In this document: in pieces, positions 1 through 64,000 of the stretch
Layout of the letters: every line of letters starts with the position of its first letter
How positions within the stretch are numbered: position 1 is the first letter of the stretch
Assembly (NCBI GenBank): GCA_902500775.1
Contig: CABVRZ010000009.1
Coordinates: 1 to 64,000 of the forward strand
Source of the DNA: an uncultured Nitrospira sp.
Lineage (GTDB): Bacteria > Nitrospirota > Nitrospiria > Nitrospirales > Nitrospiraceae
DNA length: 64,000 nt
Direction: 5' to 3'
Translations under genes and position numbers: made by a program
The notes under the pieces: generated by a model
Databases searched by the model: none
What the model saw: the letters and a program-made list of their open reading frames with translations, nothing else
What the model was told of the DNA's origin: nothing

Positions 1-63
1 CAACCAGCGGCATGAGGCTGCAATTCATGGCGTCCACTATTGACAACCGGGGTCACTTCATGA

Positions 64-330
64 GTAGAGCCAGGATTCGCTCCAGCATCGGACGTCACCT
101 TGCGCTGGAGAACATTCAGTGACGCGGCTGAAGAGGCTGGCATCTCTCGTCGGTACGGCGGGATTCATTTTGTGGACGGCGATCTCCAGTCGCGCATGAT
201 GGGGAAAAAGATCGGGAAGCAGGCCTGGCAAAAGGCCCTCACGTACTTCCAAGGCACAGCTGGAACACCACTGGACGACAGCAGACGTGACTATGAGGAT
301 CATGAGGACAACCGCGACGATAGAGACTAG
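64..330 (+). pseudogene. C-terminal remnant of a PAP2/vanadium-haloperoxidase-type protein
   Basis: The translated stretch contains SRRYGGIHF followed by DGD and a Gly/Lys-rich helix, which resembles the last core motif of bacterial vanadium-haloperoxidase/PAP2 proteins. The reading frame is open only from position 64, because a TGA at 61-63 interrupts it. The residues just after it (VEPGFAP) look like a continuation of the same protein, so the TGA is probably a nonsense mutation. Upstream of this the window ends, so the rest of the gene cannot be seen. Assignment is from motif memory and is moderate. Confidence 0.45.
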
Positions 331-431
331 GGTTGGCAATAGTTGCAGGCTTTGGGAGGAGGCAGGGATATCTCTGCCTCCCAGCTTGATCAAGTGATCA
401 GCGGAACGGCACACTCCATCACACGGTAAGA

Positions 432-2291
432 CTAACCATGTCCATTCAGCACAGCCAACACTCGCCGACCGTACCGTTCTGCTTTCATCTCGCCGATGCC
501 TGGAATCTCCAATAGCGCTGCTCGAGTTTCAGGTTTAGAGCCGGCAATAGCCTTCAGCGTCTTATCATGAAAAATGAGGAATGGTGCCACGCCCTCTTCC
601 TCAGCCAGTTCAGAGCGGAGTTGTCGCAACCGTTCTACCAGCTGCCGATCCGGCGGCAATGGGATCGGAGTACCCGTGAGCGCAGCATCCGAGCGACGCG
701 GTTTTTGTACTGACCCACGGGCTGGAACGTCTTCCCCCTGTTCCAGCTCAACCGTACGAAGCCCTTGCAGAACCTCTCGTCCGGTGGGCGTCACCTCGAG
801 CGTGGGGTATTCCGTCCCTTCAACGCGCAGGAAACCAGAGCTGACAAGAGCTTTCACATAGCTTGTAACGGACAGCTTCGTCTCCGCTCGACAGACGCCG
901 TAGGTCGGACAACCTGCGACACCGTAAGCCGCCAGTACCTTCGACCGACTTCCGCGAAGAATATCGACGATCCGCCCTAACCCAAAGCGCCCTCCGCACC
1001 AAGCTACTGTGTCCAGTATCGCCTGGGCGGTGGCATTTCCCTGAGGAACATTCCGGCTTGGCTGCCGCACCGGCGCAAGACAGTGGTCACACAAGCCACA
1101 AGGGCCCAAGGCGATCTCAGCCTGATCACTAAAATATTCCAGAATCGCGAGCTGCCGGCAGGTCGAGCTGGATGCATACCCCAATAACTCCTGCAATAGC
1201 GTCTCCATACGACTGGCACGTTCCACGCCTTCTGAATCCTTGGACGCTTGAGCAATGAAGTATTCCTGCGTGGCCACATCGCGTTCATGAAACAGCAACA
1301 CACAACGAGCAGGCTGTCCATCGCGTCCGGCTCGCCCCGCCTCCTGGTAATAGGCCTCGATGCTTCCCGGAATATCGAAATGGATCACGAGTCGGACATC
1401 GGGCTTATCGATCCCCATACCGAAGGCATTCGTCGCCACCAAGACTCTTACCGTCCCCCGGCGAAAATCGCCATGCACGAGTCGCCGTCCTTCATCGGAC
1501 AGACCCGCATGGTAGAAGCCGACCGACGGATGGGATTGCCCAAGCCACGCTGCCACCTCTTCGACCGTCCGGCGGGTCGCACCATAAACGAGGATCGTCC
1601 CGGTCCCGGTTTCACGCACGAGCTTGTCCACCTGGCCAAGCTTATCGCCGAGGCTCTGACAGCGATGCACGGAGAACGCCAGGTTCTTCCGCCGAAACCC
1701 GGCGACGAGTCGGAATGGATCATGAAGCGACAACCGCCGACACACATCCGCCTGCACACGAGCCGTGGCCGTCGCCGTTAAGGCCAAGCAGGGAGGATTG
1801 GTAAACTCCTGACGCAACCGACCGATCTTGAGATAGTCAGGCCGGAAGTCATGGCCCCATTGAGAAATACAATGGGCTTCATCGACCACTAATAACGAGA
1901 TCCACAGGGTACGCAACAGACGGAGAAATCCTTCATGCTGCATCCGTTCCGGCGCGAGGTAGAGCAGCTGAAGACGCCGCTGTTGGAGATCCTCCAGCAC
2001 GAGACTCTTCTCCAACCCGCTGAGACCAGAGTGAAACGCCGCCACCGCAATCTTGCGCTGCCTCATGGCCGTGACCTGATCTTGCATCAATGCAATGAGT
2101 GGCGAAATAACCAAGGTCAGTCCCGGCAGCAAGGTTGCCGGCAATTGGTAGCAGAGCGATTTCCCCTGCCCCGTCGGCATCACGGCCATGACATCGCGCC
2201 CAGCCAACACGGCACGTATGACGTCTTCTTGCCCGGGTCGGAACGCTGAAAATCCGAACCGGTCCTTGAGCTGTTGCGTCAGATCATCCAC
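432..2291 (-). CDS. recQ: ATP-dependent DNA helicase RecQ
   Basis: This is a 619-residue superfamily 2 helicase of normal RecQ length that unwinds DNA 3'-5' in recombination and fork repair. Walker A MPTGQGKS lies at about residues 38-45, and the DEAH box (VVDEAHCISQWGHDFR) near 136. The second RecA lobe has a QEAGRAGRDG arginine-finger motif. The RecQ-specific zinc cysteines (CRQL...CGLCDHC) are near 375-402, followed by the winged-helix RQC domain. An HRDC domain ends the protein (about 545-619). The start is a GTG; no strong ribosome site is visible in front of it. It stands alone, with no obvious operon partner. Confidence 0.95.
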   Translation of the reverse strand: MDDLTQQLKDRFGFSAFRPGQEDVIRAVLAGRDVMAVMPTGQGKSLCYQLPATLLPGLTLVISPLIALMQDQVTAMRQRKIAVAAFHSGLSGLEKSLVLEDLQQRRLQLLYLAPERMQHEGFLRLLRTLWISLLVVDEAHCISQWGHDFRPDYLKIGRLRQEFTNPPCLALTATATARVQADVCRRLSLHDPFRLVAGFRRKNLAFSVHRCQSLGDKLGQVDKLVRETGTGTILVYGATRRTVEEVAAWLGQSHPSVGFYHAGLSDEGRRLVHGDFRRGTVRVLVATNAFGMGIDKPDVRLVIHFDIPGSIEAYYQEAGRAGRDGQPARCVLLFHERDVATQEYFIAQASKDSEGVERASRMETLLQELLGYASSSTCRQLAILEYFSDQAEIALGPCGLCDHCLAPVRQPSRNVPQGNATAQAILDTVAWCGGRFGLGRIVDILRGSRSKVLAAYGVAGCPTYGVCRAETKLSVTSYVKALVSSGFLRVEGTEYPTLEVTPTGREVLQGLRTVELEQGEDVPARGSVQKPRRSDAALTGTPIPLPPDRQLVERLRQLRSELAEEEGVAPFLIFHDKTLKAIAGSKPETRAALLEIPGIGEMKAERYGRRVLAVLNGHG

Positions 2292-2465
2292 AGGGTAGGC
2301 GAATTAGAGGAATGAGATTGTGATACCAACAAAGTGAGCGTGGAGTATAGATGACCGCCTACGGACAAGTCGAGCTGGCCGCGGTGGAGCGATCACTGTC
2401 CTCCGCAGCAGGGGGCCGCAAAGATCGGACAAGAGAGTTGATTGGGAGGCTATCGGCTAGAAACC

Positions 2466-2990
2466 TCAGGCTGCCAGCGAATCGTCTTCTACCGCTTGGT
2501 CTTCGGCCAGGTTCAATCCATCAAGTCGTTGAATTGTCGGTTGATAGGCAATCACCTTACGCAGAATCATCGCGCGCAAGTCTTCATCTTCAATATGGGC
2601 GAGCGCATCATGAGCCCCCGCCACATCTCCGTCCTGAACCAAATGAGCCGCGATGCCGATGAGTGGGAGAACCCCCGCGTTGCCCATCGCCTTTGCAATT
2701 TCGATGGCCCCAGACTGATCCCCGGCCTTGATAAAGAGTTGCGGGAGCTCAAGATAAAAATGGCTGGCCAAGAGGGTTTGATCAGGACAGGCGAGAATCG
2801 TATTCTTCACCGCCTGCACATTTCCTCGCTCTGACTCGACAAAGAGCATCATCTGCCAGGCATCTCGGAGATACCGCCGGTCACCGATCTCACTGGCCGT
2901 CTGTTGCGCCCCCGCGGTATTGCCCGCCAGCGCTTGCTGGATGACCTGATTCTTCAATTCTTCATCGGTCGGTGTGTGAGTTGGCATCAT
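2466..2990 (-). CDS. Helical-repeat (TPR-like) protein of unknown function
   Basis: A 174-residue, soluble, acidic protein made almost entirely of amphipathic helices with Ala at regular positions (QQALAGNTAGAQ, GDQSGAIEIAKAMG, DGDVAGAHDALAHI). This is the look of TPR or similar alpha-alpha repeats of about 34 residues. There is no signal peptide or membrane segment. The start ATG at 2990 is preceded by a purine-rich GGAGGAG stretch (read on the minus strand), which fixes it. The partner or process is unknown; scaffold-type protein binding is inference from the fold only. Confidence 0.75.
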   Translation of the reverse strand: MMPTHTPTDEELKNQVIQQALAGNTAGAQQTASEIGDRRYLRDAWQMMLFVESERGNVQAVKNTILACPDQTLLASHFYLELPQLFIKAGDQSGAIEIAKAMGNAGVLPLIGIAAHLVQDGDVAGAHDALAHIEDEDLRAMILRKVIAYQPTIQRLDGLNLAEDQAVEDDSLAA

Positions 2991-2999
2991 CGTTGAGCT

Positions 3000-3333
3000 C
3001 CTCCCTATTTGCGCTAGGGGATATTAAATCGAGAGTTTCAGAACGCCTGCTTCGAACAGTAGCCGTGAACGCCATCCTTGTCGACTGTTTCTGGAAAATT
3101 GACCGCACGCTGAGCTAAACAAGCCACAGTCAGCATGCCTAACCAATGGCTCCACACTCAGGCCAATATGGAGCGCAAAGCTGTCCGGCGGGTTGCACAC
3201 GAACTGCTCGTCCAAAACAGCCGTGTAGCTCCTACAGCGCAAACAACCTTGCCAGAGAATTATGAATGGACACCGTTCGACGAGGCTTGGGCGGGGCCAC
3301 AATTAAAAGCCTGTCACCCGGCTGCTTCTTAAG
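3000..3333. other. Intergenic, no convincing gene
   Basis: About 330 bases between the helical-repeat gene and the toxin gene. Short open frames exist on both strands, but none has a recognisable motif, good ribosome site or family resemblance. I see no repeat or hairpin here. Confidence 0.5.
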
Positions 3334-3591
3334 TTAGCGGTACACTTCCTTGCGGTTGCCGATTTTCACCACCAAGACAATCAGTTCTTTGTCTTGAATC
3401 GTGTAGATGACTCGGTAGTCACCCTCGCGGATACGATAGAGATCATCTTCCCCAGTCAGTTTCTTCACGCCCGGCGGTCGTGGATCATGCCCCAATGCCT
3501 TCATGCGTTTCACGAGCCGCTTCTGAATAGCAGGCGTGAAGGATAGGAGTTGGCGTTCAGCTGGAGGGGCAAGGAGGATGGAATAGGCCAT
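3334..3591 (-). CDS. RelE/ParE-family toxin
   Basis: An 85-residue basic protein with the RelE-type layout: N-terminal AYSILLAPPAERQL, two helices, then the beta-sheet with KKLTGEDDLYRIREGDYRVIYTI and a C-terminal VVKIGNRKEVYR. RelE members cleave mRNA in the ribosome, while ParE members poison gyrase. The LYRIREGDYRVIY and VVKIGNRKEVYR segments fit the RelE branch better. It follows its antitoxin by 5 nt (the antitoxin stop is at 3597), so the two are one transcription unit with the antitoxin first. Confidence 0.9.
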   Translation of the reverse strand: MAYSILLAPPAERQLLSFTPAIQKRLVKRMKALGHDPRPPGVKKLTGEDDLYRIREGDYRVIYTIQDKELIVLVVKIGNRKEVYR

Positions 3592-3596
3592 GAAAA

Positions 3597-3851
3597 CTAG
3601 AGGCCGAGGTCTTTGAGAATAGCAGTGAGCGACTTGGCCCCTTTCTTCTTTGTTTCCGCCAACGCTGCACGAGCATCCACCAGATCGATGCGATCTTCCA
3701 GTTCCTCCAATAGGCGGAGGTCATCGATCGGCACGACCGCGGCAATTTCCTTTCCGCGTCGACGCACCACCACCCGTTCTTTTCCATACGCTGCGCGGTT
3801 GATCGTATCCGCGAATCCTTGTCGTGCTTTACTGGCTGGCAGATGGGCCAT
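3597..3851 (-). CDS. Phd/YefM-family antitoxin
   Basis: An 84-residue antitoxin starting MAHLPASKARQGFADTINRAAYGKERVVVRRRGKEIAAVVP, the typical Phd/YefM DNA-binding fold. The acidic helical tail (LEELEDRIDLVDARAALAETKKKG) would wrap the toxin. The frame is open back to 3908, but that extension (PDVQFVQFVRLVIL) is encoded by the palindromic operator. The ATG at 3851 is therefore the sensible start. It lies directly upstream of the RelE-like toxin and should neutralise it and repress the pair. Confidence 0.9.
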   Translation of the reverse strand: MAHLPASKARQGFADTINRAAYGKERVVVRRRGKEIAAVVPIDDLRLLEELEDRIDLVDARAALAETKKKGAKSLTAILKDLGL

Positions 3852-3875
3852 CGTATCTTCCCTCAGAATCACAAG

Positions 3876-3901
3876 ACGTACGAATTGTACAAATTGTACG
3901 T
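3876..3901. promoter_or_regulatory. Probable autoregulatory operator of the Phd/RelE pair
   Basis: A 26-bp imperfect palindrome whose outer arms ACGTAC...GTACGT are perfect. The centre repeats GTAC and AATT, giving three evenly spaced GTAC cores. It sits 25 nt upstream of the antitoxin ATG, where Phd/YefM antitoxins usually bind to repress themselves. The site is directly seen; its function is inferred. Confidence 0.6.
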
Positions 3902-4079
3902 CAGGCATTGGGAGAGGTCAAGAGAGGGAGGATGCTCCTATTCTGAAGGAAGGAGTGAGGGGAATTGACCATGGGAGACCAATGTAGAGAGCCTGGGGAA
4001 CGAGGTGAGACACCGTTTTCTATCGGGAGGTTGAGAAGTCCGAAGTCCCCTACTCTCCTGCTGTCCATTTCAGAGCTTG

Positions 4080-5120
4080 TTACAGATTGTTAAACATGAC
4101 GCGTTCGATCTTGTACCCCATCTTTCCCAGTAACGTCAGCAGAGAGTTGGGACCGACCATGTGGAGCGCTCCAACAGCCACGAACGGTTTCCTGCCAGTA
4201 CGAGATAAGCGGTCGATGCCGGCTGCCATGCGTGAGTTCCGGTCGTCGAGTAACCCCTTCATATACTTGCGATCAGTTTCTGTACGTATACACTCACACC
4301 ACTCCATGTACCGTTGAAGTTCACCCAAGTTTCTGGTCGCCCACACACTGACGAGCCGTTCTGTCAGTACATGTTGTTTGCCGGTTTCAAAAAGCATCAA
4401 CCCTTCTTCTACCGTTTCAAGCACATCCTGAGTGGTAACGTCCAAGAGAGCACGTAGTTGCAGCTCGGGGGTTTCCAAACTCTCGAGGGGTCTCTTAGCC
4501 CCCCTTGCAAATCCGGCGAGAAACATCTCTGAACCATAACCGGCTTCGAGATTGAAGAAGCGTGCTTCAAGCATCGTCACCGTGAGCAATTGCATCAAGG
4601 GATGCATTCGATCGAATGCATCAACAGGCGCACAGACGCGTTTGGCGACGACTTCCATACGACGCTTGAGTGGAGGCGGTAAGGTCACGTTCCTGATGCC
4701 AAACTGGGAAGGATCTGCCAGCTGTGCTTGAATCAGGGGATCAAGCACGTCCAATTCAAGGGCGATCACCTCACTGGACTGAAGGGCAGCGAGTGTTTTG
4801 GGTCCTGGAACCATCCACTCCCGTCTTGCCATGTGAATCGAGCCATAGAGATAGCCCGTCTTCCCATCTTTTTCGTATCGCCAGAGGAAGCCATGATCCT
4901 TCGCGGCCTTGACCAAGGACTGTACTTCCTCCACCGTGGGAGGGATGGGCGGAGGTGGACAGGCCGGTGCCTTCATTTGAGAGAATCCAAGGGACGGAAT
5001 TGCCAGCATCACCAATAGCAACGACATGAGTGCGGTCTGTATGCACACCACAGAACGGTGGAACGACCATGAGCCGCGCTGAAACTGTTTGATGGTCTTG
5101 GGATTCCTGGAAACTTTCAT
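4080..5120 (-). CDS. TraB/PrgY/GumN-family protein, exported
   Basis: A 346-residue protein with a hydrophobic export segment near residues 28-48 (ALMSLLLVMLAIPSLGFS). The TraB/GumN hallmarks follow: LYGSIHMAR near residue 90 and the matching C-terminal GALHMVGPNSLLTLLGKMGY. The two G-x-x-H motifs are proposed metal or active-site residues of this clan, which is related to Tiki-type proteases. The usual family length is about 280-350. It probably acts in the periplasm or envelope. Substrate is unknown. It has no clear operon partner. Confidence 0.85.
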   Translation of the reverse strand: MKVSRNPKTIKQFQRGSWSFHRSVVCIQTALMSLLLVMLAIPSLGFSQMKAPACPPPPIPPTVEEVQSLVKAAKDHGFLWRYEKDGKTGYLYGSIHMARREWMVPGPKTLAALQSSEVIALELDVLDPLIQAQLADPSQFGIRNVTLPPPLKRRMEVVAKRVCAPVDAFDRMHPLMQLLTVTMLEARFFNLEAGYGSEMFLAGFARGAKRPLESLETPELQLRALLDVTTQDVLETVEEGLMLFETGKQHVLTERLVSVWATRNLGELQRYMEWCECIRTETDRKYMKGLLDDRNSRMAAGIDRLSRTGRKPFVAVGALHMVGPNSLLTLLGKMGYKIERVMFNNL

Positions 5121-5178
5121 GTGACAAGTCTAGCACGTGGACGAAGAAGAGCCTGCCATTCGACCAACCACGGCGGTA

Positions 5179-6192
5179 TCAAGTTCCAAGTGCAACGGGT
5201 GAATAATGACGCCACTGCGCGTAAACCTCTAGGGGAGTCGCAAAGTTCAGACATTTTCGAGGGCGCGTATTGAGTTGATGCGCGATAGCATTCAACTCAC
5301 GCTGGGTGTATGTGGAGAGATCCGTGCCCTTGGGCAAGTATTGGCGCAGTAAGCCATTGGTATTCTCGTTGGTCCCGCGTTGCCAGGGGCTGTGTGGATC
5401 GGCAAAGAATACCTGGATCGAGAGGCGGTGCGCCAACCGCTCATGGTCCGCCATCTCTTTGCCCCGATCATAGGTCAGCGTTTTCCGCAGTGGAGCAGGC
5501 ACATGCCGAAGCTTCTTCGTGAAGCCCTGGTAGGCACTTGCGGCATCCGTACCGTCCATGCGAGCCAGCAGGACCAGGCGGGTCGTCCGTTCCACCAGGG
5601 TGCCCACGGCTGAGCCGTTGCGGGCCCCCTTGAGCAGGTCGCCTTCCCAGTGCCCCGGCACCGCACGAGTGGCCACATCGGCGGGACGCTCGGCAATTGG
5701 TGTGATATTGGGAAGCTGGCCGCGTCGGTCCTTCCCTCGCGCCCGAGGGCGACGGGTCTTGCGCGCCTGCCGCAGGGCCGCCAACAATTCGGTCCGCAAG
5801 GCTCCACGTGGCAGCACATACAGCCCCGCATAGATGGTTTCGGCAGACAGCCGCTTCCTCATGTCGTCAGGATACCGGCGGCGCAGACGTCCCGCAATCT
5901 GCTCCGGCGAGCAACCGGCGGCCAACTGTCGTCGCACGTATTGCCACAGCCACGGGTCCAGGAGTTTTCGAGGGCGCCGTGGGCGTTGAACTCGGATCTC
6001 TGCCTGGCGCTGTGCCGTACAGGCCAGATAGGGACCGTCGGGTGTCGTGTTCCGAGCGACCTCACGGCTCACGGTGCTCGGGGCCCGTCCCAGGATCCGC
6101 GCCATGGTTCGGAGTGAATGCCCCTGGGCTAGTCCTAGACCGATGGTTGCACGTTCTTCGACACTCAGATGTTGATAGCATCGTGTTCGCAT
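5179..6192 (-). CDS. IS30-family transposase
   Basis: A 337-residue transposase from the ATG at 6192 (a GTG at 6231 is possible but lies inside the terminal repeat). It has an N-terminal HTH (EERATIGLGLAQGHSLRTMA, then RAPSTVSREVARN) and the DDE triad in GHWEGDLLKG, TLTYDRGKEM and RGTNENTNGLLRQY. The final residues and stop codon run across the right-hand terminal repeat at 5185-5196. No frameshift or stop interrupts it, so it looks functional. Confidence 0.93.
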   Translation of the reverse strand: MRTRCYQHLSVEERATIGLGLAQGHSLRTMARILGRAPSTVSREVARNTTPDGPYLACTAQRQAEIRVQRPRRPRKLLDPWLWQYVRRQLAAGCSPEQIAGRLRRRYPDDMRKRLSAETIYAGLYVLPRGALRTELLAALRQARKTRRPRARGKDRRGQLPNITPIAERPADVATRAVPGHWEGDLLKGARNGSAVGTLVERTTRLVLLARMDGTDAASAYQGFTKKLRHVPAPLRKTLTYDRGKEMADHERLAHRLSIQVFFADPHSPWQRGTNENTNGLLRQYLPKGTDLSTYTQRELNAIAHQLNTRPRKCLNFATPLEVYAQWRHYSPVALGT

Positions 6193-6236
6193 GGCAACAC
6201 CATAGCCCCTTAGGGGCTGGCAGTGTTGCACTTGGA
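5185..6236. mobile_element. IS30-family insertion sequence
   Basis: The ends carry a perfect 12-bp inverted repeat, TCCAAGTGCAAC at 5185-5196 and its complement at 6225-6236, around the transposase gene. A GT dinucleotide flanks both ends (5183-5184 and 6237-6238) and could be a 2-bp target duplication. That is short enough to be chance, and the true ends may lie a few bases further out. A 15-nt palindrome (AGCCCCT-T-AGGGGCT) lies between the end and the gene at 6203-6217. Confidence 0.75.
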
Positions 6237-6372
6237 GTTAGAACTCAAGCACATAATAGGCGGGATTTTTGGCCATACACAGTTCAGTGCGAGCGCGGCC
6301 TCAGCACGCGATTTCTCTCCGTCAAAGGGCTTTCTGAGTTGGCCGTAAGGGTAAGGGTTGGGGGGTATGATC

Positions 6373-8376
6373 TTAGTGAAGCGGAGGAGGGATAGGTCCA
6401 GGTGTCGTGTCCTTTATCCGCTTATTCACCTCGTCCAGCTCCTTCAAGTTACCAGCAAGTTTCAATGCATGCGCATACGACATGAGAACCTGTCTGACCA
6501 CGGCAGGATCAAATTGCCCTTCCATCAAGGTAATCATACGCTTGTAGAGAGAAAGTGCTTCCGGTAACTTTCGTTCTTCCGTATAAATGCCGGCTACAGT
6601 CCCCATAAGTTGTAGAACGTTCGGATGGCCGGAGCCAAGTTCCTGTTTTCGTACCTCAAGCAACTGAGCAAAAAGTGGATCGGCGTTTGTATAGTTTGCC
6701 TCCCGAAGATATAAGTTCGCCAATAGCTCGAGTGTCAGGATAGATTTTGGATGAGAGGAACCCAAAGACTTCTGGCGAATCGCCAAGGCCTTTTCATACA
6801 ATGGTGCGGCTTTGACCGGTTGATCAAGGTTGTCATAAAGAAGGGCAAGATTGTTGAAGCTGTGAGCGAGGTCAGGATGATTTGGGTCTAGGATACCCTC
6901 CCGAATCTTCAGCGCAGCGAGCAGGTGGGGCTCTGCCTCATCATATCGGCCATCAGTGTTGTACAGAAGCCCAAGATTGGTCAGGGTCCTTGCATACTCA
7001 GGCGAGTTCTCGCCAGCAGTCGTTCGTCTAATCGCAAGCGATAGGAGATAGAGCGGCTCGGCCTCTTTATTCCTCCCCTGTTCCCAGTATGTTAGACCAA
7101 TCTGATTCAAACTCGTTCCGATCGATTCGCGATTTTGTGGACCCATATCATCAAACACAGGGCGAAACCTATCGTAGAGAGCCGCACCGACAAACAGAGA
7201 ATGTTGAGAGTCATCTGGAATTATTTGCGCTTCAAGAATTTGTTTTCCGAGGTCAGGAGTATCACTTGCAAGGAGTTGTGTCTTATACAACAGAGATCTC
7301 TTAAGATATTTCTCTGCCTTTGGAAATTGCCGTTGATCAAAATACAAACTTGCCAACCCATCTAGTACAGAAGGCAGTCCATAAAGTTGTTTACCAAGTT
7401 CGTCGTCCTTGGCCAGTTTCATTTGTCTGTCCGCCTCTGTCACGGATACCTGGTCATTCAGTAGCCGTGCGACAAACTTTACTGAATTAGTGAGCAGAAC
7501 GAAGCCCACGGGCATCGACGGCTGTGACCATGATGAATAGGAAGCGACGGCTTGCAGGTAGAGAGCTTCGGCCTCCTCTAAGTGTCGTTGTTTCTCGAAG
7601 GTTGCCGCGAGACCATGAATGCTCCGATAATACAAGAAGTAGTACTCGTCACTAGGATCGAGAGTGGTCTGGCACATACGAACTGCCTCGCGGTACGCTT
7701 GTTCTGCCAGAGGTAGTTCGTGAGAATGCAAGTAGGCACGACCCAAACTATTTAAATTCTTGATTGCCCTCCAATTGGAAGATGGGAAGGTCTGCGCAAG
7801 GCGGAGGGCCTCTTTGAATTCGGATACAGCCTCTGCATATCTCCCTTGATCAATCGCTGCTTCTGCGTTTATCTCATGACTTCCCACCTCAGCCTTCTGA
7901 AAAAAATAGAACAGAACTCCAACCATGAGAAGCATTGCGGTGCCGGGGATGCCGTAACGAAGGCCTAGGCGCCACCATGGCTTATTAAACTCTGGTGATG
8001 GGTGCATACGCCTTGTGCGTATCAGTTGTTGTATTTGCCGACGATCAACCGCGGCAATAATAAAACCTAACGATGCCATGGAGATTTCAAGGACTGTGTT
8101 TGCCCCGGCCACAGACTTGCCGACCCAAATAATACTCCATGTTGGCACAAGCATCAGACTCGCCACCGCACGGAGTTCCGGAAATAATATGGTCTGTGCA
8201 CCCGCTATCGCGACGAACGCAAGTGGGTACTGCAACCAACCAACTACAGGAACTTCTCCAGAGAGACAGACAAAAGCGACCCACAAAGATCCAAAGGCCA
8301 AGATCACTTGTAGGAATAGGCAGAGGCTGGCAAGCAGCCGTAGCATTGCACGTTTCATTAGCTCCAGCATTCTCAT
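6373..8376 (-). CDS. Membrane-anchored TPR-repeat protein
   Basis: About 667 residues. The N-terminus has two to four hydrophobic segments (LRLLASLCLFLQVILAFGSLW, YPLAFVAIAGAQTILF) and another near residue 155 (GTAMLLMVGVLFYFF). The rest is a long run of TPR units of kinesin-light-chain type, e.g. A-x-x-LNNLALLYDN, NLGLLYNTDGRYDEAEPHL, SLGRAYLHSHELPLAEQAYREAV, each about 42 residues. Such domains bind partner proteins. A GTG at 8403 and ATGs at 8376 and 8370 are all possible starts. No enzymatic domain is visible. It probably faces the cytoplasm or periplasm as an assembly scaffold (inference). Confidence 0.8.
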   Translation of the reverse strand: MRMLELMKRAMLRLLASLCLFLQVILAFGSLWVAFVCLSGEVPVVGWLQYPLAFVAIAGAQTILFPELRAVASLMLVPTWSIIWVGKSVAGANTVLEISMASLGFIIAAVDRRQIQQLIRTRRMHPSPEFNKPWWRLGLRYGIPGTAMLLMVGVLFYFFQKAEVGSHEINAEAAIDQGRYAEAVSEFKEALRLAQTFPSSNWRAIKNLNSLGRAYLHSHELPLAEQAYREAVRMCQTTLDPSDEYYFLYYRSIHGLAATFEKQRHLEEAEALYLQAVASYSSWSQPSMPVGFVLLTNSVKFVARLLNDQVSVTEADRQMKLAKDDELGKQLYGLPSVLDGLASLYFDQRQFPKAEKYLKRSLLYKTQLLASDTPDLGKQILEAQIIPDDSQHSLFVGAALYDRFRPVFDDMGPQNRESIGTSLNQIGLTYWEQGRNKEAEPLYLLSLAIRRTTAGENSPEYARTLTNLGLLYNTDGRYDEAEPHLLAALKIREGILDPNHPDLAHSFNNLALLYDNLDQPVKAAPLYEKALAIRQKSLGSSHPKSILTLELLANLYLREANYTNADPLFAQLLEVRKQELGSGHPNVLQLMGTVAGIYTEERKLPEALSLYKRMITLMEGQFDPAVVRQVLMSYAHALKLAGNLKELDEVNKRIKDTTPGPIPPPLH

Positions 8377-8403
8377 TTCGCCATTCCCCAGTCGGGGTGA
8401 CAC

Positions 8404-8735
8404 TGAAACATCTTGAATGGTTGATGGGAATATCCTGAACGAATCTGAAGAGGTGTCAATCGTTTCTCAAGAATTTAGGATGGCAAGCGATGGCTAGTTC
8501 CGCGTGGATCCGCAGGACAAGTGTATCCCGCGCCATGGCAGGCTGGACTGATCGGGTAACAAGGGGTGCAGCATGTGCGGTGGCGCCGATTAGAAAGGAT
8601 AGAACAGTCAATTGGAAATTTGAACCAGAACTGTCCTCCGGAGACGCCTCCTCCGATTAACGCAGGCTAGGTAGGGCAAACCGCAATCGAGAAATGACTC
8701 CAGAACCCTTTTTCTTCTCAGCTCACAGCCGGAAC
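8404..8735. other. Intergenic, no gene seen
   Basis: About 330 bases between two minus-strand membrane-protein genes. No open frame with a plausible start, no repeat and no clear hairpin-plus-T-run terminator was found. Confidence 0.5.
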
Positions 8736-10553
8736 TTATTCGTGATCTTCCCCCCAGTAGTCGCATTCCTTATTGGCATCTCCCGCTGTGAGGCAATGGT
8801 ATTGCACAGCGCCAAACTTGAGATGCCCTTCTTGCGCGGCTCGCAGAACTTCAGCTCGTGACAACTTGGAAGGTTCTGTAGGGTGGTCCGTCAAGGAAAT
8901 TGACGCGACTTGTTTCCATTTGTCTCCTAGTCGATCGTATAGCGCGACAGTGTAGTTGTTACACTGCTTCGCCACATGTCCACACCCGTTGATAAAGACA
9001 TACTCTGTATCGTGATCAGAGTCCCATTGCCCCGCCACCAGATCGCACAAATGTCTCTGTGAACAGCCGTTCAAGAGGTATCGATTCTGTCCACTGCTGA
9101 TTGCCGTAAGGAGGTCAGGGGAAAGAGTGTGACCGAGAGGGAACACCGCCAGCCTACTCAGAAGTTCCTCGGTCGTGAGTGACACGGCAGTGCGGTCCCA
9201 ATCCCATTTGTGTTTGGCCGTCTTTAATTTGGCCAATTGGTCTGTGATCTGTTGATGCGCAGGATGAGTTGTGAGCTGGCTCATGCGATCGAGCACGGCC
9301 TGGCCGTATTGGCCCAGTTCGAATCGCATGGTACCGAAGTCGAAGTGCACCACATCAACAGCTCCGGTAAGGAACCGACGTTCTTGATCTTCAGCACTGC
9401 GTTTCAGCGGGTCCATGAGCGGAGTGTGAAGCAGCAGGGCAAGTACCACTACGACGAACGACAGGGCGATGTTGAATCGCCTGATCCCTCCCAACCACAA
9501 GGACTCTGATCGTAAGACACTCCAGGCATAGCCGAGGCCGTAACCACCTAAGACAATCGCAAATACGACAGCGTAGTAGCGGTCAGGAGTGAACCCATGT
9601 TGGGAGATCCTCTGCCCCATTGAATACAGCGTGAGGCTTACGAGGATCGGCATAGAGAGCAAGGTAGCTTCTACACCACGGCTGAGCAGATGGCCATAAG
9701 GCCTCGGTCCTTCGCCGTCCTGGAAGACTGCATTCACAAACAGCAAGATGAGTAGGAGGAGTGCCAAGAGAATAGCTGAGGCCCATTTGGTTCCCCAAAG
9801 TGGGCCCAATCCCGCAAAGAGCAGCGCAGCCAGGAAGCTCAGCACGATGCCCACGAGTAATGGCGTGAGAGAACGGAACAGCGTGGCAGCAATCGTCCGA
9901 AGCGTCGTGATGGTCTGTGTATGTTCCTTCGCCAGCGCCACGCCGAGGCCGCTCATGCATCCTGTGGTTATCGCGACAAAACTCGGTTTTGTAATGAGCG
10001 TTTGAATGGCGTCGATACCGATGGCCTTGAAAAGACCGGCACAGGTCCAAACAAGCGTCCAATAGATGCCAGTGTAAAGCCACCCGAGGCAGGCGAGGAA
10101 ATAGTTATTCCAACTGTCTCGATAAAGATCCGGGTAAGGGAACTGCCACCGTCCACTTCGCTGGTAGATCTGCAAATAGGGAAGCAGGATGTAGATGGCC
10201 ACGGTACCGGCGCCAGCCCAAGTCCAGAGGCGGAATTCATCACCGGCGTACGAAACATCCTTTGGGGGGAGCTGCCCGACGACATGATAGGTGATGAGTG
10301 CGAACGGCACGGCCAATGTCAGCGCGATTCCAGCAAGCCGGTTGTGCTGTTTGCCCGATGATGCAAACTGGAAGAGGAGCCCTCCGGCCAGAACCCAGGT
10401 GAGCGCTCCAAACCAGAGAGCCTGTTCCCACGGCTCACGAGGCTCAACGCGAATGACAACCCAGCCAGCGGTTCCCTGGAGAAGCCCGGCAAAGGCCAGG
10501 ATGGCTCGCTCTCGAATTCGAGAATTATCAAATATCTGCAAGATGTTTCTCAT
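8736..10553 (-). CDS. Polytopic membrane protein, DUF4153-like
   Basis: A 605-residue protein whose first about 400 residues form roughly ten hydrophobic helices (AILAFAGLLQGTAGWVVI, LWFGALTWVLAGGLLF, IYWTLVWTCAGLFKAIGID, ILLALLLLILLFVNAVF). The C-terminal about 190 residues are soluble, with several Cys (LLNGCSQRHLCDL, INGCGHVAKQCNNYTVALYD). The pattern of a multi-helix core ending in a periplasmic domain resembles DUF4153 proteins, but this is from pattern only. The start ATG at 10553 is well placed. Function is unknown. Confidence 0.75.
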   Translation of the reverse strand: MRNILQIFDNSRIRERAILAFAGLLQGTAGWVVIRVEPREPWEQALWFGALTWVLAGGLLFQFASSGKQHNRLAGIALTLAVPFALITYHVVGQLPPKDVSYAGDEFRLWTWAGAGTVAIYILLPYLQIYQRSGRWQFPYPDLYRDSWNNYFLACLGWLYTGIYWTLVWTCAGLFKAIGIDAIQTLITKPSFVAITTGCMSGLGVALAKEHTQTITTLRTIAATLFRSLTPLLVGIVLSFLAALLFAGLGPLWGTKWASAILLALLLLILLFVNAVFQDGEGPRPYGHLLSRGVEATLLSMPILVSLTLYSMGQRISQHGFTPDRYYAVVFAIVLGGYGLGYAWSVLRSESLWLGGIRRFNIALSFVVVVLALLLHTPLMDPLKRSAEDQERRFLTGAVDVVHFDFGTMRFELGQYGQAVLDRMSQLTTHPAHQQITDQLAKLKTAKHKWDWDRTAVSLTTEELLSRLAVFPLGHTLSPDLLTAISSGQNRYLLNGCSQRHLCDLVAGQWDSDHDTEYVFINGCGHVAKQCNNYTVALYDRLGDKWKQVASISLTDHPTEPSKLSRAEVLRAAQEGHLKFGAVQYHCLTAGDANKECDYWGEDHE

Positions 10554-10697
10554 GATGGCAGCCCGCTATAGAACAGCTTACGTGAGGTCGGTTACCTGAG
10601 CCAGAAAGAACGCATAATGGGGTGAGGGGAAAGGGAAAACCTGTGTCGTGACGCCCATCATTTATGGCAGAACGCCATTCTCGTTGAAGAAATATTT

Positions 10698-11422
10698 GGG
10701 GCTGATGTAGCTAAGCGAGCCCAGAGGGGACTACGCTTAGCGAATGATTTTTCAAAGGAAGAGCCGAATGCCGGTCCGGATCCAGCAGCGCTTGCTGGAA
10801 CATTTCGTGGCTGGCACCACCGCGCGAGCTGCCGCCCAGTTGGTAGGGGTGCAGGGACGGACGGCGAGTGTATTTTTTCAGCGGCTCCGTCAGATCATTG
10901 CCAGCAAGCAAGAAAGCTTTCTTCTGTCTGGTGAGATTGAAGCTGACGAGAGTTACTTTGGTGGAGTGCGGAAAGGACGGCGCGGGCGGGGTGCGGCAGG
11001 AAAAGTGCCTGTCTTTGGGTTATTAACGCGAGGCGGGAAGGTGTATACCGCGATCATTCCAAATGCCAAAGCCCAGACCTTGATCCCCATCATTCGAGAG
11101 CACGTGACACCGGACAGCATCGTCTACACCGATAGTTTTCAAGTGTACGACGTGCTCGATGTCTCCGAGTTTCATCACAAGCGTGTCAACCACAGCAAGA
11201 CCTTCGTGTCAAAGCGCGGCCACCATATCAATGGCATTGAGAACTTTTGGAACCAAGCGAAGCGGCACTTACGACGCTTCAACGGCATCCCGAAGAACAG
11301 TTTTTACTGGTTCTTGAAAGAATGCGAGTGGCGGTTCAACGGAGCGGGCCATAACGCGTTGTTGAAGCAGCTGAAATCTTGGTATCGGTCGGAGATCAGC
11401 AAGGCTTAGCTACATCAGCCCC
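10698..11422. mobile_element. Intact IS1595-family insertion sequence with 8-bp target duplication
   Basis: A 725-bp element with perfect 19-bp inverted ends (GGGGCTGATGTAGCTAAGC at 10698-10716, complement at 11404-11422). It is flanked by the direct repeat AAATATTT at 10690-10697 and 11423-11430. IS1595 elements make 8-bp duplications. The duplication is itself a palindrome, so at first sight the inverted repeat seems 27 bp long. The exact flank and intact transposase argue for a recent insertion. Confidence 0.93.
10744..11409 (+). CDS. IS1595-family transposase
   Basis: A 221-residue transposase of the short IS1016-like kind, without the N-terminal zinc ribbon. The catalytic region has GEIEADESYFGG near residue 62, VYTDSFQVYD near 132, and HHINGIENFWNQAKRHLRRFNG near 160, the ISXO2/DDE-N/E pattern. 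The conserved R-K-G-R-R-G-R-G-A-A-G-K block is present. The stop codon lies inside the right terminal repeat. Intact and probably active. Confidence 0.95.
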   Translation: MIFQRKSRMPVRIQQRLLEHFVAGTTARAAAQLVGVQGRTASVFFQRLRQIIASKQESFLLSGEIEADESYFGGVRKGRRGRGAAGKVPVFGLLTRGGKVYTAIIPNAKAQTLIPIIREHVTPDSIVYTDSFQVYDVLDVSEFHHKRVNHSKTFVSKRGHHINGIENFWNQAKRHLRRFNGIPKNSFYWFLKECEWRFNGAGHNALLKQLKSWYRSEISKA

Positions 11423-11607
11423 AAATATTTTATGGGTATCTCACCTACTCAAAGAATTTTATATCAATGGCGCTGCGACTGGACCGAAGAAGATCAAGAT
11501 CGCTTAACTGGTTGGCTTTTCTAATCGTTTTCAGTAAATAAACTTTTCCCCCGCCTATTTCCCCCTCTTCACTTGCGCATATAAAAATGGCGGCTATACT
11601 TTCCTTG

Positions 11608-11946
11608 ATGCGTTCCTCCAAATACATTCTCTGGCAAGACGACAATGGGTGGCGCGGGTACATTCAGGGCTATCCTGAGTACGAAGCCCAGGGTGAGTCG
11701 TTCGAAGAGCTCCAGGCCAAGCTCTGGCAACTACACCAGGAGCTCACCGCCCAACATCGCGAACAGGGACTGACCGAAGATCAGGATTCCGATCATCCAG
11801 CGGAACCCAAAGAGCATCGTCCCTCTCATGGTCAGACGCACGGACACAGTCACACTCCCACTCTACCTCGGCCCATGTCGCGTGCGCAGAACAAGCGCCG
11901 TGCACGGGTTGAGGAGCTCATGTTTGCAATGATCAGCAACCGCTGA
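11608..11946 (+). CDS. HicB-like small protein, solitary
   Basis: About 112 residues. The N-terminal half has the HicB fold signature: a strand (KYILWQDDNGWRGYI), a loop with GYPEYEAQGESFEELQAKLWQL, then a helix. The C-terminal half is a charged, His-rich linker (HRPSHGQTHGHSH) ending in a basic helix. No HicA toxin gene lies beside it, so it is an orphan or has another role. The start chosen is the ATG at 11608; 11587 is also open. A shorter relative lies at 12143. Confidence 0.6.
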   Translation: MRSSKYILWQDDNGWRGYIQGYPEYEAQGESFEELQAKLWQLHQELTAQHREQGLTEDQDSDHPAEPKEHRPSHGQTHGHSHTPTLPRPMSRAQNKRRARVEELMFAMISNR

Positions 11947-12142
11947 GGACAACCAACCTCGAATCCCCACGATCTTCTATTCATGCCGCACGTTGCACTT
12001 GATACAAACCTGCACAAACCAGGAAATCCGCCATAGACGTTCTCTCGGGTAAGGCTCGTAAGCCGACACGCGGTCGCGTGCCGCGTGAATAATCCACATA
12101 TTTTCCTATTCATATTCATCGTCCCCAATAATGAGGTAGAGC

Positions 12143-12328
12143 ATGCACACGGCAAAATGTTTCTATTTAGATGAGGAAAAGCAGTGGTTGGGCTATCTGC
12201 CGAACTTTCCCGACCACTGGGTGCACGGAGAGACGTTTGAAGCCCTACAAGCCAACCTATATCGGTTGAACTTTGACCTGACGCTCGTGGAAACTCTGCG
12301 AAAAGTGTCTGAATTCAGCCTTCGATAG
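12143..12328 (+). CDS. Short HicB-like protein, solitary
   Basis: A 61-residue protein matching the first half of the gene at 11608: FYLDEEKQWLGYLPNFP, then HGETFEALQANLYRLNFDLT. A GAGG-containing ribosome site precedes the ATG (GAGGTAGAGC). It is only the HicB N-domain with no DNA-binding part and no HicA neighbour. The two look like diverged paralogues. Could be a pseudogene fragment. Confidence 0.6.
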   Translation: MHTAKCFYLDEEKQWLGYLPNFPDHWVHGETFEALQANLYRLNFDLTLVETLRKVSEFSLR

Positions 12329-12650
12329 GTCCGAGAAATAGTCCTCTCACGATTAAACCTCGTTTGTTCCCGACCTCTCATCTCGCACAACCAAATGCTC
12401 CCCCCATTCTACCATTGCGCACAAAACCTCTGTAAGAATCCCCGCTGAAAAGAGACGACTAGTGGACTGTAACAGTTAATTCAGTAGTAGTTTGTTGTTT
12501 CGCTTTAATTCTAGGAATTCGCATATTCACAGTGCGCATCATGTTTCCCGTGGTCAGGATCGCACTACTGCTCTAATCGTTACAGGCCACTAGGAGTGAA
12601 CGCTCTGACAGCGGTTGACCCTTATTAAGGATCGGCCCCCCATGTCCCAA
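12329..12650. other. Intergenic region holding a MITE-like repeat
   Basis: No gene is evident in this stretch. It contains the inverted-repeat element described separately at 12459-12593; downstream of it begins the leader of the arsenic/phosphate operon. Confidence 0.6.
12459..12593. repeat. MITE-like element with 15-bp terminal inverted repeats
   Basis: The left end reads CTAGTGGACTGTAAC (12459-12473). The right end (12579-12593) is its reverse complement with one mismatch. The 135-bp interior has no coding frame. Both ends carry CTAG, a site used by some IS630-type elements, so a non-autonomous relative of such an element is possible. No transposase of that kind lies in this window. Confidence 0.6.
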
Positions 12651-12680
12651 TTGACCTCCTAGCGGAAGAATTGGTACATA
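12651..12680 (+). promoter_or_regulatory. Candidate promoter of the ars-pst operon
   Basis: TTGACC at 12651-12656 is separated by 18 nt from TACATA at 12675-12680, about 40 nt upstream of the arsM start. The same stretch contains CCAATT and AATTGG as an inverted pair, which could be an operator. Matches to consensus are partial, so this is only a candidate. Confidence 0.35.
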
Positions 12681-12722
12681 GAGCCAGCTCCATATCATTG
12701 AGGAACTCTTGGGAGGCTGGCC

Positions 12723-13910
12723 ATGCCCACTGACGAAATCACCCAGAAAGTCAGCGAACGCTATGCGAAAGCCGCCAATACCGGCGAACAGATGTGTTGC
12801 CCTACCAGCTACGATATGGGGCTCCTCAAAACCTTTATTCCAGATGAAGTCCTGAAGATCTCCTATGGCTGCGGCACACCAGCCGGTCTGAAGACAGTAC
12901 AGGCGGGGGAGACCGTCCTCGACATTGGGTCTGGTGGGGGTATCGACTGTTTTGAAGCCTCTCGCCTCGTCGGTCCGAACGGACGTGTCATCGGCATTGA
13001 TATGACCGAAACCATGTTGGCGATCGCCCGAAAGAACGCGTCGGTAGTGGCCGCTAATCTGGGCTATCCTGCATCGAATGTTGAGTTCCACAAAGGCCTG
13101 GCTGATGCCATGCCCGTCGATGACGGGACAATCGACCTTCTCATCTCGAATTGCGTGATCAACCTGGCACCAGATAAGCGGAGGGTGTTCTGCGAAATGT
13201 ATCGGGTGGCCAAACCTGGTGGACGATTCACGATCTCGGATATCGTGTCGGATCAAACCGTCCCGCAATATCTGGTCCACGACACGGAGAAATGGGGTGA
13301 TTGCCTATCCGGAGCCTTGACGCTCGCTGATTACATGAACGGCCTGGCGACAGCCGGTTTTCGCGGCATTCATCTCATCAAGTTCTCACCCTGGCGCGTG
13401 ATCGACGGTATCCATTTCTTTTCGGTAACCTTGACCGGTTACAAGCTGCACAAAGCTCCGCCCGACTCCTCAATCCAGTACGCGACCCTCCGTGGCCCCT
13501 TCAGCCGGCTTGTGGACGAACAAGGCACGACCTACCGGCGTGGTATTCCGCAAGCTATGGCACCTGCATCGGCACGGCACTTGAGCCTGCCTCCATACGC
13601 CGAATACTTCCTGCAGAGCTCTGAGCCGATCGACTTGGATCACCACGATCCGCGTTGGAGCGCCGTCCTCCCGGCCGATGCTCCCTGTAGCTGGCAAGGC
13701 CACTATGCGTTGTTGGCCGGCCCGTTCGCTGAAGCAGCTGATGACGACCACCATACCTACCGCCGAGGAGAACCGCTTGAGATTTGCTCCAAGACGGTGG
13801 CAGTTCTGGGAACCACTGGCTATCACCCCCATTTCGTCATTCTGAATCGGGCCAGTGAGCGAGTAACCGGTGAGTCTGTCATGTGCTCTCCAGAGGGAAG
13901 CTGCTGTTAA
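12723..13910 (+). CDS. arsM: ArsM-type arsenite S-adenosylmethionine methyltransferase with extended C-terminus
   Basis: A 395-residue class I methyltransferase that transfers methyl groups from SAM to trivalent arsenic. The SAM site is VLDIGSGGG (residues 66-73). C50, C144 and C194 have nearly the spacing of the three arsenic-binding cysteines of known ArsM (about 95-100 then 50 residues), and an extra CC lies at 25-26. From 250 on there is an added region with two copies of a GPF-x9-TYRRG motif (258-274 and 333-349). It ends in CSPEGSCC, a likely metal-binding tail. A GGGAGG ribosome site precedes the ATG. The stop overlaps the arsR start (TAATG). Confidence 0.9.
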   Translation: MPTDEITQKVSERYAKAANTGEQMCCPTSYDMGLLKTFIPDEVLKISYGCGTPAGLKTVQAGETVLDIGSGGGIDCFEASRLVGPNGRVIGIDMTETMLAIARKNASVVAANLGYPASNVEFHKGLADAMPVDDGTIDLLISNCVINLAPDKRRVFCEMYRVAKPGGRFTISDIVSDQTVPQYLVHDTEKWGDCLSGALTLADYMNGLATAGFRGIHLIKFSPWRVIDGIHFFSVTLTGYKLHKAPPDSSIQYATLRGPFSRLVDEQGTTYRRGIPQAMAPASARHLSLPPYAEYFLQSSEPIDLDHHDPRWSAVLPADAPCSWQGHYALLAGPFAEAADDDHHTYRRGEPLEICSKTVAVLGTTGYHPHFVILNRASERVTGESVMCSPEGSCC

Positions 13911-14284
13911 TGAACTCTGTACCGAAAAGCGATGTCCTGACCCCTCGCCAATGTGCCACGGTGCTGAAGGCCTTGGCCGATGAAACGAGACTGCGCCTGC
14001 TCGAGTCACTGCTCGCCGAAGAGAAATGTGTTTCGGATCTGGTGCGTGAATTGGGCTGCCCACAACCGCACGTATCACACCACCTGCGAATTTTACGAGA
14101 CTCCGGCGTCGTGGAAGGCATACGAGAAGGCAAGCAGGTCTGCTATCGAATCACACCCATCGTACAGCGAGCACTGGCTGACCAACAGGGGAAGGCCCTC
14201 AACTTCGGGTGTTGTGAACTACGGTTTCCAGAATCGGAGCTGGCTACAGCCAAGTCTCGTGCACTGCAGACGACCCGATTCTGA
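13910..14284 (+). CDS. arsR: ArsR-family arsenic-responsive repressor
   Basis: A 124-residue winged-helix regulator (KALADETRLRLLESL; recognition helix around PQPHVSHHLRILRDSG). Cysteines at 40, 50, 78 and the pair 101-102 are candidates for binding As(III). Cys sites differ among ArsR types, so the exact ligand set is uncertain. The ATG overlaps the arsM stop by one base, so translation is coupled. It is the second gene of a run that continues into arsS and pstSCAB, and should repress that operon until arsenite is present (inference from family and position). Confidence 0.92.
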   Translation: MNSVPKSDVLTPRQCATVLKALADETRLRLLESLLAEEKCVSDLVRELGCPQPHVSHHLRILRDSGVVEGIREGKQVCYRITPIVQRALADQQGKALNFGCCELRFPESELATAKSRALQTTRF

Positions 14285-14322
14285 ACGATCCACCTCATGC
14301 CACCGATATTGGTACGAGTCTC

Positions 14323-15363
14323 ATGATGCCGCTAACTCTGCTAGGACAACACAATCCTCTCGCCTCCCCCTCCAAGCAGCTCAAGGTGCTGCAAGAATCT
14401 CGTCCTGACCTCTCCTTTGAGTCTCGGCTCGATCAAGCCGGCTTATCTCCTCTGTGCGCCACAGGGGTCACTGTCTTCCAAATCAACGTGGGGAAACTCT
14501 GTAATCAGACCTGTCGGCACTGCCATGTAGATGCCGGTCCTGATCGCCCCGAAGTGATGTCCTTGGAAACGGCACAACTGTGTATGACGGCTCTGGCCAA
14601 GACCAACATCCCAACCGTGGATATCACCGGCGGCGCGCCAGAGATCAATCCCCATTTTCGGTGGCTCGTTGAACAGTCCCGTGGGCTTGGCCGCCATGTC
14701 ATGGATCGCTGCAACCTGTCCGTGTTGCTGCTTCCGTCGCAAGCTGATTTGGCGGAATTTCTCGCTCGTCATCAGGTTGAGATCATTGCATCGCTGCCGT
14801 CATACCGAGCGAGTCAAACCGATGCACAACGAGGCGAGGGAATCTTTGAGAAGTCTTTGGAGGGGCTTCGACGATTAAACCAGCTGGGGTATGGCCTGCC
14901 GAACAGTGGCCTCGTCTTGAACCTGGTCTACAATCCCGTCGGTGCGTTCCTGCCTCCGACGCAAGAGGCCACAGAAGCACAATTCAAGAAAGAGCTACGG
15001 AGCAAGCACAACATTGAGTTCAACCGGCTCTACACGATCACGAATATGCCCATCAGCCGGTTCCTGGAGTTTCTCATCGAAAGCGGCAACTACGATCAAT
15101 ACATGACCCGCCTCGCGAATGCGTTCAACCCGGCAGCCGCCGCCGGTGTCATGTGTCGCTCGATGCTGTCAGTCGGATGGGACGGCAGACTCTACGATTG
15201 CGATTTCAACCAGATGCTGGAGCTCCCGGTCGACCATGGGGCACCGTCGCATATCCGGGACTTCGATCCGGCGCTTCTTTACCATCGTCGGATCGTCACG
15301 CGCAATCATTGCTATGGGTGCACGGCGGGCTCGGGCTCCTCATGCGGTGGTTCAGTGACTTGA
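14323..15363 (+). CDS. arsS: Radical SAM protein ArsS, arsenosugar biosynthesis
   Basis: A 346-residue radical SAM enzyme. The iron-sulfur cluster motif is C60-NQT-C64-RH-C67 (the CxxxCxxC form), with a TGGAPE SAM-contact motif near residue 101. The C-terminus has the DUF3641 signature HCYGCTAGSGSSCGG. ArsS attaches the 5'-deoxyadenosyl group of SAM to dimethylarsenic made by ArsM, the first arsenosugar-pathway step. It starts 38 nt after arsR and ends 35 nt before pstS. Two adjacent ATGs (14323, 14326) could start it; the ribosome site is weak. Confidence 0.92.
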   Translation: MMPLTLLGQHNPLASPSKQLKVLQESRPDLSFESRLDQAGLSPLCATGVTVFQINVGKLCNQTCRHCHVDAGPDRPEVMSLETAQLCMTALAKTNIPTVDITGGAPEINPHFRWLVEQSRGLGRHVMDRCNLSVLLLPSQADLAEFLARHQVEIIASLPSYRASQTDAQRGEGIFEKSLEGLRRLNQLGYGLPNSGLVLNLVYNPVGAFLPPTQEATEAQFKKELRSKHNIEFNRLYTITNMPISRFLEFLIESGNYDQYMTRLANAFNPAAAAGVMCRSMLSVGWDGRLYDCDFNQMLELPVDHGAPSHIRDFDPALLYHRRIVTRNHCYGCTAGSGSSCGGSVT

Positions 15364-15398
15364 AAAATCACTCACAACTAAGATATGTAGATATCTCC

Positions 15399-16262
15399 AT
15401 GTATCGATCTGCTGAAGTATTTTGGCACCAAATATTCGGTTCGATCGTCGCGTTTCTGCTTGTTTCCTTTTTAGGAGCTCCAGGATCGGCGAAGGCCCAG
15501 ACAGCCACGGATCAGCTATCCGGGAAACTAGTCATTACAGGCGCCAGCACGCTCGCTCCCTTAATCGCCGAGATCGGCAAAGGATTCGAGAGTCTCTACA
15601 CCAAAGTCCGCGTGGATGTGCAAACCGGTGGCTCCTCCCGCGGGATAGCCGACGCTCGTCAGGGATTGGCCGACATCGGGATGGTCTCGCGCGCGATGAA
15701 GGATGAAGAGCAGGATCTGCACGCGTTTCCGGTGGCCCGCGACGGCGTCGGGATCATTCTGCACAAAGACAATCCCGTCCAAACCCTCTCCGACGAACAG
15801 ATCATTGCAATCTATACCGGCAAAATCACCAACTGGAAGGACGTCGGAGGAAAGGATGCGGCCATTACCGTCGTGAACAAAGCGGAAGGTCGATCCACGC
15901 TCGAAGTGTTCTTGCACTACTTTAAACTGAAGAACACGGCTGTCAAAGCACAGGTGGTAATCGGCGACAACGAGCAGGGAGTCAAGACCGTCGTGGGCAA
16001 TCGAAATGCCATCGGATACGTCTCCATCGGGACAGCTGAATACGACGAATCACAAGGAGTACCGATTAAATTGCTCCCGACCGGCGGAGTGAACGCCTCT
16101 ACCGAGACCGTACGGAACGGCACATTTCCCATCTCCCGTCCATTGCACATTGTGACTCGGACTCCACCAGTCGGATTGGCCAAGGCCTTTATCGACTACG
16201 CCCAATCCAAAGCCGTCCATGACACCATCAAGCAGCAATACTTCGTTCCGCTGGCCGAGTGA
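15399..16262 (+). CDS. pstS: Periplasmic phosphate-binding protein PstS
   Basis: A 287-residue substrate-binding protein of the high-affinity phosphate ABC transporter. The signal peptide (FGSIVAFLLVSFLGAPGSAKA) probably ends at AKA-QT. The mature part begins GKLVITGASTLAPLI and has the phosphate-contact loops TGASTLAP, GGSSRG and NKAEGRSTLE. The open frame extends upstream into arsS, but the ATG at 15399 gives a proper signal peptide. It overlaps pstC by 44 nt. As in other bacteria it would also bind arsenate to some degree. Confidence 0.93.
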   Translation: MYRSAEVFWHQIFGSIVAFLLVSFLGAPGSAKAQTATDQLSGKLVITGASTLAPLIAEIGKGFESLYTKVRVDVQTGGSSRGIADARQGLADIGMVSRAMKDEEQDLHAFPVARDGVGIILHKDNPVQTLSDEQIIAIYTGKITNWKDVGGKDAAITVVNKAEGRSTLEVFLHYFKLKNTAVKAQVVIGDNEQGVKTVVGNRNAIGYVSIGTAEYDESQGVPIKLLPTGGVNASTETVRNGTFPISRPLHIVTRTPPVGLAKAFIDYAQSKAVHDTIKQQYFVPLAE

Positions 16263-17091
16263 CCGCTTGTTGCTCTGGCTGTTGCATGGAGCTGCTTCGA
16301 TCGCCGGTGCCATCGTCATACTCATCGCGGCCTTCCTGATCTTGGAAGCATTGCCGGTTCTGCGTCACATTAGTCCGCTCCGATTCTTTACCGATTCTTC
16401 CTGGCATCCGGCTGAGGGTCTCTACAAGCTCACGCCGATGTTGTGGGGCACTCTGCTCGCCATGGCTGGTTCCGTGCTGATCGCCACACCCCTAGGTATT
16501 TTCTCCGCCGTCTTCTGCCATTACTATGCGCCCCAAGCCCTAGCCCGACCATATCGGCGCCTGATCGAGTTGCTCGCAGGTATTCCATCCGTAGTCTATG
16601 GATTCTGGGGACTCGTGGTGCTGGTTCCTCTGATCGGCGAAATCCACCCACCCGGTCCTAGCCTCTTAGCCGGCATCCTGATCCTCACGATCATGATCCT
16701 TCCCACCATCGCATTGATGGCCGATGCCAGTCTCGCCAACGTACCGCAACATTATTTGCGTGGCGCAGCAGCATTGGGTCTCCCGCGAGGGGCAGCCATT
16801 AGAGGCGTGGTGCTTCCAGCTGCAAAATCGGGGTTGTTCACTGGGGTGATTTTGGAAACTGGACGAGCCATCGGGGAAACCATGGCAATTCTCATGGTTT
16901 GTGGAAATGTGGTCCAGACTCCTTCTAGCATCTTCGACCCGATCCGAACATTGACCGCCAATATCGCTCTGGAAATGGCGTATGCGCTCGGGGACCACCG
17001 CGCCGCGCTGTTCGTTAGTGGACTCGTCCTGATGACCATGATCATAGCGCTTACCATCGCAGCAGAATGGATCAGTCGTGGGAGAAGATAG
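16219..17091 (+). CDS. pstC: Phosphate ABC transporter permease PstC
   Basis: A 290-residue inner-membrane permease with six hydrophobic segments. The ABC-permease EAA loop lies around GAAALGLPRGAAIRGVVLPAAKSGL, and GRAIGETMAIL, highly conserved in PstC, follows. It overlaps pstS at its start and pstA at its end (14 nt), which implies strict co-translation. It forms the membrane channel with PstA. Confidence 0.93.
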   Translation: MTPSSSNTSFRWPSDRLLLWLLHGAASIAGAIVILIAAFLILEALPVLRHISPLRFFTDSSWHPAEGLYKLTPMLWGTLLAMAGSVLIATPLGIFSAVFCHYYAPQALARPYRRLIELLAGIPSVVYGFWGLVVLVPLIGEIHPPGPSLLAGILILTIMILPTIALMADASLANVPQHYLRGAAALGLPRGAAIRGVVLPAAKSGLFTGVILETGRAIGETMAILMVCGNVVQTPSSIFDPIRTLTANIALEMAYALGDHRAALFVSGLVLMTMIIALTIAAEWISRGRR

Positions 17092-17953
17092 GGTTGAAAC
17101 TCTGAACCGGACACAGAATCCGCGTGAGTGGTTGGCAACCGTTCTCGTCTGGGGAGCCGCCACCCTCGTAACGGCGATTTTCTCTTGGCTGTTGGGCGAC
17201 ATCCTTTGGCATGGATTGAGTCATATTTCCTGGGCATTTCTGACAGCCCCACCGGAAAACGCAGGACGCCGAGGGGGTATCGGCCCGATCCTCGTTTCGA
17301 CGGCGTTAATATTGGGAGTCTGTCTCGCCGTTTCCCTCCCCATTGGCATCGGCACCGCCATCCTCCTCGCCGAATTTACATCGGCCCAGAGTCTGTTCGG
17401 ACGAGTGACTCGCCGCAGTCTTGATGTGTTGGCTGGTGTGCCGTCGATCGTTGTCGGTCTCTTCGGCAACGCTTTTTTTTGCAAGGCGCTGGGCCTCGGC
17501 TTCTCGATCCTGTCCGGCGGGTTGACCTTGGCCTGCATGGTGCTGCCTATCCTTATCCGGTCAACCGAGGAAGGGTTTCGCGCCGTTCCAGTGAGTTATC
17601 GGCTCTCGGCCGCTTCCTTAGGGCTGTCTCGCACCACAACCCTTCTTCACCTGCTATTACCAGCAGCAGTCCCCAGTCTCTTGGTTGGCCTGGTTCTTGG
17701 AATTGGGCGAGCAATTGCAGAGACCGCTGCACTCATTTTCACAAGCGGCTATGTGGATCGGATGCCTGAATCGCTGCTCGATTCCGGTCGTGCATTGTCT
17801 ATCCACATCTTCGACCTTTCCATGAATGTCTCCGGCGGAGATGCCAATGCCTATGCCTCCTCGCTGGTCTTGGTCGTCTTGTTGCTCGCGATCAACGGGA
17901 CCGCGTCGTGGCTGGCAAACTATGGGCTTCACCGAAAGATCGTAACCATCTGA
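17078..17953 (+). CDS. pstA: Phosphate ABC transporter permease PstA
   Basis: A 291-residue permease partner of PstC. The family marks are TAPPENAGRRGGIGPIL near residue 58, the EAA loop YRLSAASLGLSRTTTLLHLLLP, and GIGRAIAETAALIFTSG. Six membrane helices are evident. The stop overlaps the likely pstB start (TGATG). No odd features. Confidence 0.93.
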   Translation: MGEDRVETLNRTQNPREWLATVLVWGAATLVTAIFSWLLGDILWHGLSHISWAFLTAPPENAGRRGGIGPILVSTALILGVCLAVSLPIGIGTAILLAEFTSAQSLFGRVTRRSLDVLAGVPSIVVGLFGNAFFCKALGLGFSILSGGLTLACMVLPILIRSTEEGFRAVPVSYRLSAASLGLSRTTTLLHLLLPAAVPSLLVGLVLGIGRAIAETAALIFTSGYVDRMPESLLDSGRALSIHIFDLSMNVSGGDANAYASSLVLVVLLLAINGTASWLANYGLHRKIVTI

Positions 17954-18789
17954 TGCCGATTGAACCAATCGCAGAGTCGCGCCCACAGCATCCATTCAAT
18001 GGAGAACCTGCTGACTGCAAGTCACACCTCTTCATTGATGTCAATCGGCTCAGTTTGCACTACGGAGAAAAGCCAGCATTTCAGGACGTGAGCATGTCGA
18101 TCAAGAAGGGATGCATTACCGCGCTCGTGGGACCTTCCGGATGTGGAAAGACCAGTTTTCTGACCTGCTTGAATCGCCTGACTGATCTGATCGCCGGATG
18201 TCGGGTCTCAGGGCGGATCACGCTCGACAGTCTCGATGTGTTGGCACCACAGGCCGATGTGATCCGGCTTCGCCGCCGCATCGGCATGATTTTCCAGAAA
18301 CCAAACCCCTTTCCCCTGTCGATTCGGAGAAATCTGGAGTTTCCTCTGCGCGAACATGGTCTACGGGATCGGCAACAGATCGCACAGAGGGTTGAGACGG
18401 CCCTACGGGATGTAGGCTTGTGGGATGAAGTCAAAGATCGTCTAGGCTCGCCGGCTCTCACGCTGTCCGGTGGCCAACAACAACGTCTCTGTATCGCCAG
18501 AGCCCTGGCTCTTTCCCCCGAAATGCTTCTCATGGATGAGCCATGCAGCGCGCTTGATCCTCTTTCCAGCGGCGTAGTGGAGGACCTTATCGTCAATCTG
18601 CGTGGTCGCTATACAATTTTGATTGTCACGCACAACCTGGCCCAGGCACGACGTATCGCGGACTATGCGGCCGTATTCTGGGTTCAAAACGGAGCTGGAC
18701 GGTTGATCGAGACTGGGACCGCTAGACAGGTCTTTGATGAACCTCGTGACCCGCTCACCGCGGCCTACATCAGCGGGATGCGAGGATAA
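17953..18789 (+). CDS. pstB: Phosphate ABC transporter ATPase PstB
   Basis: A 278-residue ATPase from the ATG at 17953, which overlaps the pstA stop; an in-frame start at 17908 would extend it into pstA. It has Walker A GPSGCGKTS, Q-loop FQKPNPFP (a PstB signature), ABC signature LSGGQQQR, Walker B LLMDEPCSALDP and the H-switch VTHN. It powers phosphate import with PstSCA. No phoU gene or clear Pho box is seen in the window, unusual for a pst operon and in line with control by ArsR. Confidence 0.93.
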   Translation: MPIEPIAESRPQHPFNGEPADCKSHLFIDVNRLSLHYGEKPAFQDVSMSIKKGCITALVGPSGCGKTSFLTCLNRLTDLIAGCRVSGRITLDSLDVLAPQADVIRLRRRIGMIFQKPNPFPLSIRRNLEFPLREHGLRDRQQIAQRVETALRDVGLWDEVKDRLGSPALTLSGGQQQRLCIARALALSPEMLLMDEPCSALDPLSSGVVEDLIVNLRGRYTILIVTHNLAQARRIADYAAVFWVQNGAGRLIETGTARQVFDEPRDPLTAAYISGMRG

Positions 18790-18958
18790 GGTGATCGTCG
18801 CCTCGATAGACAGTCGAACTGGCAGGCCGGGAACAGCTCACACCTGGTTTCTATTCAGTGTTTCTAAATCAGGGTTGTTAGAGCTTGTCACTCAGGCCAC
18901 ACTCTGTTAATGTGACCTTCCGATTCTGATCACTCATTGAATAAGGCTTACAACTGAT

Positions 18959-20083
18959 ATGGTCTGGGACCCAAAAGATCCGTGGGGCAAGAAACCCGAT
19001 CCACTTGAGGACGCGCTCAAGCAGGCGCAGTCTCAGCTCAAAAATCTCTTCCCGCCTGACGGCTTCAAAAGCCTCTTGCCTTCCGGTGGAGTCTTGAATC
19101 TTGTCATCGCCGCGGTGGTGATCTTGTTCATCTGGCAAGCGGTGTTCATTGTTGCCCCAGATGAGGAAGGGGTAGTCAAACGGTTTGGCGTCCCCGTACG
19201 TGCGGTGGAGCCGGGTCCTCATTTTAAGATTCCCATCGTGGAAACCGTCCTCCAACCGAAGGTCGCCAAGCTCTATCGCGTGGAAGTCGGGTTCCGCACG
19301 AATCAACAAGGTCGGCAACAGATGGTCCCTCAGGAAGCCTTGATGCTGACTGGTGATATGAACATTCTCGCGATCGAGTTCATCGTCCAGTATAAGATCA
19401 AGGAAGCTCGGGAATTCCTGTTCAATGTCGCGGATATCCATGAGACCATTGGCAAGGCAGCCGAAGCGTCCATGCGCGAGGTGGTCGGCAAGAGCAAGAT
19501 CGATGAAGCGTTGACCACCGGCAAGGCTGTGATTCAGCAAGACACCCTGACGCTCCTCCAAACGATCCTTGATCAGTACCAGTCCGGTGTGCAGATTGCC
19601 GCGATCCAACTCCAGGACGTCGATCCACCGGAAGCGGTTGCGGCCGCCTTCAAAGACGTGACGAACGCCAAGGAAGATCGGGAAAAACTCATCAATCAGG
19701 CTCAAGGCTACCGGAACGACATCATCCCAAGAGCCAAGGGTGAAGCGGCTGAGCTGGTCAACCGAGCCAGGGGGTTTGCTCAGGCCCGCCTCAATCGTGC
19801 CCAAGGAGAAACAAACCGGTTCCTCGCCACCTTGAAAGAGTACAACCAAGCAAAAGACGTGATCAGCAAGCGGATTTACATTGAAACAATGGAAGAAATC
19901 CTTCCGAACATGGAAAAGATCATCATCGATGGGAAGGGGGGCGAGCGCTTGCTGCCCTATCTGCCGTTGGATCGTCGCTCCAAACCGACGTCCATGACTG
20001 GAGCCAAGACAACCCCACAGGCAGAGGTTGAAGAGTCGAGACCAGAATCCCCCACACTGAAACCCAGAGGCTCTCGATCATGA
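18959..20083 (+). CDS. hflK: HflK, SPFH membrane protein modulating FtsH
   Basis: A 374-residue band-7/SPFH protein. It starts DPKDPWGKKPDPLEDALKQAQ (the Trp-Gly-Lys lead typical of HflK), has one membrane helix (VLNLVIAAVVILFIWQAVFIV), then the SPFH domain and a long coiled coil. The tail after residue 340 is low-complexity and Pro-rich. HflK and HflC form a large cage around the FtsH protease in the inner membrane. It overlaps hflC by four bases (ATGA). ftsH itself is not in this window. Confidence 0.93.
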   Translation: MVWDPKDPWGKKPDPLEDALKQAQSQLKNLFPPDGFKSLLPSGGVLNLVIAAVVILFIWQAVFIVAPDEEGVVKRFGVPVRAVEPGPHFKIPIVETVLQPKVAKLYRVEVGFRTNQQGRQQMVPQEALMLTGDMNILAIEFIVQYKIKEAREFLFNVADIHETIGKAAEASMREVVGKSKIDEALTTGKAVIQQDTLTLLQTILDQYQSGVQIAAIQLQDVDPPEAVAAAFKDVTNAKEDREKLINQAQGYRNDIIPRAKGEAAELVNRARGFAQARLNRAQGETNRFLATLKEYNQAKDVISKRIYIETMEEILPNMEKIIIDGKGGERLLPYLPLDRRSKPTSMTGAKTTPQAEVEESRPESPTLKPRGSRS

Positions 20084-20940
20084 CCAAGCAGGGGTTGGTA
20101 GCGATTATACTCGCCGTGATCGTGGGACTGTTCATTCTCGGAGCCTCTCCACTGTTCGTCGTGGACGTAATCCAAACTGCGATCGTCGTCCAGCTGGGGA
20201 AACCCGTTCGGAACATCACCGAACCAGGATTGTATGTAAAAATGCCGTTTGTCCAGGAAGTGACGTACTTCGAGAAACGGCTGTTGGACTATGATTCGAA
20301 CGCGCAGGACGTCATTACCTCAGATAAGAAGACCCTCTTGCTGGATAACTTTGCGAAATGGCGGATTGTCGATCCGCTAAAGGTTTATCAAAACTTCCAG
20401 AGCCAGCGCGGCGCGCTCCAACGACTGCACGATATCATCTATTCCGAGCTTCGCGTTGAGTTGGGCCGGCACGAACTGCTCGAAATCGTATCGAGCACGA
20501 GGGCGGACATCATGAAGGTAGTGACCGAACGGGCGAATGAGAAGGCATCGACCTACGGTATCGAGATTCAGGACGTCCGAATCAAGCGTGCCGATTTGCC
20601 GGAACAAAACGAGAAAGCGGTCTTTGCGCGGATGCAAGCGGAACGGGAACGGCAGGCCAAGCAATATCGAGCGGAAGGCGCCGAAGAAGCGCAAAAAATT
20701 CGATCGGAAGCCGAAAAAGACCGGGAGATTATCCTTGCCCACGCCTATAAAGAGTCGGAAGAACTTCGAGGAGGCGGCGATGCCAAAGCCTTCCGGATCT
20801 ACGCCGATGCCTACCGGCAGGATCAGAAGTTTTTCGAATTTACCCGCTCGATGGAAGCCTACAAGAGCGCTTTCAAAGACGGCTCAACGTTGGTGATGAG
20901 TCCTGATTCTGAGTTCTTTCGGTACTTGAAGCAACGCTAA
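20080..20940 (+). CDS. hflC: HflC, SPFH membrane protein modulating FtsH
   Basis: A 286-residue partner of HflK. It has an N-terminal membrane helix (LVAIILAVIVGLFILGASPLFVV), the SPFH domain (LGKPVRNITEPGLYVKMPFVQEV), and a long Glu/Arg/Ala coiled coil containing ARMQAERERQAKQYRAEG, a very conserved HflC motif. The overlap with hflK ensures co-expression. Its end lies 4 nt from the end of the convergent fhs gene. Confidence 0.93.
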   Translation: MTKQGLVAIILAVIVGLFILGASPLFVVDVIQTAIVVQLGKPVRNITEPGLYVKMPFVQEVTYFEKRLLDYDSNAQDVITSDKKTLLLDNFAKWRIVDPLKVYQNFQSQRGALQRLHDIIYSELRVELGRHELLEIVSSTRADIMKVVTERANEKASTYGIEIQDVRIKRADLPEQNEKAVFARMQAERERQAKQYRAEGAEEAQKIRSEAEKDREIILAHAYKESEELRGGGDAKAFRIYADAYRQDQKFFEFTRSMEAYKSAFKDGSTLVMSPDSEFFRYLKQR

Positions 20941-20944
20941 CTAA

Positions 20945-22654
20945 TTACGAGAGTCCGATAATCTTCCCACTGGCGGCATCAAGCCTGATCCGCTCACCGG
21001 CCGGTTTCTTGGGTAAGCCGGGCATCAACTGAATACCCGAACAGACGGCTGTCACAAACCCAGCCCCAGCCAGGACACGAAGTTCCTTGATCGGAACGAT
21101 AAACCCAGTTGGTCTCCCCTTAAGTGCCGAGTCATGTGAAAGCGAGAGCGGGGTCTTGGCCATACAGACAGGCAAGTTCCCATACCCTAACGCTTCGGCT
21201 GTCTCGATTTGTCGTTCAGCCTCCGACTCGAAGTGAACGCCTGCGGCCCCGTACATTCTCTTGGCGATCGTTTCGATCTTTTTCTTGATCGGCCAAGACA
21301 CGTCATAGAGATGGGTAAACTGCCCTGGCGTTCGGACTGCTTTTGCCACAGCGACCGCAAGCTGTTCAGATCCCTTACCTCCATCCGCCCAATGGGTTGA
21401 GACAGCAGCATCCACCGCTCCCATTTTTATCGACTGTTCACGCACCCAGTCCAGTTCGTGCTGCGGATCATCCGTAAAGGCATTCAGGGCAACCACCACC
21501 GCCACCCCATGGGCCCGTACGTTGGCCACGTGTTGCTCCAAATTTGCGATTCCTTTTGATAACGCTTCTTGATTCGGCCCCGTGAGGCTTGAGGGTAACG
21601 GCACACCCGCTTTTGCCACTCCTCCCCCGCCATGAAGTTTCAGTGCCCGTAATGTCGCGACGACCACCGCCACTGCAGGTGTATACCCTGAGACCCGGCA
21701 CTTGATGTTGAAAAACTTTTCCGCCCCAAGGTCACTTCCAAACCCTGCCTCTGTCACAACAAAATCGGCACATCTCAGCGCAATTGCGTCGGAAATCACC
21801 GAGCAGTTGCCATGGGCGATATTCCCAAATGGACCGGTATGTACGAACGCCGGGGTCCCTTCCAAGGTTTGAACTAAGTTCGGTTTCAACGCATCCTTCA
21901 GAAGAACCTCCATCGCCCCCACACACCCAAGTTCTTCGGCCCTGACCGGCTTTCCAGACGTCGACAGTCCAACGACGATGCGGCTAAGACGTTCCCTGAG
22001 ATCTCGCTGATCTTTTGCCAAGGCCAAGACCGCCATTACCTCTGAGGCCTCGGTAATAACAAATTGGCCGGAGCGTCCACCTGTCCCCTCTCCCAGGACA
22101 ATCTCCCGCAGTGCCCGATCATTGATATTCAAGGTTCGTGGCCAGGTGATCTTCTGTGGATCAATCGAGAGCCGGTTCCCATGAAACACGTGATTGTCCA
22201 CGAAGGCAGAGAGCAGATTGTGACTGGCAGCCACCGCATGGGCATCCCCAGTCAGGTGAAGGTTGATCTCCTCCATGGGAATGACTTGGGCATGCCCTCC
22301 ACCAGTGCCCCCTCCCTTCACTCCGAACACGGGACCAAGAGAGGGCTGTCGCAAGGTGAGCGCGGTGCGATACCCGAGCCGGGTAAGCCCCATAGCCAGA
22401 CCAATGGACGTCGTCGTTTTGCCTTCGCCCAGAGGCGTAGGATTAATCGCCGTGACGAGGACGTAATGTCCGTTGGATGCGGTGTTGAGACGGGCCAAAA
22501 TTTCCGGTGAGACTTTTGCTTTATCCCGTCCATAGCAGGTCAGTTCTTCGGCCCGAATCCCAAGTTGGGTTCCAATGTCGAGAATAGGGCGAGGGATCAC
22601 AGATTGCGCGATTTCTAGGTCGGTCAAGAGACACTCACTCTGACTTGGGCTCAC
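20945..22654 (-). CDS. fhs: Formate-tetrahydrofolate ligase
   Basis: A 569-residue enzyme joining formate to tetrahydrofolate with ATP, giving 10-formyl-THF for one-carbon metabolism. The ATP site is PTPLGEGKTTTSIG near residue 72. Conserved blocks include LRQPSLGPVFGVKGG, GGHAQVIPMEEINLHLTGD, FVHTGPFGNIAHGN and TEAGFGSDLGAEKF. Length is normal (about 555-580). The start appears to be GTG at 22654. No other folate genes are adjacent. Confidence 0.95.
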   Translation of the reverse strand: MSPSQSECLLTDLEIAQSVIPRPILDIGTQLGIRAEELTCYGRDKAKVSPEILARLNTASNGHYVLVTAINPTPLGEGKTTTSIGLAMGLTRLGYRTALTLRQPSLGPVFGVKGGGTGGGHAQVIPMEEINLHLTGDAHAVAASHNLLSAFVDNHVFHGNRLSIDPQKITWPRTLNINDRALREIVLGEGTGGRSGQFVITEASEVMAVLALAKDQRDLRERLSRIVVGLSTSGKPVRAEELGCVGAMEVLLKDALKPNLVQTLEGTPAFVHTGPFGNIAHGNCSVISDAIALRCADFVVTEAGFGSDLGAEKFFNIKCRVSGYTPAVAVVVATLRALKLHGGGGVAKAGVPLPSSLTGPNQEALSKGIANLEQHVANVRAHGVAVVVALNAFTDDPQHELDWVREQSIKMGAVDAAVSTHWADGGKGSEQLAVAVAKAVRTPGQFTHLYDVSWPIKKKIETIAKRMYGAAGVHFESEAERQIETAEALGYGNLPVCMAKTPLSLSHDSALKGRPTGFIVPIKELRVLAGAGFVTAVCSGIQLMPGLPKKPAGERIRLDAASGKIIGLS

Positions 22655-22793
22655 TCACACAGGGCGTGAGTATACCACTGTGCGTTGAATGATGAACGGG
22701 TAAGGGCAGGCAAAAATGACGTGGTTCAAAACAATGAAAATTAAGTAACCGACCCAAGGATCAGGAAGGGCTTGGTGAGCCTTACACCCACTG

Positions 22794-23819
22794 CTATTCT
22801 AAAATGTACTTGGTTGGATCAAGGGCCTGGCCGTTCAACTTCACCATGTAGTGCAAGTGAGGACCGGTCGACAGGCCAGAGCTCCCAACGAGTGCGATGA
22901 CATCACCGCGATCGACCCTCTGCCCTTCTTTCACCAATGCTTTTGCCAGATGCCCGTAAAGCGTTTCAACTCCGGAACCGTGATCGACTCGGACCATGTT
23001 CCCGAGCTTAGGATCGTATCCTACCGACGTGATCCGCCCTTGGGCAGGAGCACGAACCGGAGTATTGGGGGCCGCCCCAATATCCAACCCATCATGCCAT
23101 GCCGGCTTCTCAGTGAAAGGAGAAACCCTTGGGCCGAACCCTGACGTTACCCATCCCTTTACCGGCCAAATAGATGGGGTCGAAGCCCATCGAGAAGAGC
23201 GTTGTTCTGCAGCATCTGATAACTCAGACAAAATTCGCTCTTGGGCTGTCGTGGCTTTCGAGAGCCATTCCAGCCCATCCTTCACTGCAGTAACCGCTTC
23301 AAGATGATCCTTGGATGGGTCTACGCCTGCAGCAGAATCCTGGGTGGGTCTCTCTCCGCTCTCCTTCGGACTTCCCGAACTCGCTGGACCCGGATCCACA
23401 CTCCCACTGAGGCCTGGCATGGCCCCTCCGTCAAGAATGGGCACGTCTTCGCCGCCTCGGCCATTGACCATATCACCTGACTTTGGAACCTCAATCCCTA
23501 ACATGACCCGAAGCCGCTGATTCACCTCGTTCATGGCTCCAATTCGTTTCTTGAGACCATCAATGGCTGTCGTGAACGCCGCAGTCTGCTCTCTCGCACT
23601 CATTGCTTCCGAGCGGAACGCAGCGAGCTCCCATACCTCCCCGGTTCTCACAACATAGTGAGACACGACGAGCAGATCTGCGACCACTAGAATGCCAACA
23701 CAAGTCAGCAGCGTCCGGAGAAGTTTTTTTGAAAAGCTGAAGCGCAACGGCTTTGCAGTGGATCCTCGAAAGACGACGACTGTATAGGTGCCGCCATCTT
23801 GATTCGTTGTCTGAGCCAT
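22794..23819 (-). CDS. M23-family peptidoglycan endopeptidase, membrane-anchored
   Basis: A 341-residue protein with an N-terminal membrane helix (LLRTLLTCVGILVVADLLVV), a coiled coil (residues about 75-115), a Ser/Gly/Pro linker, and a C-terminal LytM/M23 domain. Zinc ligands are seen in HDGLDIG (H-x3-D), and later GPHLHYMV (HxH). M23 enzymes cut peptide crosslinks in the cell wall. Both zinc motifs are intact, so it should be an active periplasmic enzyme rather than an EnvC-like activator. Confidence 0.92.
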   Translation of the reverse strand: MAQTTNQDGGTYTVVVFRGSTAKPLRFSFSKKLLRTLLTCVGILVVADLLVVSHYVVRTGEVWELAAFRSEAMSAREQTAAFTTAIDGLKKRIGAMNEVNQRLRVMLGIEVPKSGDMVNGRGGEDVPILDGGAMPGLSGSVDPGPASSGSPKESGERPTQDSAAGVDPSKDHLEAVTAVKDGLEWLSKATTAQERILSELSDAAEQRSSRWASTPSIWPVKGWVTSGFGPRVSPFTEKPAWHDGLDIGAAPNTPVRAPAQGRITSVGYDPKLGNMVRVDHGSGVETLYGHLAKALVKEGQRVDRGDVIALVGSSGLSTGPHLHYMVKLNGQALDPTKYILE

Positions 23820-23950
23820 AATAATCGCCCCCCTAACAATTGAGCCCGGTCGGTTGACCGCATGGAGACGGTCACGTTACCGACTTCTCTCCTTATCGGT
23901 CAACCCCCCCAAAAACCTGGTATCCCAGAAGCGCATCCTAACCACAAAAG

Positions 23951-24280
23951 CTACGACACCTCACGCCGAACCCAGTCAAGATACGGCTGAAATCCATGTT
24001 CAACTGAAATCGCTATAATTTCAGGCACCTTATAGGAGTGAACCTTCAGAATCGCTGCTTGAAGGGCTAAGACTTTATCGGATGTTGTTTTCATGAGGAT
24101 AAGCGCTTCTTGATCGTTCACAATCTTCCCTTCCCACCAATAGGTGGACCGGACGGTGGGAATGGTCGATGCACAAGCCGCTAACCGAGACTGGACCGCC
24201 AGATCGGCAATTTTGCTTGCTTCCTCTTGGTTCGCCGTACTCACCATCACGACGACAGTATGAGTCGATTCGCCAGCCAT
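23951..24280 (-). CDS. cutA: CutA-like divalent-cation tolerance protein
   Basis: A 109-residue protein from the ATG at 24280. It carries the CutA pattern VVVMVSTANQEEASKIADLAVQ, then LAACASTIPTVRSTYWWEGKIV, then KVPEIIAISVEHGFQPYLDWV. CutA proteins are very stable trimers linked to metal tolerance in E. coli, though the mechanism is unclear. The frame is open upstream to 24391, but that part does not resemble the family. Confidence 0.9.
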   Translation of the reverse strand: MAGESTHTVVVMVSTANQEEASKIADLAVQSRLAACASTIPTVRSTYWWEGKIVNDQEALILMKTTSDKVLALQAAILKVHSYKVPEIIAISVEHGFQPYLDWVRREVS

Positions 24281-24597
24281 AGGCCAGCCAGGATACCTAA
24301 CCAATCCGCATACATTCAATAGTCCGGCATCTTCCCCCTTACCAGGAGGGAACCCCGTCAAAACCGTGTCCACCTTCACTGAGTTCAGCAACTTCCATGC
24401 CTTGCCATTGGAGCGGCAGGCTTTGCCCCACTCGCACTTTCAACGACTTATATGATTAAAATCATCAAGAGCCAAGAAATTAATTCCTAGCACTGCAGAA
24501 GAAACGACACAGTCAACCATTTTTGTTGAAACTCTGTTCAAAACTGACCCTTGTAGGTCTCACAGGGCAGCCACACAATTAGAGCTACCTCTTGACC

Positions 24598-25965
24598 CTA
24601 GCCATTTCCCATTCGCGCTAACTCTTCAAAATAACAGGCAAATGCCTTCATTCCACCGGAAGCTTGTCCCCAATCGTAATATTCATTGGGAGCGTGGTAG
24701 CCATGTTCCGGTAAGCTCAACCCCATAAAAAGGATTGGAACCTTCCACATATTCTGCATCGTGACGACCGCCCCAATTGATCCTCCCTCGCGCACGAAGG
24801 CTGGTTCTTTTCCAAACCCCGCCTTCACTGCACGCTTCACACAATCCACATACGAGCCGGCAAAGCTCCCCTTAAAGGGATGGAGCATCCCTTCTTGCTC
24901 TACCTTAATGGTCGGATTAATCTTGGCGACATGTTTTTTCAAGAGGGCAAACACACGCTCAGGCACCTGGTTAGGAACCAGTCGCATGCTTATCTTTAAT
25001 TCGGCATGACCAGGCACGATAGTCTTTACCCCCTGTCCATGATATCCACCACTCAACCCATGAACTTCGAACGTCGGGAAGGCCCAAATCCGCCGCAGAA
25101 CCTCGGCAGGATCCTGGACCCGTAGCGACCGAAAACCATAGGCTTCTTTGAAACCCTTAACCCGGAAACCAGACTTGAGGAAGCTCTTGATCTCGGCCTT
25201 CGTCGGTTCAACCACATCGTCGTAGAATCCAGGAATCTTCACTCTCCCGGTTTTCGCATCAAAACAGGCGGTTGCAACCTCCATCAGCTCAGCCAGCGGG
25301 TTACGAGCCGCCCCTCCCGTGACACCGGAATGCGCGTCCTTTTCCCCGGTACGCAAGACCAGACGTGCGCCGAGCAGGCCACGCAACCCATAGGGGACTG
25401 CCGGCTTCCCCTTGGCGATCCAGATCGTATCCGACACGAGAACCGAGTCCGGCCTCGGGATCGCTGTACGATTCTTGAGCCCCGTGCGAAAATGCGGGCT
25501 GCCGATCTCTTCTTCGAGCTCCCATAAAAAACGGATATTGATCGGCACCCCTTGCTCAATCGCATAGCGAGCTCCAAACAGCGCCGTTAAGGCCGGCCCT
25601 TTGTCATCCGTCGCCCCCCGGCCATGGTAGATCCCGCGATCATTCCGAAACGCGAACGGAGCCTGTTTCCACTCAGGCTCCTGAGCGGGCTGCACATCCA
25701 GATGATTGTAGATCGTGACGGTGGGATACTCAGCCCCTACGGTCCATCCACCCGACACGATAGGGTATCCACCGGTCTCGACAATCTGTGGGTTGGCCCC
25801 GAGGTCGCCCAGATACTGTTTTGCAAGCTCAGCCATACGCCGCATGTCGTTCGCTCGAGATGAATCCATGCTGATCGAGGGTACTTCCACCATCTGGCCC
25901 AAAAGATCCTCAAACCGTGGTCGCGTCTTCGCGATAAAGGCTCGGAGTCGTTGCTCATGTCCCAT
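24598..25965 (-). CDS. M20-family metallopeptidase (dipeptidase-like)
   Basis: A 455-residue enzyme of the M20 clan. Metal ligands are visible in YNHLDVQP (H, D), GRGATDDKGP (D), WELEEEIGS (E-E) and the final HAPNEYYDWGQ (H). These hydrolases cut dipeptides or N-acyl amino acids. AGGAGG immediately abuts the upstream ATG at 25974 and stands 9 nt before the ATG at 25965, which makes the latter the better start. Product annotation as a peptidase is by family; substrate is unknown. Confidence 0.92.
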   Translation of the reverse strand: MGHEQRLRAFIAKTRPRFEDLLGQMVEVPSISMDSSRANDMRRMAELAKQYLGDLGANPQIVETGGYPIVSGGWTVGAEYPTVTIYNHLDVQPAQEPEWKQAPFAFRNDRGIYHGRGATDDKGPALTALFGARYAIEQGVPINIRFLWELEEEIGSPHFRTGLKNRTAIPRPDSVLVSDTIWIAKGKPAVPYGLRGLLGARLVLRTGEKDAHSGVTGGAARNPLAELMEVATACFDAKTGRVKIPGFYDDVVEPTKAEIKSFLKSGFRVKGFKEAYGFRSLRVQDPAEVLRRIWAFPTFEVHGLSGGYHGQGVKTIVPGHAELKISMRLVPNQVPERVFALLKKHVAKINPTIKVEQEGMLHPFKGSFAGSYVDCVKRAVKAGFGKEPAFVREGGSIGAVVTMQNMWKVPILFMGLSLPEHGYHAPNEYYDWGQASGGMKAFACYFEELARMGNG

Positions 25966-26089
25966 ACCCGTCATCCTCCTTGGTTCAACCAGGCTGGATT
26001 ATAATGATGCGGGTGTCGAAGAGAAAGCCGCGGCGGGTTTCACAGGAAGAACGTGATAGAATGGCGCCCAGTCCAAGCAGTTTCGACTC

Positions 26090-26548
26090 ATGATTCGCCA
26101 TACAACTCAGCGCCTCTATTGCCTCGCCCTATCGGCCGCGATCATGGCTTCGACCCTAGTCTGGGCCGAAGAACCCACCAACATCCACCAGATTCTCGAA
26201 GACCCGAAGATCTACCATCTTCGGCATGTGACCGTGCGAGGCACTGTACGAGATGTACACCCACTAGCCCCGTACACCCTCGCGAATGGGGATCCCTGTT
26301 ACGGCGCCTACCTCTTCCGTCTGGAAGAGGAGGAGACAACCCTTTCAGTAGCCGTCTTGGGAATCTGCGGTCGACCGGTCGTCCGCGACCCGGAGGTCGA
26401 AGACGGTGATCGGGTTGAGGTCAGTGCCACCATTCAAGCACCGAGTCACGGGGGAGCGATCTTGAGCTTCAAGGGACCGAAAACGGTGACCGAAGAAGAG
26501 CCAGTCGTACAGGCCGTGGCTGATCGCATTCTCCCCATTGCTGAGTAA
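26090..26548 (+). CDS. Exported small protein, OB-fold-like
   Basis: A 152-residue protein with a clear signal peptide (LYCLALSAAIMASTLVWA, cleavage near VWA-EE). The mature part is beta-rich: HLRHVTVRGTVRDVHPL, GAYLFRLEEEETTLSVAVLG and GDRVEVSATIQAPSHGGAI. This alternation is typical of OB-type nucleic-acid- or ligand-binding folds in small periplasmic proteins, but no specific family was recognised. A conserved Cys (GICGRP) and another in GDPCYG could form a disulfide. Confidence 0.75.
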   Translation: MIRHTTQRLYCLALSAAIMASTLVWAEEPTNIHQILEDPKIYHLRHVTVRGTVRDVHPLAPYTLANGDPCYGAYLFRLEEEETTLSVAVLGICGRPVVRDPEVEDGDRVEVSATIQAPSHGGAILSFKGPKTVTEEEPVVQAVADRILPIAE

Positions 26549-26662
26549 GGTCGCATGCCGACTGATAGCGCATGACTGACCTATGGAATGTTGACGTCGC
26601 GTAAAATGGTCTGTCTCTCTGAAAAAACGTCTCCATTCAGAAATAGACGCGAGAACCCACTG

Positions 26663-27355
26663 ATGCAACCAGTCAACATCATCTTGGTGCTGACACTGCT
26701 TATTTCGACAGGGTGCGTGAGCAGCCAGGGATTCAATCGGGCAGCCATGGACGAACGGCTTCACAGCACTCTTACCCCAATCCCCCCAAGCCAGCCGGTC
26801 TCGCATCAGAGCGCTCGCCCCTCCGCACCGCTTCGCCTTGGAATCTTTTTCGCCAAGCATAATGTTCCCGACACACCAACTATCAGAAAGGTCGAATGGC
26901 TGAGCGTAGATCGAGATCAGCTTTTCCGCGAGTTGGCACCACTACGAGAGGCTCAGCTCCTGACGGACATGTTCGTGCTGATGGATGTTGCTTTGCGAGG
27001 TGACGATATCCAGGGAATCCGAAAAGCGGGAGCTCGGTTTGGAGCCGACCTTGTGTTAGTCATCGATGGAATCGCCGGCGTCGATCGGTACAACAATCAC
27101 CTTGCCTGGTTGTACCCCACCCTCATCGGGGCCTATCTCGTTCCTGGTACAGAAAGCGACGCACTCGTGATGGCCACTGGGAACCTGTGGGCCGTCCGTT
27201 CCGACTGGCACGCCCCCATCCAGACGGTCGAAGAGCAATCCAAGACGGTAGGGGCAGCAGTCTTTGTCGAGGACAATGTTTCATTGCAAGAAGCAAAAAC
27301 GCTCGCGATCCGCACACTCGGCAAGCATATCGCCGAGACGTTACAACGCCCATAA
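26663..27355 (+). CDS. Lipoprotein of unknown function
   Basis: A 230-residue lipoprotein from the ATG at 26663. The signal is NIILVLTLLISTGC with a lipobox ending ST-GC, so it would be lipid-anchored on the envelope. The mature part has an alternating strand/helix character (LRLGIFFAKHNVP, ARFGADLVLVIDGIAGVDRY). It follows the OB-fold-like protein by about 115 nt and may be in the same unit. No catalytic motif seen. Confidence 0.75.
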   Translation: MQPVNIILVLTLLISTGCVSSQGFNRAAMDERLHSTLTPIPPSQPVSHQSARPSAPLRLGIFFAKHNVPDTPTIRKVEWLSVDRDQLFRELAPLREAQLLTDMFVLMDVALRGDDIQGIRKAGARFGADLVLVIDGIAGVDRYNNHLAWLYPTLIGAYLVPGTESDALVMATGNLWAVRSDWHAPIQTVEEQSKTVGAAVFVEDNVSLQEAKTLAIRTLGKHIAETLQRP

Positions 27356-27378
27356 GCGCTATGCCGTACGCCCCCTTC

Positions 27379-28620
27379 TCACGGTGAGTCAAAGCTCAAG
27401 AGAACTCCCAGCAAGAAGAGATGTTGCCCCGGAGTAAGGCCAGTGACGCCGGAACGGCTCTCACCGCTCTTGAAAAACCCGCCTCCTGCCCCTGTTGATT
27501 CGTCGTACCGATGTTCTACCCGGATAATCGCATTCGTCCACTTGTATGTGAATTGATACTCGGCCGTGGACGTGATGGCCTTTACGAACTGCTCGGCACC
27601 AGTCCAGCGGCCATTGCGATCCCAGTAGAATTCAGGACGCAACGCCACAGCCCACGGCTCGGCAATCTGCCAGCGCATCACCATATTGCCGCCCATGACA
27701 AAAGCGCGTGGACTGCCGGGCTGGCCGGCAATGTTTTCCGTCCCGATATCAAAGGACGCCGCCACCGTCACATCCTCGCCTTTCCACTCCACAATATGGT
27801 TTCCGTACATACGCCAGAATTCTAGTGACGTATCGGTCTGGTCCGGTCCGCCATAGAGGGTTTGCGTTAACGTCAAACGAGGCGTGGCTTTCCAGGACCA
27901 TCTGCCGCCATAGCTGGGAAGATTGTTGGGATGGGCGAGGTGATAATAACTGTTCACGACGAAGGCCGTGATCGTGAGGTCGTCGCTCACCGGATACTGA
28001 GCGTTCACACCAAACATCATGTAGGGCGTGTTGTCGGCGATCCATGACCGCGTGTAGTTGACGTTGTCTTTTGCATAGAGTGACTCGTACCCCATCAAAC
28101 TGTTGAACAGACCGGCGGTGATCGTCAGTCCCTTACCGACCGGAGCAAGATACGACACGTTCGCACGATGAACGTGCCGAAGCACATCCGCTCCATCGAC
28201 TCGTCGTTCACCGACCAAGAACGCGAATTCCTCCGAGTCTCGGCCGCCTTGGAAGCCCAACTCCATCCCCCAGCGTGAAGACACCGTGGCATCCTTTCGC
28301 ACATAGGCCAACCCCATGTTGGGTGAAAGCTCATTATGATGCGACGCTGTGGCACGACTACGCCACAGATGGTTATCGGGGACGTTCAAATTGCCAACAT
28401 ATCCGACGTCCACGTACGCCCCATAGTGCCAGCCGGTCGTGACGGACTCCGTGGGGCTGACAGACCCGGGCAGAGCTGCTGTGCGCTCTCCTGATCGTTG
28501 ACTGAGGTCTTGAGCCCCACACACTGACGCCATCGCGAGTACCCCCCATGCGACCAAAAGCCAACTGATTCTCTTGGGATAACAGTACCCGTGGTTCACG
28601 ATCTTCATATTAATTGCCAT
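27379..28620 (-). CDS. BBP2/OmpL-like outer-membrane beta-barrel porin
   Basis: About 413 residues. A signal peptide (ISWLLVAWGVLAMASVCGA, cleaved before QDL) is followed by amphipathic beta strands with alternating aromatics, e.g. WHYGAYVDVGYVGNLN, AGLFNSLMGYESLYAKDNVNYTRSWI, YMMFGVNAQYPVSDDLTITAFVVNSYYH and AVALRPEFYWDRNGRW. It resembles the putative beta-barrel porin-2 family. It lies about 155 nt downstream of kdpE on the same strand and could be read through from the Kdp unit. ATGs at 28620 and 28608 are both possible. Confidence 0.8.
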   Translation of the reverse strand: MAINMKIVNHGYCYPKRISWLLVAWGVLAMASVCGAQDLSQRSGERTAALPGSVSPTESVTTGWHYGAYVDVGYVGNLNVPDNHLWRSRATASHHNELSPNMGLAYVRKDATVSSRWGMELGFQGGRDSEEFAFLVGERRVDGADVLRHVHRANVSYLAPVGKGLTITAGLFNSLMGYESLYAKDNVNYTRSWIADNTPYMMFGVNAQYPVSDDLTITAFVVNSYYHLAHPNNLPSYGGRWSWKATPRLTLTQTLYGGPDQTDTSLEFWRMYGNHIVEWKGEDVTVAASFDIGTENIAGQPGSPRAFVMGGNMVMRWQIAEPWAVALRPEFYWDRNGRWTGAEQFVKAITSTAEYQFTYKWTNAIIRVEHRYDESTGAGGGFFKSGESRSGVTGLTPGQHLFLLGVLLSFDSP

Positions 28621-28774
28621 AAAAGGTGCACGGCCTCTGCGTACCATAAACTCTCGCCACGTGCGAGAATCTCACTCCCACGACTCGCTCATTAACTATA
28701 CGTCGCCAGATATCAAAACGGGATAAAAACCGAAGAGGTGAATGTCAATGGAACGTGGAGGAATAGAACGTAGG

Positions 28775-29467
28775 TCATTCCGTCCGGAGCCGATACCCAA
28801 CTCCCAGTTCGGTCACCAGATAGCGGGGATGGGCGGGAGTTTTCTCCAGTTTGTTCCGCAACTGCCGCATGTAGACCCGCAGATAATGTCCTTCCCCCAC
28901 ATGGAGGGGCCCCCAGACTTCCTTGAGCAGCTGCCGATGAGTCAGCACTTTCCCGGCGTACCTGATCAACGTAGTAAGAAGCCTGTATTCAATCGGTGTG
29001 AGATGAACTTCCTTCCCTGACACAAATACCTGTCGCCGCCCGAGATCGACCTTCAGATCGCCGAGCACAAATACCGAGTCAGGGGCATCGGCAGATTGTG
29101 CCGCATGTCGGAGCGCTGTTCGCACCCGTGCGAGAAGTTCCTGTACCCCGAATGGCTTCGTCACATAGTCGTCGGCACCAAGGTCGAGGGCAGCGACTTT
29201 TGCATGTTCTTGGTCGCGAGCAGACAGTACGATAATAGGCGTTGTGGTCCATTCCCTTATCCGGCGGATCACCTCATTTCCCTCGAGGTCAGGGAGTCCC
29301 AAGTCAAGCAGGATGAGATCCGGATTCCTTGCTTTAGCTTCTGCGAGTCCATCCTTGCCCGTCATGGCTTCGTAGAGTCGAAAGCCATGTGCGGGCAAGG
29401 TCGTCCTGAGAAACCGTCGGATTTCCGGCTCGTCTTCGATCAAGAGGATCGCGGCTTCCTGTGACAT
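28775..29467 (-). CDS. kdpE: Response regulator KdpE
   Basis: A 230-residue OmpR-type regulator. The receiver (1-118) has the acidic pocket EDE, the phosphoacceptor Asp in LILLDLGLPDLEG and the K in YVTKPFG. The C-terminal winged helix includes HLTPIEYRLLTTLIRYAGKVLTHRQLL and a YLRVYMRQLRNKLE recognition region. It is phosphorylated by KdpD and activates kdp transcription when potassium or turgor is low. It starts 48 nt after kdpD ends. Confidence 0.94.
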   Translation of the reverse strand: MSQEAAILLIEDEPEIRRFLRTTLPAHGFRLYEAMTGKDGLAEAKARNPDLILLDLGLPDLEGNEVIRRIREWTTTPIIVLSARDQEHAKVAALDLGADDYVTKPFGVQELLARVRTALRHAAQSADAPDSVFVLGDLKVDLGRRQVFVSGKEVHLTPIEYRLLTTLIRYAGKVLTHRQLLKEVWGPLHVGEGHYLRVYMRQLRNKLEKTPAHPRYLVTELGVGYRLRTE

Positions 29468-29515
29468 GAGATTTCCTGGACTGGGCTACCACATTCGGAT
29501 AAACCGGTCGGCTCA

Positions 29516-32209
29516 TCAAACCTGTGCCTGCTCCATTTCGACGTCCGGCTGCTTCTCCGATAACGGAATGGTGAACTGAAAAAGAGCACCGCCTCCCGGC
29601 CGATTCTCCACCCAGATACGCCCGCCATGTGCTTGAACGATGCCACGGCAAATCGTCAGCCCCAGTCCGACGCCTCCTTCTCGCGCGGATTTGCCACGAT
29701 AGAACTTGTCAAAAATACGAGACTCCTCTCCGGAAGGGATTCCAGGTCCACGATCAGCAACCTTGACAACGACTTCGCGATCGCCGACCGACGCAGACAG
29801 ATCAATCGCGCTTCTCGGAGGTGTGTACTTCACAGCGTTTTCAACAAGATTAATCACGACTTGTTCCAGAAGTACTCCATCAACAACTACTAACGGCAGA
29901 TCGGTCGGGAACGCCGTACTGACCGCATGGCCGTCCAATCGTCCTTCCAGCCTGGCCAGGGTTGCACCGATGATCTCATCCAAGGAGTGCCACGCTTTAT
30001 TGAGTCGTACGGCTCCAGCTTCAAGCTGCATCATATCAAGAAGATTCTTGAGCAATCGATCAAGACGATCAGCCTCTCGATAGATGGATCGAGCAAGATC
30101 CCGCCGGGCAGCAGCATTGAGCTCCTCCCGATCTTCAGCCAAGCTGCTGGCAGCACCGCTGATGGTTGCAAGCGGCGTTCGGAGGTCATGAGAGACCGAA
30201 CTGAGAATGGTACTGCGCATCCGCTCGGCTTCTGCCGCCACGTGTGCTTGCTGAGCCTCATCTGATAAACGAGTTCTTTCAATTGCCAGGGCCACTTGAT
30301 TCACCAGGGACTCCAGCAAATGCAACTGCTCTGGATCGAGCAACAGCACGGGGTCTTTCGGTCGCACCGCCACGACACCGATCGCGCCGGATGACGCCAC
30401 CAACGGCAGATAGAGGGCACTAGCTCCCGGCAGCGTATCGGTTCCAAGTCCCGCTCGCTCATGGTGGTCGTACACCCATTGAGCAACACCCGACTCCTTT
30501 GGGTTTAACTCAAAAAACAGGAGCTCTCCGCGCTGCAATTGCACCCGCTTTTCAGCATCCGCAAGAAATATGGCCACATGGGCGTCGAATACATCACGAA
30601 GATGTTTGGCTGCGAGCTGGGCCAACATCTCTGTTCCCCGATGAGTGGCGAGATCTCGACTCATGGCGTAGAGTACGCCGGTACGTCGTTCTCGATAGCG
30701 GGCGAGCTCGGCTTGCTGGTGGAGACGCACGGCAAGGTTGCTGATGACCAGAGCCACCACCAGCATGACACCGAAGGTCAACAAGTACTGAATGTCGGAG
30801 ACGGCAAAGGAGTAGTAGGGCGGCACGAAAAAGAAATCGAAAGCGGCCACACTCAGGACAGAAGCAAACACCGATGGCCCACGGCCACAACGAATGGCGA
30901 CGCCAATCACGGCGATGAGATAGATCATGATCAGATTCGCGGCCGCGAAATAAGGAAACATCAACCAGTCGATCGCCGTCGCAATCAACACACCAGCAAC
31001 GCCGTAGGCATATCCTTTGATGTCACCGGCACTTTGAGGAGTACGTCGTACAGCAGGTTGTCTTTCATCGCCCGTTCCCGTAATGACATAGATGTCGATC
31101 TCGCCGCTCTGATGGACAAGGTCTGAGACCACGGAGCCAAAAATCCACTCCTTCCAGAGAGCCCGTACCGGTTTACCGACGATGATTTTTGTGGTGTTCC
31201 GACTACGCGCGTAATTCAAAAGCTCCTGAGCCACGTTCTCTCCCATCAACGTGACTGTTTCAGCTCCAAGCTGCTCCGCCAGCCGTAAGGTCTGCACCAG
31301 CCGGTCTCGTTCAGACTGAGGTGATCGGAGATGCCGGGGAACCTGCACATACACGGCGATCCATTTAGCATGAAGGGTCGCAGCCATCTGGCGCGCAGCT
31401 CGAATCAGGCGAAGCCCGCGGGACTTCATATTGACGCACACCATGATGGTTTCCGCCGCCGGCCAGGTTCGCACGACGGCATGATCGCGCCGGTATATCT
31501 CCATCTGCTGGTCAACCCGCTCTGCTGTGCGGCGGAGGGCGAGTTCTCGGAGTGCGATCAAATTGCCTTTGGCAAAGAAATTGTGAATCGCGTGCTGGAT
31601 CTGCTCCGGGACATAGACCTTGCCGTCTTTGAGCCGTTGAAGCAGGTCATCCGGGGGAAGGTCGATCAACTCCACGTCATCCGCCCGTTCGAGCACTGAA
31701 TCTGGAACGGTCTCGCGCACGCGCACCCCCGTAATCTGCACGATCACATCGTTCAGACTTTCCAGATGCTGCACATTCACAGTGGTATAGACCGTGATGC
31801 CGGCCTTCAATAACTCCTGCACATCCTGCCACCGCTTGGCGTGACGCATCCCCGGTGCATTGGTATGCGCGAGCTCGTCGATGAGGACGACGGCGGGGCG
31901 GCGAGCGAGCGCCGCGTCAAGGTCGAATTCCTGCAGTATGGTGCCGCGATGGTCGATGGCCCGGCGCGGGATGATTTCGAGTCCGTTGATCAGCGCCTCC
32001 GTCTCCACCCGACCATGCGTCTCGACGATACCGATGACGACATCGGTGCCCTCACGTCGTTGCTCGTGCGCCGCCTCCAGCATGGCGTAGGTTTTCCCGA
32101 CGCCGGGACTGGCACCGAAAAAGACCTTGAATTTTCCTTGGTGTTGCCGAGCTTCCTCGGCCTGAACACGCTGAAGCAGTGCATCGGGATCTGGTCGTTG
32201 TAGGTTCAT
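29516..32209 (-). CDS. kdpD: Sensor histidine kinase KdpD
   Basis: An 897-residue sensor. Order of parts: the N-terminal KdpD domain with Walker [15 protein letters not shown] (about 29-43), the USP-like domain (about 250-370, [24 protein letters not shown]), four membrane helices of DUF4118 (about 395-500), a GAF-type domain, the HisKA box [16 protein letters not shown] near 665, and an HATPase with NLVENAVKY and [11 protein letters not shown]. It senses K+ limitation and phosphorylates KdpE. Length is typical. Confidence 0.95.
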
Positions 32210-32339
32210 GCGAGCCGTTCCTCGTGCAACGTTATGCGCAAAGTTGAAGGCGACGTAACGAACGGCGCTTGAATTCTAGGGGAGGCTCCGAGGAGCGTCA
32301 ACGGCACGATTGATCGTACAAGGGTTGAGCGTGCTTCAA

Positions 32340-32912
32340 CTAACGCCTCTTGTCCAGGGCGAGATTCAGTAGAAGAACCTGAACTCGTGGTTCTCCAAGA
32401 ACGCCGAGTTGGCGGCCCTGTGTGTGTTGGGCAACGAGATCCCGCAGGACCGATTCCTCGATCCCTCGAGCACGAGCCACTCTTCTCAGTTGGTAGAACG
32501 CTGCGGCCGGGCTGATATGCGGGTCGAGCCCGCTCCCGGAAGCGGTCACGAGATCGACCGGTATGGGCAAGTCGTTGACCACATCTGCGGCTCGTAACGT
32601 GGCGACTCGCGCGTTGACCGCTTCGATCAAAGCCGGATTGGTCGGTCCAAGGTTCGACCCTTTTGATGCCTCGGCGTTGTACGCAAATGGCGCAGTCGCC
32701 GACGGACGACCCCAGAAATATTCTGGCTTGTCAAAATACTGTCCGATCAACCTAGACCCAATCACTTTACCTTCACGCGTGATCACACTGCCGTTCGCCT
32801 GGTCCTGGAAAAACACCTGGGCGAACCCAGTGACCGCCAGCGGATAGGCCACTCCCGTCAAGACAGTCAGTAGTAGCAACATGGTCAGGGCGGGCCTGAT
32901 TTGTTCCTTCAT
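32340..32912 (-). CDS. kdpC: Potassium-transporting ATPase subunit KdpC
   Basis: A 190-residue subunit from the ATG at 32912, a single-span periplasmic protein ([26 protein letters not shown]). The conserved [21 protein letters not shown] block and the [13 protein letters not shown] motif are present. KdpC stabilises the KdpFABC complex. The frame is open upstream to 33101 but that part is read from within kdpB and is not KdpC-like. It lies 41 nt downstream of kdpB. Confidence 0.94.
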
Positions 32913-32952
32913 CTTTTTCTCCTGGCTCTCAGCAATCGGCTCGGCATCGTGG

Positions 32953-35076
32953 TTACACCAGATGCAAGGCAACCAGAACCATGTCGATGAGTTTGATGCC
33001 GACGAAGGGCACGACCACGCCGCCCAATCCATAGATGAGCAGGTGACGCCGTAACAATGGGCCTGCGCCGATCGGGCGATATCGAATCCCTCGTAAGGCA
33101 AGCGGAATGAGCGCGATGATGATGAGTGCGTTGAAAATGACCGCGGAGAGGATCGCGCTCTGAGGAGTCGCCAACTGCATCACGTTCAATTCATTGAGCA
33201 CGGGATAGGTTGTGGCAAAGGCCGCAGGAATGATGGCGAAATATTTCGCCACGTCGTTGGCGATACTGAAGGTCGTCAATGCTCCGCGCGTCATGAGCAA
33301 CTGTTTGCCGATCTCTACGATTTCGATGAGTTTTGTTGGGTTGGAATCCAGATCGACCAGGTTACCTGCTTCTTTTGCCGCCTGAGTCCCCGTGTTCATT
33401 GCGACCGCGACATCGGCCTGAGCCAATGCCGGAGCGTCATTGGTTCCGTCGCCTGTCATGGCCACGAGGCGACCTTCGGACTGAAGATCCCGGATCAGCA
33501 TCAGCTTAGCCTCCGGTGTAGCCTGCGCCAGAAAATCATCGACCCCGGCCTCCGCCGCCACCGCAGCCGCTGTTTGAGGATTGTCTCCGGTAATCATGAT
33601 CGTCTTAATGCCCATCCGGCGGAGTTCACCGAATCGTTCTTTAATGCCTCCCTTCACGATATCTTGCAAAGCGATCACTCCCAGTACCCTGGCCTTTTCA
33701 GCCACCACCAGTGGCGTTCCGCCCTGTTTGGCAATCATCTCGACATTGAGCCGGACAAACTGAGAAAAGTGCCCGCCCTGTTCGAGTACATAGGCCTCGA
33801 TGGCGGCCGCTGATCCTTTGCGGATTTGCCGTCCGTCAAGATCCACCCCGCTCATCCTCGTCTGAGCCGTGAAGGGAATAAACGTGGCACCCATCTCGTG
33901 AATATCGCGCGCGCGCAATCCGTATTTCTGTTTCGCTAGAATGACAATGCTGCGACCTTCCGGTGTTTCATCCGCCAACGATGAAAGTTGAGCGGCATCG
34001 GCCAACACCTGGGCCTCGACTCCTTCTGCGGGAGTGAAGGCAGTGGCCTGGCGGTTGCCCAGTGTGATGGTACCGGTCTTATCAAGCAGCAGGACGTCCA
34101 CGTCCCCCGCTGCTTCAACGGCCTTTCCGGACATCGCGATGACATTGGCCTGCACCATGCGGTCCATGCCGGCAATCCCAATGGCCGAGAGGAGAGCCCC
34201 AATGGTCGTCGGAATCAGGCAGACGAGGAGCGCCACCAACACCGTAACCGTCACCGGCGTCCCTTGCCCCATGGCCTGCACGCTGTATAGCGAGAACGGC
34301 AATAGAGTCACCGTTGCCAAGAGAAAAATGATGGTCAGCGCAGCGAGGAGAATAGTGAGGGCGATTTCATTCGGCGTTTTCTGGCGTTTGGCCCCTTCCA
34401 CCATGGCGATCATTCGATCCAGAAAGCTTTCTCCTGGACTGGCCGTGACACGAACAATGAGCCAGTCGGACAGAATTTTCGTGCCTCCCGTGACGGCACT
34501 GCGGTCGCCGCCGCTTTCTCGAATGACGGGCGCACTCTCGCCTGTAATGGCGCTTTCGTCCACTGACGCGACGCCCTCCACGACCTCGCCATCCACAGGA
34601 ATGAAATCTCCCGCCTCCACGAGGATCACATCATTTTTCTTGAGCTGATTCGCCGGTACCGCGCTGAACGTATCGCCTCGCTGGAACGGACGGTTCCACA
34701 CAGCATGATGCTCAGTGCCGGGATCAACCGTACCAAGCTTCTTGGCTGTAAGTTCCAAGCGGGCGCGCCGGAGTGAATCGGCCTGTGCTCTGCCCCGACC
34801 CTCCGCCATGGCTTCCGCAAAGTTTGCGAACAGGACGGTGAACCAGAGCCAGAGGGCAATGGCAAGAATGAACCAGGTCGGCGCTTCCCCCGCTCCGACC
34901 AGCGCCTGCAGAAACAGGAGGGTCGTCAAGACACTTCCAACCCACACCACGAGCATGACCGGGTTTTTGGCCTGATGGCGAGGATCCAGTTTGCGACAGG
35001 CGTCTAATAGGGCCTGCCGAAGAATGTTCTGATCAAAGAGGGAGCGGGTCTGGTGGCTTTTCACTTCTATTGCCAT
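32953..35076 (-). CDS. kdpB: Potassium-transporting P-type ATPase subunit KdpB
   Basis: About 707 residues from the ATG at 35076. A GTG at 35112, overlapping the kdpA stop, is also possible. It is the energising P-type ATPase. The phosphorylated Asp is in [10 protein letters not shown], the hinge in [22 protein letters not shown], and the actuator motif in SAITGESAP. It couples ATP hydrolysis to K+ transport through KdpA. All key residues are intact. Confidence 0.95.
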
Positions 35077-35108
35077 GCGGATAGCCCTGTTCGCTTCATG
35101 TGTCCCCG

Positions 35109-36905
35109 TCACATGAGCAGGTATTCAACCAATGGTCCGAGGGCCAGGGCCGGCAAGAACGTGAGTGCCCCAACCACAATCACCACTCCAATCAAGAGCG
35201 TGACAAACAACGGCGTGTGAGTCGCCAGCGTGCCGGATCCCGACGGTGCCGTTTTCTTTCGCACCAAGGACCCTGCCAGGGCCAAGGTCGAGATTGCGAG
35301 CCAGTACCGAGCAATCAACATCGTAACGCCACCGGTAATGTTGTAAAAGGGAGTGTTCGTATTGAGTCCCGAGAACGCGCTCCCATTGTTGTTGCCCTGT
35401 GACGTATAGGCATAGAGGACCTCGCTGAACCCATGAGGTCCGGGGTTCAAAATAGACGAGCGCCCCATTTCAGTGCCGACGGCAAGGGCCGTGAATCCCA
35501 GAACGATAAAGGGCATGATGAGGATGAACAGCGCAGCCATCTTCATCTCATAGGGCTCTATTTTCTTCCCGAGATATTCGGGCGTCCGTCCCACCATCAA
35601 ACCTGCGATGAACACCGCAATGATCGCAAAGACGATCATTCCGTACAATCCGGAGCCGACACCGCCGAACACGACTTCGCCGAACTGCATGAGGAACAGG
35701 GGCACGAGTCCGCCCAACGGCGTATACGAGTCGTGCATTGAATTGACCGATCCATTGGAAGCGGCGGTCGTCGCAGCGGACCACAAGACCGACTCGGCGA
35801 TGCCGAACCGCGTTTCCTTCCCCTCCATATTGCCCCCGGCCTGGCTGACCTGGGCCTGCTGATCGATTCCGACAGTGGCCAGCAGCGGATTCCCCCTCTG
35901 TTCGGCCCATAACCCCAGGGGAATAAGGCTGAGAAGGAGGAACGTCATCGCGGCGAAAATCGCCCAGCCTTGGCGGGTGTCGCCCACCATGAGGCCGAAC
36001 GTATGGCACAGCGAGGCTGGAATGAGGAGGATCGCCAAGACTTCAAAGAAATTTGACAAGGGTGTGGGGTTCTCAAACGGATGGGCGGAATTGGCGTTAA
36101 AAAAACCGCCTCCGTTCGTGCCGAGTTGCTTAATGGCAATCTGGGATGCCGCCGGGCCCACGGCAAGGATCTGCTCGATTGCGATGGCAGACTCAGTTTT
36201 CGGTTTCCCCTGCTCATCGAGCACCGGCATGCCGTTCGTATCGGTCACGGGCTTGTCATAACTGACCGGCTGCAGCAACGTCGCGGTCTGATACGGACTC
36301 AGAGTCTGGACAACACCCTGGGATATCAATAGCAGAGATAAGAGCAGAGCCAGTGGCAGCAGAATATAGAGTGTGCTCCGAACTAGATCGCTCCAGAAAT
36401 TTCCGAGCGTCGTCGACGTGCTTCGGCTTAATCCCCTGATCAATGCCACGAGCACCGCCATTCCCGTTGCGGCGGAGACGAAGTTCTGCACAGTCAAACC
36501 GAGCATCTGAGTCAAGTAGCTCAGAGTGGTTTCGCCGCCATACGCCTGCCAGTTGGTGTTGGTTACAAAGCTCGCGGCTGCATTGAAGGCCAGGTTGGGT
36601 TCGACCGCGCCAAGGTTGGCTGGGTTGAGGGGCAAGAGATTCTGTAGACGTTGCAAGCCATAAAGAAACAGGCACCCAGCCGCATTAAAGAACAGCATGG
36701 CCATCCCGTAGCGTTTCCAGTCCATCTCCTCGGTAGGTCGAATCCCACCGAGCCGATACATGCCGCGTTCAACGGGACCGAGGAGATAGTCCAAGCCACA
36801 GGGCTTGCCTTCATAGACTCTTGCCATATACCAGCCCAGGGGGTTCACGAGAGCCAGCAGCACGGCAAAAAATACAATCACCTGGAGGATTGCATTCGTG
36901 GTCAT
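35109..36905 (-). CDS. kdpA: Potassium-transporting ATPase subunit KdpA
   Basis: A 598-residue K+-binding channel-like subunit. The four selectivity-filter regions are seen as [48 protein letters not shown] and [17 protein letters not shown]. Ten membrane helices are expected. The ATG at 36905 overlaps the kdpF stop (TGATG). A GTG at 36914 is open but less likely given this overlap. Confidence 0.95.
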
Positions 36906-36994
36906 CAGAACCACTCCGCCTTCAACAACGCCACCATGAGATAGATCAACAGGCCCAACGACACAATTCCGCCTAGCAGGTAGGTTACGTTCAT
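36905..36994 (-). CDS. kdpF: KdpF small membrane subunit
   Basis: A 29-residue single-span peptide, reading MNVTYLLGGIVSLG near its start and ending in ALLKAEWF, the usual KdpF ending. It is preceded by an AAGGAAG ribosome site. Its stop codon overlaps the kdpA start. KdpF is a single helix that stabilises the KdpFABC complex. Too short for most gene finders but clear by position and sequence. Confidence 0.9.
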   Translation of the reverse strand: MNVTYLLGGIVSLGLLIYLMVALLKAEWF

Positions 36995-37004
36995 AACTGC
37001 TTCC

Positions 37005-37085
37005 TTAGAGCCGTTCCAAGCCCGACATCAGCCATCTTGAAAGGATGAAGAAACCCACGATCAGGCCAACATACATCAAGTCCAT
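37005..37085 (-). CDS. 26-residue membrane peptide heading the kdp operon
   Basis: A short frame, M-D-L-M-Y-V-G-L-I-V-G-F-F-I-L-S-R-W-L-M and six further residues ending in LERL. It is essentially one transmembrane helix with a charged end. A GGGGGA ribosome site lies before the ATG and it ends 10 nt before kdpF. Similar tiny ORFs precede kdpF in other bacteria, as I recall, without a known role. Confidence 0.6.
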   Translation of the reverse strand: MDLMYVGLIVGFFILSRWLMSGLERL

Positions 37086-37213
37086 CGAGATCCCCCATGA
37101 GCAATTAATCTACCTCCCTCGACATAAAAATGGCGTCAAAATGATCGATAGCGTCATCAAAGAATGATTAAGAATTGGAACCGGACAAGTTAAACAGAGG
37201 GTGGAACGACGAA

Positions 37214-37966
37214 CTAAGTTGGTAGTCGGCGATAGTGCCGCAGCAAGAGGATGCCTCCCCAGGCGAACGAGGCGAGCATCAGGACGATGCCGACATTGTA
37301 GGTGAGATGTGCCAGACGATGGTCCCATTCCAGCAAATTCAGCATGGTGAGAATATTGTTCCAGTCATGCCCATCGGTTTCCTTGCCGGTGACGCCGCCG
37401 ATCAGCATGAGATCCAGCGCTCGGGCGTCATTGATATAGGGTGCAATATCCATCAGACTTTCCGCCGTCCACCACAGAGCTACTGCTGCCCCGAAGGGAT
37501 CACGCGTCTTAATCAGGAACGTACCGAGACAGATCATCGGCATGAGTACCTGACCGAGCGTGCCGCCAAGAATCGTCATGAACCGGCCGAACAGGATAAA
37601 AATGATGTGGCCGGCTTCATGAAAGGGCAGATTGATGAGGTGAAGAAACGACTCGCCGGTGTAATTCGTTTCAAGGGGCGTGGTGATGAAAGTCCAGCCC
37701 CACCAGGCCAGTGCAACAAACACCACCGCACGACCATAGAACGTCATCGAATCTGTCGTTTGGTCCGATTCGATCAGCCATTGCTTGGCCGTGGGGAACC
37801 ACTCAGGCTCGGTAAACACTGACTGGGCTGGTGAACGACGAGCATTCGTCGTCAGCGATTTGTATTTGGCAAAGATAATTCCGCAGCGGACACATTCTTC
37901 TGCTCCATCAGACCGTTGCGCCTGACACTTCGGACAGCGCGTCGTCGATGCTTCATTCGCAAGCAT
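37214..37966 (-). CDS. Zinc-ribbon membrane protein with an HEAGH motif
   Basis: A 250-residue protein. It opens with a zinc ribbon (CPKCQAQRSDGAEECVRCG, residues 11-28) and then has five or six membrane helices. The third carries INLPFHEAGHIIFILFG, an H-E-x-x-H metalloprotease motif like M50-type intramembrane proteases, but no matching D-G motif was recognised downstream. Activity is therefore uncertain. An IS1595 element sits 45 nt upstream of the start codon and probably displaced its promoter. Confidence 0.75.
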   Translation of the reverse strand: MLANEASTTRCPKCQAQRSDGAEECVRCGIIFAKYKSLTTNARRSPAQSVFTEPEWFPTAKQWLIESDQTTDSMTFYGRAVVFVALAWWGWTFITTPLETNYTGESFLHLINLPFHEAGHIIFILFGRFMTILGGTLGQVLMPMICLGTFLIKTRDPFGAAVALWWTAESLMDIAPYINDARALDLMLIGGVTGKETDGHDWNNILTMLNLLEWDHRLAHLTYNVGIVLMLASFAWGGILLLRHYRRLPT

Positions 37967-38011
37967 GCCTTCACTCTAAAAGTGAGGGATGAATCGGACA
38001 AGAAAATATAA

Positions 38012-38852
38012 GGTAATTAGGGCGAAACGTAACCAAAGAAGCACCGCAAGAAGAGTTTGAAGAGGTTCTCCTTGCGATGGTTGAATCGATACGCAATTTC
38101 CTTCAGATACATCGGAAAATGATATTTCGAGACGCCTCGATAATTGTAGAGGATGTGTTTGGCAAACGACCAGCACCCTTCAATCCCGTTGATGTGGTTC
38201 TTCGTCCGGCGATCAACGCGGCTCTTGCTGTGGTTGACCGTGTGATGTTTGCCATAGCGCCGCAACGATTGCTAACCTCGAAAGGCATCCGTGTCATAGA
38301 CGGAGCCTTTGCGGGTCGTGGTCTGAATGTGGGCCATGAGCGTGTCTGCCGACACGTGCTCGACCACCTTCGTATAGACCCGTCCATCCCGCTCCAGCAG
38401 CCCAAACACCACACGTTTGCCCGCAGCACCTCGGCCCCGGCGCCCCTTGCGTCGTCCGCCGAAATAGGCTTCATCCAGCTCGATTTCCCCAGAAAGTTTG
38501 CTGGCCATGCCTTCCAATTCGGCGATGTGGAACACCGCCGCGCGCAATTTCTGGTAGACCCGGCTGATGACTTTGGGATCGACGCCCAGGTCATGCGCCA
38601 ACCGATAGGCGGGCACCTGCTGAGAGAATCCCTGCAGGATCGCAATCTCACGCCGGAGTTTTGCAAGGCTCTTCTGCCGTCGACAGGTCCGGCATTTCAC
38701 ATACCCGCGTCGTGTCCGATTGACCCGAAACGACCCACAGAACACACACGTGCGACCACGCACAAAGTTGGCTGCACACCCAAAAACACGATGCGATCCC
38801 GTAACCATGCGGCCTCCAGCCTACCAGATGGTTACGAAACGCCCTAATTACC
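38012..38852. mobile_element. IS1595-family element, disabled, with 8-bp target duplication
   Basis: An 841-bp element with 24-bp inverted ends (GGTAATTAGGGCG...CGTAACCA, left 38012-38035, right 38829-38852; three mismatches in the centre). It is bounded by direct repeats AAATATAA at 38004-38011 and 38853-38860. The clean duplication shows insertion by transposition, while the transposase inside carries a nonsense codon. The ends differ from those of the element at 10698, so it is a separate type. Confidence 0.93.
38017..38808 (-). pseudogene. IS1595-family transposase with an in-frame amber codon
   Basis: It reads as one frame from the start at 38808 to the end at 38017 except for a TAG at 38272-38274. 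The first part (to DTDAFRG) has a zinc ribbon (CVFCG...CRTC), GEIELDEAYFGG and the R-K-G-R-R-G-R-G-A-A-G-K block. The second part, in the same frame, continues RRYGKHHTVNHSKSRVD, then HINGIEGCWSFAK, the catalytic C-terminal region. Relatives usually have Tyr at the stop position (FRGY), so a TAC/TAT-to-TAG change is likely. Confidence 0.92.
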
Positions 38853-38900
38853 AAATATAAAGAATAGTGCGCGAAGAGAAGGAAAATGAGTGGGGAAGCT

Positions 38901-39039
38901 CTAGCAGTCTGCTGAAAAACCCTTCGTTCATCCTTCGAGAGCCTTAGGACGAACGAGGCAGCCATTGAAACTATTGAGGTGTTCCGTTCGTGCTGAGCTT
39001 GTCGAAGCACACATATTGAGTTTTTCAGCAGACTGCTAG
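38901..39039. repeat. Palindromic dispersed repeat, copy 1 of 2
   Basis: A 139-bp element whose 20-bp ends (CTAGCAGTCTGCTGAAAAAC and its complement) are perfect inverted repeats. The two inner arms (TTCGTTCATCCTTCGAGAGC and TCCGTTCGTGCTGAGC) are also imperfect complements, so the whole can fold into one hairpin. Copy 2 is at 57280-57416, differing at about eight positions. No gene is encoded. It resembles REP/MITE-type elements that recur in many bacterial genomes. Confidence 0.85.
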
Positions 39040-39120
39040 ACAGTGAACTCAGCTCTGGGATTCACTTGCATCGCATGGAGATCAGGGCTATCCTCAGAGT
39101 CGAGAGTGAGGAGGATCTGT

Positions 39121-39357
39121 ATGAGCTACCTACAACAGACCATCAAAGCCGTGATCCGCCCTGGCGACGAGGCTGGCTATGTGGCCGAGTGCCTGGAAAT
39201 TGCGGTCGTCACGCAAGGGCGAACACTTGATGAGACTGTTAAGCACCTACAAGAAGCCACAGCGCTGCATTTGGAAGGGGAACAGCTGGCAGCGTTCGGC
39301 TTACGCGAGAAACCAACCCTGGTCATCACTATGGAGTTAGATCCCGTTCATGCCTAA
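39121..39357 (+). CDS. hicB: HicB-family antitoxin
   Basis: A 78-residue antitoxin from the ATG at 39121 (MSYLQQTIKAVIRPGDEAGYVAECLEIAVVTQG). It shows the HicB strand-turn pattern with a helical part TLDETVKHLQEATAL. Overlaps hicA by 8 nt. It lacks the C-terminal DNA-binding domain seen in larger HicB, so autoregulation may need another factor. Confidence 0.88.
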   Translation: MSYLQQTIKAVIRPGDEAGYVAECLEIAVVTQGRTLDETVKHLQEATALHLEGEQLAAFGLREKPTLVITMELDPVHA

Positions 39358-39589
39358 GCTACGGCGACTCTCGGGCCGAGAGGTCGTGGCAATTCTCCAA
39401 GGGTTTGGCTTCCAGCAGGCTTCCCAAAGGGGCAGCCACTTCAAGCTAGTCCGCGAAGTAGCAGGCGCACGCCAAGTCCTGACGGTTCCACTCCACACCG
39501 AACTCGACTCCGGCACCCTACGCGCCATCTTTCGCCAAGCCAGTCGATTCATTGCCGAATCAGAATTACGTCCACATTTCTATACATAA
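39350..39589 (+). CDS. hicA: HicA-family mRNA interferase toxin
   Basis: A 79-residue basic protein with the HicA (YcfA) fold: LSGREVVAILQGFGFQQASQRGSHFKLVRE, including the catalytic His in GSHFKL, and C-terminal VPLHTELDSGTLRAIFRQA. HicA toxins cleave mRNA. The overlap with hicB gives coupled synthesis. The pair sits next to the decayed TIR-NACHT gene. Confidence 0.9.
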   Translation: MPKLRRLSGREVVAILQGFGFQQASQRGSHFKLVREVAGARQVLTVPLHTELDSGTLRAIFRQASRFIAESELRPHFYT

Positions 39590-39762
39590 AACCCCCGCCC
39601 GCGTTCACCAGCCACATTGACAACATAGTTACATAAACAGACGGACACAGTGGCTCATGTATCCAGTGTTTCTCATTGTTAGAGCCTTCCCCATCTTCAG
39701 GTAGACCTCCCTGCTCAGAATACGTAGAATGGCCCCGCTTGATCCTGGAAGAGACTGTCCCA

Positions 39763-41567
39763 ATGTGGAGCGGTCCGAATGTGTGCGAATCCACCCCCAA
39801 CGCTGAACAGTTCGACGTCTTCCTCTGTCACAACAGCGAGGACAAGTAGGAGATTCGTCAGATCGCGGACGAATTGATCCGTCGAGGGCTCAAGCCATGG
39901 TTAGACGAACGGGAGATACCACCCGGGAGAGTATGGCAAGAAGCTCTGGAAGCGCAGATCGGAACCATCAAAGCTGTCGCAGTCTTTGCTGGGGACAGCG
40001 GCATAGGGCACTGGCAGAATGAGGAGATGCGCGCCTGCTTCGATCAATTTAAAAAAAGTGGCCGCCCCGTGATTCCCGCGATTCTGTCGTCAGCGACGGA
40101 GGCACCTAAGTTCCCCCTCTTTCTTCAGAATCGTCACCATTATAGATTTCCGGAGGGCTGACCCAGATCCGATTAAACAACTTATTTGGGGGAGCACCGG
40201 GAAAAAGCCAGACCACCAGGACTCCACGACTGCCGCTATGAGTCAGTCGTCGCCTTCTTTGAACCCTGACGGCAAGGATCTACTCCCTTCTAAAGCGAAA
40301 CAACTCATTGAAGTTCGCCTACCAGGCAATGTGGATGAATTCTCGCCTGAACAGCAAGCCACATTCATGCAGTCGCTCGCTGCCCTTCTCAAACTTGGCG
40401 AAGTGAAGGTCACGAGAGTGGTGGCAGGCAGTATTCGGCTGTATCTTGAGCTTGATCAAGAAGACGCGGATAAGCTGTACAGTGCGAGTAAAGAAGGGCG
40501 CCTCAAGGAGCTGTCCCTCTCAGAGGTTCGGCTCTATCCCGCTATTGCTATTCCTCCTTACCAGGAACAGCGTGCCCAACTGGAGATTCTACGAGATCGG
40601 GTCCAAGAGTATTGGATCGATGGCGTACTCAAGCAGTCCCTCCACCGCGAAGTACTGATTTCGCTCGGCGAGCACGCGATGGACGAGGTCGTAGAGCCGC
40701 CGTGGAAACACATCCTGGCATTGCCGGCTGATCGTCGCCACCTTCTACTACAAGATCGCAACATCACCACCATCTTCGATGCGACAGGTCTCCTCCTCAT
40801 CTTAGGAGAACCCGGGTCAGGGAAAACGACGACTTTACTGGAACTTGCGTGCGCCCTGATTGCCAGAGCAAAAACCGATCACAAGGAACGAGTGCCTGTC
40901 GTGTTGAATCTCTCCAGTTGGATCAAGAACCAGTCTATTGAAGAGTGGATCGCAAGCGAAATGTTAGCAAAGTATCGCGTACCCACATCGATCGCCGAGG
41001 CTTGGTTAACAAATGACTATCTCGCACCACTACTGGATGGGCTGGGTGAAGTTCAAACCGCGAGCCAACCTGATTGCCTAGCGGCTATTAATGCCTTCAT
41101 CGAAAATAGCAAACCCTCTGGAATGGTCGTGTGCTGTCGCCTTGCGGAATATCAGAGGCTCCCCGAACGACTCAAACTAAACGACGCAGTCCGCCTCGAA
41201 CCACTCAGTCCAGAGGATGTTAGTTGGAGCATTAGTCTTTGCCGGGGTAATTGCAGTATTTCCATCAGAAGCGATCTCAGGACCGATCATCGGACTGATC
41301 TGTGGATTGATCTTTGGGCTGGCTATCGGGCTCAATCGTGGCGGTTCTGCGGTGGTGAAGCATTATGCGCTTCGATTGATACTTTGGTTGACGAAATCCA
41401 CACCCTTCCGATTCATTCCGTTCCTCGACCATTGCGCAAAACTGATTCTCCTAAAGAAGGTCGGTGGCGGCTACATGTTCATCCACCGAACCCTCCTCGA
41501 ATATTTCTCAGCGCTCCCTCCATACGATCAACAGACAAAGAAGTCCTCAGCGCGCGCCACTTCCTGA
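39763..41567 (+). pseudogene. Decayed TIR-NACHT (STAND) gene
   Basis: Three consecutive frames together read as one multidomain protein. First is a TIR domain (QFDVFLCHNSEDK, then IADELIRRGLKPWLDE), interrupted by TAG at 39847-39849. A frameshift near 40125-40155 leads to VTIIDFRRADPDPIKQLIWG and a NACHT ATPase with Walker A LGEPGSGKTTT (about 40796-40830) and a degraded Walker B (LLDGLGEV instead of DGLDEV). A second shift near 41200-41230 reaches the membrane/C-terminal part with VGGGYMFIHRTLLEYF. About 200 residues usual for the family seem missing at the last junction. Such STAND proteins act as immune sensors; this one looks non-functional. Confidence 0.85.
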
Positions 41568-41584
41568 GCCCGAATAGAAGCTGA

Positions 41585-41903
41585 AAACTAGCAATCCCTC
41601 GTGTCGTGCCCCCAAGAAGATTATCTATTAACCGCTCGCCTTGCGTTTATCGAAGGAGCTATTGGCAACTGACCGCTATCTCCTTCACATACATACCCAC
41701 CTATCCAGTCCCCTTCTTAACCGTATCGATCTGGATACTCTCGTTATCTAAATGGATTCACTTTCCCTACGCTCCTCTTCCCGCAGACTCCCACAACACT
41801 TTGAAATCAAAAATTCTTTTCACTGAATCATTGTGGCCTGGTCCTTGCCTTCATGATCTCTCATGAGACAACACATGACGCACCTGTTCAGAGGGGAGTC
41901 TGT
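41585..41903. other. Intergenic, no gene seen
   Basis: About 320 bases after the NACHT remnant. There are no motif-bearing frames or repeats. The last bases hold the leader of the cytochrome gene (GAGGGGAG ribosome site). Confidence 0.5.
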
Positions 41904-43763
41904 ATGAAACCATCACTATTGCTCACAGCGTTCATGCTGGTATCGATAACCGGTTGTTCCATACCCACCGTGTTTGTGCCAGGCATTCCTCACCACCCTC
42001 CGGTGAAGGAAGTCCGGTGGCTCGAGCAGAACTGGTCGGACGACGAACGGTTCTGGTTTCATCATGTTTCGCAAGGCACCTCGACTCTGCCGGTTCCGTA
42101 CAACTGGTTTTTGGCACTGGAACAACCAGAGCTGTCGCCGTTGAGCACTCCTGGGCTACTCTCGGATCCCGATTATTTGAGTCGATATGGCTTTATTCCT
42201 AGTCCCAAGCGGATGGGAACAAGTGTTGGGTCACGAGGCAACCACCTCATGCTTGCTGGAAACCCTGACGGTCTACCGGTCGGGTTCAGCAAATTACCTG
42301 CTGCTCCAGACCCTGTCACCGGTAACATGCAACCCGACCAACTTGGATTTACCTGTGCCGCCTGTCATACGGGACAGGTCGAGTATCACGGTGCGAGCCT
42401 CCGCATCGACGGTGCACCCGCGCTCACCGATCTCGGCAAGTTCCGCAATGCGCTTGGGCTGTCGCTAGCCCAGACAGACGCCGTCCCAGGACGCTTTGGG
42501 CGATTCGCCACGCGAGTCCTTGGTGACAGCCATACGACAGAGCAAGCGGCTCAGCTACAAGGGCAACTGAAAGCTCTGCTTGCCCGCATCCAACAGTTGA
42601 AGACGATCACCGATACCGTGGCCGATCAGAATGTCGAAGAAGGCTTTGCGCGCCTGGATGCGATCAATCGAATCGGTACACAGGTATTCTTTACCGATTT
42701 ACTGGGTGCTCCAGGGTTCGATGCCCGAGTGAATTTGACGGGCAACAATGCGCCGGTGAACTTCCCCCACATTTGGGATACGTATTGGTTTACGTGGGTG
42801 GAATATGACGCCTCGATCATGCAACCGATGTTTCGCAATGCGGGCGAAGCGTTGGGTGTGGGTGCCAAAATCAATCTTGTCAATCCAAAACGACCGCTGT
42901 ATAAATCCACCGTGGGAGTTCAGGAATTATACGACATCGAAGAATTACTGGCCGGAAAGAACCCTCATTCCGGTACACCCGGGTTCAAAGGCCTTCGCTC
43001 ACCAGCCTGGCCCGAAGATATTCTTGGGAAGATCGATCAAGGAGGTAAGGAGCGCGGTCAGGCTCTGTATCGAGAGTTGTGTCAGAGCTGCCATCTGGCT
43101 CCAGTGAATGAAGCTACCTTCTGGACGGATCGACGCTGGCAGGCGCCGAATGCCGCCGGTGAGCGCTATCTCAATTTGGTCGAAGTTCCGGCGACAGAGA
43201 TTGGAACCGATCCAGGACAAGCGAGCATTTTGGGACAACGGAAGATCACCCTTCCGGCCTATCTCGGTATTCCTGGAACACCCAAAGACGATGGCACGCT
43301 TGTCGAAGGAACGTTTGGGCAGGTTCTGGCAGCAGTGGTCGATAACGCGACCACCTCCTGGTATGACGACCACAACATAGCGCCCGCCGATCGCGATCGA
43401 ATGAACGGCTACCGACCCAATCTCCTCCAGACAAAAAACATTTATAAGGCTCGTCCCCTGAATGGGATTTGGGCAACCGCGCCCTTTCTCCATAATGGTT
43501 CAGTGCCGACAATCTATGCCCTGCTCTCGCCCGTTGCGGAACGCCCAACAACCTTCTGTTTAGGTGATCGTGAATACGACCCGACACACATGGGGTACCG
43601 TACAGACTGTGCAGCAGGGACCTTCCGATTCGATACGTCTATCCCTGGCAATCTTCACACGGGTCACGAATTTGAGAACGGACCCGCCGGAAAGGGTGTC
43701 ATTGGACGAGCGCTCAGCCACCAGGAACGGCTTGATCTGGTCGAATTTCTCAAGAGCCTGTAG
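41904..43763 (+). CDS. RoxA-like di-heme cytochrome c lipoprotein
   Basis: A 619-residue protein from the ATG at 41904 with a lipoprotein signal (LLLTAFMLVSITGC). Two heme motifs are seen: CAACH near residue 150 and CQSCH near 393. The late block KARPLNGIWATAPFLHNGSVPTIYALLSP is typical of the RoxA/MauG-like di-heme family, and a long insert precedes the second heme. RoxA enzymes oxidise substrates such as rubber or act as dioxygenases. Substrate here is unknown. The lipid anchor suggests an outer-membrane or periplasmic face. Confidence 0.85.
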   Translation: MKPSLLLTAFMLVSITGCSIPTVFVPGIPHHPPVKEVRWLEQNWSDDERFWFHHVSQGTSTLPVPYNWFLALEQPELSPLSTPGLLSDPDYLSRYGFIPSPKRMGTSVGSRGNHLMLAGNPDGLPVGFSKLPAAPDPVTGNMQPDQLGFTCAACHTGQVEYHGASLRIDGAPALTDLGKFRNALGLSLAQTDAVPGRFGRFATRVLGDSHTTEQAAQLQGQLKALLARIQQLKTITDTVADQNVEEGFARLDAINRIGTQVFFTDLLGAPGFDARVNLTGNNAPVNFPHIWDTYWFTWVEYDASIMQPMFRNAGEALGVGAKINLVNPKRPLYKSTVGVQELYDIEELLAGKNPHSGTPGFKGLRSPAWPEDILGKIDQGGKERGQALYRELCQSCHLAPVNEATFWTDRRWQAPNAAGERYLNLVEVPATEIGTDPGQASILGQRKITLPAYLGIPGTPKDDGTLVEGTFGQVLAAVVDNATTSWYDDHNIAPADRDRMNGYRPNLLQTKNIYKARPLNGIWATAPFLHNGSVPTIYALLSPVAERPTTFCLGDREYDPTHMGYRTDCAAGTFRFDTSIPGNLHTGHEFENGPAGKGVIGRALSHQERLDLVEFLKSL

Positions 43764-44118
43764 GAAGATTGAGGGAATCGTCGGCAACCATGGTGGGCTG
43801 TATCTAGGCGGCTAGGGCTCTGCCGAAAAACTCGGGCCCACATCAATCGCGACTGAAATCTGACAGAAGGACGTACGACACCATATATCCCAGAATGCTC
43901 AAAAAGGCCGCCGTTCTCACCCTCCCACCCCTGCGCGCCAAGACACGCATTGCACCGAACAAGGCCCCAGCGAGCGAAGAGGGAAGAAGGTGCATGCCAG
44001 GCTTCGCTTGCACTGCTCGCTTCGATCACATGAGAGCAGATAAGCACCTTGCCATCACCTTCTACGTTGAGCCTCTGAGCAAGGCAAGAACGAAGCTGGA
44101 GAACTTTTCAGCAGCCAG
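43764..44118. other. Intergenic with a possible decayed dispersed repeat
   Basis: About 350 bases with no gene. The stretch 43894-44115 starts AATGCTCAAAAAGGCC and ends near TTTTCAGCAGCC, with imperfectly complementary ends. This looks like a degraded repeat, but only one copy is visible here. Confidence 0.35.
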
Positions 44119-45093
44119 TTAATGGAACGAAAAAGGTACCGGCACAAAGGTGAGTACGAACACGGCCAGCGCGATCCATCCGACGATCGTCCGGTTGCGG
44201 CCCAACGGCACATAGGGATCCATGACCGGTGGGTGACCAAGTCCCCAGATGCCTGCCATGAATGCCCAGAGCAACCACCCTGGCCAACCGACAAATCCCA
44301 GGACCAATAATATCGGAATGAATACCAGCGCCATGGTTCGTTGTCGTCTTCCCCACAAGGCATAGGCCACGTGGCCTCCGTCGAGCTGGCCGATCGGCAA
44401 AAGATTAAGAGATGTGACAAAGAGACCAAACCAGGCCGCAAAGCCGATCGGGTGAAGCAGCACATCAGCCTCCGGCGGGAGTGGCCCGATCACCAACCAT
44501 GACAGAAACTGCAGCAACAATGGCTCACCCAGTTGCAGGCCAATCGTAGCGGTTCGATCCACAACCGTGGACAGACTGAGTCCGATAATCAGCACGACAA
44601 CCGCCACCACAAACCCCGCCAAGGGACCAGCCACGCCGATATCGAACAACGCACGGCGACTCAGAATCGGCCCCCGCATGCGGATAATGGCACCGAATGT
44701 CCCAATGAAATGCGGCAGCCCGGGAATAAACAACGGCAAGGAGGCTGGCACTCGGTGGATCTTGGACAAGACATAGTGCCCTAACTCATGTGTGGTGAGG
44801 ATAAAGAGTAAGGCACTGGCAAACGGGATACCTCGCCAGAGCATCTCGGGAGAGGTTATGAGAAAATTCAGCGGTCCGCGCACCGGACCGTTGTAGGTTT
44901 GGTAGGCTCCAGCCCATAGTGTCGTAAAGACCGTCAGGAGGAAAAGGATGATTGGTAATGTCCACTTAGAAAAAAAAGAGGCTTCCGTGGGTTCTTCTCT
45001 TGCTGAGTCAGAGCCCTGGGCCGTCCCGTCCTCTGCTGGTTCAGCGACGAGATGATGGGAGGTGAGCGGTTCCTTTCGTTCAAAGCCGTCCAT
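44119..45093 (-). CDS. M50-family intramembrane metalloprotease
   Basis: A 324-residue site-2-protease-like enzyme. It has a soluble N-terminal region (1-45), membrane helices, zinc motif THELGHYVL (HELGH at 102-106), and the second catalytic motif NLLPIGQLDGGH near 227-238. Such enzymes cleave membrane-bound substrates within the bilayer. It lies 11 nt after the HTH-MBL gene and is probably co-transcribed. Confidence 0.92.
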   Translation of the reverse strand: MDGFERKEPLTSHHLVAEPAEDGTAQGSDSAREEPTEASFFSKWTLPIILFLLTVFTTLWAGAYQTYNGPVRGPLNFLITSPEMLWRGIPFASALLFILTTHELGHYVLSKIHRVPASLPLFIPGLPHFIGTFGAIIRMRGPILSRRALFDIGVAGPLAGFVVAVVVLIIGLSLSTVVDRTATIGLQLGEPLLLQFLSWLVIGPLPPEADVLLHPIGFAAWFGLFVTSLNLLPIGQLDGGHVAYALWGRRQRTMALVFIPILLVLGFVGWPGWLLWAFMAGIWGLGHPPVMDPYVPLGRNRTIVGWIALAVFVLTFVPVPFSFH

Positions 45094-45104
45094 GGATTCC
45101 CCGG

Positions 45105-45947
45105 CTATTGAGCGATCGCGAACGGGTTATGTTCCAGTTCTTCTTCAACGGTCGTGGCAGGTCCATGCCCAGGGAAAAGTCGATACTCCGGCGCAAGGGC
45201 CAACACCCGGTTGCGTACTGAATCGAGATGCGCAGCATACAGCTCTTTGGGATTTGATCGACCGATCGACCCGGCAAACAGCGTATCTCCCACAAAACAT
45301 ACCGGCACCTGTACATCATCCGCACAGTAACAGATACCTCCTGGCGTATGCCCAGGTGTCGCCATACATCGGAGCGTGCGACGGCCGAACCTGATCGTCA
45401 GATCATTATCCGGAACCACCAGTAACTCCTGCCGTGGTCGCCAACTGAGAAGCTCCACATCCTCTGGTCCAAGATAGACGGGGACTTCAAACTGATCGAG
45501 AATTCGTTCAATCCCATCCGCATGATCCGCATGGCCATGGGTCAAACAAATGCCGAGGAGCCGCAACCCACGCCGACGAAGCTGATCCAACATCGCTGAG
45601 GCGTTATATGCCGTATCCACCAGCAACGCTTCCCCCTCATCGTGCAAAATATATCCCTGTACACCATACCCGCTGATGGTCCCCTGTACCAGCTCCACCC
45701 AGGGTGGTGTCCGTTGGGTCACCGGCTCCCACTTGTCGATCGCGATCTGCTCGAGCGGCGCCGCACGAAGGCCCAAGCCATTGGCTAGCGCCTGCACTTC
45801 TGCACGATCGCGAGGCTGATCCCCCCGTTCCAATGCCGTAATGTCCCCCCCCGGCAATCCGGTTAGACGTGCCACATCACCGACAGAGAATCCCTGTCCC
45901 GTCCGTGCTTTTTTCAGGATGTCACAGAAATCATCTTCTAAGGGCAT
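45105..45947 (-). CDS. HTH (XRE-type) fused to a metallo-beta-lactamase domain
   Basis: A 280-residue protein. Residues about 8-60 form a helix-turn-helix of XRE type (SVGDVARLTGLPGGDITALERG). Residues about 85-270 are an MBL-fold hydrolase with THGHADH (136-142), CMATPGHTPGG, VGDTLFAGSIGR and FPGHGP, the glyoxalase-II-like set of zinc ligands. DNA binding plus hydrolase in one chain is unusual. The MBL part probably hydrolyses a thioester or similar ester; the link to the HTH is unknown. Confidence 0.88.
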   Translation of the reverse strand: MPLEDDFCDILKKARTGQGFSVGDVARLTGLPGGDITALERGDQPRDRAEVQALANGLGLRAAPLEQIAIDKWEPVTQRTPPWVELVQGTISGYGVQGYILHDEGEALLVDTAYNASAMLDQLRRRGLRLLGICLTHGHADHADGIERILDQFEVPVYLGPEDVELLSWRPRQELLVVPDNDLTIRFGRRTLRCMATPGHTPGGICYCADDVQVPVCFVGDTLFAGSIGRSNPKELYAAHLDSVRNRVLALAPEYRLFPGHGPATTVEEELEHNPFAIAQ

Positions 45948-46178
45948 GTGAACCCTCGCGGCTATGAACTTCCCAAGTCTACGTCCTTACCACTTACGCC
46001 ATTGAGCAACCCAGCAAATCTTACCATGGCTCTAGCCCTTCAGTGAATCAACTCCACCTACAATTCTGGTAGTTCTTGTCACTGCTTGGGGCAAGCACCG
46101 AGTAACGATCTCCTGACCATCTGCCGCTCCCATACGCTGTTCCATGACAGGCCTTTTCCATATGGTATCTACTGCCAT

Positions 46179-46449
46179 ATGCCGAAAGCGAAGCGGGTTC
46201 TCCACACCAGATAGATGGACAAGCATGGAGGACTGGTGGAAATGAAGGTCTAAGACGTCCCCAAAGTTCCCGACCACCCCTGACGGCTTCAAGTATTCGT
46301 TGGTCTAGGTTCGCAACGGGCAGCGGTTGGTGGATTATGACAATCATGAGCATCGAAACGACCACCGCTATTTACGCAGTGTCACGATACCATATCGTTT
46401 CACAACCATCGGCCAGTTAATCGAGGACTTTCGCCACGAGATCGAACCC
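46179..46449 (+). pseudogene. Decayed TumE-like (DUF6516) toxin
   Basis: The frame from ATG 46179 reads KAKRVLHTR-stop-MDKHGGLVEMKV-stop-DVPKVPDHP, then shifts to DGFKYSLV-stop-VRNGQRLVDYDNHEHRNDHRYLR. Stops are TAG at 46212, TAA at 46251, and TAG at 46306 after a shift near 46276-46282. Intact family members have this order without stops (Y, W at the first two). The last section stays in frame into the antitoxin gene. The toxin is dead. Confidence 0.85.
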
Positions 46450-46824
46450 ATGAAGGTGAAACGACTTAACGTAGGTGTGCGCTCGTTAGATGAGGGACTC
46501 CGTGCATTGGGTTCCACTCTCAAGGCGCTTCAGTCGGGCAGGCCCGTGACGAAGCGAACAGGAGTCTATTTCATTAACGTCGATGCGATGCGACAAGTTC
46601 TGACACCTTCACGCCTGACGTTGATGCATCTGATCCGCACACGTCGCCCTGGCTCGATTGCCTCACTGGCCAAACGGCTCGGCAGAAATTTCAAGAACGT
46701 GCACATTGATGTTACGCTCCTCGCCGACCTCCGCCTCGTGCATGTGGAGCCAGGAGCCCACCTGCGCAACTCCGTGACCCCAACCGTCCCCTATGAACGA
46801 AGTCAGTTCAAGATCGCAGTGTGA
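46450..46824 (+). CDS. HTH antitoxin of the TumE pair
   Basis: A 124-residue winged-helix protein from the ATG at 46450 (MKVKRLNVGVRSLDEGLRAL). The middle reads VLTPSRLTLMHLIRTRRPGSIASLAKRLGRNFKNVHIDVTLLADLRLV, a MarR/ArsR-like HTH common to DNA-binding antitoxins next to DUF6516 toxins. No stop or shift affects it. It could have been kept for regulation or as an anti-addiction leftover. Confidence 0.82.
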   Translation: MKVKRLNVGVRSLDEGLRALGSTLKALQSGRPVTKRTGVYFINVDAMRQVLTPSRLTLMHLIRTRRPGSIASLAKRLGRNFKNVHIDVTLLADLRLVHVEPGAHLRNSVTPTVPYERSQFKIAV

Positions 46825-46868
46825 GATACCATCAAGTCTCGAGCTCAGAAATTCAGTGACCTTCCCTC

Positions 46869-48320
46869 TCACCCCTCCGGACCCAGTTTGATCTCGTTCA
46901 CTTCACCGAATGTCGACAGTGCTTTCGGCAAGGCCTCGCCTGAACCAACGGCCATAATTTTTAACCGATCCGGGCGCAGATGTTTCTTGGCAGCTGCCAA
47001 GACGTCTTCTTTCTTCAGCTTCATGACCTTGTCACGCAGCTGCTGCAGAAAGTTCTTGGGCAGTCCATCGTATTCCAACTCGACCAGACGACCAACAATT
47101 GCCGACGAGCTGGCAAATGAAAATACGAAGGAGTTCACGTAGGCTTCTTTTGCCTCGGCGAGTTCTTGATCGGTTACCAGCTCGCTTCGCATCCGTTCGA
47201 TATTCGCGACGAAGCGCCCGATGACTTCTTGCGTAGACACCAGTTTGGTTTCCGCCCGCATCAGCCACACGCCCTGATCGTGCATCCCGACGCTGAGACG
47301 ACTCCCAACCGAATAGGCCAACCCTCGCTTCGTCCGCACATCGTTGAACAGGCGGCTGCGGAACGAGCTTCCACCCAATATGTCGTTGGCGATCGCCAGT
47401 GCGACATAATCAGGATCGCTCTCTTTAATGGAAAGATGTCCTACGCGCAGATGCGTTTGCGAGGTATCTTTATCGACATAGCTCACCACGGGACGAGCAC
47501 GCTCGCGTTCCAACACATCGGAAATCTTCAATGCCGGGACTACTCCCTTCTGCCAATCCCCAAACACTTTGCGTAGTGACGCCAGCATGTCAGCCTTCTT
47601 GAAGTCGCCGGTGACACCGAGAATCATGCCGTTTGGATGGATCGTGGTACCGTGGAACGCGACCAAGTCGTCTCTGGTAAGACGTTTGATCGACTCTATG
47701 GAACTCTCACGCGCCGAGGGATGTGCCGGGCCATAGAGCATCTTCGCAAACTCCCGACCGACGATGGATCCGGGATTATCCTGTCGACGGCGGATGCCCT
47801 CGATGGCTTGGAGCTTGGCCAGTTCGAGACGCGCTGACTCGAACGCCGGTTGGCGAATGAGCCCGGCGAAGATGTCTAATCCACGATCAAGATCCTTGCT
47901 CAATACGTCGAGCGACGCGGACCCAGCTTGTCGCCCAATACCGATGCTGAGATCCCCTGCAAAGCGCTCCAACTCCTCATCAACTTGTTCCGCCGACCAT
48001 TTTCCTCCCCCACCAGTGCGCATTACCGCACCAGTCATAGATGCCAGTCCGATCTTATCGGTCGGATCCAACCAACTCCCTGTTCGCATCGTAGCGGTCA
48101 CTGACACGAGCGGTAATTCGTGATCTTCTAAGAGATAGACAACCAGGCCGTTCTCGAGTACCACCCGCTCCGGCTCCGGCGGTGAAAATTCCACAGGTGG
48201 AAACGTCATGGCTCGAGGATCACCGAGTGTTGGTTCTCCAGCATTCACTGTACTCGCTGAAGCCACCAGTATGGCTAGGCCCAACAAACCGGCTATTCCA
48301 CATCCCTTCACCGTCCTCAT
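46869..48320 (-). CDS. M16-family peptidase, catalytically inactive subunit
   Basis: A 483-residue M16 protein with signal peptide (CGIAGLLGLAILVASASTVNA). The place of the zinc motif HxxEH has GLASMTGAVM, with no His or Glu, so it cannot bind zinc. M16 partners often pair an active and a structural subunit. The gene upstream, overlapping by ATGA, encodes the active one (HLYEH). The C-terminal M16 domain is intact. Confidence 0.92.
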   Translation of the reverse strand: MRTVKGCGIAGLLGLAILVASASTVNAGEPTLGDPRAMTFPPVEFSPPEPERVVLENGLVVYLLEDHELPLVSVTATMRTGSWLDPTDKIGLASMTGAVMRTGGGGKWSAEQVDEELERFAGDLSIGIGRQAGSASLDVLSKDLDRGLDIFAGLIRQPAFESARLELAKLQAIEGIRRRQDNPGSIVGREFAKMLYGPAHPSARESSIESIKRLTRDDLVAFHGTTIHPNGMILGVTGDFKKADMLASLRKVFGDWQKGVVPALKISDVLERERARPVVSYVDKDTSQTHLRVGHLSIKESDPDYVALAIANDILGGSSFRSRLFNDVRTKRGLAYSVGSRLSVGMHDQGVWLMRAETKLVSTQEVIGRFVANIERMRSELVTDQELAEAKEAYVNSFVFSFASSSAIVGRLVELEYDGLPKNFLQQLRDKVMKLKKEDVLAAAKKHLRPDRLKIMAVGSGEALPKALSTFGEVNEIKLGPEG

Positions 48321-49999
48321 GGCTGCACCTCGTTGCCCGACATGGCCGTCACACTTTTGCTGAGACTCTTCTTGACTAACACCGCAACAGTCCGATTCGA
48401 CCGTGTGAAGTATTGCGCAGCCACCCGCTGGACATCAGCCGCCGTAACCTTGGCCACCTTATCGCGTGACGTCAGAATGTAGCGCCAATCACCGGCGAGA
48501 GCCTGGTATAGGGCGAGTTGAGAAGCCAACCCACTGTTTGATCGCAGCCCCCGTACGAGATCCGCATCCAAGTTGTTGAGCACCTTTTCCAGCTCTTGCG
48601 CCGAGACTGGTTCCTGCTTCAGCCGCTCAACTTCCTCATAAATCGCCGATTCGACTTCCGCGGTCGTATGGGGGGCCAACGGCGTCGCAGTAATTATGAA
48701 CAGGTTCGGCGCACGAACTCCGGGATGACTGGCATCAGACCCAACCGAGACAGCCAAACGCTTCTCCCGTACCAGTTTCTGATGCAGGCGTGAGGTGAGG
48801 CCATCGCTAAGCACTGCATCGATGACATCACACACGTCGTCGTCCGGATGGCCCAATGTCGGCTTGTGATAGCCAATCACGATAGCCGGTTCGGCATCAA
48901 ACTCCACCTCCACCCGGCGTTCACCTCGTTGTTCCGGCTCGACCGTTACCAAAGATGGCGCCGGCGGCGCGGCAGGAATCCTCCCAAACGTCCGCTCGAT
49001 CAAGGCGATGGTTTCTTGTGGATTGATATCCCCGACCAACGCGATCGTGGCTCGATTCGGACCATAATAGGTCTTGAAGAATGCTTCCGTGGCAGCCGGA
49101 GTCAACGATAAGATATCGGACCCCCATCCGATGGTCGGAATCCCGTACCCGTGCGCCCGAAACGCGGCCGAGGTGAAGGTTTCGAACAAGAGCCCGTTCG
49201 GACTATCGTCGTTCCGCAACCGTCGCTCTTCCATTACCACACCGCGTTCCTTGTAAAACTCGCGCAAGACGGGATTGGCCATCCGGTCCGATTCGATCGC
49301 CGCCCACAGCGGCAGTCGATTGGAGGGCAAACTGATCATGTATCGAGTCAGATCTTTCCCTGTTGAGGCATTGAGTCCGACTCCACCGTGACGCTGGTAC
49401 ATCAGCGCCATTTCATTGCCGACCACGTACTGAGCGGCCTGAGCTTGTAAGGCCAGAAACCGCTTTTGCAGCGATTCGACCGCCGTTCGATCGTCAGCCA
49501 AGGCCCCTCCCTCTTTCGCCGCCACCTCTCGTTCCCGCTGGTCAAGCTCTGTCCCAACGATGGCTAACTCATCGAGGATTGGTTTTTCTTTCTCGTAGTC
49601 GGTCGTCCCCACGATGCGTGTCCCTTTGAACGCCATGTGTTCGTAAAGATGGGCGATTCCCGTTTGGCCAACCTGTTCATTGATACCGCCCACGGCGAAG
49701 GTGATATTGATCGAAACCACCGGAATCTGGTGCCGTTCGACCATGAGCACCGTTAACCCATTGGCGAGCCGATGTTCGATCACCCGATCGGCAAAACTTG
49801 GCGACGCGCCCGAGGACGCGTTGACGTGGAAGACCAGACTGAGGGCCATGACAACGGAACAGATCGTGAAACGTGAAGCGTGAAGCGCACAATTCGTGAA
49901 GCGTACTTCGGACGCGTGCGAGATATGAGCGACAAGACGCGAGAGACGGCCCCAGGGAAGATGCACTTCACCAGGTACGAGCGACGGTTGAGTTTTCAT
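48317..49999 (-). CDS. M16-family zinc peptidase, active subunit
   Basis: A 560-residue M16 protease with GIAHLYEHMAFKGT (HxxEH) and a downstream E in the zinc-ligand region. The ATG at 49999 overlaps the preceding gene's stop (ATGA) and has a GGAG site 9-10 nt upstream, which supports it. Between it and the signal-peptide-like segment (CSVVMALSLVFHVNASSGA) are about 45 residues encoded partly by GTGAAGCGT-type repeats (49864-49905). An internal ATG at 49849 would give a normal signal peptide. Probably a periplasmic protease forming a heterodimer with the next gene's product. Confidence 0.92.
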   Translation of the reverse strand: MKTQPSLVPGEVHLPWGRLSRLVAHISHASEVRFTNCALHASRFTICSVVMALSLVFHVNASSGASPSFADRVIEHRLANGLTVLMVERHQIPVVSINITFAVGGINEQVGQTGIAHLYEHMAFKGTRIVGTTDYEKEKPILDELAIVGTELDQREREVAAKEGGALADDRTAVESLQKRFLALQAQAAQYVVGNEMALMYQRHGGVGLNASTGKDLTRYMISLPSNRLPLWAAIESDRMANPVLREFYKERGVVMEERRLRNDDSPNGLLFETFTSAAFRAHGYGIPTIGWGSDILSLTPAATEAFFKTYYGPNRATIALVGDINPQETIALIERTFGRIPAAPPAPSLVTVEPEQRGERRVEVEFDAEPAIVIGYHKPTLGHPDDDVCDVIDAVLSDGLTSRLHQKLVREKRLAVSVGSDASHPGVRAPNLFIITATPLAPHTTAEVESAIYEEVERLKQEPVSAQELEKVLNNLDADLVRGLRSNSGLASQLALYQALAGDWRYILTSRDKVAKVTAADVQRVAAQYFTRSNRTVAVLVKKSLSKSVTAMSGNEVQP

Positions 50000-50643
50000 A
50001 TAAACAGCTCCGTGAGTTGTTCAGGTTTTTCAATGAACCATTCAGGCTGACAGGCTTCCATCTTCTGGCGATTGCCCATGCCATAGCCCACAGCGCAGAC
50101 CCGAATGCCAGCGTTATGTCCTCCATTGATATCGTTCGTACTGTCTCCGACCAGGACTGCCCGATCCTTCGCCACACCTATTTTGTTGATGATATGCAGG
50201 AGCATACCGGGCTCCGGCTTCAGCCCGAAGCCATTGTCTCCGCCTACCATGTACATGAAATGGTGCGGCCCCAACCCATTCAAGATCACGCGTGTGTATT
50301 CGATCGACTTATTGGTCGCGATCACTTTCTGTTTGTGAGAAAAATGCTCGAGCATAGACTCGATGCCTGGATAGAAGGTTGTTCGGTCCAAGCAGTGTTC
50401 AAGATAGTACCCTCGGAAGATTGTCAACGCTTCTTCAAATTTCTCCGGATTTCCTTCTCCGACCGCCAGACGCAGCAAGCGCTTGACCCCATCCCCGACA
50501 AATCCGAAGATCTCTTCAATGGGACGCTCCGGCAATCCCAATGTGTTTAGTGTGAAATTGACGGCATGAGCGATATCCCATTTTGACTCAATCAGCGTAC
50601 CATCCAAGTCAAAGATCAGGAGGTCGACGGGCGTCTGTGCCAT
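49996..50643 (-). CDS. gph: HAD phosphatase, phosphoglycolate-phosphatase-like
   Basis: A 215-residue HAD-IA phosphatase: LLIFDLDGTLIESK (nucleophile D), ATNKS, and LVGDSTNDINGGHNAG. The cap domain is of Gph type. It likely dephosphorylates 2-phosphoglycolate, but related sugar phosphates are possible. The start overlaps the previous gene's stop (TAATG) and its end overlaps the M16 gene. The symbol is given on family grounds only. Confidence 0.88.
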   Translation of the reverse strand: MAQTPVDLLIFDLDGTLIESKWDIAHAVNFTLNTLGLPERPIEEIFGFVGDGVKRLLRLAVGEGNPEKFEEALTIFRGYYLEHCLDRTTFYPGIESMLEHFSHKQKVIATNKSIEYTRVILNGLGPHHFMYMVGGDNGFGLKPEPGMLLHIINKIGVAKDRAVLVGDSTNDINGGHNAGIRVCAVGYGMGNRQKMEACQPEWFIEKPEQLTELFI

Positions 50644-51407
50644 TAGTTTGCCTTTCTTAAGGATTCGACAAGGTCAGCGAGTACCGTGCGTTGTGTGTCA
50701 TCCGGTTCGTGGATGGCTGCATCTCGGGCAAAACTCACCATCCGCTTAACCCCAACATGTGGAGGGATGACCGGTGAAATAATTCGCCAGTAATTACCCA
50801 TCACTTTCACATGAAAGCGAACCTCTTCGGTCTTGTCTTCAGGGACAAAACTGGCTGTCTCGAGATGCACCGATCCTCGCACGTGAAAGGTCACGGGGAT
50901 GATCACTTCTAGATTGTTCACAATGTCCCATTGTCGGTAATCTTCAGGCACAGTCGCTTTTTGCACCACGACAATACGGCCCCACGCCGGTTCTTCCTTC
51001 CACTCGACATACGGTGTCACGGTATCGAATGAGGAGGCAGTCAGGCGCGCCCCCTTCTGATCCAACTGGACATAGTGCTTGACGACTTCAGCCGGGGAAC
51101 GACGCATTGACCCGCTCGCGCTCAACTGCGCATGCGACGGCACCGTTAGCGCGAGGAGTACCAGCACGAGCAGAATGGAGACATACACCCGAGATCCATT
51201 CCCCGATCCAGTCAGACTTATCCTTAGCACAGCATGTACATTCTGCAAGGTGATCAATGAAGAGTATCGTGATGATTTGGTTTCGTTCGAGGCACACACG
51301 AACCAACCCATTCTAGCAAACAGGGCTAAAGACATCCAGGCAAGTACGTGAATCGCTGTGGAGAGTGTTTGACCTTCGCAAAAGGAGAATGCTACGGTTT
51401 CCCCCAT
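50643..51407 (-). CDS. Exported protein of unknown function, first gene of the M16 operon
   Basis: Up to 254 residues; the true start is unclear. Residues 84-102 (RVYVSILLVLVLLALTVPSHA) form a clear signal peptide with cleavage near SHA-QL, and a GTG just before it is a candidate start. The mature part has alternating strands (TPYVEWKEEPAWGRIVVVQKA, EVIIPVTFHVRGSVHLETASF). The stop overlaps the gph start (TAATG). Its 5' part overlaps a plus-strand gene, which favours the shorter start. Confidence 0.65.
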   Translation of the reverse strand: MGETVAFSFCEGQTLSTAIHVLAWMSLALFARMGWFVCASNETKSSRYSSLITLQNVHAVLRISLTGSGNGSRVYVSILLVLVLLALTVPSHAQLSASGSMRRSPAEVVKHYVQLDQKGARLTASSFDTVTPYVEWKEEPAWGRIVVVQKATVPEDYRQWDIVNNLEVIIPVTFHVRGSVHLETASFVPEDKTEEVRFHVKVMGNYWRIISPVIPPHVGVKRMVSFARDAAIHEPDDTQRTVLADLVESLRKAN

Positions 51408-51871
51408 TCACAATCACTCATCCGCGCATGAGAGGACCTGTGCCCACCCATCAGCGGCGGCGGATCCAGCTGTTCAACTTGCTCGTCACCCTATGCTGTG
51501 CGATGGTGTTCCTTCCATCGATCAGCATCACGAGCCCCAACTTCGGCCAGAACGCGCTCGCCCAGAGTGCCTCCATTCTTGTTGGCCCTCAAACCGACGA
51601 TCATTCGCTGTTTGTAACACCGCCTCAGAAAGCTTACGATCTCCTCACACAGTTGGAAAAGCGCGGTGGGTTCCCACTCCCTGGATATGTCGGGGGGCGT
51701 GAGTTCCAAAACCGAGAGCGCCGCCTTCCTCGCGGTCGCTATCGAGAGTATGATGTCAATCCGAAGATCCGCGGGCGAGGGCGTGATGCGGAACGGATCG
51801 TGATCGAGCAACGAACTGGCAAAGCCTACTATACTGGGGACCACTACCGAACCTTTGTCCCTCTTAATTGA
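51389..51871 (+). CDS. Secreted barnase-like ribonuclease (N1/T1 family)
   Basis: About 160 residues with an N-terminal basic/hydrophobic export segment (RIQLFNLLVTLCCAMVFL). The catalytic domain includes QKAYDLLTQLEKRGGFPLPGY, then RGRYREYDVNP, ERIVIEQRTGKAYYTGDHYRTF. The E of YREYD, the R of ERIVI and the H of GDHYRTF match the three catalytic residues of barnase (E73, R87, H102). ATGs at 51389 and 51428 are both possible; AAAGGAG precedes the former. Followed by a barstar gene. Confidence 0.88.
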   Translation: MLRFPPFTITHPRMRGPVPTHQRRRIQLFNLLVTLCCAMVFLPSISITSPNFGQNALAQSASILVGPQTDDHSLFVTPPQKAYDLLTQLEKRGGFPLPGYVGGREFQNRERRLPRGRYREYDVNPKIRGRGRDAERIVIEQRTGKAYYTGDHYRTFVPLN

Positions 51872-51987
51872 CCATGTGACCGTGCTCATGATTGGATGTT
51901 GACTCGTGACACCCAGGACCTCAACGTTCGAAGCGCTTCACCATGACCTTTTAGCAACCTCCCAAGCATCAACGAGGTGAATCTCCT

Positions 51988-52548
51988 ATGCCCTCTACCT
52001 CGACCCTCCACACACAACTGAGTGCTGCCTCCCCTCCCTGGGCAAGCCTTCTGGTGGTCCCTCGTGGAAGCGTGGCAACGACGGTGGTGAAAGCTCCTGC
52101 AGGATTTCTTGTACGAACAATCCAGGGCAAGAAATGCGGAAGTACCTCGAGTCTCTTTGCTGAGTTTGCCCGAGCACTGACCTTCCCGGACTACTTCGGA
52201 CACAATTGGGATGCCTTAGAAGAATGTCTCGCCGATTTCGAATGGCTGCCGGCAAAAGGGTACATTCTGCTCATTACAGATGCCCATGCGGTACTCCCCA
52301 ATGACGAGGAAGAGTATCAGACGCTGCTGGAAGTCCTCAACGACGCTGGCGAAGCCTGGAGTACGGGACAGACCGCTGACGGCCGGTGCGCCCCCTTTCA
52401 TACCGTGTTTGCCGTCACTGAACAGGATAAATCAAAGCGACATCGTTGGGAGTTGAAGGAGTTCGCATTGACAGGGCCGGAACGATCTCGAAAACAATCA
52501 CTTCCAAAACGATCAGAGACTCCGGTGAAGAAACCGACCAAGAAATAA
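51988..52548 (+). CDS. Barstar-family ribonuclease inhibitor
   Basis: A 186-residue protein. The middle part reads LFAEFARALTFPDYFGHNWDALEECLADFEWLP, the helix that plugs the barnase active site in barstar, followed by KGYILLITDAHAVLP. Residues 1-50 are an extra N-terminal region, and the end is basic. It lies 116 nt downstream of the RNase and would protect the cell from it before export. Confidence 0.9.
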   Translation: MPSTSTLHTQLSAASPPWASLLVVPRGSVATTVVKAPAGFLVRTIQGKKCGSTSSLFAEFARALTFPDYFGHNWDALEECLADFEWLPAKGYILLITDAHAVLPNDEEEYQTLLEVLNDAGEAWSTGQTADGRCAPFHTVFAVTEQDKSKRHRWELKEFALTGPERSRKQSLPKRSETPVKKPTKK

Positions 52549-52818
52549 GGTTGCGGGCAATCTAGCCCAACAACCTCTCCACCCGCGATGAGACCGAGCA
52601 AGACGGCATGAAGCAGGCTTGGCTTCGCGGATGCGCTCACCTTCTACAACCGAGCTATACAGTGTTTCACGTATGCGTCGACCCTCCGGGCTCCGCGTAC
52701 CCATCCTTCGACTCTGCTCCAGACGGTGAGCCAGTCGAACCACCTCGTATGGCGTCTTGGTCAGTTTCATCCCTCGACGGTGCTTGCAACCCTATGTTGG
52801 TCGATGGCTGCGAACCCG
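52549..52818. other. Intergenic, no confident gene
   Basis: About 270 bases between barstar and a small minus-strand gene. A minus-strand frame from 52770 reads KLTKTPYEVVRLAHRLEQ and looks somewhat coding, but it overlaps barstar and no family was recognised. Confidence 0.4.
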
Positions 52819-53019
52819 TCATAAACAATGCGGGCTCATGAGGCTGGCAGGAAGGGGAAACATGCCTGTCTTCTGTCGACGGGCCTCCCAACGAGCCCGG
52901 ACCGCTGTTTCATGCGTGTGGCAGATGCTATGCGTCTCCCGGGGATCGTCAAGTGGAGCCTTTTCCCCAACAAAGCCGTCCTGACCTTCCCCTCGACACC
53001 AAGAACACACAACCTTCAT
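52819..53019 (-). CDS. Small zinc-finger-like protein
   Basis: A 66-residue protein with VCSWCRGEGQDGF and later HSICHTHETAVRARWE, giving a C-x2-C ... C-x-H pattern that could hold one zinc. An AGGAGAG ribosome site lies about 11 nt before the ATG at 53019. Similar small proteins occur in Nitrospira, as I recall. Function unknown. Confidence 0.55.
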   Translation of the reverse strand: MKVVCSWCRGEGQDGFVGEKAPLDDPRETHSICHTHETAVRARWEARRQKTGMFPLPASLMSPHCL

Positions 53020-53264
53020 GGCGATCTCGCTCTCCTAACCTGTGTATCCAGCAAGAATCGCGCCGCCAGCTTACCCACTGACGCAGTTAGCAATTACAAG
53101 GGAGTCTGCCCGTGCAGTCGACATGTACTGCCTCCGACTGTATCCAAATTGATAAGAAGTGGATCACATCGACACTTTTTGACCCTTGAGGGATTCTGTA
53201 CCCAATACTCCAACCCCGATTTCTTGACCGGCTCTCATCCTCCATGGTAGGGTGCGCCCCTGTT

Positions 53265-54548
53265 ATGAAAACATCCCGCTCGACCAAACTCTTTGCTGAA
53301 GCCCAGCAGCTGATCCCAGGCGGTGTCAACAGCCCCGTTCGTGCCTTCCGCTCAGTCGGAGGACAGCCACGCTTCATCGCGCGTGCGAAGGGATCCCGCC
53401 TCTACGATGTGGATAAGAATGTTTACATCGATTACGTATTGTCCTGGGGGCCAATGATCCTGGGACATGCCCATTCGGCGGTGATTGCCTCAATTAAGAA
53501 GGCAGCTGGACAAGGCACCAGTTACGGCGCACCGACGGAGTTAGAGGTCTTGCTGGCGAAAGAAATTCGCCACGCCTTTCCATCGATGGAAAAACTCCGG
53601 CTGGTCAGTTCCGGGACAGAAGCGGTCATGAGTGCCATACGTGTCGCTCGGGGGTTCACGAAACGCACTGGGATCATCAAGTTCGAAGGATGCTACCACG
53701 GACACAGCGATTATCTACTCGCCAAAGCCGGTTCGGGCTTGGCGACCTTGGGCATTCCAGATTCACCTGGTGTACCTGAGGACTTTGCGAAGCACACCCT
53801 GACCGCGCCCTATAATGACATTCGGACCATTCAACAGCTCATCAAAGCTAATCACAAGCAACTCGCCTGCATCATCATCGAGCCGATCGCGGGTAACATG
53901 GGTGTCGTGCCGCCTGCACCCGACTTTCTAGCGACCGTACGGCAATTGACGGCGGAACACGGCATCTTATTGATATTTGACGAAGTCATTTCCGGATTTC
54001 GCGTCAATTACGGCGGAGCACAAACGCTCTATGGCATCAAGCCAGATTTGACGGTGCTCGGGAAAATCATCGGGGGTGGGCTGCCTGTTGGTGCCTACGG
54101 CGGACGGAAAGATATCATGGATCTTATCGCACCAGTTGGCCCGGTCTATCAGGCGGGAACCCTTTCTGGAAATCCACTGGCCGTCTCAGCTGGATTAGCA
54201 ACCCTGAAGCAATTGCGAGGGAAGGGAGTCTACAAGCAGCTGGAGCAACGATCCATCGCCCTCGCGAAAGGCATCGGTGAGGCTGCGAAACGGGCTGGAG
54301 TTCCCGTGACGCAAACGCGCGTCGGATCGATGCTGACGACCTTCTTTACTCCAGGCCCAGTGATAGACTGGAACACGGCAAAGCAGTCCGACACCAAACG
54401 ATATGGCCAGTTCTTTCATCACATGTTGGAACAGGGCATCTACCTTGCCCCATCCCAGTTCGAGGCGGCATTTCTTTCCACAGCACACAGTGCGCAAGAC
54501 CTCGAGAAAACCATCCGCGCTGCCCATATCGCATTCCGGAAGCTCTAG
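53265..54548 (+). CDS. hemL: Glutamate-1-semialdehyde 2,1-aminomutase
   Basis: A 427-residue PLP enzyme of C5 tetrapyrrole synthesis, making 5-aminolevulinate from glutamate-1-semialdehyde. It starts [24 protein letters not shown], has [20 protein letters not shown], and the PLP lysine in [18 protein letters not shown]. The ATG at 53265 is preferred over the upstream 53244 since the N-terminus then matches the family. Length is normal. No other heme gene is adjacent. Confidence 0.95.
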
Positions 54549-54665
54549 CGATCGCCGACTGAAGCAGAAGCTTGTATCTGAACGGATACAGGATGTATCC
54601 ATTCAGATTCGGACGCACTCCACTGAAAGGCGCTCCTCGCCTTGCCAGATAAGCTGGCGTTCACC

Positions 54666-54896
54666 TTATTCGTCATCCTCATCCTCTGCCTCCAGCGCCT
54701 CTTGTCGCTTCTGCTCCTCCATAGCATTGTGGAGCAGCATGCGGATAAACATGGAATACAACGACCCTTTTTCCAATGTCCCCCCGGGCGGAATGGCAAT
54801 TTTCCCTTCTTTAATCATTCGATCCATCCAGGCTTTCTGATCTGGGGCGATTAATACAGGAATTTCAATCAACCCCACCCGTCCCATCATATCCAT
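54666..54896 (-). CDS. Small conserved acidic protein
   Basis: A 76-residue protein (MGRVGLIEIPVLIAPDQKAW, then GKIAIPPGGTLEKGSLYSMFIRMLLHNAMEEQ) ending in a run of Glu/Asp. Clear start near an AGGGTTACG purine stretch. The PPGGTLEKG core appears conserved. It is soluble with no known domain. Separated from hemL by about 115 nt, on the opposite strand. Confidence 0.65.
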   Translation of the reverse strand: MDMMGRVGLIEIPVLIAPDQKAWMDRMIKEGKIAIPPGGTLEKGSLYSMFIRMLLHNAMEEQKRQEALEAEDEDDE

Positions 54897-55019
54897 ACGC
54901 GTAACCCTCCGTGAAAACTCTAGAGTTCCTTATCGACAGCTAGTGGCAATTGCAGCACGCGGTTTTGACCATTGTCAATCGGTCAGTCTGTGGCACAACA
55001 CCTGCTTTACTCACAGAGC

Positions 55020-55607
55020 ATGAAGCTGCGTGTGATTGTGACAACCTGGATACTCGTCGGTTGGTGGTTCCTCCACGTACCATCCGTTGCGTCCTCAGCA
55101 CGACTAGAGCAGTCAGGCCTAGGATCAACCTTGAACCAACAATGTGATCTTTGCTGGTACCCATCGCCGAATGAAGAACGCTCTGATCGTCTCCCTACGT
55201 TTAAACAGCCGCGACACAAGCGCCCACCCGACAGCCGTCCACAACGCTATCCGAAAGGGCGGTATAAACTGGGCGGCAACCACAAACCGATTCGGCTCTC
55301 CGCCCTTCGAACCCAATCACGACACGAAATGAGACTGCTGAGCACGCTCCAGGTGCATGTCGTCGATGGGGACACTATTCGTGTTGGACGTGAACGGATC
55401 CGACTGCGCGGCATTGATACGCCAGAAATGAGTGAGTTGGCAGGGTCAGCCGCCAAACAACGGTTGGAAGAGTTATTACGCCGCGGCCCCATTCACATTG
55501 TGCCCCATGGGCGGGATGTCTATCATCGTCTCATCGCTGATGTGTTTGTGAGTGGAGAGAATGTTGCCGACATTCTTCGAAGTGAAGGGCTGTCAAAGAC
55601 AGGATAG
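55020..55607 (+). CDS. Exported thermonuclease-family nuclease
   Basis: A 195-residue protein. A signal-like segment (VIVTTWILVGWWFLHVPSVAS) is followed by about 85 Arg/Pro-rich residues and then the staphylococcal-nuclease domain: VHVVDGDTIRVG, RLRGIDTPEMSE, and HGRDVYHRLIADVFVSG. The catalytic D, R and E positions are present. The long linker before the domain is unusual. Confidence 0.85.
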   Translation: MKLRVIVTTWILVGWWFLHVPSVASSARLEQSGLGSTLNQQCDLCWYPSPNEERSDRLPTFKQPRHKRPPDSRPQRYPKGRYKLGGNHKPIRLSALRTQSRHEMRLLSTLQVHVVDGDTIRVGRERIRLRGIDTPEMSELAGSAAKQRLEELLRRGPIHIVPHGRDVYHRLIADVFVSGENVADILRSEGLSKTG

Positions 55608-55679
55608 CTGGTACCCGTGTACCCCATTAGCGGGTTTGATCTGAAAGGGTCAGGCCCATTTATCCGAAGGAGCCGCCAG

Positions 55680-56045
55680 ATGAAGCCCCTCATCTTGGGC
55701 AACAACCTTTCTCGAGTGGATGTAACCTTTATCTCTACGCATGGATTCTGGCTGTTGACCAATAGCAACGAGCTCTTTGTTTCGTTCCTCGATTTCCCCC
55801 AATTTCGAACAGCCTCCTCCTCACGACTCAAACGTGTCGCGCGCCTCAATCCGGATATCCTCTATTGGCCAGATCTGGATATTGAGATTCCCATCAAACA
55901 CGTGCGAAGCTTCCCGCTCGAATCCACGAGGCCTCGCCCAACCAGGCGCTCCCGTCGACAAGCCAAACGAAGTCCGTCACGGCCTAAGAGGCCGAGACGG
56001 ACAGGAACGACAGCAACCAGCGGTCCAATCTGCTACCCCCGGTAG
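55680..56045 (+). CDS. DUF2442-type protein with an Arg-rich extension
   Basis: About 121 residues. The core (DVTFISTHGFWLLTNSNELF, then FPQFRTASSSRLKRVARLNPDILYWPDLDIEI) matches the DUF2442 pattern, often paired with DUF4160 toxins. After SFPLES it continues 40 residues of R/P/S-rich sequence not found in the family, so the original stop may have been lost by a frameshift. No DUF4160 partner is adjacent. Confidence 0.65.
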   Translation: MKPLILGNNLSRVDVTFISTHGFWLLTNSNELFVSFLDFPQFRTASSSRLKRVARLNPDILYWPDLDIEIPIKHVRSFPLESTRPRPTRRSRRQAKRSPSRPKRPRRTGTTATSGPICYPR

Positions 56046-56496
56046 AGAAATCCACCTGACAGCGAACTCTTACCATCCCCACAGAATTTTCAGTCAATAC
56101 GCCCCGCCGACGCTGTGCCAGGGAGAACAGGACCGCCACCTCACACACGGCCTCCCTCCCAACCCATACTCCCTGAATCCTTTTTGATTCATTGGATCGA
56201 AAAAGATACGTACACAAGCTCTACTACGTATACAAGACTCCGATAACCCTTTGAAATCTAGACAGGCCTCGCGGATTGAACGCGGCATGGTCCTTGCTCA
56301 GCACATACGCAACGCTGCCTCGCGTTCATAGAGTCGAGACTCTGAGAGGGTGCGATCGGCGCACGTAGGGTGGTGATTCTATCAACATCCTAATCAAAGG
56401 CGCAGGAGCCTTTTGCAACGCTACAGTATGAAAATGCTGGAGCCCAATGAATAACCAGATTGAGGCACAAAGAGGATGCCTACGTAGGAGGGCCTC
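56046..56496. other. Intergenic, no gene seen
   Basis: About 450 bases with no recognisable coding frame on either strand and no clear repeat. Confidence 0.5.
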
Positions 56497-56778
56497 ATGA
56501 TCACAGTCAAAAGCCCATTTGTCCAGAATATGGTAGCAGCGATGACCTTCGTGTTCGTTCTTGGTGTGCTTTCGATGGTCTGGCCTGTGATCATTGCTAT
56601 ATTTCTCGGTATCCTCCTGCTGCTTCAATCGCTCAACTCAGAACCTGGGATCGCCGCACTGTCCTGGGCCGAGGTGGAAACCACATCGATTGTTCTCGGC
56701 ACTCTGTGGCGACCCGGTCTCTCAGTGATGCCTTCGCGACGGGGCTTGAGGAGAGTGTCCCGTCTTAGGGATATTTAA
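56497..56778 (+). CDS. Small membrane protein
   Basis: A 93-residue protein with one or two hydrophobic segments (AAMTFVFVLGVLSMVWPVIIAIFLGILLLL), a short acidic loop and a basic tail. An AGGAGG ribosome site sits 6 nt before the ATG, which makes the start secure. No family recognised. Confidence 0.55.
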   Translation: MITVKSPFVQNMVAAMTFVFVLGVLSMVWPVIIAIFLGILLLLQSLNSEPGIAALSWAEVETTSIVLGTLWRPGLSVMPSRRGLRRVSRLRDI

Positions 56779-56850
56779 TACGCAGGATGGAACGTAGTAG
56801 CACACTTCAACATGTCTCCGTAGGGTGCGCAAGGAGGTAGGAGGGTCAGG

Positions 56851-57159
56851 ATGAATGTGAAGGGGTTCATTCTCGAAGACGACCAGGGCAGAGAATTCGT
56901 GATGGGGTGTGAACGGCCTTACGCTCAGCTCGGGCGAGCATTTCTACTCCGGGGGTGGCAACGGCGACGACTCATTCCGGTACAATATTCAGAACGAGAA
57001 GCTCGTCACATCGTAGGAGAGGCATTGATGGCACTCGATGATCTGTTCAGTACGCTCCTCAAGGGATGCCATAACCAGACCATCACTGCGCAGCCCGAAG
57101 AGCAATGCTCGAAGATCCGGAGCCTGCTCGTAAAGACGAGTCATCGCTGCAAAGCATGA
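56851..57159 (+). CDS. Unknown small soluble protein
   Basis: A 102-residue protein (GFILEDDQGREFVMGCERP, GWQRRRLIPVQYSEREAR). Two purine-rich sites (AAGGAGG, GGAGGG) precede the ATG. It has four Cys and no transmembrane segment. No domain recognised. It follows the small membrane protein by 72 nt and may be co-transcribed. Confidence 0.55.
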   Translation: MNVKGFILEDDQGREFVMGCERPYAQLGRAFLLRGWQRRRLIPVQYSEREARHIVGEALMALDDLFSTLLKGCHNQTITAQPEEQCSKIRSLLVKTSHRCKA

Positions 57160-57279
57160 GCTGGCATCCATCGTGCGGTCTCATGCCCCATATTCAGCCG
57201 CGCCGTCGAGCCAGAGAGAACGAGTGGAATGCGATTGCCTCAGACAGTACCCACTATGTTCAACTGTGGAATTGAGGCT

Positions 57280-57416
57280 TAGCAGTCTGCTGAAAAACCC
57301 TTCGTTCATCCTTCGAGAGCCTCAGGACGAACGGGGCAGCAATTGAAACTATTGAGCTTTTCCGTTCGTGCTGAGCTTGTCGAAGCACACGTATTGAGTT
57401 TTTCAGCAGACTGTTA
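57280..57416. repeat. Palindromic dispersed repeat, copy 2 of 2
   Basis: A 137-bp element matching 38902-39038 at all but about eight positions, with the same 19-bp ends (one mismatch here). It lies in a gene-free stretch. See the first copy for the folding pattern. Confidence 0.85.
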
Positions 57417-57828
57417 GTAGTTCGTCGCTGGGCGGTAGGGAGCGCCTTGACCATCCAGAAGTGCTCGAGTTTGAACCACCCCTGAGGGCAGGGGCCCACA
57501 AGGCAGCGCTCTGAGCATTTTAGATGATGCTGGCCACGCACAGATATTTACCTTCACTCTGTTTCCAAGCAAGACATCTCCCGTAGGACCTGCTCCCTCC
57601 CCACTGTATCGAAAGAGATTCAGTCCGTATCGATTTAGATTCATCGCCATACAGCTCCACCTGAAAAGCAACGAATCCTTAGGACAATTGCAGTCTCCTA
57701 GAGGTCTGCTTATTGCACATCTAAATTCACTCTACGGATACCCAAATGAGGCTGTCCGCAGACATCGATGTCAATAAAGCGACAGGACTATCATTTTTTA
57801 GCACATTCGCTGTACGGAGGGCATATTC
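57417..57828. other. Intergenic, no gene seen
   Basis: About 410 bases without a convincing coding frame. The final bases carry a CGGAGGGC ribosome site for the next gene. Confidence 0.5.
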
Positions 57829-58221
57829 ATGGAGGGTTTCACACAAGCCAACTTATTTGAGCTCAGCAGCAAGACCATTCATGTCACCTATTCCACGACG
57901 AGTATTTTGGGAGGGCCGATACTGAGTTATCGCGATGATCAGCAGAGCCTGTCCTTCAAAGGTGATGACATTCAGATCGAACAGACGGCTCTGGGTGAGG
58001 TCGCCACCGTCACGCTCGAAGCCATTCCTGATTTGCGTACCGTGACGTTCTCCCTGATCGTGCCCATTGTAACGGTAATGCCGCAATCCAATGGGACACG
58101 CGTGAAAGTGCTCGGCATCACCACGACTGCGCCCACAACGATTGCGGGAGCTCCACCTGGTCCTCAGCTTTTGTATTCCGCCGTGTACCTGAGAGGGACC
58201 GCGCAGTTTATCGTGTCCTAA
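57829..58221 (+). CDS. Conserved beta-rich protein of unknown function
   Basis: A 130-residue protein made of alternating beta segments (KTIHVTYSTTSILGGPILSY, TVTFSLIVPIVTVM, TRVKVLGITTTAP). It has no signal peptide or Cys. A CGGAGGG site precedes the ATG. Its compact beta-sandwich look is suggestive, but no family was recognised. It lies 82 nt before the peptidoglycan-binding protein. Confidence 0.6.
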   Translation: MEGFTQANLFELSSKTIHVTYSTTSILGGPILSYRDDQQSLSFKGDDIQIEQTALGEVATVTLEAIPDLRTVTFSLIVPIVTVMPQSNGTRVKVLGITTTAPTTIAGAPPGPQLLYSAVYLRGTAQFIVS

Positions 58222-58303
58222 AGTATGAGCGGTGCAATCGCCTCTGACGCGCTCGGAAGCATGAACGGCTGCTGATGCTGCGGCAGAAAGGAAGGGGAAT
58301 CCT

Positions 58304-59098
58304 ATGAGTCTGTTGGTAAATGGCTCCGGAACATTGGCAACGTGGATCAGAAAGGAACTCGACCTCGGACAAACCATCAAAGTCGGAGCGCATGGACAGT
58401 CGGTGACACGCATTCAAGAATGGCTCAACCTCCATGGATTTGGGCTGGCCATCGATTCGGATTTTGGGCCGGTCACGAAACGAACTGTGCAGGCTTTTCA
58501 GAAACAGTGCGGACTCAGCGTCACAGGCAGCGTGAACCTCAAAACGTTTCACGCGCTCGTGGACCCGTTGCGGCAGGCCTTGGCTCCCATCAAGGCTGGG
58601 CGCCACACCCTGGGTAGCTTAGTGTGGAAATATGCCAACGCGCATCTGAAGCAGAATCCGCGCGAGATCGGCGGACAAAATTGTGGACCATGGGTGCGGC
58701 TGTACATGGAAGGCCATGAAGGCGCCGACTGGCCCTGGTGTGCCGGATTCGTGTCCTTTGTACTTAAACAGGCTGCTGAAACTTTGCAGATGCAAGAGCC
58801 GATTCAAGGGTCCTTCTCCTGCGACACATTGGCGGCTCAAGCGAAGAATGCAGGGCTTTTCGTCAAGGAATCGGATTTTGCCTGCGGGGTCACATCGATC
58901 GACACGTTGTCGAAGACTTGCATCTTTCTTGTTAGAAGAACCGAGACGGATTGGATCCATACCGGTTTTGCGACCGGATTTGACGAGACAGCCTTTGACA
59001 CCATTGAGGGCAACACCAACGATGAAGGCAGTCACGAGGGCTATGAAGTCTGTCCCCGTGCGCGCGGGTATGCTGACAAAGACTTCGTGCTTTTATAG
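58304..59098 (+). CDS. Peptidoglycan-binding protein with CHAP-like hydrolase domain
   Basis: A 264-residue protein. Residues about 22-90 match PG_binding_1 (GAHGQSVTRIQEWLNLHGFGL, DFGPVTKRTVQAFQKQCGLSVTG). Residues about 105-260 are CHAP-like: NCGPWVRLYME, WCAGFVSFVLKQA (candidate catalytic Cys) and HTGFATGF (candidate His). It probably cuts cell-wall peptides. No signal peptide is seen, so export may use another route, such as phage or tail-like release. Confidence 0.8.
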   Translation: MSLLVNGSGTLATWIRKELDLGQTIKVGAHGQSVTRIQEWLNLHGFGLAIDSDFGPVTKRTVQAFQKQCGLSVTGSVNLKTFHALVDPLRQALAPIKAGRHTLGSLVWKYANAHLKQNPREIGGQNCGPWVRLYMEGHEGADWPWCAGFVSFVLKQAAETLQMQEPIQGSFSCDTLAAQAKNAGLFVKESDFACGVTSIDTLSKTCIFLVRRTETDWIHTGFATGFDETAFDTIEGNTNDEGSHEGYEVCPRARGYADKDFVLL

Positions 59099-59654
59099 CG
59101 AAATTGCTCATCCGGTTTCGAGCGACGCTGGCAGAAGTAAGAATTGCCCCTTTCAGGATAAAGAGTAAGCCCGATCGTGCGTCGCGTATGCCAGCGGCAT
59201 AGTACTCCGTATACAGAGATAACTTTTGCGAAGGTGCAGAAATCGCTGCAGCACCACATCTGGACGATGGGGGCATCTTATCGCCCATGGCCATCACTGA
59301 ATCGTTTTCTTAGGCCTCTTATGTTCATCTAATACATGGCCCTTGTAGTGCCCCGTGAAACCCTTTTCCCCCCTTTGTCAGCATCATCACTATTAGAGGC
59401 ATGAGACAACTCCGAATAGTCATACATGGTGTGTAATAACGCCCTCACGCTTACCCACCCATTCCCTGCAGACCCAAGCACACGGAGGACTTCTGAACAA
59501 CTGAACGACACGAGAACGAAGTTGGCAGGTTTGCCCAATACCCTGCCAGATAGATACCATTGAACGAGCCGAGTACAAGGGCTAGAATCTCCACAGCCCA
59601 AGACCACGGGAAAGCAGTCGGCTCTGAGCGACCCTTGTTTTGAGGGATTTTCAA
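59099..59654. other. Intergenic, no gene seen
   Basis: About 550 bases with no supported gene, repeat or RNA structure visible by eye. Confidence 0.5.
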
Positions 59655-60128
59655 ATGGACATACCTATGATGCTAAAGTATCTCCTTGTTGTCTGTGTAT
59701 TGCTCCTCGCGTCCCCGGGTCACGCAGACAGCCCTATGGCCGCTCAAGTCTGCAGCTTGCTCACATCCCCAAAGCTATCGGCCGTTCAGTCCCGAATGGG
59801 AAGTGGTGAAGGTTGTGCATGGCAGTGGCCCAATGGCCAAGCGCTATCGGTCTATGTACACCTTGATCTACAGAGCGAAACCAAGACCGCCATCAAAGAA
59901 ATGATGGACCTCTACCTACAGAATCCAGCCTTCAAACGAACGGCCATCCCGGTGTGTACAGAAGGCGACATGGCCATCGGTGATTTTCGAAACGGCCGAG
60001 GCCCTGGGGGCACCGGTTACACCCAGTGCTCCGGCTTTGTCCTGACATTTAGCTTTCAAGGGACAGAGGCCCAGGGCCATTTGCCCAGTATCGCCAAAAA
60101 AATTGCTGGCACGATGTTAGCCCGTTAA
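59655..60128 (+). CDS. Exported protein of unknown function
   Basis: A 157-residue protein with signal peptide (LKYLLVVCVLLLASPGHA, cleavage HA-DS). The mature part holds four Cys (QVCSLL, GEGCAWQW, IPVCTEGD, YTQCSGF), which probably form two disulfides, and GDMAIGDFRNGRGPGGTGY. It resembles DUF3558-type small secreted proteins in pattern only. Confidence 0.7.
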   Translation: MDIPMMLKYLLVVCVLLLASPGHADSPMAAQVCSLLTSPKLSAVQSRMGSGEGCAWQWPNGQALSVYVHLDLQSETKTAIKEMMDLYLQNPAFKRTAIPVCTEGDMAIGDFRNGRGPGGTGYTQCSGFVLTFSFQGTEAQGHLPSIAKKIAGTMLAR

Positions 60129-60272
60129 GCTTGGTAATTCTGAGGGCCATACATCATGAAATCTCTCCTTGCCCAACGGAGATAATAGGCACAGAGAGCT
60201 GAAACCCGCTTCTGTCGATTTCTTTCACACAAGAGAAACACATCTTGTGTTGAACCATGAAAGGATCAGCCC

Positions 60273-60449
60273 ATGAAGAATGTCGAGATGAGTATCGACG
60301 GAACTGTCTTAACCATCAAAGTGGATCTTTCGAAGGAGTTTGGCCCATCCTCAACCGGCAAGACAATCATTGTCGCGACTACGGAAGGCAACATCACGAT
60401 CCCAAATCGGGAAGAGAAAATCGGGCTGAACGTGTATCGAAAAAAATAG
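60273..60449 (+). CDS. 58-residue conserved small protein
   Basis: A short frame (MKNVEMSIDGTVLTIKVDL, then KEFGPSSTGKTIIVATTEGN, ending in GLNVYRKK) preceded by an AAAGGA ribosome site. The GPSSTGKTIIVA core and the Lys-rich end match a small bacterial family I recall as conserved but uncharacterised. It is two-strand-like with no membrane part. Confidence 0.75.
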   Translation: MKNVEMSIDGTVLTIKVDLSKEFGPSSTGKTIIVATTEGNITIPNREEKIGLNVYRKK

Positions 60450-61065
60450 GACAGGCTCATCCATCCGTCCCGTCGCCTTGACCCCGCAGAAAGTCCACTG
60501 TCTTTCGATAGGTCCTTGACAAGTTGAACGCGGTTCCAGTGCTACAGAAAAAGCCAAAAGTGACCAGAAATCCAATAGTCCTGTGGATAGCTGACGGAAT
60601 GATTGCATTCATCCAACTTGTTCAACAGCGATCTTACACCAGAAGATGCCTACAGCCAGGAATGTATGAAACACATCACATAAACTACCAAGACCACCAT
60701 TAGTTGTGGCCTTCCTCACATGGTACAGATGCCCAAGAAATAGGCAATGTGATACCTTAATACGTGGATGGTCCAGCCTTTCACAAAATCCATCTGATAT
60801 CCACAAGGTTATCAACAGAACATGGGGACTATCCGCCAAACCAGTCTGCCCCATCCCTGGAAATGCCAGACGAAGAAAACGGAGTGCTGAAACCCACACT
60901 GGTCGTTCTGCTCTTGACTCCCCGCTGATGTTTCTCTGAAAATCCCACGGGTGCCCTCACGATCTTCGCTACGCCCTGCATAGAGCGCCCTCTTAAGACC
61001 AAGTCAAGGGCAGTTGTTCCCGTGATTCTCCCAAGTTGTTGGTCACAGTGAGCGTTGAAATTCTG
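60450..61065. other. Intergenic, no gene seen
   Basis: About 600 bases with short frames only; none has a motif or ribosome site I would support. Confidence 0.5.
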
Positions 61066-61404
61066 ATGAGGTCTCGTATGAATCCAGGTGTCACCGTATT
61101 GTGCCTGCTCATTTCGTTATTTCTATCGTCCTGTGCCTCACAGGTTGATCAGGTACCCGGAGAGGCGGGGCCGCTTGGGAAAGTCACTGCAAAAGGGTAT
61201 ACGAGAGAAGGGTGCTTGCTGAATCTGAAACTGGCAGCTCGCGAGCAAAAGGTTCGCTTGAAGCCGGACAATGTCACCGTCGATTCCAATATGCTCCTCC
61301 TGATGTTCCCATTTCTGAATCAAGAAGGTTATGAGTGCACAGGAGCAATCCTTGAGCGACAAAAACGGCTCACGACGCGAGACAGTCTGTACCCTATCGA
61401 TTGA
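61066..61404 (+). CDS. Small lipoprotein
   Basis: A 112-residue protein from the ATG at 61066. The signal (VTVLCLLISLFLSSC) ends in a lipobox, giving lipid attachment at the Cys of SSCASQ. The rest is short and beta-rich with two more Cys (GCLLNL, YECTGA). No family recognised. Confidence 0.65.
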   Translation: MRSRMNPGVTVLCLLISLFLSSCASQVDQVPGEAGPLGKVTAKGYTREGCLLNLKLAAREQKVRLKPDNVTVDSNMLLLMFPFLNQEGYECTGAILERQKRLTTRDSLYPID

Positions 61405-61734
61405 TTTTGATTGCATCGAGGCTGGACTTCTCGATTAACAAGCACTCGTTCGGCCCGCCACGCCTCATAAACAATGCCCCGTCGTTCAGGCTCAAGCTGA
61501 AGCCACAACCTGCCACCTTCCGGGTTGCAAAGCCATTCAGGAAGACGATAGGATCGTCGAAAGTCTTTCTCTTGTGCGTTCACAAAGCGCGTACATTCGG
61601 CACCGCTTTCCCGTTCGCGTCAGGTACGATGACCTGTGATGCCCTCTGATTTTTTGAGGCACATCCTGTGGCATCACACGTCCTCCAGTAGGATCTGATT
61701 CCATTTGCCGCCACCGCACTATTGGGGGTGAGAC

Positions 61735-63912
61735 ATGATTAGCACGTTATTCGTTTTCGTTCTCGGATCCCTGACCCTGGTCTGTGGGGATCCGCTGCAT
61801 GCGAGTACCGCCTTTTCATCGAGCGCGATACACACCACACCTGAGCAACAGCCTGGTCGCACACACGAGACGCTGACACCGCTTTCCAATTCACTCCCAA
61901 CCCCCACCGCTGTGATTCCCCCCGATCCAAACGAGCAAAGCAGACCTCGAACCGTGACCCGTTTACCCCTAGACGAGCAGACCGCCCCTTTCCGGTCAAC
62001 GATGGCCGGAGTAGCCGAGGAGCAAGCTACAGATCGGCGCCCGTTGCTCATCGCTCAGCTCGCTCAGAAAGAACAGGACTCCACGATCCGAGGACAGTCC
62101 GACCGAGAGTTGTCGCACGAGCTGAGCAACACGCGAAATAGTCTTCAGCAGGCAAGACAACGCATCGATGAGCTGGAACGACAATTCGCCGAAGGCAATC
62201 TGGAGAATGCCAAACGACGGATCGGCGAACTGGTTATCCAGCTCCATGCCAAAGACAGCGAGATCGCCACCCTGCGAACCAACGCCCACGAGAGCTCCAA
62301 GAAGTTTCGAGAAGACCTTGCAGCACAAACTGAGGAACTCGCCCAGGCCAAGCGCCGGATTTCCGAAATCGAACAGCAGATGGCCTCGACAGGAAAAGGA
62401 CAGGACTTGGCGCAGGCCAAGCGCCGGGCCACTGATCTTGAGCAACAGCTGGCGAAAAAAGAGCAGGACCTGACGCAAACGAAGCGCCGGGTGATGGAAG
62501 CCGAACAGCAGATGGTCGGGAAGGAGCAGGACCTCGCCCAAGTCAAGCGGCGTGTCGCTGAGATTGAACAACAGATCGTCGGAAAAGAATACGAATCCAC
62601 ACAAGCCAAACGTCGGGCAACCGAGTTCGAACAGCAACTGGTGGGGAAAGAGCAGGACCTGGTACAGGCGAGGCGCCGAACCACCGAAGCGGAACAGCAG
62701 ACCTCCGGGAAGGACCAGGAACTGACGCAGACCAAACGGCGTCTTACCGACCTTGAACAACAGCTAGCAGCCAAAGAGCAGGAAACAACTCAAGCCAAGC
62801 GCCGGGTTGCCGAGGCGGAACAACAGGCGGCAGGGAAGATACAAGACCCAGCTCTAGCCAAGCGCCGGGTGACCGACCTTGAACAACTACTGGCCGGGAA
62901 AGAGTCTGAGTCCGCACAAGCCAAACGCCGGTCCACTGAATTGGAGCAGCAAACCGCTCTAAAAGAGCAAGAGCTGACCCAGACCAAACGCCGCATCGCG
63001 GAGCTCGAACAACAGGCGGCGGGAAAGGAGCAGGATCCAGCACAGATCAAACGCCGTGTGACCGAACTCGAACAGCAGATGCTTGGGAGGGAACAAGAGT
63101 TGGTGCAAATCAGGGACAATCTCAAACAAGTTACACAAAAGTACGCGGATCTTGGTCCGATGCTGATGGATCGAGATGCCGAGATCGCGCGCACGAAACG
63201 ATTACTGGAAGATCTTGAACGGAGCTTACCGAAACCTGAGGAAGCCCTCCCTTCCCTGGAAGTCAGTTCGACTACCAAGAATTCTCTCAGTGAGCTTCCC
63301 CCCGACGCCAATCTATCGGTAACCGACCTCCCCATTCCCAATGCGTCTTCTGGAGATGGCGCGGATGCCGGAAGCATCGATCTGACCAAGATTGGTGAAG
63401 CACTTTCCGGAACATTGGGAGAGGAGCTGAAGCGAGGCACAGTGGCTCTGCGACAGGAGCGAACCGCCCTAACCGTCGCGTTGGTCAGCAGTGAACTGTT
63501 CCCTTCAGGGGAAGCCACTATCACCCCAGGTGGGAATTCATTAATCGGACAGATCGGAACGGTCCTACAGAAATTTCGCTACCGGAATATCGAGGTGACC
63601 ACCCATACTGACACAAAGCCAATCCGCAACGATGCACGGAAGCTGTTTAAGGACAACCTGGAGCTCTCGCGCGCCCGCGTCGAACATGCCAGCCAAGCCC
63701 TGATCAACAGTGGGGTTGATGCCGATCGCGTCAAAGCTGTCGTGTATACGACAGCGAAGTCATTGGACAACGATGAAAGCCGGAACAGGAACCGACGAAT
63801 CGAAATCGTCGTGAGTTCGTTCGCAACAGCCGTCCCCACTGCTCAGGGGAAAGTGCTGCCGGGCAAGAAGCCACCACAGTCCATTTCACTGAGTTCGCCT
63901 CGTCGGCCATAG
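61735..63912 (+). CDS. OmpA-family protein with 21-residue coiled-coil repeats
   Basis: A 725-residue protein. An N-terminal export segment (STLFVFVLGSLTLVCG) precedes a Pro-rich stretch. From about residue 200 to 465 come about twelve units of 21 residues, each with a KRR and an LEQQ/AEQQ (e.g. KRRATDLEQQLAKKEQDLTQT); the first is 23 long. This equals three heptads and should form a long straight coiled coil. The C-terminus (about 580-700) is an OmpA-type peptidoglycan-binding domain with EVTTHTDTKPI and NRNRRIEIVV. It would link the inner or outer membrane to the wall. Confidence 0.85.
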   Translation: MISTLFVFVLGSLTLVCGDPLHASTAFSSSAIHTTPEQQPGRTHETLTPLSNSLPTPTAVIPPDPNEQSRPRTVTRLPLDEQTAPFRSTMAGVAEEQATDRRPLLIAQLAQKEQDSTIRGQSDRELSHELSNTRNSLQQARQRIDELERQFAEGNLENAKRRIGELVIQLHAKDSEIATLRTNAHESSKKFREDLAAQTEELAQAKRRISEIEQQMASTGKGQDLAQAKRRATDLEQQLAKKEQDLTQTKRRVMEAEQQMVGKEQDLAQVKRRVAEIEQQIVGKEYESTQAKRRATEFEQQLVGKEQDLVQARRRTTEAEQQTSGKDQELTQTKRRLTDLEQQLAAKEQETTQAKRRVAEAEQQAAGKIQDPALAKRRVTDLEQLLAGKESESAQAKRRSTELEQQTALKEQELTQTKRRIAELEQQAAGKEQDPAQIKRRVTELEQQMLGREQELVQIRDNLKQVTQKYADLGPMLMDRDAEIARTKRLLEDLERSLPKPEEALPSLEVSSTTKNSLSELPPDANLSVTDLPIPNASSGDGADAGSIDLTKIGEALSGTLGEELKRGTVALRQERTALTVALVSSELFPSGEATITPGGNSLIGQIGTVLQKFRYRNIEVTTHTDTKPIRNDARKLFKDNLELSRARVEHASQALINSGVDADRVKAVVYTTAKSLDNDESRNRNRRIEIVVSSFATAVPTAQGKVLPGKKPPQSISLSSPRRP

Positions 63913-64000
63913 ATCAGCAAATATTCTTGGAGGAGACTGTTTGCCGCTCTACCCCTCGCTCGCGCAACGATCGTCTTGTTTGGATCATGGAGCGTCGAAT

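Follow-up and report, generated by a model that had tools for sequence, protein, structure and literature searches.

Positions 39763-41567 of the 64,000-nucleotide stretch of DNA analysed here (the window) raise a question: three reading frames carry parts of an immune sensor that no single frame spans. Is this a working gene disguised by faulty sequence, a shortened gene that still makes a useful product, or the remains of a dead one, and, if dead, are its neighbours eroding with it? We conclude with high confidence that the locus holds a STAND immune sensor of the TIR-NACHT kind, encoded by a single gene and inactivated recently.

The remnant and its lesions

The stretch is the remnant of a single forward-strand gene, the three frames of which encode one protein in order. 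The first piece (39763-40158) matches the Pfam family TIR_2 (E=1.1e-13; 52.1 bits versus a cut-off of 28) and retains the aligned glutamate of the W-x-x-x-E motif (here, WQNEE). The second is an open reading frame at 40133-41227 that includes a pre-NACHT region and NACHT domain (40560-41227; Pfam NACHT, 9.9e-7, 29.2 bits versus a cut-off of 26.7) with an intact P-loop, GEPGSGKT. Since TIR_2 and NACHT both score above their Pfam cut-offs, chance is excluded for these two matches. The third, C-terminal piece (41217-41567; coding at 41217-41564, with its own TGA stop at 41565-41567) matched no Pfam family; it retains the final hydrophobic segments together with the conserved VGGGYMFIHRTLLEYF block (FIHRTLLEYF). 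When the intact protein of genome G051 was used as a tblastn query, the three pieces proved to be collinear, with identities of 75%, 67% and 75% over 370, 123 and, for the C-terminal piece, 87 residues. The initial annotation had read TIR, NACHT and the FIHRTLLEYF block as parts of one STAND protein spread over three frames; the Pfam matches and the collinear tblastn hits agree with it.

That annotation had also proposed an alignment with intact TIR-NACHT genes of related genomes, and several lesions are seen when the locus is compared at the DNA level with the genes of G051, G031 and G042 and the partly broken gene of G018. All are given here on the forward strand. A premature TAG lies in frame within the TIR piece at 39847-39849; it is absent from G051, G031, G042, G018 and G197. 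Relative to four aligned relatives, a one-base insertion at 40137-40143 (near 40140; the alignment leaves the exact base unfixed) shifts the frame. At 41045-41047 the Walker B motif is altered: the window has DGLGEV where relatives have DGLDE(V/L), i.e., the second Asp has become Gly, and DGLDE is kept in all four intact orthologues. The last lesion is a deletion with its junction at 41216-41226 (~41220), which took away the helical region that follows NACHT and most of a multi-transmembrane (TM) block. Judged from block coordinates, the net loss is 989 nt relative to G051 and 740 nt relative to G031, and homology resumes on both sides; since neither figure is a multiple of three, the deletion itself makes the second frame change. 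The in-frame stop, both changes of frame, the damaged Walker B motif and the large internal deletion had each been called in the initial annotation, and all of them stand. None of these lesions occurs in the aligned relatives, and the G018 gene is broken differently. As no single open reading frame remains, we file the locus as a pseudogene and not as a working member of its group.

Might the gene really be intact, and the damage an error of assembly or sequencing? The genome is in 79 contigs, and a stop and a single-base insertion are the usual types of error; the TAG and the inserted base could in principle have arisen in this way, but that would leave the deletion and the Walker B change in place. 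It also counts against such an error that the four lesions differ in kind, one of them being a net loss of 740-989 nt between homologous flanks, and that the locus is inside a 112 kb contig, away from its end. Furthermore, three long ORFs nearby (719, 601 and 897 amino acids) are open, as would hardly be expected if base errors were frequent throughout the contig. The longest of these is KdpD according to Pfam; the other two, named by eye, are presumably kdpB and kdpA. We regard an error as extremely unlikely. The claim that the gene is dead is supported instead, by several lesions of more than one kind and by the existence of intact orthologues, that of G051 at the same locus.

Age of the death and losses among relatives

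When omega was left free on the window branch in a codon model, its value there was 0.26 versus 0.20 for the background; omega = 1 was rejected (2dlnL 24.73) and equality with the background was not (1.39). The separate pieces behave similarly: for TIR, omega on the window branch was 0.28 (omega = 1 rejected, 7.28; not different from background, 1.55), and for the linker plus NACHT it was 0.23 (omega = 1 rejected, 20.0; not different from background, 0.08). Given that omega = 1 is rejected, the gene was under constraint for most of the branch; from these substitution patterns, the death of the gene looks recent, and the description 'mid-decay' in the initial annotation is borne out in that sense. 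Synonymous sites are near saturation (dS between the window and G051 is 0.83-1.16 in TIR, linker and NACHT, and 2.1 in the C-terminal piece), so this dating is only rough.

We also counted changes unique to the window branch by codon position, with G031 as the third taxon: the values were 13/12/15 for the TIR piece and 10/9/28 for the NACHT piece. Nonsynonymous-to-synonymous counts were 26:14 in the TIR piece versus 37:55 in the rest (Fisher p = 0.013). The idea that the TIR piece relaxed first was considered and set aside: counts are small, the signal is weaker with G042 or G018 as the third taxon, and the likelihood test for TIR does not support it (2dlnL 1.55).

The third-position bias of the NACHT piece on the window branch (10/9/28; omega 0.20) bears on another reading, in which a truncated protein still works. 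The remnant contains an ORF (40238-41584) that has an ATG start, carries the P-loop and is still open for 448 codons; its 448-amino-acid product might still be made and, comprising the linker and NACHT but no TIR, might be kept, e.g., as a decoy or regulator. The bias is accounted for just as well by constraint that preceded a recent death, however, and the product would have Gly in place of the Walker B Asp; moreover, past the deletion this ORF reads the C-terminal block in the wrong frame for ~118 residues. A truncated protein that still works is, in our judgement, very unlikely, and we retain the recent inactivation of the whole sensor as the explanation for this locus.

Intact orthologues occur in three genomes of the same genus (G051, 930 amino acids; G031, 840; G042, 831) and in one of a sister genus (G197, 917). 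The window's NACHT frame, used as query, found matches in 12 of 116 related genomes, the G051 protein in 9 of 295 genomes of the phylum, and the G197 protein in 8 of 79 genomes of the genus, own genome included in each count. Five of the eight genus matches have the TIR-NACHT orthologue: those of G051, G031 and G042 are intact, and those of the window and G018 are broken. In the remaining three (G016, G068 and G041), identity over the matched part is 39-40%; G016 carries another TIR and G068 another N-terminus, and none was recognised for the G041 NACHT frame. By eye, we take the N-terminal parts in G068, G101 and G041 to be DUF4062-like; a preprint (PMC13174449) reportedly treats DUF4062 as TIR-like NADases.

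The reading frame of the G018 copy (locus L021) is disrupted by the loss of one base and the gain of five, neither at a place affected in the window; unless the G018 lesions are assembly errors, the gene has therefore been lost at least twice. The window adds one more case of immune gene loss, in which two of the five orthologues among 79 genus genomes are broken, by different lesions; the survival of intact versions in relatives marks this as ordinary gene loss.

A scan of GTDB contigs, which finds close relatives only, returned one locus (L017), on the same contig as that of G051. Among plasmids, 55 records matched the intact G051 protein, with none reaching 80% query coverage; no plasmid record matched the G197 linker region alone at 0.01, and nothing in IMG/VR matched patterns of the intact protein. 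PHROGs returned weak matches of unknown function for the intact protein.

Surrounding genes and mobile elements

The initial annotation had placed the dead gene in a small defence island in erosion, beside hicBA, an insertion sequence (IS) with a target duplication and a palindromic repeat. All of these neighbours are present, and they lie with the dead gene within 3.6 kb. The forward-strand pair immediately upstream of the remnant consists of a HicB-like antitoxin ORF (39121-39357), named by its position and size as its Pfam hits were subthreshold only, and a HicA toxin ORF (39350-39589; HicA_toxin, 1.4e-14, 54.3 bits versus a cut-off of 27) that is also assigned to a toxin family in PHROGs. 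Compared with G051, the two proteins show amino-acid identities of 94% and 92% and dN/dS values of 0.01 (dS saturated) and 0.09. Being intact and under purifying selection, this pair is not eroding: the hicBA-like neighbours are unaffected by the death of the remnant.

The IS is of the IS1595 type (38012-38852, reverse strand), with an ISXO2-like transposase, inverted ends, and an 8-bp target duplication, AAATATAA, at 38004-38011 and 38853-38860. Its transposase is split in two ORFs, which might be taken as a further sign that the neighbourhood decays as a unit; but the IS and the repeat each recur around the genome, the former with 10 matching stretches, its own included. We also observed a 92% identical copy of this IS at G000:C18:76140-76981, in which the transposase is in one 263-amino-acid frame. 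The palindrome (38900-39040; MITE-like, ~140 bp, no strand assigned) is a genomic repeat with about 27 near-full copies among 53 places listed, many of which are the same place on the other strand, with 40 of 55 candidates scored; 24 of the other 26 copies are 89-97% identical. A second copy is found in the window at 57280-57417. The IS and the palindrome are both upstream of hicBA, and both are absent from the G051 locus, where there is no IS insertion.

Nor do other genes around the remnant support an island. Ten proteins, namely the hicBA-like pair and eight chosen ORFs from 26.6-54.5 kb, were compared with PADLOC at 1e-8, and none matched. Pfam supplied names for eight of ten chosen ORFs (27.4-59.1 kb), none of them a defence family: porin, response regulator, KdpD, M50 and M16 peptidases, metallo-hydrolase, aminotransferase and peptidoglycan-binding protein. 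With the pair constrained, the IS and palindrome dispersed and no PADLOC match in ten of ten, we did not uphold the claim of an eroding defence island, and consider it improbable that these elements are decaying as a unit. Rfam at gathering thresholds found nothing in the whole window, and there is no tRNA in the window.

The window and G051 have in common the same left gene, the hicBA-like pair and the TIR-NACHT gene. On the right flank, 106 bases of G051 match the end of the M50 peptidase gene, and then the contig ends. In the window, we noted a RoxA-like cytochrome c gene (41903-43763) between the remnant and the M50 gene; it is missing at that place in G051, and a further insertion or deletion therefore separates the two loci.

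Linker and membrane block of the intact proteins

The intact proteins have the order TIR, linker domain (where present), NACHT, several hydrophobic segments and a conserved end motif; our statements about TM segments rest on Kyte-Doolittle windows. The linker, which had been absent from the initial annotation, comprises ~90 residues between TIR and NACHT, and lies in the remnant at about 40283-40555 (forward strand). G051, G031 and G197 have it; G042 and G018 do not. The window linker matches Pfam TRADD-like_N at 0.0012 (19.1 bits), below the cut-off of 23.7, and neither of two orthologous linkers tested matches that family. A scan of 59 relatives with TRADD-like_N gave no match, but is uninformative as it gave none in 14 control genomes either.

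A two-sequence AlphaFold model of the linker (pLDDT 68.1) is arranged as strand-helix-strand-strand-helix-helix-strand. Foldseek found no match to this model at or below 0.001. In a VIA-align comparison it superposes on TRADD (1f2h) with a Z of 6.4 and an rmsd of 3.4 over 93 residues, a match that ranks 35th among many RRM/ferredoxin-like folds and is no better than these. Kaur et al. 2021 (PMC8195603) describe bacterial TRADD-N domains that are located between an effector (e.g., TIR) and a part such as a STAND NTPase and have a conserved Ser at the β2-β3 turn, nitrospirae being one of the groups in which they are over-represented. In our model a Gly-Ser (49-50) lies between the two central strands (42-47 and 51-58). 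Our proteins resemble those of Kaur et al. in that a small domain is situated between an N-terminal TIR and a C-terminal STAND-type part. They differ in that the Pfam match here is below the cut-off, and is made by the window sequence only. In section 9 of PMC8195603, multi-TM domains are mentioned only for a second gene, and not in TIR-TRADD-N-NACHT proteins. We consider the linker likely to be a TRADD-N domain.

Another distinguishing feature of the four intact proteins is their TM block, which has a mean pairwise identity of 43% with 27% gaps; the corresponding identities are 76% for NACHT, 67% for the segment between NACHT and the TM block, and 79% for the end. We propose the TM block as the candidate sensor because it is the fastest-evolving part of these proteins, in a comparison confined to these four. 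Pfam matched no repeat domain here. The TIR of G197 aligns with that of the NAD(+) hydrolase AbTIR (PDB 8g83; 1.4e-4), W-x-x-x-E glutamate included; the solved AbTIR chain is a TIR domain without NACHT. We envisage that, in the intact relatives, the variable multi-TM block would trigger ATP-driven assembly of NACHT, and that this assembly would bring TIR domains together, leading to NAD+ hydrolysis by which the infected cell would be stopped. In the window lineage, the stop and the frame change sever TIR, the Walker B Asp is gone, and the deletion has removed most of the membrane block; with these three losses, no working sensor is expected.

As described in PMC12169576, bNACHT25, one of the NLR-related bacterial NACHT (bNACHT) antiphage proteins, also combines a central NACHT and an N-terminal effector in one polypeptide, the effector being a PD-(D/E)XK nuclease and the C-terminal domain NCH1. 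In contrast, the proteins here have TIR as effector and, towards the C-terminus, a multi-TM block and then a short conserved motif. PMC10907252 is about hypermutated NACHT sensors. In a literature search that covered few subscription papers, we recognised none that describes a TIR/NACHT/multi-TM arrangement and none that reports an antiphage test of the intact group.

A closer likeness is offered by WP_179077053.1, a CHAT-NACHT-multi-TM protein from a Nostoc plasmid that is 31% identical to the G051 protein over 783 aligned residues, which take in NACHT, the TM block and the end motif; the initial stretch of this alignment, inside CHAT, is probably forced. It differs from the G051 protein in that CHAT replaces TIR as effector and TRADD-like_N has no match.

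The intact group is a modest but more useful lead than the remnant: its sequences point to a bacterial NLR-like protein with a likely membrane sensor. A bolder and, in our view, rather doubtful hypothesis is that the intact relatives represent an undescribed NLR-like branch in which the multi-TM block replaces the repeat sensor, between NACHT and the end motif. The block would diversify fast, the effector would be exchanged (TIR; CHAT in Nostoc; by eye, DUF4062-like in G068 and G101), and the TRADD-N-like adaptor would come and go; phage damage to the membrane would be sensed, and answered by NAD+ loss or the action of another effector.

Two gene neighbourhoods of these proteins were also noted. 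In locus L065, on the plasmid of Nostoc sp. C057, the CHAT-NACHT-multi-TM gene, with the same membrane module and another effector, adjoins a gene for a Trypco2 protein. In G197 (L062, 2480-7415), the intact TIR-NACHT gene is preceded by a phospholipase-type effector gene (PADLOC, 5.4e-76) and by a long gene that ends in a TIR. We take this long gene, by eye, to encode WD40-like repeats and a GTPase-like part; its C-terminal TIR is 50% identical to the TIR of G051.
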